From a virus: a DNA stretch of 42,077 bases. The stretch spans positions 1-42,077 of the IMG/VR virus record IMGVR_UViG_3300042402_007428; one strand, written 5' to 3'. The notes below the pieces were generated by a model, which was not told the origin of the DNA, ran no database searches, and saw only the letters and a program-made list of their open reading frames with translations. This document shows positions 1 through 42,077 of this stretch, piece after piece. A program made the translations under genes and the position numbers. Position 1 is the first letter of the stretch, and every line of letters begins with the position of its first letter.

Positions 1-342
1 CGCAAACGGACGCGGACCGAGGAAGATTTGAAGCAGGCCGAGCGTGCCAATGTTGTCTTGGCTACCAAGCAGATGATAGAAGAGGGCTTGGACATACCTG
101 CCATTGATGTGTTGGTGTTGGTTACGCCGCTATCTGACGCCGAGCAGGCTGTTGGGCGGGTACGGCGGCACTGCAAGCCTAGCGAGGCTAAGTGCAATCA
201 CCTGTGCGCGTGGCGTGCGGGCGCGTGCGAGGGCAAGCCCCACCCTATCGTGGTCGATGTAGTCGATGCCGATGTGCCGAGGCTTGTGAATAGTTATCGG
301 CGTAGGCTCGGGTTCTATCGTGAGATTGGTTGTTCAAGTTAG
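1..342 (+). CDS. Superfamily 2 DNA helicase, C-terminal part (5' truncated)
   Basis: The reading frame is open from base 1, so the gene begins upstream of the window. What remains is the end of the second RecA-like domain of an SF2 (DEAD/DEXH) helicase. A motif V-like stretch (ATKQMIEEGLDIPAIDVLVL) is followed about 15 residues later by a motif VI arginine-finger segment (QAVGRVRR). About 60 residues with several cysteines and an FYREIG segment follow before the stop. By family knowledge such proteins couple ATP hydrolysis to unwinding or branch migration; the adjacent RecA and nuclease genes suggest a role in phage recombination or replication. The subfamily (UvsW-like or Rad3/RecG-like) cannot be judged without the N-terminus. 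Confidence 0.85.
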   Translation, partial: RKRTRTEEDLKQAERANVVLATKQMIEEGLDIPAIDVLVLVTPLSDAEQAVGRVRRHCKPSEAKCNHLCAWRAGACEGKPHPIVVDVVDADVPRLVNSYRRRLGFYREIGCSS

Positions 343-361
343 GCAGAGGAGGTTAGGTGCT

Positions 362-832
362 ATGGGTAACAAAGAGTACTTTGCGAAGTGGTATGCAGAG
401 AACAAGACAGCCCTATCAGAGCGGCGCAAAGCGAAGTACCGCAACGATACCGAATACCGGGATCGGGTATTGGCTGCACCAAGGCGGGCTAGGCCGAAGC
501 GCGAGGGTGATGCGGAGTTTGTGAACAACCAAATCCATTGCCGAGACGGGCAGTGGCGGACGGCATTGGTGCTTGAAGGATTGGCGGATCAGTTAGGGGT
601 GCAAAACGAGACGATTGCCAAGTGGCACCAACGCGGCATCATACCTGCCACTCCCTACTTCATTGGCCGCCGCAAGTACTACACTCAGGCGATGGCTGAT
701 GTGTTGATGGCGGCATTGGTCGAATGCGGCTATGTTGGGAAGAAGCGAATCCATATCCGCCGGGCAGACAGCAAGTTTTCTGCCATCGTTGGTGCAAAAT
801 GGGCGGAATTGCCCGAATTCGGAATGTGTTGA
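362..832 (+). CDS. Small putative MerR/excisionase-type HTH protein
   Basis: A 156-residue protein. The ATG at 362 follows a clear AGAGGAGG about 10 nt upstream; an in-frame GTG at 320 lies inside the helicase gene and is less likely. The N-terminal third is basic. Residues 80-140 resemble a winged HTH of the excisionase/MerR type: an 'LADQLGVQNETIAKWHQRGIIP' helix-turn-helix followed by a wing with 'FIGRRKYYT'. It probably binds DNA, perhaps as a regulator of this early operon. No specific family was recognised. It lies 19 nt after the helicase stop and is followed by a 168-bp non-coding gap. Confidence 0.6.
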   Translation: MGNKEYFAKWYAENKTALSERRKAKYRNDTEYRDRVLAAPRRARPKREGDAEFVNNQIHCRDGQWRTALVLEGLADQLGVQNETIAKWHQRGIIPATPYFIGRRKYYTQAMADVLMAALVECGYVGKKRIHIRRADSKFSAIVGAKWAELPEFGMC

Positions 833-835
833 AAT

Positions 836-870
836 CCGCGAAGATTCAATCTCTTCGAGCTATTTCGCGG
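836..870 (+). other. Inverted repeat after the HTH gene
   Basis: CCGCGAA (836-842) and TTCGCGG (864-870) form a 7-bp stem with a 21-nt loop just after the stop codon at 832. No T-run follows, so it is a weak terminator candidate. It could instead be an operator; a second CCGCGAAG copy occurs near 937 in the same gap. Confidence 0.35.
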
Positions 871-887
871 GATCACGATGAAACCGC

Positions 888-915
888 TTGACACAGTCCA
901 AAAACCTGCAAAAAG
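888..915 (+). promoter_or_regulatory. Possible promoter for the gene at 1001 (weak -10)
   Basis: A perfect TTGACA (888-893) is followed 16 nt later by AAAAAG. The spacer ends in CCTGC, as in the much better promoters at 40182 and 41167, but the -10 hexamer is poor. It lies in the 168-bp gap before the gene at 1001. It may be a degenerate member of the same promoter family. Confidence 0.3.
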
Positions 916-1000
916 GGTGTTGGCATCGTAGATGTCAACCCGCGAAGCGGTAAGCAGTAGTCTCAAGAGCTCGTAAACGGTTACGGGGTAGGAGTTAGGG

Positions 1001-1552
1001 ATGTATGAGGTTGCAGGTGAATGGATGGTTGCGCGTGAGCAAAAGGCTCAAGGTGGAAAGCCTGTGCGCACGGTAGAGGGTGGCAATACGGATCTCCGCG
1101 CAGTATCGCCGCCACAAGGCGGGGCAATGCGGACGGTTGGCGTAGGGCGTACAATCAACATGGGCGACTTCAATTTCGCCCGCATTGATGTAGCGTTTAC
1201 CTTTGCAGTGGCATCGCTACCGCAGGGCGTTGACGCAACCGATTGCGCGAGGGTGATTACGGGCGAGATCCTTGACCGCGAGGTTGCAGTGATCACCCAA
1301 GAGGAGCGCAAGAACTGTGCTCTGCCCGTTGCAGATGCGCTTTCAGGTCGCCGCCTACGCGTCACCTATGGCGTTACCCGCAGCCCGCGCCCTTATGAGT
1401 CGGTTCGGTTCGACATCACGGTCGACGAGCCGCTGCCTGACGGGGCGGACTTTGAGGTTGAGCTTGCCCGCGTACAAGCGATTACGGGCGAGTTCATTAC
1501 CAAAGAATTCAAGCGGCTCTCGCAGCCGACAACGAAGCAGTACGGGTACTGA
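1001..1552 (+). CDS. Hypothetical protein in the recombination operon
   Basis: A 183-residue protein starting at ATG 1001, preceded by TAGGAG at good spacing. It is soluble, with no signal peptide or membrane segment. The centre carries a conserved-looking 'MGDFNFARIDVAFTF' stretch followed by a cysteine-containing helix and a second beta-rich half. I do not recognise the family. It sits directly before the RecA-like gene, which suggests a role in DNA metabolism, for example as an accessory or ssDNA-interacting protein, but that is inference from position only. Bases 1233-1248 hold one copy of the dispersed GCAACCRATTGC element. Confidence 0.6.
   Translation: MYEVAGEWMVAREQKAQGGKPVRTVEGGNTDLRAVSPPQGGAMRTVGVGRTINMGDFNFARIDVAFTFAVASLPQGVDATDCARVITGEILDREVAVITQEERKNCALPVADALSGRRLRVTYGVTRSPRPYESVRFDITVDEPLPDGADFEVELARVQAITGEFITKEFKRLSQPTTKQYGY
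1233..1248 (+). repeat. Dispersed 16-bp element, copy 1
   Basis: ACGCAACCGATTGCGC. Exact core GCAACCGATTGC at 1235-1246, + orientation, inside a coding region. Confidence 0.7.
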
Positions 1553-1553
1553 T

Positions 1554-1599
1554 GTAGCGGTGGTGGTGGCGGGGCAACAGCAGGCCTCGCTACCGCTAC
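1554..1599 (+). other. Inverted repeat between genes 1001 and 1660
   Basis: GTAGCGGT (1554-1561) pairs with ACCGCTAC (1592-1599), an 8-bp perfect stem with a 30-nt loop just after the stop of the upstream gene. No U-tract follows. It could be an RNA structure controlling expression or stability of the recA-like transcript. The remaining ~60 bases of this 107-bp gap contain only the ribosome-binding site AAGGAGG at 1644-1650. Confidence 0.35.
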
Positions 1600-1659
1600 C
1601 GTGCATGCTCTATCCGTGCCGCCATCGCTACAGTGTGTGCCACAAGGAGGCAGTGTATT

Positions 1660-2880
1660 ATGGGCAGAATGGATGCGTTGAAGAAGTTTGCGCAGGTTGT
1701 GGATAAGAAGCATGGTGCAGGTACGGTTGCCATGGGCGTTCGGCACTTGGCTGTGCCTCGGCTTGAGACGGGCAGTTTGGCGTTGGATGTTGCGTTTGGC
1801 GGTGGCGTGCCTGTCGGCAGGACGACGATCTTCTACGGCGACAAATCGAGCGGCAAGACCACTACGGCGTACCGTACTGCGGCGTTGGCCCAACGTCTGT
1901 GCTCCAATTGCTTGCGCAAGGTTGAGACTACGGTGGTGGAGAGCGAGAACGAGGCTACGGGCGAGGTTACTTGGCACCAAGAGGGCCATTGCGATTGCTA
2001 TCAGTGTGGTTTGTTTGTGCCAAGGCAGTACTCGGACGAAAAGAAGGACGAGTATGCGGCTAGGGTGCGGGGCTATGCTGAGAACAGTTACGACGAGTTT
2101 CGGGTCGCGTTGTTCGACTACGAGGGCGCGTATGACATGCGTTGGGCAGCGCAGTTAGGGTTGGATGATAGGCTGATGGTGTATGTGCGGCCTGCTACGG
2201 CAGAGGAGGGCATAGACATCTACGACAGCCTGATGCGGACGGGTGCCGTGGATCTGTTTATCTTGGACTCGCTTGCGGCAATGACGCCAAGCAAGGAGGT
2301 CGAAGAGAGCGTAGAAAAGTGGCAGCAGGGGTTGCAGGCGCGGTTGCTGAACAAGTTCTGCCGCAAGACGCAAAGCAGTGTAAACTCGGTGGCACAAGAG
2401 TTTGGCCGCGTGCCTACGCAATTGTGGATCAATCAGTTACGGATGAAGATCGGCGTCATGTTTGGCAATCCCGAGACCATGCCGGGCGGTATGGGGCAGG
2501 GGTTTGTGTCGTCGTGCGAGGTCAAACTTTGGACCAACGGGTACGATGTGCAGGAAGTCGAGTCGATTGGCGGCGACGACAAGGACTTGCAGGTAGCGAA
2601 GGGTGTGCGGGTGAACTTTTCGGTTGAAAAGAACAAGACCGCCCCGCCGAAGGGCAAAGGCAGTTACTCGATGGACTTGGAGACGGGTGCCGTCGACCAA
2701 CTCAACCTGTATGTTAGCCTGTGCGAGCGGTTTGGCGAATTGTCAAAGGATGCCCAAGGGCGGTGGCATCTTGGCGAGCGGACATTTACAAGCAAGAAGG
2801 CCGCGTTAGAGGCGTTGCAAGAGCCGCAAGAGTGGGTTAGGGTGACGGCTATGTTGCGGCAGAGGATGATGTCTGCATGA
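1660..2880 (+). CDS. RecA/UvsX-like recombinase with a cysteine-cluster insertion
   Basis: A 406-residue RecA-family ATPase. The start at ATG 1660 is supported by AAGGAGG 9 nt upstream. Walker A is GDKSSGKT (residues 60-67) and Walker B ends at ILDS (residue 203). The family forms filaments on ssDNA and carries out strand exchange; in phages this serves recombination-dependent replication and repair. The odd feature is the region right after Walker A: C81-x2-C84 and then C111, C113 and C116 (CDCYQC), which looks like a small zinc-binding insertion absent from classical E. coli RecA. The C-terminal ~100 residues are variable. Its stop overlaps the next gene's start (ATGA). Confidence 0.85.
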   Translation: MGRMDALKKFAQVVDKKHGAGTVAMGVRHLAVPRLETGSLALDVAFGGGVPVGRTTIFYGDKSSGKTTTAYRTAALAQRLCSNCLRKVETTVVESENEATGEVTWHQEGHCDCYQCGLFVPRQYSDEKKDEYAARVRGYAENSYDEFRVALFDYEGAYDMRWAAQLGLDDRLMVYVRPATAEEGIDIYDSLMRTGAVDLFILDSLAAMTPSKEVEESVEKWQQGLQARLLNKFCRKTQSSVNSVAQEFGRVPTQLWINQLRMKIGVMFGNPETMPGGMGQGFVSSCEVKLWTNGYDVQEVESIGGDDKDLQVAKGVRVNFSVEKNKTAPPKGKGSYSMDLETGAVDQLNLYVSLCERFGELSKDAQGRWHLGERTFTSKKAALEALQEPQEWVRVTAMLRQRMMSA

Positions 2881-3227
2881 TCGAGTGCGTTGCCATAGGT
2901 GTAGGTGTAGCCATACTTGGTTGGTGGCTATGGCGCAGCATTGGCAATGAGGCAGAGGGGGCGTGTTGCCCTATGGCGCATGTGCATGGCAGCATCGCGT
3001 TGGAGCTTGAGGGCATATCGGCGTTTGGCGATGTGATTGAGTGTTGCAAGTACTGCAAAACCCGTAGTGTGTATGTTGGTGCTAACGGGAATAAGATTAC
3101 GCGGTTACGGTTTACCGCATCAGAGTGGAGAGAGTTGCGTGGCAAGATTCCGACCGAAGGTTTTCGAGCAGCACACAATGTCACCAAACGAGCAAGAGCG
3201 AGCCGTTGGTCGAGCCGTTGGCGGTAA
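2877..3227 (+). CDS. Small membrane-anchored cysteine-rich protein
   Basis: A 116-residue protein whose ATG overlaps the recA stop as ATGA, indicating translational coupling. Residues 3-21 are hydrophobic (VAIGVGVAILGWWLW) and would form one N-terminal membrane segment. A central CC and a later CCKYC motif suggest metal binding. The C-terminus is strongly basic (RARASRWSSRWR), partly because it overlaps the next gene in another frame by 50 nt. Function unknown. The overlap and the missing recognisable domain make the exact extent less certain than the existence of the gene. Confidence 0.55.
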   Translation: MIECVAIGVGVAILGWWLWRSIGNEAEGACCPMAHVHGSIALELEGISAFGDVIECCKYCKTRSVYVGANGNKITRLRFTASEWRELRGKIPTEGFRAAHNVTKRARASRWSSRWR

Positions 3228-3522
3228 GGTACAGCCCGGCAGTGGCAGCAGCATGTATGCTAAGGGCGATGTGTTGCAGCGCAGCACCAATGCCCATGAC
3301 TTGGATCGGTTCTTGATCGAGTGTAAGCAGACCATCCATGCCTCGCTATCGGTAAAGGGCGAGTGGTTGTCAAAGATTACACGCGAGGCAATGGCTGCAG
3401 GCAAGGAGCCTGCGTTGGCGATTGAGATAAAGGGCCATGATGATGCGGCGATGGAGCCGCATTGGGTTGCTGTACCGCTCAGCGTTTTCAAGCGTTTGAC
3501 GGGTGGCGATGATGTTGATTAG
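3178..3522 (+). CDS. PD-(D/E)XK nuclease, Hjr/RecU-like Holliday-junction or VRR-type
   Basis: A 114-residue protein with the compact PD-(D/E)XK layout typical of archaeal Hjc/Hjr-type and phage endonucleases. E5 lies in the first helix, then 'GGKVQPGSGSS', then D31 (AKGDV), then the E48-C-K50 catalytic motif (FLIECKQT), then a W63/K66 helix. The family cleaves branched or structured DNA using two metal ions. The start chosen is ATG 3178, which keeps the first catalytic helix; this overlaps the previous gene by 50 nt. It sits between recA and a Cas4-like nuclease in one operon. Confidence 0.75.
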   Translation: MSPNEQERAVGRAVGGKVQPGSGSSMYAKGDVLQRSTNAHDLDRFLIECKQTIHASLSVKGEWLSKITREAMAAGKEPALAIEIKGHDDAAMEPHWVAVPLSVFKRLTGGDDVD

Positions 3523-3604
3523 GTTTATTGCTATTGGTGCATACAGGTTGGCTGCATGGCTGTTCATGCCGCTGTTTGTGTGGTTGATTGGAGGCGAGGT
3601 TCCT

Positions 3605-3991
3605 ATGTTGGCAATTACTTTGACTGAGGCTGAGGCTTATGGTGTGGTGAAGAAGAAGTGCTCTGCGCTCTCTCGCCGTTTGGTGCAATGCCCTTACGAG
3701 ATCGGTACGCAAGTGGTTGCGCGGGTGAAGGGCGATGCTGATGCAGCGAAGCCCTTTGCCGTGTTGACAGTAAAGACTGTCCGCGCTATTACAGGGCAGC
3801 AGGTTACAGATGAGTTGGCAAAGGGTGAGGGTTTCAGTGGTTTGCCCGCTTGGGAATCCAATCAGACCAAGCTCTACGGGGGCAAAACGACGCCCGCCAT
3901 GTCGCTGTACCGCATCGGCTTTGATGTGGAGAAGATGTTGACGGATAATCAGAAAGTGGAGGTCAAGAATGCTCGGCAGAATCCTTACTGA
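3605..3991 (+). CDS. ASCH/PUA-like domain protein
   Basis: A 128-residue protein when started at ATG 3605, which has GGAGG 10 nt upstream. The frame is open back to GTG 3503/ATG 3512, and that extension would add a hydrophobic ~25-residue segment, giving a membrane-anchored form; I prefer 3605 because of its ribosome-binding site. The middle resembles ASCH-type proteins: 'RVKGDADAAKPFAVLTV' strands followed by 'RAITGQQVTDELAKGEGF' and a closing 'YRIGFDVE' strand. ASCH domains bind RNA or modified nucleotides. A nucleic-acid-binding role in this operon is inferred from the fold likeness. Confidence 0.55.
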   Translation: MLAITLTEAEAYGVVKKKCSALSRRLVQCPYEIGTQVVARVKGDADAAKPFAVLTVKTVRAITGQQVTDELAKGEGFSGLPAWESNQTKLYGGKTTPAMSLYRIGFDVEKMLTDNQKVEVKNARQNPY

Positions 3992-4856
3992 GCAATCCAA
4001 GCCACAGGTACGGGTAACGACTACTAAACTGCGTGATGCGCTGCGCGTTGGGCTTGCCCGCACGGCATCGCCTACGCCACCTGCAGCGCATGATTGGTTC
4101 CGTTGTAGCGGCCTACCGCGCCTATGCCCGCGCATGTACGGGTTGGCGATGCGGGATGCGTTTGGGTTGGATATTGAGGTGGATGCGGACTTGGGTTGGA
4201 CTTTCGGCATCGGCACGGCCATGCACAGGCAGTTCCAAGAAGAGTTCCTCCGCACGCTACCCGCAGGCGTGTTCCAAGGTTGGTGGCGCAACCGCGCTAC
4301 AGGCTATGTTAGCAAGGGCGATAGCCTTGCGTTGAACCACAATGGCGAATCGTTGTCGCATGCTTGGGCTCCTATGCCTAGCGGCGATAGCGACGACTTT
4401 GAGTATGTAGAGCTCTCGTTCCGCAACACCGAGTACCGCTTGACGGGGCACTGCGATGGCGTGCTTGTGTGGCCGGGCGAGGAGCCCGAGATCTTCGAAC
4501 TCAAGACCATAAGCGACAACGGCTACGGGACTGTGGACCCTGAGAACGGCGGCAAGCCAAAGGCAGACCATGTGTTGCAGGCGCAAGCCTACCTATGGCT
4601 CAGCGGGCTGCAGCGGGCGCGTATCGTTTACTTCTGCAAGCGGTTTGGGCGGTTTGATAGCATGCTGTGCGAGCATGTGATCCACCGCGACGAGACGACG
4701 ATTGCGGAGATAAAGAGCACATTGCTGCAGGCGCGTGCAGTGCTTGAGGGCGATGGTACGAAGATGCCGTTGCGGTTGGCCGAGTGCCGTAGCAAGAGCA
4801 GCGAGCGGGCCAAGTACTGTGCCGCTAGGGTCGCATGCTTTACGCCGTCGGTCTAG
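3969..4856 (+). CDS. Cas4/RecB-like Fe-S exonuclease
   Basis: A 295-residue PD-(D/E)XK nuclease of the RecB/Cas4/AddB type. GGAGG at 3958-3962 precedes ATG 3969, and the gene overlaps the previous one by 23 nt. Seen in order: C46 and C53, H85 in 'GTAMH', D163 in 'GHCDGV', E177-L-K179 (FELKT), Q204/Q206 in 'LQAQAY', and C273, C284 and C290 near the end. One N-terminal cysteine plus three C-terminal cysteines is the signature of a 4Fe-4S cluster in Cas4-like nucleases. These resect DNA ends to make ssDNA for recombinases, which fits the neighbouring RecA-like gene. There are no cas genes or CRISPR repeats here, so a CRISPR adaptation role is not supported. Confidence 0.8.
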   Translation: MLGRILTEQSKPQVRVTTTKLRDALRVGLARTASPTPPAAHDWFRCSGLPRLCPRMYGLAMRDAFGLDIEVDADLGWTFGIGTAMHRQFQEEFLRTLPAGVFQGWWRNRATGYVSKGDSLALNHNGESLSHAWAPMPSGDSDDFEYVELSFRNTEYRLTGHCDGVLVWPGEEPEIFELKTISDNGYGTVDPENGGKPKADHVLQAQAYLWLSGLQRARIVYFCKRFGRFDSMLCEHVIHRDETTIAEIKSTLLQARAVLEGDGTKMPLRLAECRSKSSERAKYCAARVACFTPSV

Positions 4857-5350
4857 ATCTATCGCTCCGCAGCACAGGCTTGGCGGTAGTGCGGGCAGAT
4901 GGCACCATTGTTAGGGTGTGCTCGTTTGGCTCGGATCTGCGTCGCGAATCGTCCGTGCAAGCAAAGGTTGAGCGGTTGGTGTCGTTGACGCAGCGGATTG
5001 TGAATGAGGTAAAGAAGCACCAAGCGGATGCGTTTAGCGAGGGCGGCAATGCCGTTGTTGCGATTGAGAACTATGCGTTTGGTGCAAGGGGTGCGCAGAA
5101 CGATCTTGGTGAGTTACATGGCTGCGTAAAGATGCAATTGTGGTTGTCGATGCGGATTGTGCCCGTCCTTGTATCGACATCGTCCTACCGAAAGGTGCTG
5201 TTAGGCAAGGGCAATGCCACCAAGCAGCAGTCTTACGATTGGGCCGATAGTGTGTTGACAAACGCAGGCTTTCCGCCTACCACAAGTGATGAAGCAGATG
5301 CTTATCTCGTCGCAGAATGGTTGCGGCGGAAACAATTGGAGGAATCGTGA
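4835..5350 (+). CDS. RuvC-like Holliday-junction resolvase
   Basis: A 171-residue RNase H-fold protein matching RuvC. All catalytic acids are in place: D8 in 'GLDLSLRSTG', E78 in 'VAIENYAFG', and D152/D155 in 'TSDEADAYLVAEW'. A K/Q-rich helix (GNATKQQ) before the last motif is also typical. RuvC dimers cut four-way junctions symmetrically; in a phage this removes branches before packaging. The start at ATG 4835 overlaps the Cas4-like gene by 22 nt, and the stop overlaps the next GTG (GTGA), so the unit is translationally coupled. Confidence 0.85.
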   Translation: MLYAVGLDLSLRSTGLAVVRADGTIVRVCSFGSDLRRESSVQAKVERLVSLTQRIVNEVKKHQADAFSEGGNAVVAIENYAFGARGAQNDLGELHGCVKMQLWLSMRIVPVLVSTSSYRKVLLGKGNATKQQSYDWADSVLTNAGFPPTTSDEADAYLVAEWLRRKQLEES

Positions 5351-6102
5351 GTGATCTAGTCGTCATGCAAGGTGGTCAGGAGCATGTGGAGTTGCGCAAC
5401 CGCGTAACCGAGCTGCGGAGGCAGGTTGAGGAATCGTATTGGGAGCTCTCGCAGGCACTCGCATCGATCTACCACGGGTCGTATTACATCGCGTGGGGCT
5501 TCCAATCTTGGAAAGAGTATGTGGAGGCCGACCTCGAGTTCGCCCTCCGCAAGGCGCAATACTTGGTTTCGATCCAAGATTGGTTCGGCAAGATGCGCCC
5601 CGACATCCAAGCGTGGGCCAAGGAGTTGGGGTGGACCAAAGCCAAAGAGTTGGTTGGCATTGTCACCGAAGACAATGCGGCTACTTGGCAGCAACGGCTG
5701 CAAGGTCTTTCGTATGCACAGATGACTGATGCGCTGAAGGGCGGCAGTGGTAGTGGCGATGGACTTGGCGGGCTGAAGCCGCTTGACGGGCCTAGCGACA
5801 ACAGTGCTGCTGAGAAGCCGGAGCGCAAGGCGTTTGCCCTTTTCCCTGAGCAAAGTGCCAATGTTACTGCGGCGTTGGAAAAGGCAAAGAAATTGGCAAA
5901 CACAGAGAAGGACGGCCACGCGCTCGACCTTATCTGCAGCGATTTCTTGGCCACCAATGCGGCGTCCGACGATTTCTTCTCCGTTGTGCGCCGCCTTGAA
6001 AAGACTAGCGGCATGCGCATCGTGGTTTACGATCAGACTGAGGACGTTGTTATCTATGGCGGCGATTTGCTTGACGAGATTAGCGGCGACGACGACGACT
6101 AG
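5347..6102 (+). CDS. Hypothetical helical DNA-metabolism protein
   Basis: A 251-residue protein starting at GTG 5347, with GGAGG about 5 nt upstream; an upstream ATG (5317) has no such site. Residues 20-125 are helical with a pattern seen in several phage proteins: 'SYYIAWGFQSWKEYVEADL' followed by 'RKAQYLVSI' and a 'GWTKAKELVGI' helix, suggestive of a helical DNA-binding module. A Gly/Ser linker (residues ~137-150) leads to a second, mixed domain. It is the last gene before a strong terminator. No defined function; DNA binding is an inference from the helical pattern and operon. Confidence 0.6.
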   Translation: MSDLVVMQGGQEHVELRNRVTELRRQVEESYWELSQALASIYHGSYYIAWGFQSWKEYVEADLEFALRKAQYLVSIQDWFGKMRPDIQAWAKELGWTKAKELVGIVTEDNAATWQQRLQGLSYAQMTDALKGGSGSGDGLGGLKPLDGPSDNSAAEKPERKAFALFPEQSANVTAALEKAKKLANTEKDGHALDLICSDFLATNAASDDFFSVVRRLEKTSGMRIVVYDQTEDVVIYGGDLLDEISGDDDD

Positions 6103-6120
6103 CCTGCTTGTGTTTGGGTG

Positions 6121-6168
6121 ACGCCCATGTTGGCATGTTGCATGCTACCGTGGGCGTTTGCCTTTTTG
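6121..6168 (+). terminator. Rho-independent terminator closing the recombination operon
   Basis: ACGCCCA (6121-6127) pairs with TGGGCGT (6151-6157). An inner GCATG-TTG-CATGC hairpin fills the loop, and TTGCCTTTTT follows. It lies 18 nt after the stop at 6102 and separates the operon from the ParB-like gene. The remaining ~60 bases to 6227 hold one dispersed element and the GGAGG of the next gene. Confidence 0.75.
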
Positions 6169-6195
6169 CTGTAATGGTGCAATTGTGGCTGTGAT

Positions 6196-6211
6196 GCGCA
6201 ATTGGTTGCGT
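6196..6211 (-). repeat. Dispersed 16-bp element, copy 2
   Basis: The + strand reads GCGCAATTGGTTGCGT; the core GCAACCAATTGC lies on the minus strand at 6198-6209. Intergenic, just before the ParB-like gene. Confidence 0.7.
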
Positions 6212-6227
6212 GGTGATGGAGGTTCTG

Positions 6228-7010
6228 ATGTCGTCTTTGGCAGGGCAGTATGTAGAGTTGGATATCGGGCTATTGGATGCATCGGATTGGAACCCGAACC
6301 GCATGAAGGACAAAGAGTTCAAGCGGTTGGTAAAGAACATTGAAGACGGCGGCATGATTGACCCCGTACAGGTGGTACCAACAGACAACGGTAGGTACCG
6401 AATCATCGGCGGCCACCACCGCAAGTTAGCGTGCGAGTTGTTGGAGTATGCTACTTTGCCGTGTGTGGTGCTTGACGATCCTATGTGGCAGGACGAGGAG
6501 CGGCAAAAGTTAGAAACCGTGCGGCTGAACGCGATCAAAGGCAGCATGAGCGGCGAGAAGATGCTTGCCTTGTACAACGAGGTTGCGGCCAAGCATGGCG
6601 CAGAGGCCGTGGCAGACCTTATGGGCTACACGGACAAGGATGCACTGCGTAAGGCGTTAGGGCAGGCAAAGAAGGCGATGCGTGACGCGGGGTTGCCGCC
6701 CGAGGCAGAGGACGAGTTGGCGGATGCGGCTGAAGGCATAAAGACCCTAGATAACCTTGCCGAGATCATCCACCGTATCCATCAGAAGTATGGTGCAACG
6801 CTCAATCAGCACTTTATCTACTTTGATTGGGGCGGGAAGAAGAACCTGCATGTTGACGTGAACAGCAAGGCATTCAAGGCAATCGAAAAGATGATGACCG
6901 AGGTGCGCAAGCGTGGTCTAGATGCGGGTGACTTCTTTGAGGCATTGGCGTTGAATTGGCGTGCTGCGGTTGATGTCGAAGATGGCGGCGGCGATGAAGA
7001 GATTTACTAA
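6228..7010 (+). CDS. ParB/sulfiredoxin-like domain protein
   Basis: A 260-residue protein. ATG 6228 follows GGAGG (6218-6222). The N-terminal ~110 residues match the ParB/Srx N-terminal fold: 'LLDASDWNPNRM', then 'GRYRIIGGHHRKLA' (GGHHR, residues 61-65, in place of GERR), then 'VRLNAIKGSMSGEK'. The middle part (residues 110-170) is helical and may be a DNA-binding HTH. ParB-like phage proteins act in partitioning, as regulators, or as CTPases/nucleases. No ParA is visible, so plasmid-style partitioning is not supported here. It lies directly upstream of the packaging genes. It is a candidate partner of the dispersed palindromic elements, by analogy with KorB/ParB operators (inference). Confidence 0.7.
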   Translation: MSSLAGQYVELDIGLLDASDWNPNRMKDKEFKRLVKNIEDGGMIDPVQVVPTDNGRYRIIGGHHRKLACELLEYATLPCVVLDDPMWQDEERQKLETVRLNAIKGSMSGEKMLALYNEVAAKHGAEAVADLMGYTDKDALRKALGQAKKAMRDAGLPPEAEDELADAAEGIKTLDNLAEIIHRIHQKYGATLNQHFIYFDWGGKKNLHVDVNSKAFKAIEKMMTEVRKRGLDAGDFFEALALNWRAAVDVEDGGGDEEIY

Positions 7011-7710
7011 CAGCAACAGCGGCAATGAGAACTATGAGGGTCGTGGCGGCACCAAGCCTGATAGGCCGAAGGTAGGGCAACGCCACAGGCGCATTATGGC
7101 GATACCTGCGGATACGCGGCAGGTGTTGGATGAGCGGATTAGGTTTGGCTACCCGTTGACGGAGGTTGCTGCGTGGCTGCAGGATGAGGCAGGCGAGTGC
7201 GGCGACTTGACCCGCGATAGCCTAGTTACAACGCTCTACCGCTACCGCGAGGATATGAAGCCGATGGAAGTAGTACAGCGCATGCTGCCTAGCGTGGTGC
7301 GCGAGGCTGCGAAGCAGATAGAGCAGCAGGTTGACGAATTGGACGAATTGCAGCGGTTGTACAGGCTGCAGTGCGAGCGGATCGAGATCGGCGTGCAGTT
7401 TGAGAAGGCGAGCCGTGTGTTGAACAAGAACATGACGCAAGAGATTGCGCAAGCAGCAAGCCTGCTAATGCGCCGCCATGACATCAAGATGGACTTGGGC
7501 GTAGAGGGCGGGCGTAACCTTGGCACCATGACGTTGCGGCCCGAGTTGGGGGCGACGGTAAGTGGCAAGTACGATGTGGATATTATGCAGGCTGCGAACG
7601 ACCCGATTAGCCGTGGCAAGGCGTTGGCAGTGGCCCGTGCATTGGCAGCATTGGATGGCGATGTGATGGATATCGATATCGACCCCTCTGCAGGTGCTTT
7701 GGATGATTGA
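6973..7710 (+). CDS. Putative small terminase subunit
   Basis: About 245 residues, with the start uncertain: GTG 6961, ATG 6973, 6982 and 6994 are all in frame and none has a strong ribosome-binding site. The gene overlaps the ParB-like gene and itself overlaps the large terminase start. A predicted HTH-like stretch (residues 45-85: 'VLDERIRFGYPLTEVAAWLQ') is followed by a long amphipathic helix rich in Glu/Gln ('EQQVDELDELQRLYRLQ') that could oligomerise. DNA-binding N-terminus, helical oligomerisation region and position immediately before terL fit a small terminase, but sequence likeness alone does not prove it. Confidence 0.45.
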   Translation: MSKMAAAMKRFTNSNSGNENYEGRGGTKPDRPKVGQRHRRIMAIPADTRQVLDERIRFGYPLTEVAAWLQDEAGECGDLTRDSLVTTLYRYREDMKPMEVVQRMLPSVVREAAKQIEQQVDELDELQRLYRLQCERIEIGVQFEKASRVLNKNMTQEIAQAASLLMRRHDIKMDLGVEGGRNLGTMTLRPELGATVSGKYDVDIMQAANDPISRGKALAVARALAALDGDVMDIDIDPSAGALDD

Positions 7711-9739
7711 CAAGAACTCAGACGGCCGACATCAAAGCAAACGCACTGACGGCGAGAGCCGAGATCTGCTAATGCAGCAGTTATCTGAACTGACGCCGGG
7801 GCAGCGCAAGTTAGTGCAAGCAATGTTGGTGAGTGCAACGCGGGGCGATAGCTCGCTCTTCGATTACATGAACGAAAATCGGTGGTTGCGCAAACCCGTA
7901 TCCGTCAAGCAGTTCCTTGAAGATCCGTACTACATGGGCAATTCAAGCCAAACCTTGTACCCGCGCATCAAAGAGGACTTGATCGATATGTTCGAAACGC
8001 CCGGCATACGCGAGGTGGTGCTAACGGGCAGTATTGGTTACGGTAAGACAACCTTTATCTCGTTTGCCACCATTCGGCTGCTCTACGAGTTGTCGTGCCT
8101 GCGTGCGCCACAGTTAGCCTACGGGCTATCGCCGGGATCGGAGATCGTGATCGCCTTGATGAGCAAGTCGCTGCACTTGGCGCGGCAGGTTATGAAGTCG
8201 GCGGTTGACGACAAGATCAAACTATCGCCCTACTTTATGGAGCAGTTCAAGCCCGAGTTTCGCGCCGACAACACCATGTTTCCTAACAACATAAGCATGT
8301 CCATCGGCTCCTGCTTCTCAGAGCGCATCTTGGGCATGAACGTCCTTGGCGGGGCGTTGGACGAGGCAAACTTCATGATCTCCAAAGGGCAGGTCATTGG
8401 CAAGAACGGGGGCAAGAAGGCGACGGTTGCGCAGTTCGACTTGGCCGAAAAGATGTACGCATCTATCGTTCGCCGTATCAAATCGCGTTTCTTGAAAGCA
8501 CCACAGGACTTGCCGGGGCTGATGATCTTGGCATCGTCGGCAGCCACAATCGATAGTTTCACCAACCGTAAGATCCGAGACTCGTACAGCGACCCTGCGG
8601 TGTTTGTGCGCGATTACGCGGCGTGGGATGTGAAGCCGAAGCAGAACTTCAACGGCGAAAAGTTTTGGGTGCTGATTGGCAACAGCGCGGTGCGCAGCCG
8701 TGTGATCAAAGACAAGGTTGAGGCGGATGCGGTTGACAGAGGGTGGTTGGAGGAGCAGGAGTGCCGCATCATCGAAGTGCCAATCGAGTACTACGACGAC
8801 TTTGACCGAGACTTGGAGAACGGCATACGCGACATTGCAGGCATAAGCACGCACGCCATTAGCGCGTTTATGAGCCGCATTGGGCGGATTGCCGATTGCA
8901 CCAACCGCAGTATTGGCCACCCGTTCGAGACATCCGAGTACGAGTACGGCAGCGGCGCAAAGTTCTTGTGGAACATGTTGTGCAGGCCCGCAGAGCGGAA
9001 ATTGCCGGGTGGCTACAAAGAGATCTATTGGATGCCGTTGCGCAACCCAAAGGTGGCTCGGTCTATCCATATCGATCCATCGCTATCAGGCGACAGCACA
9101 GGCTTTGCAATGGGCCACATTGAGCGGTGGGTAGAGGTGGTGCGGCGCGGCCCTGATGGCGAGGAATACAGCGACGTCGCGCCGTTTATTGTTGTCGACC
9201 TAATGCTGCGCATCAACCCTCCGCAGGGCGAGCAGATCTTCTTGCCCGACATCAGACGCATGGTCTACGAGTTGCAAGACCACGGATTCCATCTGCAGAG
9301 TTTCTCGTGTGACAGTTATCAGTCTGCCGAAATGGTGCAGCAGATGAAGGCACGCGGGGTAAAGGCCGACGTGGTGTCGGTTGACCGCACTATGGATGCC
9401 TACGATGCGCTAAAGTCGGCCATCTACGAGCAGCGGATTGAGTTCTACCACTACGAGCCATTCATTGCAGAATTGCGGGCGTTGGAGTATGATAGGGTGC
9501 GCGGCAAGGTTGATCACCCGGTTGCAGGCACCAAAGATGTCGCGGATGCTGTTGCAGGCATGGTGTATTCGCTTGTAAAGAATGCTAACACAAGCAATGT
9601 TATCATGCCCGACATCGATTTGGAACAGCGCGAGAACGATGATTGGGTTAGTCAAGGTAAGATGATGATCCCGTCGGGGTCAGTGCAATCGGTTGCGCAG
9701 GGAATGACAGGGATGCCGCTTCCATTCATTATGGGCTAG
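7703..9739 (+). CDS. terL: Terminase large subunit (packaging ATPase-nuclease)
   Basis: A 678-residue packaging motor protein; ATG 7703 overlaps the upstream stop. The ATPase domain shows Walker A 'GSIGYGKTT' (residues 109-117) and Walker B ending in D220-E221 (LGGALDEANF). The RNase H-type nuclease domain carries D458 ('IHIDPSLSGDSTGF'), D537 ('CDSYQS') and D612/D615 ('KDVADAVAG'). It docks on the portal, pumps DNA into the prohead using ATP and cuts the concatemer. All key residues are present, so the protein should be active. Bases 9683-9698 carry one dispersed element. Confidence 0.93.
   Translation: MIDKNSDGRHQSKRTDGESRDLLMQQLSELTPGQRKLVQAMLVSATRGDSSLFDYMNENRWLRKPVSVKQFLEDPYYMGNSSQTLYPRIKEDLIDMFETPGIREVVLTGSIGYGKTTFISFATIRLLYELSCLRAPQLAYGLSPGSEIVIALMSKSLHLARQVMKSAVDDKIKLSPYFMEQFKPEFRADNTMFPNNISMSIGSCFSERILGMNVLGGALDEANFMISKGQVIGKNGGKKATVAQFDLAEKMYASIVRRIKSRFLKAPQDLPGLMILASSAATIDSFTNRKIRDSYSDPAVFVRDYAAWDVKPKQNFNGEKFWVLIGNSAVRSRVIKDKVEADAVDRGWLEEQECRIIEVPIEYYDDFDRDLENGIRDIAGISTHAISAFMSRIGRIADCTNRSIGHPFETSEYEYGSGAKFLWNMLCRPAERKLPGGYKEIYWMPLRNPKVARSIHIDPSLSGDSTGFAMGHIERWVEVVRRGPDGEEYSDVAPFIVVDLMLRINPPQGEQIFLPDIRRMVYELQDHGFHLQSFSCDSYQSAEMVQQMKARGVKADVVSVDRTMDAYDALKSAIYEQRIEFYHYEPFIAELRALEYDRVRGKVDHPVAGTKDVADAVAGMVYSLVKNANTSNVIMPDIDLEQRENDDWVSQGKMMIPSGSVQSVAQGMTGMPLPFIMG
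9683..9698 (-). repeat. Dispersed 16-bp element, copy 3
   Basis: The + strand reads GTGCAATCGGTTGCGC; core at 9685-9696 on the minus strand, inside terL. Confidence 0.7.
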
Positions 9740-9742
9740 TCA

Positions 9743-11545
9743 ATGGGTATCGTATCGAGCATTACGAGCCGCGTCAGCAAGTGGTTTGATGCGGACAAAG
9801 AAAAGATAACCATACCCCTCAAGAAGGGTAACGACGAGTCGCAGATCGCAGGCGGGCCCGGCGGCGGTATGGACAATGGCTTTTCGGGCTACGACCAACT
9901 CAGCGACCAATTGCACATGGAGGACAGCCTCCTGTACCGTTATGCCGATTACGAGGAGATGGACGATTATCCCGAAATCGGCTCCGCCCTTGACGTCTAC
10001 GCCGACGATGCAACGGTGCAGGACGCGCAGCACAACACCTGTATTTGGCCCGTGTCGCCCGATCGCATTGTGCGCGAAATCCTAGACGACCTGCTGTACC
10101 GTAGGTTGCGCATTGACGAAGATATCTACGCCTTGACTCGTGGCTTGGCAAAGTACGGTAATGCCTATGCCGAGATCTTGGCGAACGATACGGGCGTAGT
10201 CGGTTTGAACTACCTGCCTGCACCTACTATGCGGCGCATTGAGGACGAGAAGGGCAATCTGATTGGCTTTGTGCAATCGTTGGATAGCCGTTTCTTGATG
10301 GACAGCCGCAGCATCATTGCCGACATAAAGAACAAGAAACTGCCCGAAGGCACAACCTTCTTTGAGCCATACGAGGTGGTGCATTGGCGGCTGCAAGGCA
10401 AGCGGGTGCATACCACTTACGGGTACAGCATACTTGATAGTGCGCGTTGGATCTTTCGCCGTCTTGTGATGGCCGAGGACAGCGCACTGATCTACAAACT
10501 GACGCGGGCACCTGCTCGGTTTGCCTTCTATGTCGATACAGGCAATCTGCCCCCTGCACAGCGCACGGCGTATGTGAATCAGGTCAAGCAGGCGTACAAG
10601 AAGAAGAAGTTATTCAACGCGGCCACGGGCAAGTTAGACTTTAGGGCCAACCCGCTTGGCATGGACGAAGACTTTTGGATCCCGACTGCAAACGGCGTCG
10701 ATTCTACCCGTATCGATGTTGTGGCCGGGCCCGATTATCAGACGACCGACGACCTCGAGTACTTCCGGGGCAAACTGTTTTCTGCCCTCAAGGTGCCACG
10801 GCGGTACTTGGGCTTTGATGGTGGCGAGAGCCGCGCCTCGTTGTCGCAAGAGGACGTGCGGTTTGCACGCACCATACAGCGGCTACAGCGCGAGGTGCGT
10901 AATGGCTACAAGAAGGTATGCCGCATCCACTTGGCGGCGTTGAATGTCGATCCCGATCAGCTCACCTACGATCTGCGGATGACGACGTCGTCGTCGATCT
11001 TCGAGTTGTCGCAGTTAGAACTACTGAATGCGCGTGCGGGTGCTGCAGCGGCGTTGGTTGAGTATCTGCCCAAAGAGTGGATTTTGGAGAAGATCTTCGA
11101 GTTCCCCAAAGACGATGCCACCTACATACAGCAGACAAAGAAGAACGAGATGCGCGACGAAGCGTTGTTCAATGCCGACACCGAGTCAAAGGCAATGGCT
11201 GCAGCGCAAGCAGGCATGGGCGGCGAGGGCGGGGTGCCGCCCGAAGAAATGGATGTTGGTGCAGAGGCAGGGCAGGCTGCTACGGCTGCAGAGCGGGGCG
11301 CGGATGCCACGGCTACGGCGGCAGCGGCTACGGAGCAGGCATGGCGCAAGTTAGATGCTAGGTTGCGGCTGCTGCAGGAGCAGACTGATAAACTGAACAG
11401 GCAACAGGCAGACTCGACTAGGTTGGTTGGTCGCGTGTTGGAGGAAATTGCACCTGCTGTACGCAATGTACATAAAGAGTTGCGTAGAGGTTTGAGTCGC
11501 AATACAAACAATGCAGAGCGTAAGAGAAGGTACAACAATGGCTGA
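9743..11545 (+). CDS. Portal protein (T4 gp20-like)
   Basis: A 600-residue protein, 3 nt after terL. The long conserved core looks like T4-type portals: 'YRYADYEEMDDYPEIGSALD' near the N-terminus, 'EVVHWRLQGKR' in the middle and 'RRYLGFDGGESRASLSQED' in the crown/wing region. The last ~100 residues are Ala/Gln-rich and helical, with a coiled-coil-like pattern. The portal forms the dodecameric ring at one capsid vertex, nucleates head assembly and acts as the DNA channel for packaging and ejection. Position between terL and the protease agrees with this. Confidence 0.88.
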   Translation: MGIVSSITSRVSKWFDADKEKITIPLKKGNDESQIAGGPGGGMDNGFSGYDQLSDQLHMEDSLLYRYADYEEMDDYPEIGSALDVYADDATVQDAQHNTCIWPVSPDRIVREILDDLLYRRLRIDEDIYALTRGLAKYGNAYAEILANDTGVVGLNYLPAPTMRRIEDEKGNLIGFVQSLDSRFLMDSRSIIADIKNKKLPEGTTFFEPYEVVHWRLQGKRVHTTYGYSILDSARWIFRRLVMAEDSALIYKLTRAPARFAFYVDTGNLPPAQRTAYVNQVKQAYKKKKLFNAATGKLDFRANPLGMDEDFWIPTANGVDSTRIDVVAGPDYQTTDDLEYFRGKLFSALKVPRRYLGFDGGESRASLSQEDVRFARTIQRLQREVRNGYKKVCRIHLAALNVDPDQLTYDLRMTTSSSIFELSQLELLNARAGAAAALVEYLPKEWILEKIFEFPKDDATYIQQTKKNEMRDEALFNADTESKAMAAAQAGMGGEGGVPPEEMDVGAEAGQAATAAERGADATATAAAATEQAWRKLDARLRLLQEQTDKLNRQQADSTRLVGRVLEEIAPAVRNVHKELRRGLSRNTNNAERKRRYNNG

Positions 11546-12389
11546 TGCTTTGGTTGCAGGAAAAGCGTTGCAGGAAATGCGTAGCGGCAGCATCGAAAGC
11601 ATCATCGACGCCGCTACCGCGTTGGCCGAGGCGTACTTGGGCAAGCCCGTAGATGTGTTGGCTACGCACCATGATTGCATGTATGTGGTTGTCGAGGGCG
11701 AGGAGTGCATCCGCAGGCTTGGCATCAAGACTGATCAGAAGGGTCCGCATATCGTATCCAACCGCGTGCGTGACGGCCTTGTGACTGAGGCTACAAAGGA
11801 CAAGTATGTAGCATCGCTACTGCGTGAGGCTGCTACGGCGTTGGCACTTGGCAAGGAGTGCAACCAATTGCGCAGCATTGCCCTGTTGGCCCGCAAGGGT
11901 GGTAGGTATTTGTTTGCCGAAGAGCGGGATGCGGTGTTGGCTACAAAGGATGCGCCGCAGTATTGGGAAGAGTTGTACGAAGCCAACCGCAAGGACATCC
12001 GCAAGGCCGCTTATGGCGGGTTGCGGGAGGAGGAGGCGCGGGTGCCAAAGAGCCGTTACGGCATGTTGGCTGTCGATCGTGTGGCTGCGTTTGATGGCGA
12101 TATCAAAGAATCGCTTGCATCAATCTTTGTGTTGGTGCATGAGGTTGCTCAAGATATTTCAAGTATCAAGGATTCGGCGGTTGTTGCTCACGGTTGGGAT
12201 GCAAAAAGAGCATTGGAAACAATGCGCATCGAGTGTAAGGCGATTTTGGGCAGCGGAGCAAAGGCTCTCGAGTTGTCAGAAAGCATGCACCTTGCAGACC
12301 TTGCTGTGATGCACGACAGATTGGCAGATGTTACAAAGGCGTTGTTGGTTATGCGCCGTTTCTTGACTACAAGCACAAGCACTAATTGA
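11538..12389 (+). CDS. Hypothetical head-region protein (helical)
   Basis: A 283-residue protein; ATG 11538 has GAAGG 8 nt upstream and overlaps the portal end by 8 nt. It is predominantly alpha-helical and Ala/Leu/Glu-rich with no recognised motif. By T4 gene order the space between portal and protease holds prohead core genes (67 and 68), but this protein is much longer than either and I cannot align it to them. Bases 11868-11883 carry one dispersed element. A head-assembly or internal-virion role is inferred from position. Confidence 0.6.
   Translation: MADALVAGKALQEMRSGSIESIIDAATALAEAYLGKPVDVLATHHDCMYVVVEGEECIRRLGIKTDQKGPHIVSNRVRDGLVTEATKDKYVASLLREAATALALGKECNQLRSIALLARKGGRYLFAEERDAVLATKDAPQYWEELYEANRKDIRKAAYGGLREEEARVPKSRYGMLAVDRVAAFDGDIKESLASIFVLVHEVAQDISSIKDSAVVAHGWDAKRALETMRIECKAILGSGAKALELSESMHLADLAVMHDRLADVTKALLVMRRFLTTSTSTN
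11868..11883 (+). repeat. Dispersed 16-bp element, copy 4
   Basis: GTGCAACCAATTGCGC, core at 11870-11881, inside the 283-residue head-region gene. Confidence 0.7.
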
Positions 12390-12399
12390 GGAGTGACCT

Positions 12400-13263
12400 A
12401 TGAATGACGATCGCATTGTCCGTTCTCTAGACGAAGATTTTGCCAAGATTGGTTGGGGCGGTGGCACCAAGGAGCTCAACCGTCTCAGCAGCAGCCGTCT
12501 TGATGAGTCTTTGTACAATTCGCCGCCCGTGCAGTTTGATCCGATTGATGGCCCGACGGTCACGATGGATCTTCTGAACCGCATTGCCGACCTTGACTTT
12601 GATTCGCTCAGCGGCGACGATTTCAACGACATCATCGAAGGCCTCCGCGACAAGGATCTGCCTGATGGCGATCACGAGTTGGCCGAGGCTGCCGAGGCAG
12701 TCGTCAAGGCTCTCCTTGAGTCGGCTCGCAAGCAGGTTGTGCGTGACAGCATTACGGGCAAGCGTGAGGTGAGGGCTGCATCAGGATTTCGCACCACGGA
12801 CGACGGCAAGATTGAGAAGATCACTGCGGGCGAAAAGATTAGGCAGGGCAAGAAGCGTGACATTTACGACCGCAAGAGCAAGGCGGTGCAGGCTCGGTAT
12901 GATCGAGGCCGTGGTAAGCGTCTCGAGAATAAGCGGAAACTGCGCAAAGGCCCCGGCAAGAAGCAGCGCGTGAACGCGGATGCCGTCTCTGATGCTCTTG
13001 CGGCAGATCTGTACAACATCCTTGGCGAATCCGATAACAGCAAGTTTGGTGCATACGGCGACACCGTGTCGCGTGTTGCCCGCATTATGAGCTTGCTTGA
13101 GTATGCGCTTGGCGAAGATGTTGGTGATGTGCTTGAGTCGGCCTACGAGAAGATGGAAAACTCGTTGCTCACCGAGAGCAGCGACCCTGCGCGTGCCTTT
13201 GAGCCTGCGCTGCGCGTGATTGCGCGTTGCCTTGAGCAGATTGATGAAATGGGAAACGACTAG
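12400..13263 (+). CDS. Hypothetical head-region protein with a basic linker
   Basis: A 287-residue protein; ATG 12400 follows GAGGAG. It has an acidic N-terminal half (many Asp/Glu, residues 40-110), a highly basic central segment (residues ~145-190, rich in RGRGKR and KLRKGPGKK patterns) and a helical C-terminus. The acidic-basic-acidic layout is compatible with a prohead core or internal protein that contacts DNA, but no family was recognised. It lies between portal and protease, together with the preceding gene. Confidence 0.6.
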   Translation: MNDDRIVRSLDEDFAKIGWGGGTKELNRLSSSRLDESLYNSPPVQFDPIDGPTVTMDLLNRIADLDFDSLSGDDFNDIIEGLRDKDLPDGDHELAEAAEAVVKALLESARKQVVRDSITGKREVRAASGFRTTDDGKIEKITAGEKIRQGKKRDIYDRKSKAVQARYDRGRGKRLENKRKLRKGPGKKQRVNADAVSDALAADLYNILGESDNSKFGAYGDTVSRVARIMSLLEYALGEDVGDVLESAYEKMENSLLTESSDPARAFEPALRVIARCLEQIDEMGND

Positions 13264-13310
13264 TAGAGGGCCGCAAGCGGCGCACAGCCTACTCTAGTGG
13301 CCGCCGTGAG

Positions 13311-13460
13311 GTGGCAGGCTTGGAGGGATTTAGGGCTGATGTTAGGCTTGATGGCAAGAAGACGGATCGCAAAGTAGCACCACGGTTTAGACGGCGTGCC
13401 GAGTTGGGCATTGGAATTGACCGAACGCCGTTCAAGTTCAAGGATTGGAAGATCGCATGA
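13311..13460 (+). CDS. Small basic ORF upstream of the prohead protease
   Basis: A 49-codon ORF from GTG 13311 ending at TGA 13458-13460, which overlaps the protease ATG (13457) as ATGA. The frame is open back to 13248 without a standard start, giving a coherent Lys/Arg-rich product throughout. Residues include 'FRADVRLDGKKTDRKVAPRF' and end in 'FKFKDWKIA'. The ATGA overlap and phage-like codon use suggest a real, translationally coupled gene. In T4 the equivalent slot holds the small core genes 67/68, so a prohead-core role is possible but unproven. The start is the weak point: there is no clear ribosome-binding site. Confidence 0.5.
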   Translation: MAGLEGFRADVRLDGKKTDRKVAPRFRRRAELGIGIDRTPFKFKDWKIA

Positions 13461-15121
13461 GCAAACAGTTACTAATTGATGCAATGCCGATCAAACTTGC
13501 TCTCCAAGAGAGCGAGGGTGGCAAGATGATTGCGCGGGGCGAGTTCGCCCGCTGCGATGTGCCGACACAGAACGGGCGCACCTACCCGCGTGGCGTGTAC
13601 GAGCGCGAGGTGAAGAAGTTACAGGAGAGTGTTACCTCCCGCCGTGCCTTTGGCGAGTTGGATCATCCTGATGACGGCAAGACGAAATTGGCCCGCGTCA
13701 GCCATGTTATCACCCGCCTCGATATCGATAAGAACGGCGTGGTTATGGGCGAGGCTGAGATCTTGGACACCCCGAACGGGCGCACCCTCAAGGCAATCCT
13801 TGACAGCGGCGCAGAGGTAGGCGTATCGAGCCGTGGCTTTGGTAGCACCAAGCAGATGCCCGATGGCTCGTCTATGGTTGGCGAGGACTTTATGTTGCGC
13901 TCGTTTGACTTCGTTGCCGACCCTGCAATGAAGACTGCGTACCCGCAAATCTTTGCCGAGGATGTTGAGGTTGAGTTTGGCAACCCGTCCATCGAGGCCG
14001 AGTTTCCTGAATTGGCCGAAGACATCCGCGCCAAGGAGCGTGCTGCGGCAAAGATTGACGCCGAGGCTGCGGTAGCGGCAATGATTGCGGCTAACGACGA
14101 CAAGGTGCGATCTGCCATGCAGGAGCAGTTTGAGAAGCGTTTGGCTGAATCACTTTCGGGCATCCGCGAGAGCGTTGCAGAGGGGCTGCGCGAAGAGTTT
14201 GCTGCTGACCCTGCCGTTGGCGGAAGCAAGGCGGCATTGGCCAAGATTGCAGAGATTGCGGGTGTGTTTGCACAGCAGGGCGATGAGGTTGCGCTGCGTG
14301 ATGCAATCCGTGAGCGTGATCTCAAGATTGGTGCAATGAAGGAGAGCTTGGACAAGGCTGTAGATTTGGCCCGCCGTACCACTTATGCACTTGTGGTTGA
14401 GCAGCGGATTGGCGGACACCCTATGGGCGAGCGCATCCGCAAGATGCTTGGCGATATTGCATCGTTTGACAGCCGCGAAGCGTTGCAGGCGCGGTTGGAG
14501 GATGTTGCCACCGAGTACGACACGATTTTGACCGAGCGGCAGCAGCGGACGCAAGATGTGCATGAGGCCGAGATTGGCGAATTGCGTGAGCGCATCGCTG
14601 AATTGGAAGGCGAGGTCGAGGAGCTCGAGGCCGAAATTGAGGCAAGCACCGAGAGCGCAGAAACGAGCGAAGATCGTTTGCGTGAAAGCCTCGAAGGCAT
14701 TGCGCGAAAGCATACCTCTGAGATCGATGACTTGCGCAGCCAATTGCGCGAGGCGGTTGATACCGCTAATGGCTACCGTAACCTGCTTGAGCAGGAGCAG
14801 GACAAGACGCAATCTGCACAGGTTGATGCTTACAAGGCACGGCGCGTTAGCGGGCACACAAACTCAAGCAAACTGTTGTCGTTGCTAGAGGGTGTGCAGA
14901 ATGAAAACGCAATTGATGCGATTGTTTCTGAAAACGGTACAAAAAACATTGGTGCAAGTGACTTACAGGGCTTGCGCGAAAGTTTGAAGCGTGGCAGGAG
15001 TAACCCGGCCGCAATGATGGAAGAAGTCACTGCAGCACCTAGCGTTTTCAGAGACCCAATGTTGGGTGGTATGAGTGCAAATCAAATTCTTGAACTTTCA
15101 GGCATCAAGCGAGTGAGGTAA
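13457..15121 (+). CDS. Prohead protease fused to a scaffold-like coiled coil
   Basis: A 554-residue protein starting at ATG 13457, which overlaps the upstream TGA. Residues 1-170 match the T4 gp21/herpes-type prohead protease: 'RGEFARCDVPTQNGRTYPRGVY', then H70 in 'FGELDHP', then the serine motif 'GVSSRGFGS' (S124/S125). The remaining ~380 residues are helical. Residues ~370-455 are a strong Glu-rich heptad coiled coil of the kind found in scaffolds such as gp22. The layout suggests scaffold and maturation protease encoded as one chain, with the protease digesting the core after capsid assembly. No separate scaffold gene is visible, which supports this. Confidence 0.82.
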   Translation: MSKQLLIDAMPIKLALQESEGGKMIARGEFARCDVPTQNGRTYPRGVYEREVKKLQESVTSRRAFGELDHPDDGKTKLARVSHVITRLDIDKNGVVMGEAEILDTPNGRTLKAILDSGAEVGVSSRGFGSTKQMPDGSSMVGEDFMLRSFDFVADPAMKTAYPQIFAEDVEVEFGNPSIEAEFPELAEDIRAKERAAAKIDAEAAVAAMIAANDDKVRSAMQEQFEKRLAESLSGIRESVAEGLREEFAADPAVGGSKAALAKIAEIAGVFAQQGDEVALRDAIRERDLKIGAMKESLDKAVDLARRTTYALVVEQRIGGHPMGERIRKMLGDIASFDSREALQARLEDVATEYDTILTERQQRTQDVHEAEIGELRERIAELEGEVEELEAEIEASTESAETSEDRLRESLEGIARKHTSEIDDLRSQLREAVDTANGYRNLLEQEQDKTQSAQVDAYKARRVSGHTNSSKLLSLLEGVQNENAIDAIVSENGTKNIGASDLQGLRESLKRGRSNPAAMMEEVTAAPSVFRDPMLGGMSANQILELSGIKRVR

Positions 15122-15124
15122 TAC

Positions 15125-16711
15125 ATGGAGAGTCGTCGGCTATTGTCAGAACAGGGGCAGGGTACCGCAGCGGACCAAGGGTTTGTACAGCGCGTTGCGC
15201 AGAAGTGGAACCCACTTCTCGAGGGCGTTGAAGATCCGTGGAACCGTGGCGTACTTGCCATTCTCCTCGAGAATCAGATGGGCCACCTGCGGTCGTTGAA
15301 CGAGGAAACTCTTTCGACGGGCGTTGGCTCGTTTACCAAGTACATCTTCCCGATCCTCCGCCGCGTGTTCCCGAATCTGATCGCGAATCAGATTGTTTCG
15401 GTGCAGCCCATGACGTCGGCTGTTGGCGGTATCTTCACCTACGAGTACAAGTATGGTGCAACGAAGGGTACGACGACTGCAGGCGACAACCTCATTCAGG
15501 ACTTTCAGAAGTACTACTCTTCTGAATACATTGATTACGAGGTGAAGGTTGCAGGCACGCTCACTAACGGCGTAAAGACGGTTTGGAACAACGCGACCAA
15601 CGCCACCGACCGCTCGCCGTTCAAGTGGCTGCCCGTTAGCCCGCTCAACACGAGCAAGGGCTACTTGGTCACCTTCTATTGGACGAGCGGTGGCTTGCTC
15701 AAGACTGCTACCGACAACGGTTCGGGCGTGCTTTCGGGCGATGCTACGGGCACGATCGACTACACGACGGGTGGTTGGACGATTGACACCACAGGTAACA
15801 TCCCCGATGCTACCTTCCCGATCTACTCGACCTACTACTACCTCTCGGAGTTGGTTGCTAGCACCACGGCCCCTGCGGTCAACGGTACGCTCTACGCCAA
15901 CACCAATCAGGTTGCGCAGATCCCGGACATCAACCTCGACATCACCCTCAACACCGTTACGGCCATTACCCGCAAGCTCAAGGCTCGTTGGTCGGCTGAG
16001 GCTGTTGACGATCTTCGCGCCTTCCACGGCCTCAACGCCGAAACGGAACTCGTTGCAGGCATGGCGAACGAAATTTCGCTCGAGCTTGACCGCGAGATCA
16101 TCACCGACCTCATTACGGGTGCGCAGTTTAGCGCGTCTTACTCGTTTACGACCGGCCCTGCCCGCCCGACTGCCGCCAATGGTGGTCAGTTCTCTGAAGT
16201 CGATAGCATCCGTGCGTTGCTTACGATCATCGAGTCGGTTTCGGCGCAGATTCACCGTGCCTCGCTTCGGTCGCCCGCGAACTTCCTCGTGGTGTCGCCC
16301 TCCGTTGGTGCAATGCTTGCGCAGCTCACCTCGCATGGCGACTTCATGGTGATCAACCGTGCGCTTGAGCCGCAGGTCTCGCCCTCGTATGGCCCGATGA
16401 ACTCGAACTTCGGTGTTAGCCGCCTCGGCACACTGATGAACAAGTTTGCCGTGTATCAGGATCCGTTCCTTGACCCGGCTTCGACGGGTGCTGCACCTAA
16501 CATCCTCGTTGGTCTCAAGGGCTCGAGCTTCCTCGACGCAGGCTATGTGTACGCACCGTACATCCCGCTGCAGGTGACGCCGACCTTCCTTGACCCCGAT
16601 GACTTCACCTTCCGTAAGGGTCTGCGGACTCGCTACGCCAAGAAGATGCTTCGCCCCGAGTACTACGGCGCGATCACGGTTACGGGCTTCCCGACCATCC
16701 TCGGTATCTAA
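15125..16711 (+). CDS. Major capsid protein (T4 gp23-like, HK97 fold)
   Basis: A 528-residue protein 3 nt after the protease; GAGGTAA precedes ATG 15125. The N-terminus has the gp23 pattern: 'KWNPLLEGVED', 'AILLENQ', then 'FPILRRVFPNLIANQIVSVQ' and 'PMTSAVGGIF'. LxE-type motifs near the N-terminus (LLE, residues ~31-33) are candidate processing sites for the gp21-type protease next door. Residues ~187-240 form a beta-rich insertion ('DNGSGVL' at 197, 'GTIDY' at 209) that also appears in the tail sheath. The gene ends at a strong terminator, consistent with high expression. Confidence 0.93.
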   Translation: MESRRLLSEQGQGTAADQGFVQRVAQKWNPLLEGVEDPWNRGVLAILLENQMGHLRSLNEETLSTGVGSFTKYIFPILRRVFPNLIANQIVSVQPMTSAVGGIFTYEYKYGATKGTTTAGDNLIQDFQKYYSSEYIDYEVKVAGTLTNGVKTVWNNATNATDRSPFKWLPVSPLNTSKGYLVTFYWTSGGLLKTATDNGSGVLSGDATGTIDYTTGGWTIDTTGNIPDATFPIYSTYYYLSELVASTTAPAVNGTLYANTNQVAQIPDINLDITLNTVTAITRKLKARWSAEAVDDLRAFHGLNAETELVAGMANEISLELDREIITDLITGAQFSASYSFTTGPARPTAANGGQFSEVDSIRALLTIIESVSAQIHRASLRSPANFLVVSPSVGAMLAQLTSHGDFMVINRALEPQVSPSYGPMNSNFGVSRLGTLMNKFAVYQDPFLDPASTGAAPNILVGLKGSSFLDAGYVYAPYIPLQVTPTFLDPDDFTFRKGLRTRYAKKMLRPEYYGAITVTGFPTILGI

Positions 16712-16739
16712 CCTGTTGCCCTGCATAGGGCATGGTGCT

Positions 16740-16780
16740 AGGGTCGGGCTACCTACGGGGGCTCGGCCCTTTGTGTTTTT
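16740..16780 (+). terminator. Rho-independent terminator after the capsid gene
   Basis: AGGGTCGGGCT (16740-16750) pairs with GGCTCGGCCCT (16760-16770), an 11-bp stem including three G-U pairs. A 9-nt loop separates the arms and TTGTGTTTTT follows. It lies 28 nt after the MCP stop. Confidence 0.8.
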
Positions 16781-16795
16781 GTTGGAGGCGGTCTG

Positions 16796-17371
16796 ATGGC
16801 TAAACTGTACACTGTGAATGATAGGAACAAGGCCCGCAAGTGGCCGATTCAATTGGCTAATGGGCGGGTTGTTATCCTGCACGCAAATCGTTGGACTGAG
16901 TCGGATGAAGATCTATCTGATTATGTGCGTTCGGGCTTTGTCAAATTCCGCGACACGGATTTGGATGTTGCCGTTGTGGCAGCACCTCCTGTTGCTGTGG
17001 TTGCGCCTGTGGTTGCGCCTGTGGCCGCTGTTGTGCCGCGTGATCCTATGAGTGCGTTTGCTGCTGCCCTAAACAGCGCGTTTGCAAAGCCTGCGCCTGC
17101 TGCACCTGTAGAGGCGCCGGCAACCGCAGAGGAATCCTTGACGGTTGAGGCAGATGTAAAGCAGGGCTTTACTACTGCGTTGCCCGAGCCTGTTGCGCAA
17201 CCGATTGCACTTGATGTTGCGGTAGATGATACGCAAGAAGTCTATGCATCTATGACCCGCAATGCGCTGTGGGTGCTTGCGACGGAGCGTGATTTGGTTG
17301 GCAGTTTGGATTACCGCTCGACTACAAAGACGCAATTGGTAAACCTTCTCGTCGCTCACTTGGAGGAGTAA
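16796..17371 (+). CDS. Virion-region protein with Pro/Ala/Val linker and SAP-like end
   Basis: A 191-residue protein; GGAGG precedes ATG 16796. Three parts are visible: a small N-terminal beta-rich domain (residues 1-58, 'LANGRVVILHANRW'), a long low-complexity Pro/Ala/Val linker (residues ~60-120), and a C-terminal 40-residue helical unit ('MTRNALWVLATERDLVGSLD') resembling SAP/HeH/Rho-N modules that bind nucleic acid. Similar three-part proteins occur next to capsid genes in many phages, but the role is not established. Bases 17195-17210 carry one dispersed element. Confidence 0.55.
   Translation: MAKLYTVNDRNKARKWPIQLANGRVVILHANRWTESDEDLSDYVRSGFVKFRDTDLDVAVVAAPPVAVVAPVVAPVAAVVPRDPMSAFAAALNSAFAKPAPAAPVEAPATAEESLTVEADVKQGFTTALPEPVAQPIALDVAVDDTQEVYASMTRNALWVLATERDLVGSLDYRSTTKTQLVNLLVAHLEE
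17195..17210 (+). repeat. Dispersed 16-bp element, copy 5
   Basis: GCGCAACCGATTGCAC, core at 17197-17208, inside the gene at 16796. Confidence 0.7.
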
Positions 17372-17373
17372 TT

Positions 17374-18171
17374 ATGGCCGCTTTTCACGAACAGATTGCA
17401 GCCGAGGCGATGGCAATCAGCGAAGTCGCTGTTGGTGATTATGTGCGCGTTGTTACCCGCATGGGTTCTGATGTTTGTCGCGGTACGGTCATGCGCATCT
17501 TTCCGTATGGTGCAGTGCAGGTTCGGTCGTTTGATCTCGAGCGCGGTGGCCGCGAGGCTACGATTGAAAACATCTACGACACCGATCTGTACATGTTGCT
17601 GCCTACGCCTGCACCTGAAGTTCCTGACCGCGCATTGGATGTGCCTGTGTTTACGGGTGAGTTGCCTGTGTTGGTACCCGTGGTGGGGGGCGAGGTTTTG
17701 GCGGTTTCCGACGTTGGCGAATCCTACGAAAAGCCTGTGCTTTACCTAGATCGCGGTGATTGGCGTGTGTACCCCGACGGAACTCGGTATCACCTGTCTG
17801 CGGTTGCGTTTAGTGATCGCATTCAGGAGGACGAAAAGCAGGACATTGACGAGGCAAAGGCAGCCAAGAAGGACGATGGCAAGAAGGCCTCTGCCAAATC
17901 AGCCGACCCCCGCAAGGACACCCGATCTACTGCCGCCAAGGTAGATGTGAACTTGCTGCCAAAAGACTTGCAAAAGCGGCTGCGTGGTGTTGGAGAGTTG
18001 GACGACGATGCGCGTGACCGTGTGTTGTCTGCGATCTCTGACGCTGCAATGCGGTCTTTCAAGGCTGTTGGCGTGCGGGATGCCGAGATCTACAACCGAG
18101 TGGTGCTTATTCAAGATGCGATCAAACCCGTACTAGGGATTGCACATGGCAGTGATACAAAGCGAGACTGA
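17374..18171 (+). CDS. Hypothetical protein of the head-completion region
   Basis: A 265-residue protein, 2 nt after the previous stop, with GGAGGAG upstream of ATG 17374. The first ~70 residues are beta-rich, with 'VGDYVRVVTRMGSDVCRGTV' resembling a small SH3-like barrel. Residues ~150-195 are Lys/Asp/Ala-rich and probably disordered; the C-terminal ~65 residues are helical. Function unknown. The position between capsid and connector-type genes suggests a virion or assembly factor. The C-terminus overlaps the next gene by 26 nt. Confidence 0.6.
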   Translation: MAAFHEQIAAEAMAISEVAVGDYVRVVTRMGSDVCRGTVMRIFPYGAVQVRSFDLERGGREATIENIYDTDLYMLLPTPAPEVPDRALDVPVFTGELPVLVPVVGGEVLAVSDVGESYEKPVLYLDRGDWRVYPDGTRYHLSAVAFSDRIQEDEKQDIDEAKAAKKDDGKKASAKSADPRKDTRSTAAKVDVNLLPKDLQKRLRGVGELDDDARDRVLSAISDAAMRSFKAVGVRDAEIYNRVVLIQDAIKPVLGIAHGSDTKRD

Positions 18172-18889
18172 AATCAAAGGCTACATCGAGCGCACATTGG
18201 GCGGCGGTGTAATCGAGATCGAGTTGACGGAAGATCAGTACACTGACGCCATCGACGAGGCTAAGTTTTGGTTCATGGGCCTAATTGGGCAGATGAAGAA
18301 CTTGGTCTTGGACATACAGCCCGGTGGCGGCGCGTATGATGTTGCACCTGACTGCTTGTCGGTTGTCGAGGTGTTCTTTGATCTGCAGCGGGCAGGCATC
18401 TTTGATCAGTTTTCATGGGCAGGCGTGGAGCTGAATCCGCTTGGGTTTGGTGCATACGGTTCCTACAATGGCGTAGGCTCGATTGGCGGCGGTTACTCTG
18501 ACCTTGTGCAATCGATGCAGTACCTAGACCAAGCGCGGCGCATCCTGTCTGCTGATCGCGATTGGGAGTGGGATTACCAAGCCAAGAAATTGCGCATCAT
18601 GCCTACAAGTGGCGATGTCGGCAGCAAGGTTTTCTTGGTTTACATGACGGACGACATGGAGCTGAGCAAGATTCGGCCCTACGAATACAGGTTGCTCCGT
18701 AGGTATGCTTTGGGTAATGCTATGGAGACGCTAGGCAACATCCGTGGCAAGTACTCTGATGGTCCAAGCGCATCGGGCAGCATTACGCTAAACGGCTCTG
18801 AGTTGATTGCGAATGCAGATTTGGTTCGCGATGTGGTGCGAGAGCAAATTTTGCAATTGCGCCCGCCTGCGAATTTCTTTACAGGCTAG
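18146..18889 (+). CDS. Putative neck/head-tail connector protein
   Basis: A 247-residue protein starting at ATG 18146. The N-terminal part starts with an amphipathic helix and 'ELTEDQYTDAIDEAKFWFMG', a pattern seen in adaptor-type proteins near portal and neck genes of myophages. The middle contains Gly/Tyr-rich loops ('GFGAYGSYNGVGSIGGGYSD') and the C-terminus is helical again. Helix-loop-helix architecture, size and location suggest a neck or connector protein that closes the portal after packaging. The assignment rests on layout, not on a decisive motif. Confidence 0.45.
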   Translation: MAVIQSETEIKGYIERTLGGGVIEIELTEDQYTDAIDEAKFWFMGLIGQMKNLVLDIQPGGGAYDVAPDCLSVVEVFFDLQRAGIFDQFSWAGVELNPLGFGAYGSYNGVGSIGGGYSDLVQSMQYLDQARRILSADRDWEWDYQAKKLRIMPTSGDVGSKVFLVYMTDDMELSKIRPYEYRLLRRYALGNAMETLGNIRGKYSDGPSASGSITLNGSELIANADLVRDVVREQILQLRPPANFFTG

Positions 18890-18913
18890 TTAGACAGATA
18901 AGCAGGAGTTGCA

Positions 18914-20041
18914 ATGGCTCGTTCTATGTTTGATTTCATCAGCAGCACCAATGCGTTGCTAGAGAATGTGGATGCCCACGATGAGTGGATGGCACACTTG
19001 GACAATGTGCGCGATACGCGGGCGCAGGCAATGGCCGATTACGCGACGATGATTAGCACCGAGTTCGATGACCGAGCAAAGGAGGTTACGGCACGGGCTG
19101 CCGCGAGCCTTCAAGAGCAGCTCAATTCTGTTGGCATTACCTTGGTGCCAATTGATAAGGTAAACTACCCAAGGCGGCATGATTTCAGCGGCCCGTATCG
19201 GTATTACACCGGTGAGGTGCTGTACTTTGATCCCGCCCGCAGGTCCTACTTTGATGGCAAGACAAACCGACACATTACTATGACGGAGGCAAGAGAGCGC
19301 ATGGGACACTACAGCAGCATTTTTGAGGATGAGAATCGTTCTGACAGCGAGTTCGCTGCCTTCTTTGACGACCGATCGACGGCAATCGAAGCCTACACGG
19401 CTGCCATTGACCTTGGTCTTGCGGCAGGCGAGGTTACCTACGACCCGACCGTCAACCCGCGCTACGGCGTCGGTCAGTACGCCGTCCGCATTGCACCACA
19501 TGTACCTGTTACCAAGCCCAATGCTTTCTACGAGTTCCTTGACATGGTTTACGACCACGTCGTGGAAGAGGATGTGGATCAGTTTGAGTGGCTGATGGCC
19601 GAGACGCAGGAGTACCTTACGGAGCTTGAGGCAAAGCGCGGCGGTGATCTCAAGAAAATGAAGAAGAAGTCGGGCGCAGCGGGCCTGCCTGCCGGGCCGT
19701 ACAATGGCAATCCTTTCCACGATTCGCCTGTTGGCAAGTTTACGAGTTTGCCGCGCCTGCCTACGGGCTCGTTTTCGAACAAGGGCCAATACCTTGCGGC
19801 TAGAAAGAATAAGAAGGGCAAACTGCAGTTTACCTTCACCAAGCTCCCTTGTGGCCGCAAGGCTCGCGGCAAGGGCACGGGCAAGAACTTTGGTCGTCGC
19901 TGTTGGGACGGCAAGATTCCCGCATGGGCATCGGGTGGCGAGGGCGATGGCCGCAAGGTCATCAAGAGCAGCATTGCTCGCGGCGTGTACGGGCACCACG
20001 GGCAGCTCGGCAGGGGCGCAACCAACCGTGGTCGCCGCTAA
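18914..20041 (+). CDS. Putative structural protein with a basic C-terminus
   Basis: A 375-residue protein; AGGAG precedes ATG 18914. The N-terminal ~100 residues are helical. A middle domain contains 'FSGPYRYYTGEVLYFDPARR' and several Tyr-rich strands. The last ~150 residues are strongly basic and Gly/Lys/Arg-rich ('KLPCGRKARGKGTGKNFGRR'), ending in RGRR. The basic tail could bind DNA or the capsid interior. No known family was recognised; its place among head-completion genes makes a virion component likely. Confidence 0.55.
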   Translation: MARSMFDFISSTNALLENVDAHDEWMAHLDNVRDTRAQAMADYATMISTEFDDRAKEVTARAAASLQEQLNSVGITLVPIDKVNYPRRHDFSGPYRYYTGEVLYFDPARRSYFDGKTNRHITMTEARERMGHYSSIFEDENRSDSEFAAFFDDRSTAIEAYTAAIDLGLAAGEVTYDPTVNPRYGVGQYAVRIAPHVPVTKPNAFYEFLDMVYDHVVEEDVDQFEWLMAETQEYLTELEAKRGGDLKKMKKKSGAAGLPAGPYNGNPFHDSPVGKFTSLPRLPTGSFSNKGQYLAARKNKKGKLQFTFTKLPCGRKARGKGTGKNFGRRCWDGKIPAWASGGEGDGRKVIKSSIARGVYGHHGQLGRGATNRGRR

Positions 20042-20066
20042 CTAGCATAGGGTAACATGGTGCTGC

Positions 20067-20537
20067 GTGGCTCTCTACGGTCCAAGTGCAAAGGAGTTGA
20101 AACTCTACCGCTCGTTTGAGCGGGAGCGTATCAACCTGTTTGGGCAGCAGGTAGATTACTATGTGCTGTCACGCGGCACCAATGTTGACCCTGTGTACAA
20201 CGAGCCCGAGCCCGATTGGGCCTTTACCGCTTACTCGTTGGTTGCAGGCGTTACCTATCAGCAGCAGGACAACCGCGATCCATCGGTGCGTGACGAAGGC
20301 TTTGTCGTTGAGTTCGACGCCGAGGCCTACATCGCGTTTGACGATTGGCAGGCTACGGTTGGCGCAAAGCCCCCAAAGGAGGGCGATGTGCTGTTTACGA
20401 TGGCCGAGTACTTCGATGTCGTAAACGCCGCATCGGGCGGTAACTTTGTGGATACCGTGCAGGTGGTGGGTTACAAGATCCTGCTGCGCAAGCGGGCGAA
20501 GTTCGCGCCGCAGCGCAAGTTCGAGCCCGAGAGTTAG
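20067..20537 (+). CDS. Hypothetical protein, possible head-closure component
   Basis: A 156-residue protein with GTG start at 20067; the ribosome-binding site is weak, so the start is uncertain. It is beta-rich with aromatic residues ('VDYYVLSRG', 'DWQATVGAKPPKEGDVLFTM', 'VQVVGYKILL'). Small beta-barrel head-closure or stopper proteins occupy this position in many phages, so that role is plausible but not shown. Its stop overlaps the stop of the only minus-strand gene (convergent, 4-nt overlap). Confidence 0.5.
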   Translation: MALYGPSAKELKLYRSFERERINLFGQQVDYYVLSRGTNVDPVYNEPEPDWAFTAYSLVAGVTYQQQDNRDPSVRDEGFVVEFDAEAYIAFDDWQATVGAKPPKEGDVLFTMAEYFDVVNAASGGNFVDTVQVVGYKILLRKRAKFAPQRKFEPES

Positions 20538-20701
20538 CCCTCGATGCAGGCTGCGAAGGCTGCCTTGAGCTCGGCTGCCGCGCTGCTCTGAATGTCGTAC
20601 GACTCGGCGGGGCAGAACGGGTGGCCCTTGCGGGCGTTGGTGTGGCGCATAAGCGCGTCAGCGAGGCGTTGGAGTTTGTTGTGGTCGTTGGTGATCTGCA
20701 T
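20534..20701 (-). CDS. Small minus-strand protein (55 aa)
   Basis: A 55-residue protein read leftward, the only supported minus-strand gene in the window. The start ATG (20701-20699) was chosen because a good promoter lies just upstream (-35 TTGACA and -10 TAAACT at 20773-20746) and a 5'-leader hairpin sits between them; an upstream in-frame start at 20833 would place the promoter inside the gene. The product is soluble with Lys/Arg, one Cys and an Ala-rich C-terminal helix. Function unknown. Its antisense placement and own promoter resemble a moron-type insertion in a late operon. Confidence 0.55.
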   Translation of the reverse strand: MQITNDHNKLQRLADALMRHTNARKGHPFCPAESYDIQSSAAAELKAAFAACIEG

Positions 20702-20713
20702 TGCTTTTCTTAC

Positions 20714-20729
20714 GCGCAACCGATTGCGC
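20714..20729 (+). repeat. Dispersed 16-bp element, copy 6
   Basis: GCGCAACCGATTGCGC, core at 20716-20727. In the leader RNA of the minus-strand gene it can fold as a 6-bp hairpin with a UCGG tetraloop. Confidence 0.7.
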
Positions 20730-20745
20730 TCTCGAGGGTAGCCGA

Positions 20746-20773
20746 AGTTTAGCACGGAACGATTGTGTGTCAA
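20746..20773 (-). promoter_or_regulatory. Sigma70-type promoter for the minus-strand gene
   Basis: On the minus strand TTGACA (20773-20768), 16-nt spacer, TAAACT (20751-20746), followed by TCGG. It matches the hexamers and spacing of the promoters at 40182 and 41167. Confidence 0.7.
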
Positions 20774-20777
20774 GCAG

Positions 20778-20834
20778 TATTGTGTTGGCGTGAATGTATT
20801 GTGTTGGAAGGAATGTGTTGTGTAGACTCGCATG
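20778..20834 (+). repeat. Tandem 19-bp repeats upstream of gene 20873
   Basis: Two 19-bp units (20778-20796 and 20797-20815) share 16 of 19 bases (TATTGTGTTGG...GAATG); a third, degenerate unit follows to 20834. They lie between the leftward promoter and the gene at 20873, with TAGACT (20823-20828) as a possible rightward -10. They may be regulator-binding sites controlling the divergent pair. Confidence 0.5.
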
Positions 20835-20872
20835 CTGTGCTATGCAGTAGGCAACGGAAAACGGAGGCAGTG

Positions 20873-21874
20873 ATGGCGTTTGATAGACTTGCAGAAGAAC
20901 TGACAGAGGTGTTCAAGACCGCTCCTCACCCGGGCAAGGGCGTGCCGCTGCCTGACGATCTGTTCACCGACCCCAAGGACCCTGCTGTAAAGCAGGTGGC
21001 GGTTGATGCAGTAAAGCAGGCGGGAACGGAAGAGCGTAAGAAATTCGTTACCCTCTTTATCTACAACCTGTTTGGCGAGTTGCATGCAGCCGACCTGTTG
21101 TCTCAGAAGTTTACTGCCAAGAACAACGATTACACCGAAATTGGCACTGCTGCTGATTTGGCATCAGAGCCGTATGTTAGCGCGGATGGACGCGATGTTC
21201 TTGATGTCGATCCAAGGGCTATGTACGCCTTTGATAGCAAAGGCAGGTTTCTAACAGTGTACCCCGATGGTAGGCCGGGAATTTCTACTCTTCGCCCCGG
21301 CAAAATCAAAGGTGGGGGTCGATTTGAGAAGGATAAGTTCCAATCAGCAAACCTCGACAAAGAAAACTATGCGGGCAATGTACGGTTCTTTCAGTCTGCC
21401 CTAAACGGCCAACCTGTAACGCCTAAAGTTTTGGGTTGGAGTGGATCTGAAGGCACTACTATCCCGACCGACAGAGGCTCAGAAGCGGCCAAGATTGTCG
21501 ACGATGTTGCAGCCATTGCAATCCTAAAGGCATGCTCTGACATGGTGTTCAGCATGGAAGGGACTGCGAAATCGGCGGGCGATTACAAGAAGGTATCGCC
21601 GCTTGATACGGGAGAAACGACGACTATGGGTCGTTGGTTTGGCTACTCCCGCCCGTACAAGTTCACGCTAACTGCGCCGCTCAAGATTGACGGATTGACG
21701 GATACCGACAAGAGCGTAATCAAGGACGCCGTGCAGGGTGCCAATAGGTTTATTGGCGGGGCTGCCGATTACGGATCGGGAAGTTTTCAATTGACCTTTA
21801 CTAAGGTGGTTGACATCAAGATTGGCATGCGGGCCGGGCGGTTTGACACCGAGACGATGGGCAGTTTGGACTAG
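20873..21874 (+). CDS. Hypothetical protein divergent from the minus-strand gene
   Basis: A 333-residue protein; ATG 20873 follows GGAGG (20863-20867). The frame is open upstream to 20765, but that part overlaps the promoter and repeat region and lacks a ribosome-binding site. The N-terminus is helical ('LAEELTEVFKTAPHPGKGVP'); the middle has a 'AMYAFDSKGRFLTVYPDGRP' beta-hairpin pattern and the C-terminus is mixed. No family recognised. Its regulatory region and divergent neighbour suggest it arrived as an accessory pair within the tail module. Confidence 0.6.
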   Translation: MAFDRLAEELTEVFKTAPHPGKGVPLPDDLFTDPKDPAVKQVAVDAVKQAGTEERKKFVTLFIYNLFGELHAADLLSQKFTAKNNDYTEIGTAADLASEPYVSADGRDVLDVDPRAMYAFDSKGRFLTVYPDGRPGISTLRPGKIKGGGRFEKDKFQSANLDKENYAGNVRFFQSALNGQPVTPKVLGWSGSEGTTIPTDRGSEAAKIVDDVAAIAILKACSDMVFSMEGTAKSAGDYKKVSPLDTGETTTMGRWFGYSRPYKFTLTAPLKIDGLTDTDKSVIKDAVQGANRFIGGAADYGSGSFQLTFTKVVDIKIGMRAGRFDTETMGSLD

Positions 21875-21875
21875 C

Positions 21876-22232
21876 ATGAGGGATGTTGCGGGCGCGGTAG
21901 CAACCGGCGTATCCTTTGTGTGCGCCACCTGTGACCACTTTTGGTGGGGCATTGAGCGGGGGTTGCCGCACTGCAAGGCGCATGTGGATAGGGTGGCGTG
22001 CGGCGGGCCTATTACGGGCCTTGCGTACCCGCGCTACAGTGGCCCACTCGTAGGCAACCTGCGGCACTTCTGCTTTGCGACGGGCGAGGCTGCCAAGTTT
22101 GTGATATGCACCAAGGATGGTGGCGAGGTCGGGGCATCTGATCGCGGCATCGAGTTGGTGCAAAGTTACAGTGTTGGCGGGATTCGACCCCGATTCATAT
22201 CGGGCGAGCGGGTGGATGTGAAGCGTGGCTAA
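21876..22232 (+). CDS. Small Cys/His-rich protein
   Basis: A 118-residue protein; ATG 21876 lies 1 nt after the upstream stop. It carries C-x2-C ('VCATCDHFWWG'), then 'PHCKAH' and 'VACGG', and 'RHFCFATG', which suggests a zinc-binding fold. No membrane segment is evident. The C-terminus overlaps the next start by 8 nt. Function unknown; it could be a small structural or assembly protein given its neighbours. Confidence 0.5.
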   Translation: MRDVAGAVATGVSFVCATCDHFWWGIERGLPHCKAHVDRVACGGPITGLAYPRYSGPLVGNLRHFCFATGEAAKFVICTKDGGEVGASDRGIELVQSYSVGGIRPRFISGERVDVKRG

Positions 22233-23088
22233 GGCAATCCTAAAGTACCGCCCGCAAAGTGTTGCCGAGTATGCGGCAGTGCCCGACATCTTTATCACCC
22301 AAGAGAGCGTGAAGGCGGTGAACAAGTGGGCAGCGGCAGTGCAAGAGCGGTACGAGGATGGCAAGCGCATGTTCCTGTTGGCATCGGCCAAAATCCTGCT
22401 CACTGCAATCAAAGGCAAAGCACCAACCATAGCAGGCGTTGGTAAGTATGCTGATTCGCTTGAAGTGGTTGTCGTCGACGGGCTGCGTGCCGAAGAGGCT
22501 GTAGCGATCATCTACAAGTACAAACAGCGGCGGCGGATAAAGAAGGATATGGACGGCAGGCGCATGGCGTTGTTGATAAAGCCAAGCGAAGGTGCGCCAA
22601 AGTGGGTGCGCGTATTGGCTAGGTACCAACCGTGGCCCGCGTACATGATACCTGTGGTGCCTGATGCAAAGGATGCGCAAGTGATTGCGCGGCAGGTAAC
22701 AGAGACAGAGGGGCAGGACTTGCGTGATAGGCTGCTTACTAACAGACGCAAGATTGAGTTTGAGTTGCGCGACAACGGCTGCGAAAAACCTATCCGCACT
22801 GACACCAAGTTCAATGACGCCATTGAGGTTGTGGACGATGTTGCGTTTGAGGTGCTGCGAAGCGAGTTTGGCTACGGTGCAGGCAAGCAAGTATCGCATT
22901 GGCGGCCCGCGATGGCAGACTACGCGCAAGAGCTTTATCGCTTGCAAAACGCTTTTGTGCAGTACATAATGACGGGCAGGCGTGGCGAATTCGATCTGCC
23001 CGACTACAAAGAGTTGCAGGCGACTGATCTTCAGAACTATGACAAGAGTTTGCAGGATAAACTTGCACCATTAGCCAAGTTAGGTTAG
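22225..23088 (+). CDS. Hypothetical protein of the tail/connector region
   Basis: A 287-residue protein with GTG start at 22225 overlapping the upstream TAA. Residues 30-75 form Ala-rich helices ('AVNKWAAAVQERYEDGKRMF'). A basic segment ('YKQRRRIKKDMDGRRM') is followed by a beta-containing middle and a helical C-terminus. The length and the position two genes upstream of a tail-terminator candidate would suit a head-tail joining protein. I do not recognise the family, and that role is positional inference. Confidence 0.55.
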   Translation: MAKAILKYRPQSVAEYAAVPDIFITQESVKAVNKWAAAVQERYEDGKRMFLLASAKILLTAIKGKAPTIAGVGKYADSLEVVVVDGLRAEEAVAIIYKYKQRRRIKKDMDGRRMALLIKPSEGAPKWVRVLARYQPWPAYMIPVVPDAKDAQVIARQVTETEGQDLRDRLLTNRRKIEFELRDNGCEKPIRTDTKFNDAIEVVDDVAFEVLRSEFGYGAGKQVSHWRPAMADYAQELYRLQNAFVQYIMTGRRGEFDLPDYKELQATDLQNYDKSLQDKLAPLAKLG

Positions 23089-23115
23089 CGGTGCGATGTA
23101 ACATCGGAGGACGAC

Positions 23116-23310
23116 ATGGATATTCAGAAATTGAACCTTACGCTTGCCGACATCGAGGCCCAACTCCTTCACCGCATCCGCAATGCCGAGGCGGAGCTGT
23201 CTGAGATGGTTGACCCTGAGGACGAGACCGAAGAGGGTGAAGAAGAGGAAGAGGAAGATTACGAAGAGTGCGATTGCGAGGACGACGAAGATTGCGATTG
23301 CGATGACTAG
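23116..23310 (+). CDS. Very acidic small protein with C-terminal cysteines
   Basis: A 64-residue protein; CGGAGG precedes ATG 23116. The N-terminal half is a helix ('IEAQLLHRIRNAEAELSEM'). The rest is nearly all Glu/Asp with regularly placed cysteines (ECDCEDDEDCDCDD). It could mimic DNA charge or bind metal. Similar acidic tails occur in DNA-mimic anti-restriction proteins, but there is no specific match and its place in a structural operon argues for caution. Confidence 0.6.
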   Translation: MDIQKLNLTLADIEAQLLHRIRNAEAELSEMVDPEDETEEGEEEEEEDYEECDCEDDEDCDCDD

Positions 23311-23347
23311 GCTGCCGTAGCGCGGTGGCCGTCTAGGGGTTACTGCC

Positions 23348-24097
23348 ATGGGCGCAATTGCAACCGTTTCGCTGCGTGACTTTGATCGGGGCATGATCGA
23401 GTCGCTTGGTGCTAAACTCATATCGTTCACCATCGACGGTGCCGAGAGGCAGGCGTATGCCCTTGCCATTGATGGCTTGCGGCCAAACTTAGAGTTTTAC
23501 GGGCAACATGTGCCTGTGTTCTTTTCGACGCCCGAAGATGTGTTTCAGCCGTTTAGGTATCCTTGCGTCGTCGTGCGGCGCAACGATCTGCGGGCGGCCT
23601 TTGATCGCAGCCCGTTCTATGGCTCGCAACGGGTGCCTGCACCTAATGCCCGTCCTGTTGCCATAGCGGCGGGCAATGGCGTGCTGCGCGGGTACAGTAA
23701 GTATGTTACGGCGGCGTTGCCTGTGCCGTTTGATATTGGCTACGATTTGCAGCTCTATGCCCGCACCCAAGCAACGGGGCTTGTGCTGCTCAACCGCATC
23801 CTGCAAACTTGTCGGCCACCTTTCTTTTCTGTTGCAATCTACGACAGTTTAGGCGATAGACGGCTCTACGATGCAGGCGAAGTCACAATTGCATCAAACA
23901 ACGAGTTGTCGGACGTTGCCGACCGAACGATTGCGTGGACCATATCGTTTGATATCCGTGGCGAGTTGGATCTGCAGGACCAACAGATAGAGGACAACAT
24001 TGTTACAACGCTTGTGAATGTTGGCGTGCAGGTAACGACAGTGGTTGCAAACCTCAATGTGAACGCTAGGTTGAACATCAATACAAGAGTTTTGTGA
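23348..24097 (+). CDS. Putative tail terminator/tail completion protein
   Basis: A 249-residue protein; the ribosome-binding site is weak (AGGGG) but ATG 23348 is the first start. A mixed alpha/beta domain contains 'RYPCVVVRRNDL', 'VPFDIGYDLQLYARTQATGL' and 'DRTIAWTISFDIRGELDLQD'. The pattern of an N-terminal inner part and a strand pair around 'ISFDIRGE' is seen in tail-completion proteins of myophages, which lie just before the sheath gene as here. The role is to cap the tail and attach the head. Assignment is by pattern and synteny. Confidence 0.5.
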   Translation: MGAIATVSLRDFDRGMIESLGAKLISFTIDGAERQAYALAIDGLRPNLEFYGQHVPVFFSTPEDVFQPFRYPCVVVRRNDLRAAFDRSPFYGSQRVPAPNARPVAIAAGNGVLRGYSKYVTAALPVPFDIGYDLQLYARTQATGLVLLNRILQTCRPPFFSVAIYDSLGDRRLYDAGEVTIASNNELSDVADRTIAWTISFDIRGELDLQDQQIEDNIVTTLVNVGVQVTTVVANLNVNARLNINTRVL

Positions 24098-24106
24098 GGT
24101 AACAGC

Positions 24107-24586
24107 ATGGCATGGTACTACTACTCGGGAACTAGCATCCTTGCCCTGCCTGTTGGCAAGGGCGAGGTGTTGGCGGTGCGCCCGCATACGACTGTGTTTG
24201 TAGATGCTTCGGTTGAAAGCACCACCGCCTTCAAGCGGTTTGGCAGTGTGTTGCGGCGCACGGGTGCCCCGAAGGGCGCAAAGCCTGCTGTGCCTGCGCA
24301 ACCGATTGCAGCGGCGGCTGTGGCTGTTCCTCACTTGATGTCTGATTCGTTTGTTGAAGGTAGTGCGGCTGTTGCTGCCAACCTGCAGACCAAGGTTGCC
24401 ATTGTTGCAAAGAGCATGGCGGCGTTGGCGGATGAGGTTGGCGATGTTGTTGTGTCGGATGTTGCTGATGGTACAGAACAAGCAGCGGTAGAGGCAGAGG
24501 GCGTGGAGCCCGATGCGCCCGCTGAAGATGGGGCTGCAGAAGATGCCTTGCCCCGTCGCCGCAAGAGCACCAAAACGACTATCTAA
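24107..24586 (+). CDS. Hypothetical Ala-rich protein before the sheath gene
   Basis: A 159-residue protein; GAGGTAA precedes ATG 24107. An N-terminal beta-rich unit ('MAWYYYSGTSILALPVGKGE') is followed by an Ala/Val-rich linker, a helix, and an acidic then basic tail (EDGAAEDALPRRRKSTKTT). The layout resembles the protein at 16796: beta domain, Pro/Ala linker, helix. Unknown role, probably virion-associated. Bases 24296-24311 carry one dispersed element, encoding 'AQPIA' as in the gene at 16796. Confidence 0.5.
   Translation: MAWYYYSGTSILALPVGKGEVLAVRPHTTVFVDASVESTTAFKRFGSVLRRTGAPKGAKPAVPAQPIAAAAVAVPHLMSDSFVEGSAAVAANLQTKVAIVAKSMAALADEVGDVVVSDVADGTEQAAVEAEGVEPDAPAEDGAAEDALPRRRKSTKTTI
24296..24311 (+). 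repeat. Dispersed 16-bp element, copy 7
   Basis: GCGCAACCGATTGCAG, core at 24298-24309, inside the gene at 24107. Confidence 0.65.
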
Positions 24587-24604
24587 CCTGACAGGAGCGT
24601 TACC

Positions 24605-27256
24605 ATGCCGACTTACACTTATCCCGGCGTTTACATTGAAGAGGTTGCGGGCGGACCTTCTGCAATCTCGGCCACCTCGCCCTCTACGGGTGCCATGATC
24701 GGTGGTGCTGTTGAGGGCCCGGTGAACGAGCCAACCCTCGTCACCACATTCCGTGAATACAGTGATTTGTTTGGTCCCTTTACGCCGATCTCACGCATGA
24801 CTACGTCGGCGTTTGCCTTCTTTCAGAACGGCGGACAGAACCTTGTAGTAGTGCGCGTTGTGCCTGCTGATGCCGATAAGGCAACGGCTTACATTGCAGA
24901 GGAGGTGCCGGCGCCCGAGTCGCTTACTGCCGATGCGGGCACTTTGACGGCTAACTTTGCTGCGTTTACGGGCGCGAATGCAACGGCCAAGAACCCGATT
25001 GTACCGAGCGACCCTGCTGCGCTGCCCACGCCTATCGTCAATGTGACGATTGTGATTACGGGCGGTGGCACTGCCAACGGCACTCTGAAGGACAACGGTG
25101 CAGGCGTGCTTGTGCCTGCGGTTTCGGCTGTTGGCGTCAGTGGTACGATTGACTACGATACGGGCGAGATTACGATCAGCGGCCCTGCAGGCAGCACCTT
25201 GAATGCTGCATCGTTTGTCATCGATTACTTCTACAAGACCTTTACCTTCAATGCCAAGTACGAGGGTGCGCGGCCTAACGACTATGAGTTGGCGTTTGCG
25301 GGCGACAGGAACTTCTACGACGCCGCCACCGCCTCCTACAGCCGCTACACTCTGCAGGTGCTAGATACTGCGAATAACGATGCGGTGTTGGAGGCCTTCA
25401 GCGGCCTCGTGTTCACTGACCCGACGAGTGCTAACTTTGTGGTTACGGTGTTGAATGACCCTGCGACGGGTAGCGGCTACATTGCTGCTGTGGCCGAGGG
25501 CAACAACGAGGGGCTGCCTACGCTTGACGGCACCTTTCACAACAACGAGACGCTTGTGCCTGTGCCTGCTTATGATGGCGTGACGCGGGAGTTCGAGTAC
25601 ACGCTCGCCAACCCCGTATCGCTCTTCACCTTTGCGGCAGAGTTTGAGTTCGAGGGCGCGGCAGTTACGCCTGCTGTTTCGGTTGTTGGTGATACTTTTG
25701 CAGTTTCGGGTGCATCCAACAGAGTGTTGACCTTCCCGCTGCCGATTGACTATGCGCTGTTTGCTGCGGATGTTGCGGCGGGGCGTTTGACGCTTGCTGC
25801 GGCGCAGACTGACTTGAACGGGACTCAATTGGTTGCGAGCGCAAACCCCGATGTTGCGGGTGCGGGCGTGTTTGCCAATTACACCTTCCTCTACAACGGC
25901 CTTAGTGGTGCTGATACCTTTACAATTTCGGCGGGTCCAACTCTTGTGACTGCCAACATCGATGCAGCAGCATCGGGCATCGCCGTTGTTGGCGGCAACC
26001 TCGTAGCCACCATTACTTTGCAGGCGGGCAGTGGTAACGCCGACCCCGAGTTCGATCCTGCAGCAAATACTTTCGCTGCCACTTCTACGATTGCAGCGAC
26101 TTCAACCTACTCGCTTGGCACCATTTTGCTTGCCGATGATGGCGAGGGTGCGGTGGTTGATACGGGCGCGGGCACGGCAGTAGGGCTTTCGCTTGAAACT
26201 GCGTCGACGGCACTGAACACGATTGATTACGCGGCAGGCGTTGTTACGCTTACTTGGCGGTTTGCAGAGAATCCTGCGCGTGGTCCTGCTTTGGTTGCCA
26301 CTGAGCAGGCTGATTACTACGAGCCTGCTTCTGCGGTTTTGGTAACGGTTGGACTTGGCGGTGGCGACGATGGTTCGGCACTTTCGCGTAGCGTTGTATC
26401 GGCACCTGCTTTGGCTCTTGATGCCAAGGGGCTCTATGCGCTCAACCGGGTTGATTCGGTGCTCAATGTTTGCATTCCCGACTTTGAGGCCGATTACTTG
26501 GTGTCGGGCGATCTGATCGATTACTGCGAGACGCGCAAGGATCGATTTGGCGTTGTCTCCGTACCGACGGGCCTTACCAACAACCAAGCGGTAAACTACA
26601 AGCAGGTTACGCTTGCCAAGAACTCGTCGCGGGCTGCAATCTACTACCCGCACATTCGCATCATCGACCCCGTCACAGAGACGGAGGTGCTGCATCCTGC
26701 AGGCGGGCATGTGTTGGGTGTGTTTGCACGCAATGATGCCACTGCCAATGTATCTACCGCACCTGCAGGCGCAACCCGTGGCACGCTCGCCTTCTCGGTC
26801 GGCCTCGAGTTCAACATGACGCCCGAGCAGGCAGGCATTACGAACATTGCCAATGTGAATAACTTGGTTCAGTTCCCCACCACAGGCCGCGTTGTGTGGG
26901 GCGCACGGACGCTGCAGGTTGGCGGCGAGTTCCCGTACATTCAGATGCGGCGGCTGTTTATGTTCCTTGAAAAGAGCATCTTCAACAGCACGCAGCAGTT
27001 TGTGTTTGAGAACAATGGTGCCGCGTTGCAGGCGCGTGTGCGGCTTACGATTGAGAGTTTCTTGCTCACTTTGTTTACGAGCGGGTACTTTAGCGGCGGC
27101 TCGCCATCGCAGGCGTTTTTTGTGGTTTGCGATAGCAGCAACAACCCGGCCTCTTTGGTTGCACAGGGCATCTTGACTTGCGATATTGGCGTTGCACCTA
27201 CGCGCCCCGCAGAGTTCATTGTGTTCCGCTTTCAGCAAAAGGCTTTGGAGGCCTAG
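24605..27256 (+). CDS. Tail sheath protein, enlarged by beta-rich insertions
   Basis: An 883-residue protein; AGGAG precedes ATG 24605. The N-terminus has the sheath hallmark 'TYTYPGVYIEEV', then 'GPVNEPTLVTTFREYSDLFG' and 'AFFQNGGQNLVVVRVV'. The C-terminus has the conserved contraction core: 'GRVVWGARTL', 'YIQMRRLFMFLEKSI', 'FVFENN' and 'FIVFRFQQKA'. Residues ~95-620 are extra beta-rich material making it longer than T4 gp18 (659 aa). Two segments ('DNGAGVL...GTIDYDTG' at ~163-186 and a related 'TIDYAAGVVTL' near 539) repeat a motif also found in the capsid protein. The sheath contracts to drive the tube into the host. Confidence 0.92.
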   Translation: MPTYTYPGVYIEEVAGGPSAISATSPSTGAMIGGAVEGPVNEPTLVTTFREYSDLFGPFTPISRMTTSAFAFFQNGGQNLVVVRVVPADADKATAYIAEEVPAPESLTADAGTLTANFAAFTGANATAKNPIVPSDPAALPTPIVNVTIVITGGGTANGTLKDNGAGVLVPAVSAVGVSGTIDYDTGEITISGPAGSTLNAASFVIDYFYKTFTFNAKYEGARPNDYELAFAGDRNFYDAATASYSRYTLQVLDTANNDAVLEAFSGLVFTDPTSANFVVTVLNDPATGSGYIAAVAEGNNEGLPTLDGTFHNNETLVPVPAYDGVTREFEYTLANPVSLFTFAAEFEFEGAAVTPAVSVVGDTFAVSGASNRVLTFPLPIDYALFAADVAAGRLTLAAAQTDLNGTQLVASANPDVAGAGVFANYTFLYNGLSGADTFTISAGPTLVTANIDAAASGIAVVGGNLVATITLQAGSGNADPEFDPAANTFAATSTIAATSTYSLGTILLADDGEGAVVDTGAGTAVGLSLETASTALNTIDYAAGVVTLTWRFAENPARGPALVATEQADYYEPASAVLVTVGLGGGDDGSALSRSVVSAPALALDAKGLYALNRVDSVLNVCIPDFEADYLVSGDLIDYCETRKDRFGVVSVPTGLTNNQAVNYKQVTLAKNSSRAAIYYPHIRIIDPVTETEVLHPAGGHVLGVFARNDATANVSTAPAGATRGTLAFSVGLEFNMTPEQAGITNIANVNNLVQFPTTGRVVWGARTLQVGGEFPYIQMRRLFMFLEKSIFNSTQQFVFENNGAALQARVRLTIESFLLTLFTSGYFSGGSPSQAFFVVCDSSNNPASLVAQGILTCDIGVAPTRPAEFIVFRFQQKALEA

Positions 27257-27262
27257 TAACAC

Positions 27263-27760
27263 ATGGCGTACATTCCTGAAATTGTGATCCAAGACGTCGT
27301 CGCAGGTAACACCTTTACGGGTGTGCCTAGCGATGGCACGCTTGCGCCGATTGTAAAGGGCGCACCGTATTGGAATGGACGCGTGAATTACTATGAAGGC
27401 GGCACTGATGGCGGTGAGTACACTTCGCCTGCCGACGTTGGCACTCACATCGGTCAGATCATGTTCAAGGGCGAAGGCACTACGGGGTTTACCTTGTACT
27501 TGCGTAGCGCACTTTGGCCCGCTGCAGCACCGATTTCCTTAGATTACACTCTGTTCGATGACACGTCGTTGATTGACATCCAAGGCACGACTTTGGCGAC
27601 GAAAGAGAGTTTCATCTATGCACCTAGCAGCATGATCTTTGTGCCACCAAGCCACAGTCTAGTCTTTGTCACATCAGGCAATCTGACTGCCACAGGGCGG
27701 ATTATGTTTGTTGTTGGCGGTGGTTGGGGCTACAGAACATTTCAGAACGTCTTTCCCTAG
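27263..27760 (+). CDS. Small virion-region protein between sheath and tube genes
   Basis: A 165-residue, almost entirely beta-rich protein. The ATG at 27263 is preceded by GGAGG inside the end of the sheath gene. It is Gly/Thr/Ser-rich with alternating hydrophobic strands ('YIPEIVIQDVVAG', 'GFTLYLRSALW', 'SLVFVTSGNLTATGRIMFVV'). The single-domain beta-sandwich appearance and its place suggest a tail decoration or accessory tube/sheath protein. No known family was recognised. Confidence 0.55.
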   Translation: MAYIPEIVIQDVVAGNTFTGVPSDGTLAPIVKGAPYWNGRVNYYEGGTDGGEYTSPADVGTHIGQIMFKGEGTTGFTLYLRSALWPAAAPISLDYTLFDDTSLIDIQGTTLATKESFIYAPSSMIFVPPSHSLVFVTSGNLTATGRIMFVVGGGWGYRTFQNVFP

Positions 27761-27769
27761 AGGTGTAGT

Positions 27770-28363
27770 ATGGCGCGTGCTCAATCTACTGATTTCTTGC
27801 AAAACTTCCGCTTCCACGTCCGCACACTAGCAACGGGTGGCACGCCGACTGATTGGAAGCCGATCGATTTTGATCGGCCCGATTCAGGTGGTACTACCGG
27901 CATCCCGTCTGCTACGGGCAGCGCAGGCTTTCAGTCGGTGTCGATTCCCGACACATCGATCGATGCCGTCGAGTATCGCGAAGGCACCTACAAGTACACC
28001 AAGAAGTTTGCGGGCGTGCCGACGATTGGCGACGTATCGCTCATGCGCGGCGTGGTGCCTACTGATACTGTGTTCTACGATTGGATGATTCGCGCTGTTG
28101 CAGGCGGCGAGTATCGGGCTGACATCGAGATCATGCAGTTCTCGCGTGGCAACATGGCTAACACCACCAACCCGGGCGAGAATTCTGCTGTGCCCGCAGA
28201 AGGTGCCCGCAGTTACAAGTGCTATGAGTGCCTGCCTACCCGTGCCAAGGCTGCGGGCGATCTTGATGCCACGTCGTCTGAAGTGGCGATGGCGGAGTGC
28301 GACTTTGCGCTTGAGTACTACACGGTAACAGTCGGTCCGACAACGCCGACGCCTGCGGGCTAG
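27770..28363 (+). CDS. Tail tube protein 1 (T4 gp19-like)
   Basis: A 197-residue protein; AGAGGTG precedes ATG 27770. It matches the gp19-type tube family: 'FLQNFRFHVRTL' at the start, 'FQSVSIPDTSIDAVEYREGT' in the middle, then 'VSLMRGVVPTDTVFYDWMIR' and 'CYECLPTRAKAAGDLDATSS'. Tube subunits stack as hexameric rings inside the sheath and form the DNA channel. The next gene is a clear paralog. Confidence 0.88.
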   Translation: MARAQSTDFLQNFRFHVRTLATGGTPTDWKPIDFDRPDSGGTTGIPSATGSAGFQSVSIPDTSIDAVEYREGTYKYTKKFAGVPTIGDVSLMRGVVPTDTVFYDWMIRAVAGGEYRADIEIMQFSRGNMANTTNPGENSAVPAEGARSYKCYECLPTRAKAAGDLDATSSEVAMAECDFALEYYTVTVGPTTPTPAG

Positions 28364-28380
28364 TAGTAGCGGGGTGGATC

Positions 28381-28974
28381 TTGGCTCGATCTAGAGATAC
28401 AGATCCACTTCAAGGTTACTCGTTTTGGTTGTGCGATATTACTCCAAGCACCAAACAGCCGTTTGTAGTCTTGGGGCCATTGTACGCAGGCTTTCGCTCC
28501 GCATCATTGCCTTCGCTAACCGCGTCGACGCAACAGGTTGCGCCGATAAATGCTTACTACCCGCGCCACTATTACAGTAGTTTTGAGGTCGGCAGCATCA
28601 CTTTGCAACGCGGCGTGGTGCGGTACGATTCTTCGTTCTATCAGTGGATGATGCGATCGATGTACGGCAACGACCGATCGCAGCGCAACCTGCTGTTGCT
28701 GCACCTTACGGGCACGGATCTGTTGGGTGTGGCTAATGATACGCCCAAAGGCGGCTCTTATGAAGATGCGGCCACGCCTGCAGGCATTCTTTATGTCGAT
28801 GCTTTGCGGACTGTTGGCAAGGGCTACATACTGTACGATTGCATCCCGACACGGTACTCGGCAGGGGGTGAGCTTGATGCCACTTCTTCCGACATCGTGA
28901 TGCAAGAGATAGAGCTGCAGCCTAACTACTTTACCGAGTTTTCGCTTGATCCTTCGCTACTTGCGGGCCTATGA
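28381..28974 (+). CDS. Tail tube protein 2, paralog of the first
   Basis: A 197-residue protein with TTG start at 28381 (GGGGTGG upstream); the same start context gives 'MARSRDTDPLQ', parallel to 'MARAQSTDFLQ' of the first paralog. Shared blocks are 'ITLQRGVVRYDSSFYQWMMR' versus 'VSLMRGVVPTDTVFYDWMIR', and 'YDCIPTRYSAGGELDATSSD' versus the matching block. The middle of the protein is divergent. It may form the tube-initiator or terminator ring, or a second ring type; duplication followed by specialisation is likely. Confidence 0.85.
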   Translation: MARSRDTDPLQGYSFWLCDITPSTKQPFVVLGPLYAGFRSASLPSLTASTQQVAPINAYYPRHYYSSFEVGSITLQRGVVRYDSSFYQWMMRSMYGNDRSQRNLLLLHLTGTDLLGVANDTPKGGSYEDAATPAGILYVDALRTVGKGYILYDCIPTRYSAGGELDATSSDIVMQEIELQPNYFTEFSLDPSLLAGL

Positions 28975-28998
28975 ATCGTCGAGTTGGAGGTGCCGATC

Positions 28999-29334
28999 AT
29001 GGGTGAAGCAACAGAGAGCGCAAAGGCGGTGGAAAACATGCAATTTTGGGGCAAACAGAATCCGCTTCTGTACCTAATCGTCGTCCTCATCATGGGCGGC
29101 AATGGTGCAGGTCTTGTAACCAACAACAGTTTGCGCGAGGATGTGCAGGCGGTTGGCAAGCAGTTAGATGATGCAATGCGGAGGATTGAAGACCAAGAGC
29201 GCATTACTGCCATGTATCGCCGTGAGATCGATCTGCTCGATCGCCGCACAAGCGAACTTGAGGGCCGCGTAAAGCGGATTGAGTTTGATGTTGACGGGCG
29301 ACCTGACACCACAGAAGACCAAAGGCGCAGGTAG
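28999..29334 (+). CDS. Membrane protein with a coiled coil (possible holin/spanin-like)
   Basis: A 111-residue protein; GGAGG (28986-28990) precedes ATG 28999. One hydrophobic segment (residues ~22-40, 'LLYLIVVLIMGGNGAGLV') follows a short polar N-terminus. The rest is a long charged helix with heptads ('LDDAMRRIEDQERITAMYRR' and onward) ending in a basic RRR. One membrane span plus a periplasmic or cytosolic coiled coil suits lysis-associated proteins, but no endolysin is seen nearby, so the lysis role is tentative. Confidence 0.55.
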   Translation: MGEATESAKAVENMQFWGKQNPLLYLIVVLIMGGNGAGLVTNNSLREDVQAVGKQLDDAMRRIEDQERITAMYRREIDLLDRRTSELEGRVKRIEFDVDGRPDTTEDQRRR

Positions 29335-29376
29335 CCGCCACTTGCCTTTGCCCGCATGCCAAGGTAGTGTACCTCA

Positions 29377-30132
29377 ATGGCTAACATTGCATTGAAAACC
29401 TACGGCAAGGCACTGCTCGAGTCTGTCAACGAAGACAGCACCAAGGCAGGTACTAGCGATTTGGTGAAGCAGGGCACGCAGGCGTTGAATAAGACGCCGA
29501 GCGGGGCAGCGAGCACTGAGGCGGGCAGGGATGCGAACAAGTATGTCGTGCCATCGTCTGTGCAGCGGGCGGCAAAGAACGGCCTCGCGCTCCGCAAGGT
29601 GCGTGAGCGGCTGAAGGCAGATGGCAAGATTGGCTCGAGCGAATCGCTAGGCGGCACCGATATTGGTGTTGCACGGGCAGTACAGCTCGCATCGGGCGAC
29701 AACATATCGGCATCTGCCATCAAGCGCATGGCAGCATACTTCACACGGCACGCCAAGGACAAGGATGCTGCGGGGTTTGGCAACGATGCCGAGCCTAGTG
29801 CGGGGTATGTAGCGTGGATGTTGTGGGGCGGCGATGCGGGCGCAGATTGGGCAAAGGGCGTGGCAGGGAAGATGGAGGAGGCGGTGGCCGCAACAACCTC
29901 ATCACGCACCAACAAAGCCAAGCCGTTGCGTGGCAAGGGGCGTGCCATTGCCAACATTTACACTACATCGGATGTGACGCTGAGCATACAGCTCAATCTG
30001 AGCGATCTGCAGGCGTTGTTCAGTGGCAAAGAGGTTGAGATCACGGCCCGCGACTTGAAGCGTGCTGCAGATCAGAACAACATCTACCGCGTCTTTGTAG
30101 CCTACAATGCCAAGGGCAGCGAGGCGGTGTGA
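29377..30132 (+). CDS. Phage protein with a conserved 'SAGYVAWMLWGG' domain
   Basis: A 251-residue protein; AAGG precedes ATG 29377. Residues ~57-165 form a domain found in many phage proteins: 'VPSSVQRAAKNGLALRKVRE', then 'GGTDIGVARAVQLASG', 'SAIKRMAAYFTRHAKDKDA' and 'PSAGYVAWMLWGGDAGADWA'. I recognise the pattern from virion or head-maturation associated proteins but cannot name an activity. The flanking parts are low complexity, and the last ~60 residues are mixed. It is coupled to the next gene (3-nt overlap). Confidence 0.6.
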   Translation: MANIALKTYGKALLESVNEDSTKAGTSDLVKQGTQALNKTPSGAASTEAGRDANKYVVPSSVQRAAKNGLALRKVRERLKADGKIGSSESLGGTDIGVARAVQLASGDNISASAIKRMAAYFTRHAKDKDAAGFGNDAEPSAGYVAWMLWGGDAGADWAKGVAGKMEEAVAATTSSRTNKAKPLRGKGRAIANIYTTSDVTLSIQLNLSDLQALFSGKEVEITARDLKRAADQNNIYRVFVAYNAKGSEAV

Positions 30133-30785
30133 AGTCGTTTAGCACCATGCGTTACTTGGCGGGTATTGGCGTTGGCGTGATGCTGCCTGAGCAGCGCGAT
30201 ATGGCGGCAGCAGCAGTAGGCAACGCAATGCTGCCTGTGGCTGCGGCAGAGGTGGCTGTGGTGCCACCGTTTGCCAACGACAGCATTGCTACGCAGGACG
30301 AGTTGCGGGTGGTGCAAGAGGCGATGCGGCGGCACGGCAAGGCGACAAAGTTTGATGCAGAGGTGGATAGGAACAGCATTGCGCCGTTTGAGGCGTATGT
30401 TGAGCGGGTTGGTTTGCGGCTACCTGCAGGTTGGTTGCAAAGGTTGGCGGCATCGGCACTGCCGTTGCTGCTCGCCCTCAAGTTCCGCTACAACCGACCA
30501 CGGCCAAAGGCGTTGGCGTTTATGTACGGGTTGGATTTGGTGCCGTTTGCGAGCAAGACTGCCGACAGCCCATCGTACCCTAGCGGCCACGCCTTCCAAG
30601 CCTACCTTGCTGCAGGTGTGTTGGCTAGGTTGCGCCCGCAGGATGCAGAGGAGTTGTACGGGCTTGCAGCTCGTGTCGCTCAATCCCGCATCAACCTAGG
30701 GCTGCACTTCCCGAGCGATGTTGAGTACGGCCAAGCACTCGCGCAATCGGTTGCGCTAACTGTGCCTATGCCTCCTACGGGATAA
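30129..30785 (+). CDS. PAP2-family phosphatase
   Basis: A 218-residue protein with the PAP2/vanadium haloperoxidase signature: K118-x6-R125-P126, P151-S-G-H154, and S186-R-x5-H193-x3-D197. All catalytic residues are present. Start is GTG 30129 (overlapping the upstream TGA) or ATG 30147. Members remove phosphate from lipid or nucleotide phosphates; one hydrophobic stretch (residues ~105-117) precedes the first motif, but there are fewer transmembrane segments than in typical lipid phosphatases. The phage substrate is not evident. Bases 30741-30756 carry one dispersed element. Confidence 0.85.
   Translation: MKSFSTMRYLAGIGVGVMLPEQRDMAAAAVGNAMLPVAAAEVAVVPPFANDSIATQDELRVVQEAMRRHGKATKFDAEVDRNSIAPFEAYVERVGLRLPAGWLQRLAASALPLLLALKFRYNRPRPKALAFMYGLDLVPFASKTADSPSYPSGHAFQAYLAAGVLARLRPQDAEELYGLAARVAQSRINLGLHFPSDVEYGQALAQSVALTVPMPPTG
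30741..30756 (-). repeat. Dispersed 16-bp element, copy 8
   Basis: The + strand reads GCGCAATCGGTTGCGC; core at 30743-30754 on the minus strand, inside the PAP2 gene. Confidence 0.7.
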
Positions 30786-30815
30786 TTGTTTGCAAAGTGG
30801 CAGGTACGATTGTTG

Positions 30816-30843
30816 TTGACACACGTCAGTCTTCCGCTAATCT
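30816..30843 (+). promoter_or_regulatory. Promoter upstream of gene 30886
   Basis: TTGACA (30816-30821), 16-nt spacer, TAATCT (30838-30843), then TCGCA. A GGCAA-CGG-TTGCC hairpin (30853-30865) follows in the leader. Confidence 0.7.
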
Positions 30844-30885
30844 TCGCATGTTCGGCAACGGTTGCCAACATAAGTGGAGGTTGTG

Positions 30886-31203
30886 ATGAGCAAGCAGTCT
30901 GATATGTACAATGATGTGTGTGCGGCCCACATAGTCGTGAGCCGATTTGGCGCGATTGTAGATCGGGCACGGAGCATTGATAATACGCTCTGTGTTGTGG
31001 TTGGCAGCGGTGTTACGCTCTCCGTCTCGGCCTCGGCTGCAACGGACGACAAGGAGCTGCTCGAGGCTGCGCTGCGCATGCAGGCTGCCTTTGCTGCCTT
31101 CAATGCCTCTGTGACGGAGTTTGTTACAGAGGCCGCCCGCGCCAACCACACTGCAACGGTTGCCATGTATGCCAAGATTGGCGCATGCGCGTTTGAGCAG
31201 TAG
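30886..31203 (+). CDS. Small helical protein
   Basis: A 105-residue protein; GTGGAGG precedes ATG 30886 and a promoter lies 43-70 nt upstream. It is Ala/Val-rich, with a beta pair ('NTLCVVVGSGVTLSVSASA') followed by a long helix ('LLEAALRMQAAFAAFNASV'). No known family. It forms a two-gene unit with the following ORF. Unknown role, possibly an accessory protein expressed on its own. Confidence 0.6.
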   Translation: MSKQSDMYNDVCAAHIVVSRFGAIVDRARSIDNTLCVVVGSGVTLSVSASAATDDKELLEAALRMQAAFAAFNASVTEFVTEAARANHTATVAMYAKIGACAFEQ

Positions 31204-31204
31204 C

Positions 31205-31489
31205 ATGAGCAACGAGCGCGAGTTGGAGGTGGCCGCCGAGTACCGCGTTGCGGTGGTGGCCGCCTCGCGGGCGTTGGCTCTTGCGGAGGAGGGCGGGGCA
31301 GGTGTGAGTGCCGACGGATGGGCAGGCGATCTGCTGCAGGCGCACATTGCAGAGGCCGAGGCTGCTTACGCAAGAGCCAAAGAGGCGTGGGACAAGTTTG
31401 TTGCCCGCCGTAGTTTGAGCGACATGGATCTGAGCCGCATTGTGGCCGATGCGGAAAGGATTGACGCCTTCATTTGTTGGAAAGAATAA
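31205..31489 (+). CDS. Small helical protein
   Basis: A 94-residue all-helical protein; ATG 31205 is 1 nt after the preceding stop (TAGCATGAG). It is rich in Ala/Glu with a 'LLQAHIAEAEAAYARAKEAW' helix and could form a coiled coil. No motif or family was recognised. It is followed by a 60-bp gap before the beta-rich pair. Confidence 0.5.
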   Translation: MSNERELEVAAEYRVAVVAASRALALAEEGGAGVSADGWAGDLLQAHIAEAEAAYARAKEAWDKFVARRSLSDMDLSRIVADAERIDAFICWKE

Positions 31490-31549
31490 CTTGCGTGACG
31501 CTACTGCCGTTGGTACCTATGCAATACACACGGCACTGCGGCGGCAACA

Positions 31550-32134
31550 ATGGCGTACAGCGACAAAGAATTGAATGGCTACCTGCTGCTAATTGATGCG
31601 CAGGGCACGGCCACGGACGACGTTGCTGCACCACCTGTAGGTCAGACCGTGATCTACACGACCGAGCAAGGTCTTGTGTTGGAGCGTTCGCCAAACGAAG
31701 AGTTTGGCACGCGACAGTGGTTCCTCGATCAACCTGCTCTGTTGTCGGGCGGCGATACTGTTTCGGTGACGGATACGCCTCAATCGCTTTTGGACGCGCC
31801 GTACACGGTTCCCGACGACATTGACGCGGCTTTCCCCACCGTTTACCGCCTTGAGTTGCAGGTGTCTGTTTCGAGTTTTGCTCCCGATACAACGAGCATC
31901 GGCATTATGGTGCAGGCTACCGTGATTGGCGAAGCCTTCGCAACGCCACCCATCCTTGTTCCTTGTGATGCGGCTTCGGGGCTTGGCGGAGCCACCGTGA
32001 CATTCTTTGTCTTTGCAGGTGAAGGGAATGTAGTAGATGTAATGGCTTACACGCTCGACGCTGCTGACGCTGCTGACGCATCGGTTTCTGTCGGGGTTAT
32101 CAAGCGCGAGTTGCGTCTTTCGTTCGCCCCGTAG
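31550..32134 (+). CDS. Beta-rich putative virion surface protein A
   Basis: A 194-residue beta-rich protein; ATG 31550 has only a weak upstream GCGGCGG. It is paralogous to the next gene: 'MAYSDKELNGYLLLIDAQGT', a 'GQTVIYTTEQGLVLERS' block and an alternating-strand C-terminus ending in 'VIKRELRLSFAP'. The absence of helices and the small beta-sandwich look suit a capsid decoration or fibre-tip protein. Role inferred from composition and duplication only. Confidence 0.55.
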   Translation: MAYSDKELNGYLLLIDAQGTATDDVAAPPVGQTVIYTTEQGLVLERSPNEEFGTRQWFLDQPALLSGGDTVSVTDTPQSLLDAPYTVPDDIDAAFPTVYRLELQVSVSSFAPDTTSIGIMVQATVIGEAFATPPILVPCDAASGLGGATVTFFVFAGEGNVVDVMAYTLDAADAADASVSVGVIKRELRLSFAP

Positions 32135-32192
32135 CACCAACAACGACTACACACTGTATTGATTGATTCACCCTTAGACTAGAGAGGTTGCG

Positions 32193-32771
32193 ATGGCATA
32201 CGAAATTGAGAATGGATTTGTTCAGTTCATTGACCGCGTTGGCACTTCGACCGCCAACCCCATTCCCGCTCCTGAGGCGGGCAACACTCTGCTCTACACC
32301 ACGCCGCAGGGCTTGGTTGCCGAGCAGTCGGCTGCGACTTGGTACATGGACAAGCCTGTGTCGCTCACGCTTGTCGGCGCAGGTGCCGCGATTACGGGAA
32401 CTGACACCTACGCCACGATCTTGACTGCTCCGTTCACGATCCCCAACACGGTGGAGAGCGACAGCAGCACGACGACGACCTACTGCATCGACATCAATTT
32501 CGGCTACACCTTTACGGGTGCCGCAGGTCGGTTTGGTTTCCTTGTGTTTCTCAACGGTTCGGGCGGCATCTTGGATTCGACGCACTTCGTTGATGCCAAT
32601 GGTGCTGTTACCACCACGGGTACTGCCAACATTCGGTATTGGTTCACGGGCGCATCGGGCGACACGCTCGATGTGCAGGTCAAGACGCTCAATGCGGGTG
32701 ATTCGCTCTCGATTCTCGCTGCCGCCACTCAGCCGCGAGTTGTCTTGGTTCGCCGCGACTTCTCTGCCTAA
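32193..32771 (+). CDS. Beta-rich putative virion surface protein B
   Basis: A 192-residue paralog of the preceding gene; AGAGAGG precedes ATG 32193. Shared blocks are 'MAYEIENGFVQFIDRVGTST', 'GNTLLYTTPQGLVAEQS' and the basic end 'VVLVRRDFSA'. The centre is Thr/Ser/Gly-rich beta structure ('GRFGFLVFLNGSGG') reminiscent of C1q/TNF-like or decoration folds. The copies have diverged in the middle, which would fit receptor or surface diversity. Confidence 0.6.
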   Translation: MAYEIENGFVQFIDRVGTSTANPIPAPEAGNTLLYTTPQGLVAEQSAATWYMDKPVSLTLVGAGAAITGTDTYATILTAPFTIPNTVESDSSTTTTYCIDINFGYTFTGAAGRFGFLVFLNGSGGILDSTHFVDANGAVTTTGTANIRYWFTGASGDTLDVQVKTLNAGDSLSILAAATQPRVVLVRRDFSA

Positions 32772-32787
32772 ACGCAACCAATTGCGC
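32772..32787 (+). repeat. Dispersed 16-bp element, copy 9
   Basis: ACGCAACCAATTGCGC, core at 32774-32785, right after the stop at 32771; intergenic and able to fold as a small tetraloop hairpin. Confidence 0.7.
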
Positions 32788-32798
32788 TCATGTAACGC

Positions 32799-32826
32799 TT
32801 GCATGAAGTAACTAGATAGGTTACTT
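32799..32826 (+). promoter_or_regulatory. Possible promoter for gene 32858
   Basis: TTGCAT (32799-32804), 16-nt spacer, TTACTT (32821-32826), then TGCGCAGG, resembling the TCGCAGG seen after the -10 at 41189. The hexamers are weaker than in the other members. Confidence 0.4.
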
Positions 32827-32857
32827 TGCGCAGGCGTTGCTGCTTTTGGAGGATGCT

Positions 32858-33328
32858 ATGGGTATGTCAAGGTTGATTGAGGCGATTGAGGCGAATCAGA
32901 ATTTCACCGACCTGCTCTACACGGCAGAGGTTGAAAACCTGCTCACCAACGCCAACCTACTCAAGTATCAACGCTCGGGCGGGCGGCTCTTGAAACTGAG
33001 TGACAAAAAATTGCATGAACTTATGGGCGTGCGGTTCTACTCGATTCCGATGCGCTTTGGCGTTGACGAAAACATCAACCTCGAGAGTTACTTTGGCGAA
33101 TACGCATCTACCCTTGCAGATTTGATCAAGCAGGCGGGCGTGCGGGTACAGCAGTTCAAGGCAACGACAAAGAAGCCTAGCCCTGATATCGCGGATCGAA
33201 TCTCTAAACTGCGCGACAAACTTGATGTTGCGCAAGGCGATACAAAGCATGGCCGCGCCGCACAGAAGCGTGCCGACCGTGAGCAGGAGGCTAGTTACCG
33301 CGATGCTACGGGCGGGGATCGTTGGTAG
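32858..33328 (+). CDS. Hypothetical protein
   Basis: A 156-residue protein; GGAGG (32848-32852) precedes ATG 32858. The N-terminal two thirds are helical ('RLIEAIEANQNFTDLLYTAE', then 'KLHELMGVRFYSIPMRFGVD'); the C-terminus is a charged helix ending Arg/Lys-rich. No motif recognised. A possible own promoter and the following ribosome-binding site suggest it is read with the next gene. Confidence 0.55.
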   Translation: MGMSRLIEAIEANQNFTDLLYTAEVENLLTNANLLKYQRSGGRLLKLSDKKLHELMGVRFYSIPMRFGVDENINLESYFGEYASTLADLIKQAGVRVQQFKATTKKPSPDIADRISKLRDKLDVAQGDTKHGRAAQKRADREQEASYRDATGGDRW

Positions 33329-33375
33329 CAGGCGGGCGTGCGCGTTGACTGATTAGGCAGATTTCGGAGGTTAGC

Positions 33376-34611
33376 ATGTCGTTTCGCGGGTTGATTTTTT
33401 TGCTAGACGAGGCGATCTCTGCGGCAGACGAAAAGGGTCTACGCAAGGATTGGCAGAAGGATATGCGCGGGCTGTTGGGCGCGGCTGTGAAGCAGAACAA
33501 GCGGGCCTACACCAAGCGGGCTGCTGCCCCTGCTGCACCAAAGAAGGCAGATGCAACCAAGTCTCCTGCCAAGCAGATGAAGGACGCTCAGCGGGGCAAC
33601 ACAGGCTCGAGTGGCGGCGAGGTTGATGGACCAAAGGGCGGCAACCGTGGCGCGGGCTTCAGCGGCTCCTTGGGCAACCTTGGTGGCGGTGGAGGCGGTG
33701 GCGGAAGCAGTGGTGGCGGAGGCGGTGGCGGTGGTGCTAGTGGCTCGATTACCTTTGGCGGCGGGAGCAGCAAGGCAAAGCCTAAGTCTGATGCCAACCC
33801 GTTGCGCGATGCAATGCAAGCATCAAAATCATCATCCGATCGAATTGAGGCGGTTACTGAACTATTGGCAAAGAGCGGATCAAAGGATGCCAAAGCTCTG
33901 TATCGGATGATAGAGAACAAGGACAGTGTCCGTTTCGCAAACTTCGCATCAGAAGAGTACGAAAAGGATCGCAATGCTGAGGGCTCGCAAGGCATGCAGA
34001 TTGTGACGATTGCGCTTTCGGTTTCTAATTGGAAGGGCTCGTTTGAGTTTGTCTTCACTCTGAACATGGCCGATGGCGGAGACCTAAAGGTTTCTAGTGA
34101 AGTGCTAGTAGATCTTGAAATTTCATCGCTTGACGCGTTGGATGGGGCAGGCAACGGCGACATTGTGAAATTCAGTTTGGTTGACAGATTGACCGATGAG
34201 CCTAGCAATAGTCTTGCGTCTTTCTATCATGGCATCGTGCTAAACGGCGATGGCACAGCATTTGAGATGATGCTTGAGGATGATGCAAAAACAAAGCAAC
34301 TCGCTAGGTGGGCAGGACAATTCGCGGGCATGATGGACACGGACAGCGATCCATCCAAGTTACCCCCCGGGACATACCTGCTTACCGATTTGCAGAAGCG
34401 GAACGGATTGGCAAACGCTATGGTCTATCTCCGCACTGATGGAACAAAATCGCGGTACAGTGTTGAGTTGGTATGCCGAGACAGCGTCGGCGACTACATT
34501 GAAATTGGCAATATCACTGATGGTGACGCCAAAAAAGTTACCTTGCGTGACTTCAATGCTGCGCTGCAGGTAGACCTTGATGCGTTGGACCGTTCTACGC
34601 CACCCGAGTAG
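33376..34611 (+). CDS. Protein with Lys/Ala segment and poly-Gly linker
   Basis: A 411-residue protein; GGAGG precedes ATG 33376. Layout: a helical N-terminus (1-50), a Lys/Ala/Thr-rich basic stretch (~45-75), a Gly/Ser-rich low-complexity linker with two runs of eight glycines (~80-125), then a helical region and a beta-rich C-terminal domain (~210-405). Hinged two-domain architecture and low complexity are common in fibre, tail-associated or host-surface binding proteins, but nothing specific is recognised. The linker is encoded by GGTGGC-type repeats. Confidence 0.55.
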   Translation: MSFRGLIFLLDEAISAADEKGLRKDWQKDMRGLLGAAVKQNKRAYTKRAAAPAAPKKADATKSPAKQMKDAQRGNTGSSGGEVDGPKGGNRGAGFSGSLGNLGGGGGGGGSSGGGGGGGGASGSITFGGGSSKAKPKSDANPLRDAMQASKSSSDRIEAVTELLAKSGSKDAKALYRMIENKDSVRFANFASEEYEKDRNAEGSQGMQIVTIALSVSNWKGSFEFVFTLNMADGGDLKVSSEVLVDLEISSLDALDGAGNGDIVKFSLVDRLTDEPSNSLASFYHGIVLNGDGTAFEMMLEDDAKTKQLARWAGQFAGMMDTDSDPSKLPPGTYLLTDLQKRNGLANAMVYLRTDGTKSRYSVELVCRDSVGDYIEIGNITDGDAKKVTLRDFNAALQVDLDALDRSTPPE

Positions 34612-34616
34612 GTGCA

Positions 34617-34985
34617 ATGATGATGAACCGTAACTTGCGCAGTTTGGTTGAGCAGATGCAGGGCAACAGACGGGTGTTGTCCGAGGGCGGCGTTACATTC
34701 TACACCATTGGCCGTGGCAGCGATGCCAAGGCGGCGTTTGCGAATGCGCGTGCTAGGGCAGCAGCCAACATGGATGATGAGGAGCGCGATGAGGGCTACT
34801 CAGGCACCATCTTCGAGAAGCGGTCTTTCGTTCTGATCCCGCTGCCCAAGGGCGCGGATGCCCGCGAGTACGCAGGCGAGTTGATAAAGAAGGAAGACGA
34901 GCGTGTGGACGACAAGTGGGGTCCTGCAGGTGCAATTGATATTGGCAACGGCGGGTTTCTGTTCTTTGGTTGGGCGTCGTCGTGA
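34617..34985 (+). CDS. Hypothetical protein
   Basis: A 122-residue protein; ATG 34617 (three consecutive Met codons) has AGGTG just upstream. It is mixed alpha/beta with 'GGVTFYTIGRGSDAKAAFAN', a charged loop and a C-terminal 'GAIDIGNGGFLFFGWASS'. No recognised family. The stop overlaps the GTG of the next small gene (GTGA). Confidence 0.55.
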   Translation: MMMNRNLRSLVEQMQGNRRVLSEGGVTFYTIGRGSDAKAAFANARARAAANMDDEERDEGYSGTIFEKRSFVLIPLPKGADAREYAGELIKKEDERVDDKWGPAGAIDIGNGGFLFFGWASS

Positions 34986-35176
34986 CTACAAGCGGTAACA
35001 TTGCAACCGTGCCTATGGGATTCCTAATCGGTGCCCCTCCGCCGTGGCCCTACAATGGTGGCAATCCGCAGGATGTGCCGTTGTCGATGATCCGTCGCAA
35101 GCGGCGCAACCGAGTGCGCGTGATTGGAGAGGCGGTTACGGTTGTGCCCGCAGCATGGGCAGTCTTATCTATGTAG
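34982..35176 (+). CDS. Small basic protein
   Basis: A 64-residue protein from GTG 34982 overlapping the upstream TGA. It has Pro-rich 'GAPPPWPYNGGNP', a basic 'IRRKRRNRVRV' cluster and a hydrophobic C-terminus. The coupling supports translation. Unknown role. Confidence 0.45.
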   Translation: MTTSGNIATVPMGFLIGAPPPWPYNGGNPQDVPLSMIRRKRRNRVRVIGEAVTVVPAAWAVLSM

Positions 35177-35183
35177 CAAAGAT

Positions 35184-35212
35184 TTGACAAGCACATCGAG
35201 GTACTGTAATGT
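35184..35212 (+). promoter_or_regulatory. Promoter upstream of gene 35260
   Basis: TTGACA (35184-35189), 17-nt spacer, TAATGT (35207-35212). One base longer spacing than the other members. Confidence 0.6.
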
Positions 35213-35259
35213 TCGTTGGTTGGCAGGGATTGGCCCTGTAGCGTTGTAGAGAGGTTGCT

Positions 35260-35430
35260 ATGCGTGATAATGTGGTTGTGGCGGTGGTTGTGGTTGTGGT
35301 TGTGGCACTCGGGTACGGGTACTTGGATTTGATCAACAAACGCGACGACCAAGTGGTTGAACTTATGAGCAAGTGCCGTACCGATGAGGGCCGCGAGGCT
35401 TGGGCAGAGTGTGTGCGTGGCCTCAAGTAA
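35260..35430 (+). CDS. Very small membrane protein (56 aa)
   Basis: A 56-residue ORF from ATG 35260 with AGAGAGG upstream and a promoter ~50 nt before it. Residues 5-18 are almost all valine (a run encoded by GTGGTT repeats) and would be one membrane span; a polar 38-residue tail has two cysteines. One-span small proteins in such regions often modulate host membranes or superinfection, but no specific role can be claimed. The next gene starts inside its end. Confidence 0.6.
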   Translation: MRDNVVVAVVVVVVVALGYGYLDLINKRDDQVVELMSKCRTDEGREAWAECVRGLK

Positions 35431-35629
35431 CCCACTAGCCTACATCAAGCAGGCAAACGCATACAAGACTCGGGTTGGCGACCTCGAGGACGCGTTGTCG
35501 CGTTTGTTGGCAGCCATTGACGGGCATCCTGTTGCCGACAACCATCCTGCAATCGCACACGCATACCGTAACGCAGCGGCGGTGTTGCAGGATCGCGTTG
35601 TGCTGCACCAAGGCGAGGTGATTGAATGA
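35417..35629 (+). CDS. Small hypothetical protein
   Basis: A 70-residue protein with GTG start at 35417 (or 35411); weak ribosome-binding site, overlapping the previous gene. It is mostly helical ('PLAYIKQANAYKTRVGDLED'). It ends in an ATGA overlap with the next gene. No recognised family. Confidence 0.5.
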   Translation: MASSNPLAYIKQANAYKTRVGDLEDALSRLLAAIDGHPVADNHPAIAHAYRNAAAVLQDRVVLHQGEVIE

Positions 35630-35880
35630 AGCCACCTGTAAGCAAGCAGTACTTTGCGCTACCACACGGCTTGTGGGGTCTTGTAGATGTGGCGATGCAC
35701 TGCGAGTCGCTGATTGCACAACACCCCGATGCTGCGAGGCGCGAGGTGATTATGGCTGCGTACAAGCGAATTGAGCACAATGTTTCGTTGCGGCTGCTTG
35801 ATTCGTACCACGACATTGAGTGCGAGGTTGATGCTGCTTTACAGCATGGTGCAACAGAGGTGAGCGATGACGGTAGATGA
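35626..35880 (+). CDS. Small hypothetical protein
   Basis: An 84-residue helical protein; GAGGTG precedes ATG 35626, which overlaps the upstream stop. His/Tyr/Cys are scattered ('LVDVAMHCESL', 'AYKRIEHNVSL'). The end overlaps the next gene by 14 nt. Unknown role. Confidence 0.5.
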   Translation: MKPPVSKQYFALPHGLWGLVDVAMHCESLIAQHPDAARREVIMAAYKRIEHNVSLRLLDSYHDIECEVDAALQHGATEVSDDGR

Positions 35881-36181
35881 ATACACGGAAGAGACGGGCA
35901 TTAGTTTGCTGCGGATTGCGGGCGGCTACGACGATTGCATTGTAGGCGTCGACGAGTCGCATGGCCGATTGGTGTATGATGCCACGCAGATCGTTGCCCG
36001 CATTGCTGCGCGGGATCAGATTAGCGAGGACGAGGCTTTGGAGTACTTCCAATACAACATCGCATCCGCCTATCTAGGCACGCACACGCCTGTTTACATA
36101 CGGGTAATGCAGTTTGATCTGCCGCCCCGAGTGATCCCTGCCGATGAAGTGGATAATGTTGTTGACAACGGGCAGGGGTAG
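35867..36181 (+). CDS. Hypothetical phage protein
   Basis: A 104-residue protein; AGAGGTG precedes ATG 35867. It contains 'AGGYDDCIVGVDESHGRLVY', then a helical 'EDEALEYFQYNIASAYLG' and 'TPVYI'. I recall the same pattern in small hypothetical proteins of other large phages, with no known function. A promoter for the next gene lies within its last codons. Confidence 0.6.
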   Translation: MTVDEYTEETGISLLRIAGGYDDCIVGVDESHGRLVYDATQIVARIAARDQISEDEALEYFQYNIASAYLGTHTPVYIRVMQFDLPPRVIPADEVDNVVDNGQG

Positions 36182-36209
36182 TGTAAAGAAATGCCTAGAG
36201 GGATACCCT
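36162..36209 (+). promoter_or_regulatory. Promoter plus small inverted repeat before the HTH pair
   Basis: TTGACA (36162-36167), 16-nt spacer, TAAAGA (36184-36189). Ten bases on, AGGG-ATA-CCCT (36199-36209) forms a short symmetric site near the expected +1, positioned like a repressor operator. The two downstream genes look like DNA-binding proteins, so autoregulation is a reasonable guess. Confidence 0.55.
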
Positions 36210-36226
36210 AAACAGAGGAGGGTGGC

Positions 36227-36574
36227 ATGGCTCGTGGACATAGAAAGGTTGTTGATATTGCGAACATGAAGTTTCCGTTGGCCGAGGCTGCAGCTCGACT
36301 GCGCATCAAGCAGATGTATCAGACACAGTCTGATCTTGCGGGCGAGGTGGCGTGGTCTACTTCTACGCTTTGCACTCGGCTTGGTCGGCTTCGGTATCAG
36401 ACCACCGACCACCGTTGGTTTGAGACTGTGTTGGCTATGCCCAAGGGCACGCTCGCTGCAATCAAGACGGGGCAGGAGTTGATGGATTTGGCGAACACAA
36501 AGGTTACTGCTGAGCAGCGGGCTGCTGCGGTTGCCGAATCTTTCATTGTGTGGGTTGAAGATTATGTCGCGTAA
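36227..36574 (+). CDS. HTH-like protein, first of a tandem pair
   Basis: A 115-residue protein; GAGGAGGG precedes ATG 36227. It carries 'YQTQSDLAGEVAWSTSTLCT', an HTH-like helix pair, followed by 'LGRLRYQTTDHRWFETVLAM' and 'PKGTLAAI'. The last part closely parallels the next gene, so the two are paralogs. Probably a DNA-binding regulator of phage or host genes; the operator-like repeat upstream supports autoregulation but is not proof. Confidence 0.6.
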   Translation: MARGHRKVVDIANMKFPLAEAAARLRIKQMYQTQSDLAGEVAWSTSTLCTRLGRLRYQTTDHRWFETVLAMPKGTLAAIKTGQELMDLANTKVTAEQRAAAVAESFIVWVEDYVA

Positions 36575-36944
36575 TCCAAAGAGCCGAGGTCGGGCAAAGC
36601 GGCCCGAATGCCGCAGGCACATCAACGCCTGTGCCATCATCAAAGTGCGGGCCACTCAGGTCTACGGGAGCCTTGCCAAGTTTGGCATACGGGCAGGGCT
36701 AAGTAGGCAATTGCTGCATTGCCGCATGCGGAGTGCCGAGGTTTGGAACCCGAACCACGGTTGGTGGGAGTATGTGTTGGCGTTGCCGCAAGGTGTGTTG
36801 GCGGGCGATGCTGCGGCTGCCTGTGATTTGATTATGGCATTGCCGCCTGTGCCTGATGCGGCTGCGATTGATGCCATTGTTGCAGGGCAGGCTGTGGTGT
36901 GGAACGATTGCGATGTGGCACGCGGCGGTTGGAAGAAGGGATGA
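36564..36944 (+). CDS. HTH-like protein, second of a tandem pair
   Basis: A 126-residue protein from ATG 36564, overlapping the previous gene by 11 nt. Basic N-terminus ('SRNPKSRGRAKRPECRRH'), HTH-like 'SLAKFGIRAGLSRQLLHC', then 'MRSAEVWNPNHGWWEYVLAL' and 'PQGVLAGD', aligning with the same part of the first paralog. Duplication with sequence drift suggests two related specificities. Ends in an ATGA overlap with the next gene. Confidence 0.55.
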   Translation: MSRNPKSRGRAKRPECRRHINACAIIKVRATQVYGSLAKFGIRAGLSRQLLHCRMRSAEVWNPNHGWWEYVLALPQGVLAGDAAAACDLIMALPPVPDAAAIDAIVAGQAVVWNDCDVARGGWKKG

Positions 36945-37408
36945 TCTACATCGGCGTCATCCCACGGCAGGCGGGCGCAATTGCCGCGTTGCGCGAGGAT
37001 GGCACCATTGCGGGTGTGGAGCGTTTTGGCGACACGGAGACGCTTGGCAGGGCTGCGCTTGTGATTGGCGACTTTGTTGAGGCGTTGGACACGGACGAGC
37101 CATTGGCTGCCACTGTATCGCGGTTGGACAAGGGCAATACGAAGTTTGATGGTGCTAGGGTGTATGGCGAGTGTTTGGGCGGACTGATGCTGACGAAGTG
37201 CCGCGTCTTTGCAATCAAGCCTGCCGATTGGCTGTACGGGTTGTCGCTGCCCAAACGCCACTTCACGCCAAACTACAAGCATGCGCTGCGGGATGCGGCG
37301 CAAGAGAAGTGGAAGCGCGATGTGTTGCTCTGCGAGGCAGACGCTCTGTGGGTTGCCGAGTGGGGCAGGCTACATGGCCCTTGGTCGCCAAGCATGCGTG
37401 CGAAGTAA
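36941..37408 (+). CDS. RuvC-fold-like protein lacking key catalytic acids
   Basis: A 155-residue protein; AAGAAGGG precedes ATG 36941, which overlaps the upstream stop. The order of elements follows the phage RuvC/RNase H fold: first strand 'MIYIGVIPRQAGAIAAL' (I7 where the catalytic Asp normally sits), a strand with S60 where the catalytic Glu would be, 'FAIKPADWLYGL' like the 'VxPxxW' element, then 'CEADALWVAEW' with D134 retained. Two of the three acids are missing, so nuclease activity is doubtful; it may bind junctions or inhibit resolvase. The alignment is by eye, so moderate confidence. Confidence 0.55.
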   Translation: MIYIGVIPRQAGAIAALREDGTIAGVERFGDTETLGRAALVIGDFVEALDTDEPLAATVSRLDKGNTKFDGARVYGECLGGLMLTKCRVFAIKPADWLYGLSLPKRHFTPNYKHALRDAAQEKWKRDVLLCEADALWVAEWGRLHGPWSPSMRAK

Positions 37409-37410
37409 AG

Positions 37411-37447
37411 GCCCGCCACGATAAGGACCCAAATCGTGACGGGCTTT
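37411..37447 (+). terminator. Terminator-like hairpin after the RuvC-fold gene
   Basis: GCCCGCCACGAT (37411-37422) pairs with ATCGTGACGGGC (37433-37444) apart from one mismatch, with a 10-nt loop, then TTT. It lies just after the stop at 37408. The U-tract is short. The rest of the 176-bp gap holds the promoter at 37529 and nothing else I can support. Confidence 0.6.
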
Positions 37448-37528
37448 GGCTAATGCCGCTGCGATTCCCCAACCGCCTTTACGCCTGCAACGATAGCAGG
37501 TTTGATTGGCAGTGCAACATGCAATTGC

Positions 37529-37557
37529 TTGCGCGTCATGCCCTGTTATGGTATGGT
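37529..37557 (+). promoter_or_regulatory. Possible promoter before gene 37585 and thyX
   Basis: TTGCGC (37529-37534), 17-nt spacer, TATGGT (37552-37557). The -10 is identical to that at 40073. The -35 is weaker. Confidence 0.4.
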
Positions 37558-37584
37558 TCTGCGACGCAATGTTGAGGTGGTGTA

Positions 37585-37779
37585 ATGTTGGCAGATAGTG
37601 CGTTTGTTTACTTTGCGATGCATGAGCCGCACAAGCACGCGCACGGCGACCCGCTGTTGCTGCTGTTTATGCTTATGTTCTTTGCATGGGTAGCGTACCT
37701 GTTCATAATTGTCCTTTGGTTCAACGATCCTACAGAAAAGCAGAGGGAGCAAAGGGATGATGAAAGTGGACTTGATTGA
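37585..37779 (+). CDS. Small membrane protein
   Basis: A 64-residue protein; GAGGTGG precedes ATG 37585. A His-rich N-terminal segment ('MHEPHKHAHGD') is followed by a strongly hydrophobic stretch of ~24 residues ('LLLLFMLMFFAWVAYLFIIV') and a charged tail. Single-span. The end overlaps thyX by 23 nt. Unknown role. Confidence 0.55.
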   Translation: MLADSAFVYFAMHEPHKHAHGDPLLLLFMLMFFAWVAYLFIIVLWFNDPTEKQREQRDDESGLD

Positions 37780-38638
37780 AAACGCCTTGCACAGCCGCCA
37801 AGTACTCGATCACGGCTTTGTGCGACTTGTAGATTGCATGCCACGGTATGTTGCGGAGGGCGAGACGGCAGACACAGCCATCGTCCGCGCCGCCCGCGTA
37901 AGTTACGGCGATGGCACCAAGCAGGTTAGTGACGATCGCAATCTGATCCGCTATCTGATGCGGCATCGGCATACGACGCCGTTTGAGATGGCCGAGTTTA
38001 CCTTCCATGTGAAATGCCCTATCTTTGTTGCCCGTCAGTGGATGCGGCATCGGACAGGATCGTTCAACGAAGTATCGGCGCGGTACTCGGTGTTGCCCGA
38101 GGAGTTCTACATTGCCGAAGATCACTATGTTCAACACCAATCGCTGCTGAACAACCAAGGTCGTGATGGTGCTTTTGCGCAGAGCGAGGCCAATGACATC
38201 CTGTTCGCTATGCGGTCTAACATGGCGCAGACGCATGCAGAGTACCACCACCTGTTGGGCAAGGATGTGGCGCGGGAGTTGGCGCGTACTGTGCTGCCTG
38301 TGGCTACCTACACGGAGTTCTATTGGAAGGTTGATCTGCTGAATCTGCTCAAGTTTCTGCATCTTCGGACGCACAAGCATGCGCAGATTGAGATTGCGCT
38401 TTACGGGGCGGCGATTGGCATGATGCTTAGGCCGTTAGCACCACACACGATGGATGCTTACCAAGACTATTGGGTCGAATCGCCTAGCCTATCGAGCGGC
38501 ATGTGGCTTTCGGTTCTGCTCACTTTGAGCATCGCGGATCGCAAAGCCATTGTTGACGTCTTCAAGGTATCCGAGCCCAAGCCGAGCAGGCGCGAAGTGC
38601 GCGAGTTCGCAGACGAGCTAGGTGTTGATGCGGAATAA
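37757..38638 (+). CDS. thyX: FAD-dependent thymidylate synthase
   Basis: A 293-residue protein. The signature RHRTGSFNEVSARYS (residues 97-111) is present, with the conserved 'AARVSYGDGTKQVSDDRNLI' in the N-terminal part. ThyX makes dTMP from dUMP using methylene-tetrahydrofolate, FAD and NAD(P)H; the homotetramer needs no separate dihydrofolate reductase. ATG 37757 is chosen, with GAGGGAG upstream; it overlaps the small membrane gene. Phages use ThyX to raise the dTTP supply for replication. A ring of small ORFs surrounds it. No base-modification gene is visible to link it to hypermodified thymine. Confidence 0.93.
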   Translation: MMKVDLIENALHSRQVLDHGFVRLVDCMPRYVAEGETADTAIVRAARVSYGDGTKQVSDDRNLIRYLMRHRHTTPFEMAEFTFHVKCPIFVARQWMRHRTGSFNEVSARYSVLPEEFYIAEDHYVQHQSLLNNQGRDGAFAQSEANDILFAMRSNMAQTHAEYHHLLGKDVARELARTVLPVATYTEFYWKVDLLNLLKFLHLRTHKHAQIEIALYGAAIGMMLRPLAPHTMDAYQDYWVESPSLSSGMWLSVLLTLSIADRKAIVDVFKVSEPKPSRREVREFADELGVDAE

Positions 38639-38912
38639 ACCACGGCCAAGCACCAAGACGACATCCATGCACTCGCTGCAGCGGTGTCCTACCAAGGCCG
38701 AGCGGGCGACCATGTTGCGCAATCCGAAGAAGAATTCAGCCGAAGCCATTGCCATGCGTAGGGTTGTGGTCGAGATGGGGCATTGGTTGTCGCCCTTTAT
38801 GCGCGATGCACCACTGCCTATGCTAACGGAGTGGGAGGCGACGGTTGATTTGTCCACATTGGATGCGTGGACAAACTACAACCCGAAGACGGGCAGGATG
38901 CAGGACAAGTAG
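38628..38912 (+). CDS. Hypothetical protein
   Basis: A 94-residue protein; AGGTG precedes ATG 38628, overlapping the thyX stop. It has a basic N-terminus ('RNKPRPSTKTTSMHSLQRCP') and a helical centre ('SAEAIAMRRVVVEMGHWLSP'). No family recognised. Confidence 0.5.
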   Translation: MRNKPRPSTKTTSMHSLQRCPTKAERATMLRNPKKNSAEAIAMRRVVVEMGHWLSPFMRDAPLPMLTEWEATVDLSTLDAWTNYNPKTGRMQDK

Positions 38913-38933
38913 CCCGCAGTAGGGCGGTGGATT

Positions 38934-39131
38934 ATGGTAGGTGCTGTTGTGGTGGTAGTTCTGTTTGTTGGCAATCTGATCGGATTCCTGTTGTTGGCGC
39001 ACGCAGCAGCAGGTTATGTAACTGCGGGTTACGCTTTGTACGCCATAGGTGCCTACTTTGCCGTGGTGGCGCAGGCGATTGTGGTTGCAGCGGGGTTTAG
39101 CGAGGCAGTGCGTAGGTTTCGCGACGATTAG
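38934..39131 (+). CDS. Small two-span membrane protein
   Basis: A 65-residue protein; GGTGG precedes ATG 38934. Two hydrophobic stretches, 'AVVVVVLFVGNLIGFLLLAH' and 'GAYFAVVAQAIVVAAGF', would span the membrane twice, leaving a basic C-terminus. It could be a holin-like protein, but there is no lysis cassette next to it. Its stop shares one base with the tRNA gene. Confidence 0.55.
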   Translation: MVGAVVVVVLFVGNLIGFLLLAHAAAGYVTAGYALYAIGAYFAVVAQAIVVAAGFSEAVRRFRDD

Positions 39132-39213
39132 CCGGAATGGCGGAATGGCAGACGCGGTGGACTCAAAATCCACTACCCGTTAGGGTGTGCGGGTTCGACT
39201 CCCGCTTTCGGTA
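39131..39213 (+). tRNA. tRNA-Leu(CAA)
   Basis: Class II tRNA, 83 nt. The acceptor stem GCCGGAA pairs with TTTCGGT (39206-39212, two G-U pairs). The anticodon arm GTGGA/TCCAC holds loop CTCAAAA, with CAA as anticodon. A long variable arm (ACCCGTTAGGGTGTG) and GGTTCGACTC T-loop region are as expected for leucine. There is no encoded CCA. It reads UUG, the leucine codon this phage prefers, so it probably compensates for a host that rarely uses it. Confidence 0.92.
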
Positions 39214-39224
39214 CTAGGTGCAAC

Positions 39225-39437
39225 ATGGCATACGCATACGCAAACGATGATAACGCGAAGAGGCCGATTGAGGTGACGCTGCCTGCCAACACAGGCGGTA
39301 ATCTGACGATTGCCGAGGCCAAACTGCTGATTGGCGATCTGCAAGAAGCCATTGCGCAAGCGGAGGACAACGCGAGGTACAATGCGCTGACGCCGAACGA
39401 GCGCATGCGGGCGTTGTTGGCAAAGAACAAGAAGTAG
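39225..39437 (+). CDS. Small hypothetical protein
   Basis: A 70-residue protein; AGGTG lies before ATG 39225. A beta-rich start ('PIEVTLPANTGGNLTIAEAK') is followed by a charged helix and Lys-rich tail. Unknown role. Confidence 0.5.
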   Translation: MAYAYANDDNAKRPIEVTLPANTGGNLTIAEAKLLIGDLQEAIAQAEDNARYNALTPNERMRALLAKNKK

Positions 39438-39453
39438 GGCAGGCAATTACTGC

Positions 39454-39481
39454 TTGACAACACATCGATGCATGCTAATGT
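39454..39481 (+). promoter_or_regulatory. Promoter upstream of gene 39526
   Basis: TTGACA (39454-39459), 16-nt spacer ending in CATGC, TAATGT (39476-39481). Confidence 0.65.
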
Positions 39482-39525
39482 TCCCTCAGATCGCAGCGAT
39501 AGGCGTTGCGAAGTAGGAGGACAAG

Positions 39526-39858
39526 ATGAAGACGAACTCGCTGCTGAATGAACTTACCTTTGTGCAACTCCTTGCCCTGATGGATGCCTGTTGGCACACG
39601 CAGAGTGCCGCTTGGGATCGCCTTGCTGATCTCCTTGTGACGCGGGAGGAGTGGAGCCGAGGCGACCGAGAGCGTGCCACTGACGAGCAGGTTGTGGCCG
39701 AGGCCGACAAGCATCGCCTCGCAGAGCGTAACAGCGCAGCGGTGTTGCTGCGGTTGCAGACCGAGTTTACTACCGAGTGGAGCGAGTTTGCCACCGAGTG
39801 GTGGAACGAGGATCACTTGCGCAGGCTGCTTGACAGCTCGGATTGCGTTGCGCAGTAG
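39526..39858 (+). CDS. Small acidic helical protein
   Basis: A 110-residue protein; AGGAGGA precedes ATG 39526, and its own promoter is 45 nt upstream. Mostly helical, Glu/Ala/Trp-rich ('TQSAAWDRLADLLVTREEWS'). It is probably an accessory early protein. No family recognised. Confidence 0.55.
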   Translation: MKTNSLLNELTFVQLLALMDACWHTQSAAWDRLADLLVTREEWSRGDRERATDEQVVAEADKHRLAERNSAAVLLRLQTEFTTEWSEFATEWWNEDHLRRLLDSSDCVAQ

Positions 39859-39867
39859 GCGGGCAAG

Positions 39868-40026
39868 ATGAACAATGATGCAAAGACGGAGCGCGATGCG
39901 TTTCTTGCAGCGGTTGCTGAGCATGAGCGTAGCGAAGCCGAGTGGCAGGAGCGGCGTGCAAAGATGAGCCCGCAAGAGGCCGCAGATGAGTCGTGGCAGA
40001 TCATCATGGCGGCCTTTAGCAAGTAG
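39868..40026 (+). CDS. Very small helical protein (52 aa)
   Basis: A 52-codon ORF from ATG 39868 to TAG 40026, 9 nt after the previous stop. The product is charged and helical ('DAKTERDAFLAAVAEHERSE'), ending 'IIMAAFSK', with the phage's codon style. Ribosome-binding site weak (GGGCAAG). Confidence 0.5.
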   Translation: MNNDAKTERDAFLAAVAEHERSEAEWQERRAKMSPQEAADESWQIIMAAFSK

Positions 40027-40050
40027 TCGCTGCTCGGCGGGCGTTTCGAT

Positions 40051-40078
40051 TTGACAGCGGCGAAATGCCCGCTATGGT
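40051..40078 (+). promoter_or_regulatory. Promoter of the candidate small RNA
   Basis: TTGACA (40051-40056), 16-nt spacer, TATGGT (40073-40078). The expected start of transcription is about 40085. No ORF with a sensible start follows before the terminator. Confidence 0.65.
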
Positions 40079-40084
40079 GCTAAC

Positions 40085-40160
40085 GCGGCAGCCGCTCCCG
40101 TTCCTCCAATCTTTAGGAGGGTGAAGGTTACACTCACTTGGGGGCGGCTGCTTTCGTTTT
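40085..40160 (+). ncRNA. Candidate structured small RNA
   Basis: An approximately 76-nt unit between a promoter and a terminator-like tail. The outer stem GCAGCCGCTCCC (40088-40099) pairs with GGGGGCGGCTGC (40140-40151), 12 bp with one G-U. Inside are CCTCC (40103-40107) with GGAGG (40116-40120) and a weaker GTGA (40121-40124)/TCAC (40134-40137) pair, giving a possible three-way junction. TTTCGTTTT follows. The CCTCC/GGAGG hairpin contains sequences able to interact with Shine-Dalgarno or anti-SD regions. Alternatively it is a long attenuator or terminator. No known RNA family was recognised. Confidence 0.5.
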
Positions 40161-40181
40161 GCTGTTGTGTTGCAAGAGTTG

Positions 40182-40209
40182 TTGACAGGTATCAGTCACC
40201 TGCTAAACT
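40182..40209 (+). promoter_or_regulatory. Promoter upstream of gene 40233
   Basis: TTGACA (40182-40187), 16-nt spacer ending ACCTGC, TAAACT (40204-40209), then TCGCA. Confidence 0.75.
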
Positions 40210-40213
40210 TCGC

Positions 40214-40234
40214 ACATTGGTTATAGTGACCAAT
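40214..40234 (+). promoter_or_regulatory. Inverted repeat over the +1/start region
   Basis: CATTGGT (40214-40220) and ACCAATG (40228-40234) are perfect 7-bp arms with a 7-nt spacer. The site sits immediately after the -10 and covers the first ATG of gene 40233. It could act as an operator or as an RNA hairpin blocking the start. Confidence 0.5.
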
Positions 40235-40511
40235 GCAACGGATAGTGACAATGCTCAGCAACATGACAAGCGAAAACATTGCGGTACTGAATGGGGCATC
40301 TACCGAATTGTGGTGGGCGTTTGACAACCTCCGCAAGGCGCGGGAAGCAGCGGCCAACGCGGCACTGCCATGTTGGGCTAGCAGCCGCCTCGACGAGATC
40401 GCAAAGCAGAACGCCTTTGCCTATGCCCGCGAGCAGGTTGAGGTGGAGCGGGCCAAGGTTGAGGCTGCCCTGCAGGATGTGAAGGATGCCCTTGCGGCCC
40501 TTGAAGCCTAG
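40233..40511 (+). CDS. Small helical protein
   Basis: A 92-residue protein from ATG 40233; ATG 40251 and 40263 are also possible and no strong ribosome-binding site favours one. If 40233 is used the transcript is almost leaderless. The protein is Ala-rich and helical ('FDNLRKAREAAANAALPCWA'), ending in a coiled-coil-like Val/Ala/Glu helix. No family recognised. Confidence 0.5.
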   Translation: MQRIVTMLSNMTSENIAVLNGASTELWWAFDNLRKAREAAANAALPCWASSRLDEIAKQNAFAYAREQVEVERAKVEAALQDVKDALAALEA

Positions 40512-40512
40512 C

Positions 40513-40528
40513 GTGCAATTGGTTGCGC
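40513..40528 (-). repeat. Dispersed 16-bp element, copy 10
   Basis: The + strand reads GTGCAATTGGTTGCGC; core at 40515-40526 on the minus strand, between gene 40233 and the next promoter. Confidence 0.7.
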
Positions 40529-40536
40529 GGATGTGC

Positions 40537-40564
40537 TTGACAAGTACCGAACACGGGTTATGAT
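40537..40564 (+). promoter_or_regulatory. Promoter upstream of gene 40605
   Basis: TTGACA (40537-40542), 16-nt spacer, TATGAT (40559-40564), then TCGCAGG. Confidence 0.75.
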
Positions 40565-40604
40565 TCGCAGGTTCGCAAGGGTTTTCCTTGCTAGGGAGGT
40601 TACG

Positions 40605-40913
40605 ATGGCAAAGGTAGATTGGAAGCAGGTTGAAGTGGATCGCGAGGCAGGTATCGAGGCACTGCAGGCCGCTCTTGGCTTTGTGGACATTGAGTGCGTG
40701 AACGAAGAGTGCATCGAGCAGATCGAGGCCGCGCTCCGCCACCTCAAGGCAGTGTACGAGGCAACGCATGCCGACGAGATCCGCAGGGCCAAGTGGTTTG
40801 CGCTCAACGCCGACCGCCTTGCAGATGCGCAGGCGCGGGGGTTGCTGTTGGTGGTTGATGCTAACGGCGACATCAGCCTGATTGACCGCAACGGACAGGT
40901 TGTTGGCTACTAG
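40605..40913 (+). CDS. Small hypothetical protein
   Basis: A 102-residue protein; AGGGAGG precedes ATG 40605 and a promoter is 41-68 nt upstream. A helical body with two cysteines ('FVDIECVNEECIEQIEAALR') is followed by a beta-hairpin end 'LLLVVDANGDISLIDRNGQV'. It is read with the next gene. Unknown role. Confidence 0.6.
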   Translation: MAKVDWKQVEVDREAGIEALQAALGFVDIECVNEECIEQIEAALRHLKAVYEATHADEIRRAKWFALNADRLADAQARGLLLVVDANGDISLIDRNGQVVGY

Positions 40914-40914
40914 C

Positions 40915-41151
40915 ATGGCGGCAAGCATGAGTACTGAAGAGGCATACGCGGCGTGGCAGGTGGCCGATAGCGAGGAGGAGGCTGCAGCGGCATGGGCCTT
41001 TATGTCCGACGTTGACAAGGCGGCGATAAAGGCCGAGTGGCAGGCTGCCTTGGATCTGTACGAGGCACAGGCTATTGCGGCGTGCCCTAGCCGCTACCCG
41101 CCAAACACTGTTGTTGCTGCCCTACGCTACCTTGCCAAGCATGGTGGGTAG
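40915..41151 (+). CDS. Small Ala-rich protein
   Basis: A 78-residue protein from ATG 40915, 1 nt after the previous stop (ATG 40927 also possible). Ala/Glu-rich helix ('EEAYAAWQVADSEEEAAAAW'). No family recognised. Confidence 0.5.
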   Translation: MAASMSTEEAYAAWQVADSEEEAAAAWAFMSDVDKAAIKAEWQAALDLYEAQAIAACPSRYPPNTVVAALRYLAKHGG

Positions 41152-41166
41152 TGTGTGCAATTGTTG

Positions 41167-41194
41167 TTGACGCAATCTTGATACCTGCTAAACT
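41167..41194 (+). promoter_or_regulatory. Promoter upstream of gene 41241
   Basis: TTGACG (41167-41172), 16-nt spacer ending ACCTGC, TAAACT (41189-41194), then TCGCAGGT. ACCTGC and GCAGGT form 6-bp inverted arms flanking the -10, a possible operator. Confidence 0.75.
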
Positions 41195-41240
41195 TCGCAG
41201 GTACGCAGCGATTGTTGCTGCCAAGCGGTAGGAGGATGAG

Positions 41241-41600
41241 ATGGGTAACGGTAACATTAGGCAGGATGGCGAGGGCGTGGAGCGCGACGAGCAGGGCAAT
41301 AGCATCGAGGATTGGGCACGGTTCGAGGCCGATATGAGGGCCGAGGCTGATGCCGAGAATGCGTGGTGGGCCAACGAGGCTAATGTGCTTGGCGATTGCC
41401 TCGATCACACCCACGATTGGCTTGGCCAATTGCCCGATGATGCCGCACTGCAGGGGATTGGCCGACTGCTTACCGACCACGGCATTGAGCGTGTATTGGC
41501 AGTGGTTGCTATGCCGGTACTGATTGAGGGCAAGGTGGTTGAGGTAAAGGTTGCGCTCTGCCAATACGATGGTTGGTATGTTGAAGAAGCCGAATACTAA
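41241..41600 (+). CDS. Small acidic protein
   Basis: A 119-residue protein; AGGAGGA precedes ATG 41241 and a strong promoter lies 47-74 nt upstream. The N-terminal half is very acidic with Trp ('EDWARFEADMRAEADAENAW'). The C-terminal half is mixed alpha/beta ('RVLAVVAMPVLIEGKVVEVK'). No family recognised. The end overlaps the ATPase gene by 23 nt. Confidence 0.6.
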   Translation: MGNGNIRQDGEGVERDEQGNSIEDWARFEADMRAEADAENAWWANEANVLGDCLDHTHDWLGQLPDDAALQGIGRLLTDHGIERVLAVVAMPVLIEGKVVEVKVALCQYDGWYVEEAEY

Positions 41601-42077
41601 GGCAGTGTACGGCGCAGTGGCGCATGCCATTGCTGCCCGCTTTGATTACCCGCTACCCGATGTCTATGCGCCGTTTGATGCCATTGACCTCGGGTTGTTG
41701 GTTCGCGAGCCGTTTCGCATCGGCATCGTGTACGGGCCGAGCGGCAGTGGCAAGACGCAAGCGATTGCGCGGCTAGGGAGCCTTGCTGAGCCCCGTTGGG
41801 AGCGTGGCAAGGTGGTGGCCGATCACTTTGCCGATGCCGACGCAGCAATGCGCTACCTGCTTGCTGCCGGGCTGTCGTCGGTACCGCAGATGCTCAAGCC
41901 TCATAGCATGCTGTCGAACGGCGAGCAGTACCGTGCCACGCTTGCACGGCGGTTGGCAGAGCGCAAGGCGGGCGATGTGATGTGCGTCGACGAGTTCACA
42001 AGCGTAGTAGACCGCGTGGTGGCACGCAGCCTATGCGCATCGCTTGACAGACACCTTGAGGCGGGGGCGGGGGTGGT
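41578..42077 (+). CDS. ABC-class ATPase (3' truncated by window end)
   Basis: The frame is open from ATG 41578 to the end of the window (166 complete codons). Walker A is GPSGSGKT (residues 53-60), an ABC signature-like 'LSNGEQYRATLARRL' is at residues 112-126, and Walker B 'VMCVDEFTS' at 134-142. The order and spacing are right for an ABC ATPase, although the Walker A-signature distance is short compared with transporters, suggesting a soluble type. No membrane partner is visible. The C-terminal partner domain lies beyond the window, so function cannot be given. Confidence 0.75.
   Translation, partial: MLKKPNTKAVYGAVAHAIAARFDYPLPDVYAPFDAIDLGLLVREPFRIGIVYGPSGSGKTQAIARLGSLAEPRWERGKVVADHFADADAAMRYLLAAGLSSVPQMLKPHSMLSNGEQYRATLARRLAERKAGDVMCVDEFTSVVDRVVARSLCASLDRHLEAGAGV

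Follow-up and report, generated by a model that had tools for sequence, protein, structure and literature searches.

A structured small RNA gene candidate, with promoter-like boxes at a fixed distance, in a sheathed-tail phage and in uncultured phages with unrelated packaging genes

The DNA analysed here, referred to as the window, is a virus record of 42,077 bases that encodes a T4-like major head protein, a tail sheath, a UvsX/RecA-like recombinase and ThyX, and thus comes from a sheathed-tail phage. Some of the best matches are to Synechococcus phages, a weak hint as to the host. The nearest phage, IMGVR_UViG_3300009164_000100 (G001), is colinear with the window at about 69% nucleotide identity. 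A tRNA-Leu (CAA) at 39131-39214 has a syntenic counterpart in G001, and the 70-amino acid protein encoded at 39225-39437 (MAYAYANDDN...) has a homologue there that is 77% identical, with none beyond G001 in a scan of the viral collection. The element described below is absent from G001, the nearest phage searched, and is therefore dispensable.

The element begins on the + strand with a promoter at 40051-40078, formed by TTGACA (40051-40056), a 16-nt spacer and TATGGT (40073-40078), which agrees with the consensus at 10 of 12 positions. A sequence-only reading of this DNA had proposed these boxes and this spacing, and had placed the next promoter 22 nt beyond the unit; both boxes are present, and the next TTGACA lies at 40182. 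TATGGT would span -12 to -7, with G40085 as the predicted transcription start. A dinucleotide model predicts 0.67 ± 0.91 sites of the TTGAC type with at least 10 of 12 matches on the + strand of the window, and three are present, so that a single promoter-like site is by itself modest evidence. Promoters of the form TTGACA-16/17-TAnnnT precede many genes in the window (further + strand examples at 30816, 35184, 39454, 40182, 40537 and 41167) and throughout G001. What usually follows each is a gene with a ribosome-binding site and a short hairpin in its 5'-UTR, the start often being TTCGCA; the leader CGCAGCGATAGGCGTTGCGAA at 39493-39513 is identical in G001. Among the promoters of the two phages the unit at 40051 is an exception, being followed by a large structure and no gene.

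The structured RNA predicted at this site would be about 76 nt long (40085-40160, + strand), its 5' end taken from the promoter and its 3' end from a U-tract. The fold of 40080-40170 has an energy of -41.5 kcal/mol (z = -4.66), and none of 200 shuffled sequences folded as well. It is a three-way junction in which a GC-rich outer helix of 14-15 bp, P1, closes two hairpins, P2 and P3. P1 (40087-40152) pairs 40087-40100 with 40139-40152; an outer stem had been noticed before and is indeed there, but with 14 pairs in the best fold rather than 12. The two inner hairpins proposed at the same time are both found inside it: P2, CCTCC-AATCTTTA-GGAGG, at 40103-40120 (arms 40103-40107 and 40116-40120), and P3, GTGA-AGGTTACAC-TCAC, at 40121-40137 (arms 40121-40124 and 40134-40137).

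An open reading frame of 67 codons starts with GTG within this structure (40121-40324), and AGGAGG stands just upstream, which could be read as the start of a short protein. Here the AGGAGG abuts the GTG with zero spacing, and codon usage is of the wrong-frame type (-0.37 for its initial 80 nt and -0.12 for the whole frame, where genes give +0.36 and wrong frames -0.40), in keeping with the initial judgement that the frame is unlikely to be coding. In the related loci described below, the frame extends for anything from 18 to more than 100 codons beyond the core, and the changes track base pairing. We consider the chance that this frame is the functional product to be negligible.

Related loci were not reached through the neighbouring genes. 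Baits from the proteins at 40233-40511 and 39526-39858 found no relatives, the 70-amino acid protein at 39225 recovered G001 alone, and an exact 20-mer of P1/P2 gave two chance matches, both in one coding region. Relatives came from two pattern scans of IMG/VR. The first used a loose pattern in which the inner half-stems CCTCC, GGAGGNTGA and TCAC were fixed and the loops were free, and matched 116 viral stretches. When these were ranked by the pairing of their flanks, three loci (L128, L035 and L097) stood out. The outer stem carries changes in all three, and the loop AGGTTAC[AG]C was common to them, although it had been left free. The second scan, with a pattern on the P3 hairpin and P2 free, added L149, L151, L152 and L155. 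This gives eight copies including that of the window, the seven relatives all being on contigs of uncultured phages. The remaining matches to the second pattern, among them all 11 in GTDB genomes, have no outer stem and were dismissed as chance. Five of the eight copies (on G009, G010, G012, G013 and G015) are close kin, which reduces the number of independent lineages to about four.

A covariance model built from the seven relatives, with the window left out, picked out 40085-40152 in the window (63.9 bits, E = 3.4e-11); it gave no second match there, and none in those ThyX-related loci that were searched. In the eight-sequence alignment, 99.0% of pair cells hold standard pairs, compared with 92.8% in shuffles, and eight pairs (six in P1 and two in P2) are changed on both sides, compared with 1.8 expected, a count that none of 500 shuffles equalled; this alignment was guided by the model and leans towards the structure. 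Sliding the pairing by one to three columns leaves 35-55% of it paired. Alignment of trimmed sequences with MAFFT misplaced P1 of the window and was set aside in favour of the model-guided one. Plain MAFFT on untrimmed sequences followed by RNAalifold, which is independent of the model, also arrived at these three helices, with compensatory changes in seven pairs, and the seven relatives alone, without the window, hold four such pairs. The sequence-only reading had named compensatory changes in the outer stem and a covariance-model search as checks on its proposal of a phage small RNA, non-coding and under a promoter of its own, and that proposal is now strongly supported by the covariation in P1. 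We hold with high confidence that the locus is a genuine structured RNA gene.

The two hairpins differ in what is conserved. The pairing of P2 is kept while its sequence and loop vary: the arms are CCTGCC/GGCAGG in L152 and CCCTC/GAGGG in L149, and L151 and L155 carry an internal mismatch. It had been suggested that the CCUCC/GGAGG pair could touch ribosome-binding sites, and the window copy does contain CCTCC and AGGAGG, as an anti-Shine-Dalgarno element or a decoy of ribosome-binding sites would. However, CCUCC is paired within P2, leaving no conserved accessible CCUCC, and it is replaced in L149, L151, L152 and L155 with pairing or helix shape retained. Since it is the pairing of P2 and not its sequence that is kept, the suggestion fails as a conserved function, and we regard it as very improbable. 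P3, GUGAAGGUUACRCUCAC, is constant in all eight copies save for one A/G position, an invariance that is in part a matter of ascertainment, as the second scan demanded most of P3; the loop is nevertheless identical in the three matches from the first scan, where it was free. A shared target recognised through loop complementarity was sought among the carrier phages and none was found. With the search confined to the P3 hairpin, no complement of at least 9 nt is common to these phages, which makes a phage mRNA a less likely target.

The promoter is tied to the RNA in the same manner in every copy. In 8/8 copies the distance from the start of TTGAC to the RNA's first conserved base is exactly 34 nt, indicating that promoter and RNA form one unit, and this form is kept across different genomic settings. 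TTGACG stands upstream of the RNA in L128, L035 and L097. By eye, the relatives appear to have a TAGnCT-like -10 box after an 18-nt spacer, several copies being imperfect.

The surroundings of the RNA vary among its carriers. The contig with L128 (G011) is 46 kb long with a 127-bp terminal repeat, its terminase and portal are unrelated, and its RNA copy is preceded by an endolysin and by a small gene with hydrophobic stretches. The unrelated terminase and portal, together with the differing gene contexts, indicate that the RNA is independent of any one neighbour. A gene of 133-135 amino acids adjoins the RNA in G010, G011 and G012; it looks holin-like by inspection of its hydrophobic stretches and its place after the endolysin, and has no Pfam match. 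It was considered as a partner protein and rejected, its segment being missing from G015.

Phage structured RNAs at such positions often act in cis. In the window, a promoter, a structure and a U-tract stand upstream of a gene, as would be expected of a short terminated leader like the pR' leader RNA of lambda or the put RNA of HK022, read-through of which, governed by a phage factor, would control the downstream genes. Against this, the next gene of the window has its own promoter 22 nt on, the RNA of five relatives faces convergent rather than co-directional genes, and the downstream sequence is not common between lineages, so that a leader of this kind appears unlikely. In the same five relatives (G009, G012, G013, G014 and G015), the convergent open frame extends at its 3' end into the RNA, which is antisense to it there, as would be expected of an RNA directed against a neighbouring gene of the phage. 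Neither the window nor G011, however, has a convergent frame overlapping the RNA, and the G014 frame terminates in a different register with the RNA core unchanged, which also means that the conservation is not accounted for by protein coding. There is room for a local antisense role in those five relatives; as the account of the element, we judge it quite improbable.

A terminator or insulator between operons, with the promoter incidental, would fit the GC-rich stem followed directly by the tract TTTCGTTTT (40152-40160) in the window, as well as the position of the RNA at the end of the lysis-gene side in the relatives. The T-rich tail reported earlier is thus present, and from its sequence this tract after P1 is probably an intrinsic terminator, but the window is the one copy in which this is convincing, the U-tract after P1 being poor or missing in the relatives. 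Moreover, a constant P3 and a TTGAC always at -34 are not required of a terminator, and this explanation seems rather improbable.

Searches for known counterparts gave negative results. At Rfam 15 gathering thresholds no family covers the RNA, the tRNA-Leu being the sole match in the window; at relaxed thresholds the window matched BcKCsr2 alone with 17.9 bits (gathering threshold 40), and L035 and L152 matched nothing. Short chance matches were all that was obtained, at E up to 10, from INPHARED (50,697 phage records; window and L155-type queries) and PLSDB (72,556 plasmid records; window query). The exact core pattern gave 11 single chance matches and no arrays in the 84,980 species genomes of GTDB. 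Searches of 563 genomes (274 + 289) of two proteobacterial classes, run under strict filters and with no positive control, gave no hit. No description of the RNA was found in the literature searched. Taken together, the RNA is probably a new family within a known kind, the phage-encoded small RNAs.

To our knowledge, phage small-RNA families whose structure has independent support are few, and phages of enteric bacteria are the source of most. The OOP RNA of lambda has 77 nt and is transcribed from its own promoter, pO (PMC12197685), and the sar RNA of P22 has 68/69 nt. The window RNA resembles both in being short, non-coding, phage-encoded and of nearly equal size. OOP and sar pair with known phage mRNAs (cII and ant), whereas no complement of P3 is shared by the carriers of the window RNA, which also differs in being a three-way junction with covariation and no Rfam match. 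Racrs, or RNA-based anti-CRISPRs, are viral small non-coding RNAs that act on a host system (PMC10651486). The window RNA is likewise a small non-coding RNA of a viral genome, but Racrs mimic CRISPR repeats, whereas the core found here occurs once per locus, forms no array in GTDB and folds as a three-way junction. The pRNA of phi29 is a phage RNA that contains a three-way junction, as the window RNA does, and works in the packaging motor; it is longer, and the window RNA lies far from packaging genes and has no match in Rfam.

We favour, with some reservation, a free-standing phage small-RNA gene whose product works in trans, through P3, on a protein or RNA of the host. Transcription would start at about 40085 from a sigma-70-type promoter, and the product of about 76 nt would fold into the P1/P2/P3 junction; in the window phage, P1 and TTTCGTTTT would end the transcript. 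P1 and P2 would serve as a scaffold in which pairing is kept while sequence drifts, and P3 as the contact site on a host protein or structured RNA during infection. For the trans action through P3, taken as a separate claim, we put the chances at a little better than even. A further possibility, which we offer tentatively, is that this RNA family, common to unrelated phages, inactivates or reprograms a host factor via P3, as a host-takeover or counter-defence element made of RNA only; if so, it would be an element of a kind not yet described. Covariation, a fixed promoter distance and otherwise unrelated carriers make the RNA a definite object of about 75 nt for synthesis, pull-down and deletion. 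Should P3 bind a host factor, RNA-based control of the host by uncultured phages would be revealed.

Three genes of the window (29377-30132, 36899-37408 and 38622-38912) recur as homologues in several RNA-carrying contigs, suggesting that the hosts are related or that genes have been exchanged. The proteins from 36899-37408 and 38622-38912 have no homologues in INPHARED. The G011 homologue of 36899-37408 lies inside an open reading frame that matches a Holliday-junction-resolvase family, and the window product is probably such a resolvase. Downstream of the RNA, G011 encodes a ParB-like protein, a protein with a methyltransferase domain and one that matches a beta-glucosyl-HMC-alpha-glucosyltransferase family. 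A PAPS-reductase-like gene and a DNA methyltransferase lie close by, and these genes are possibly a DNA-modification cluster.
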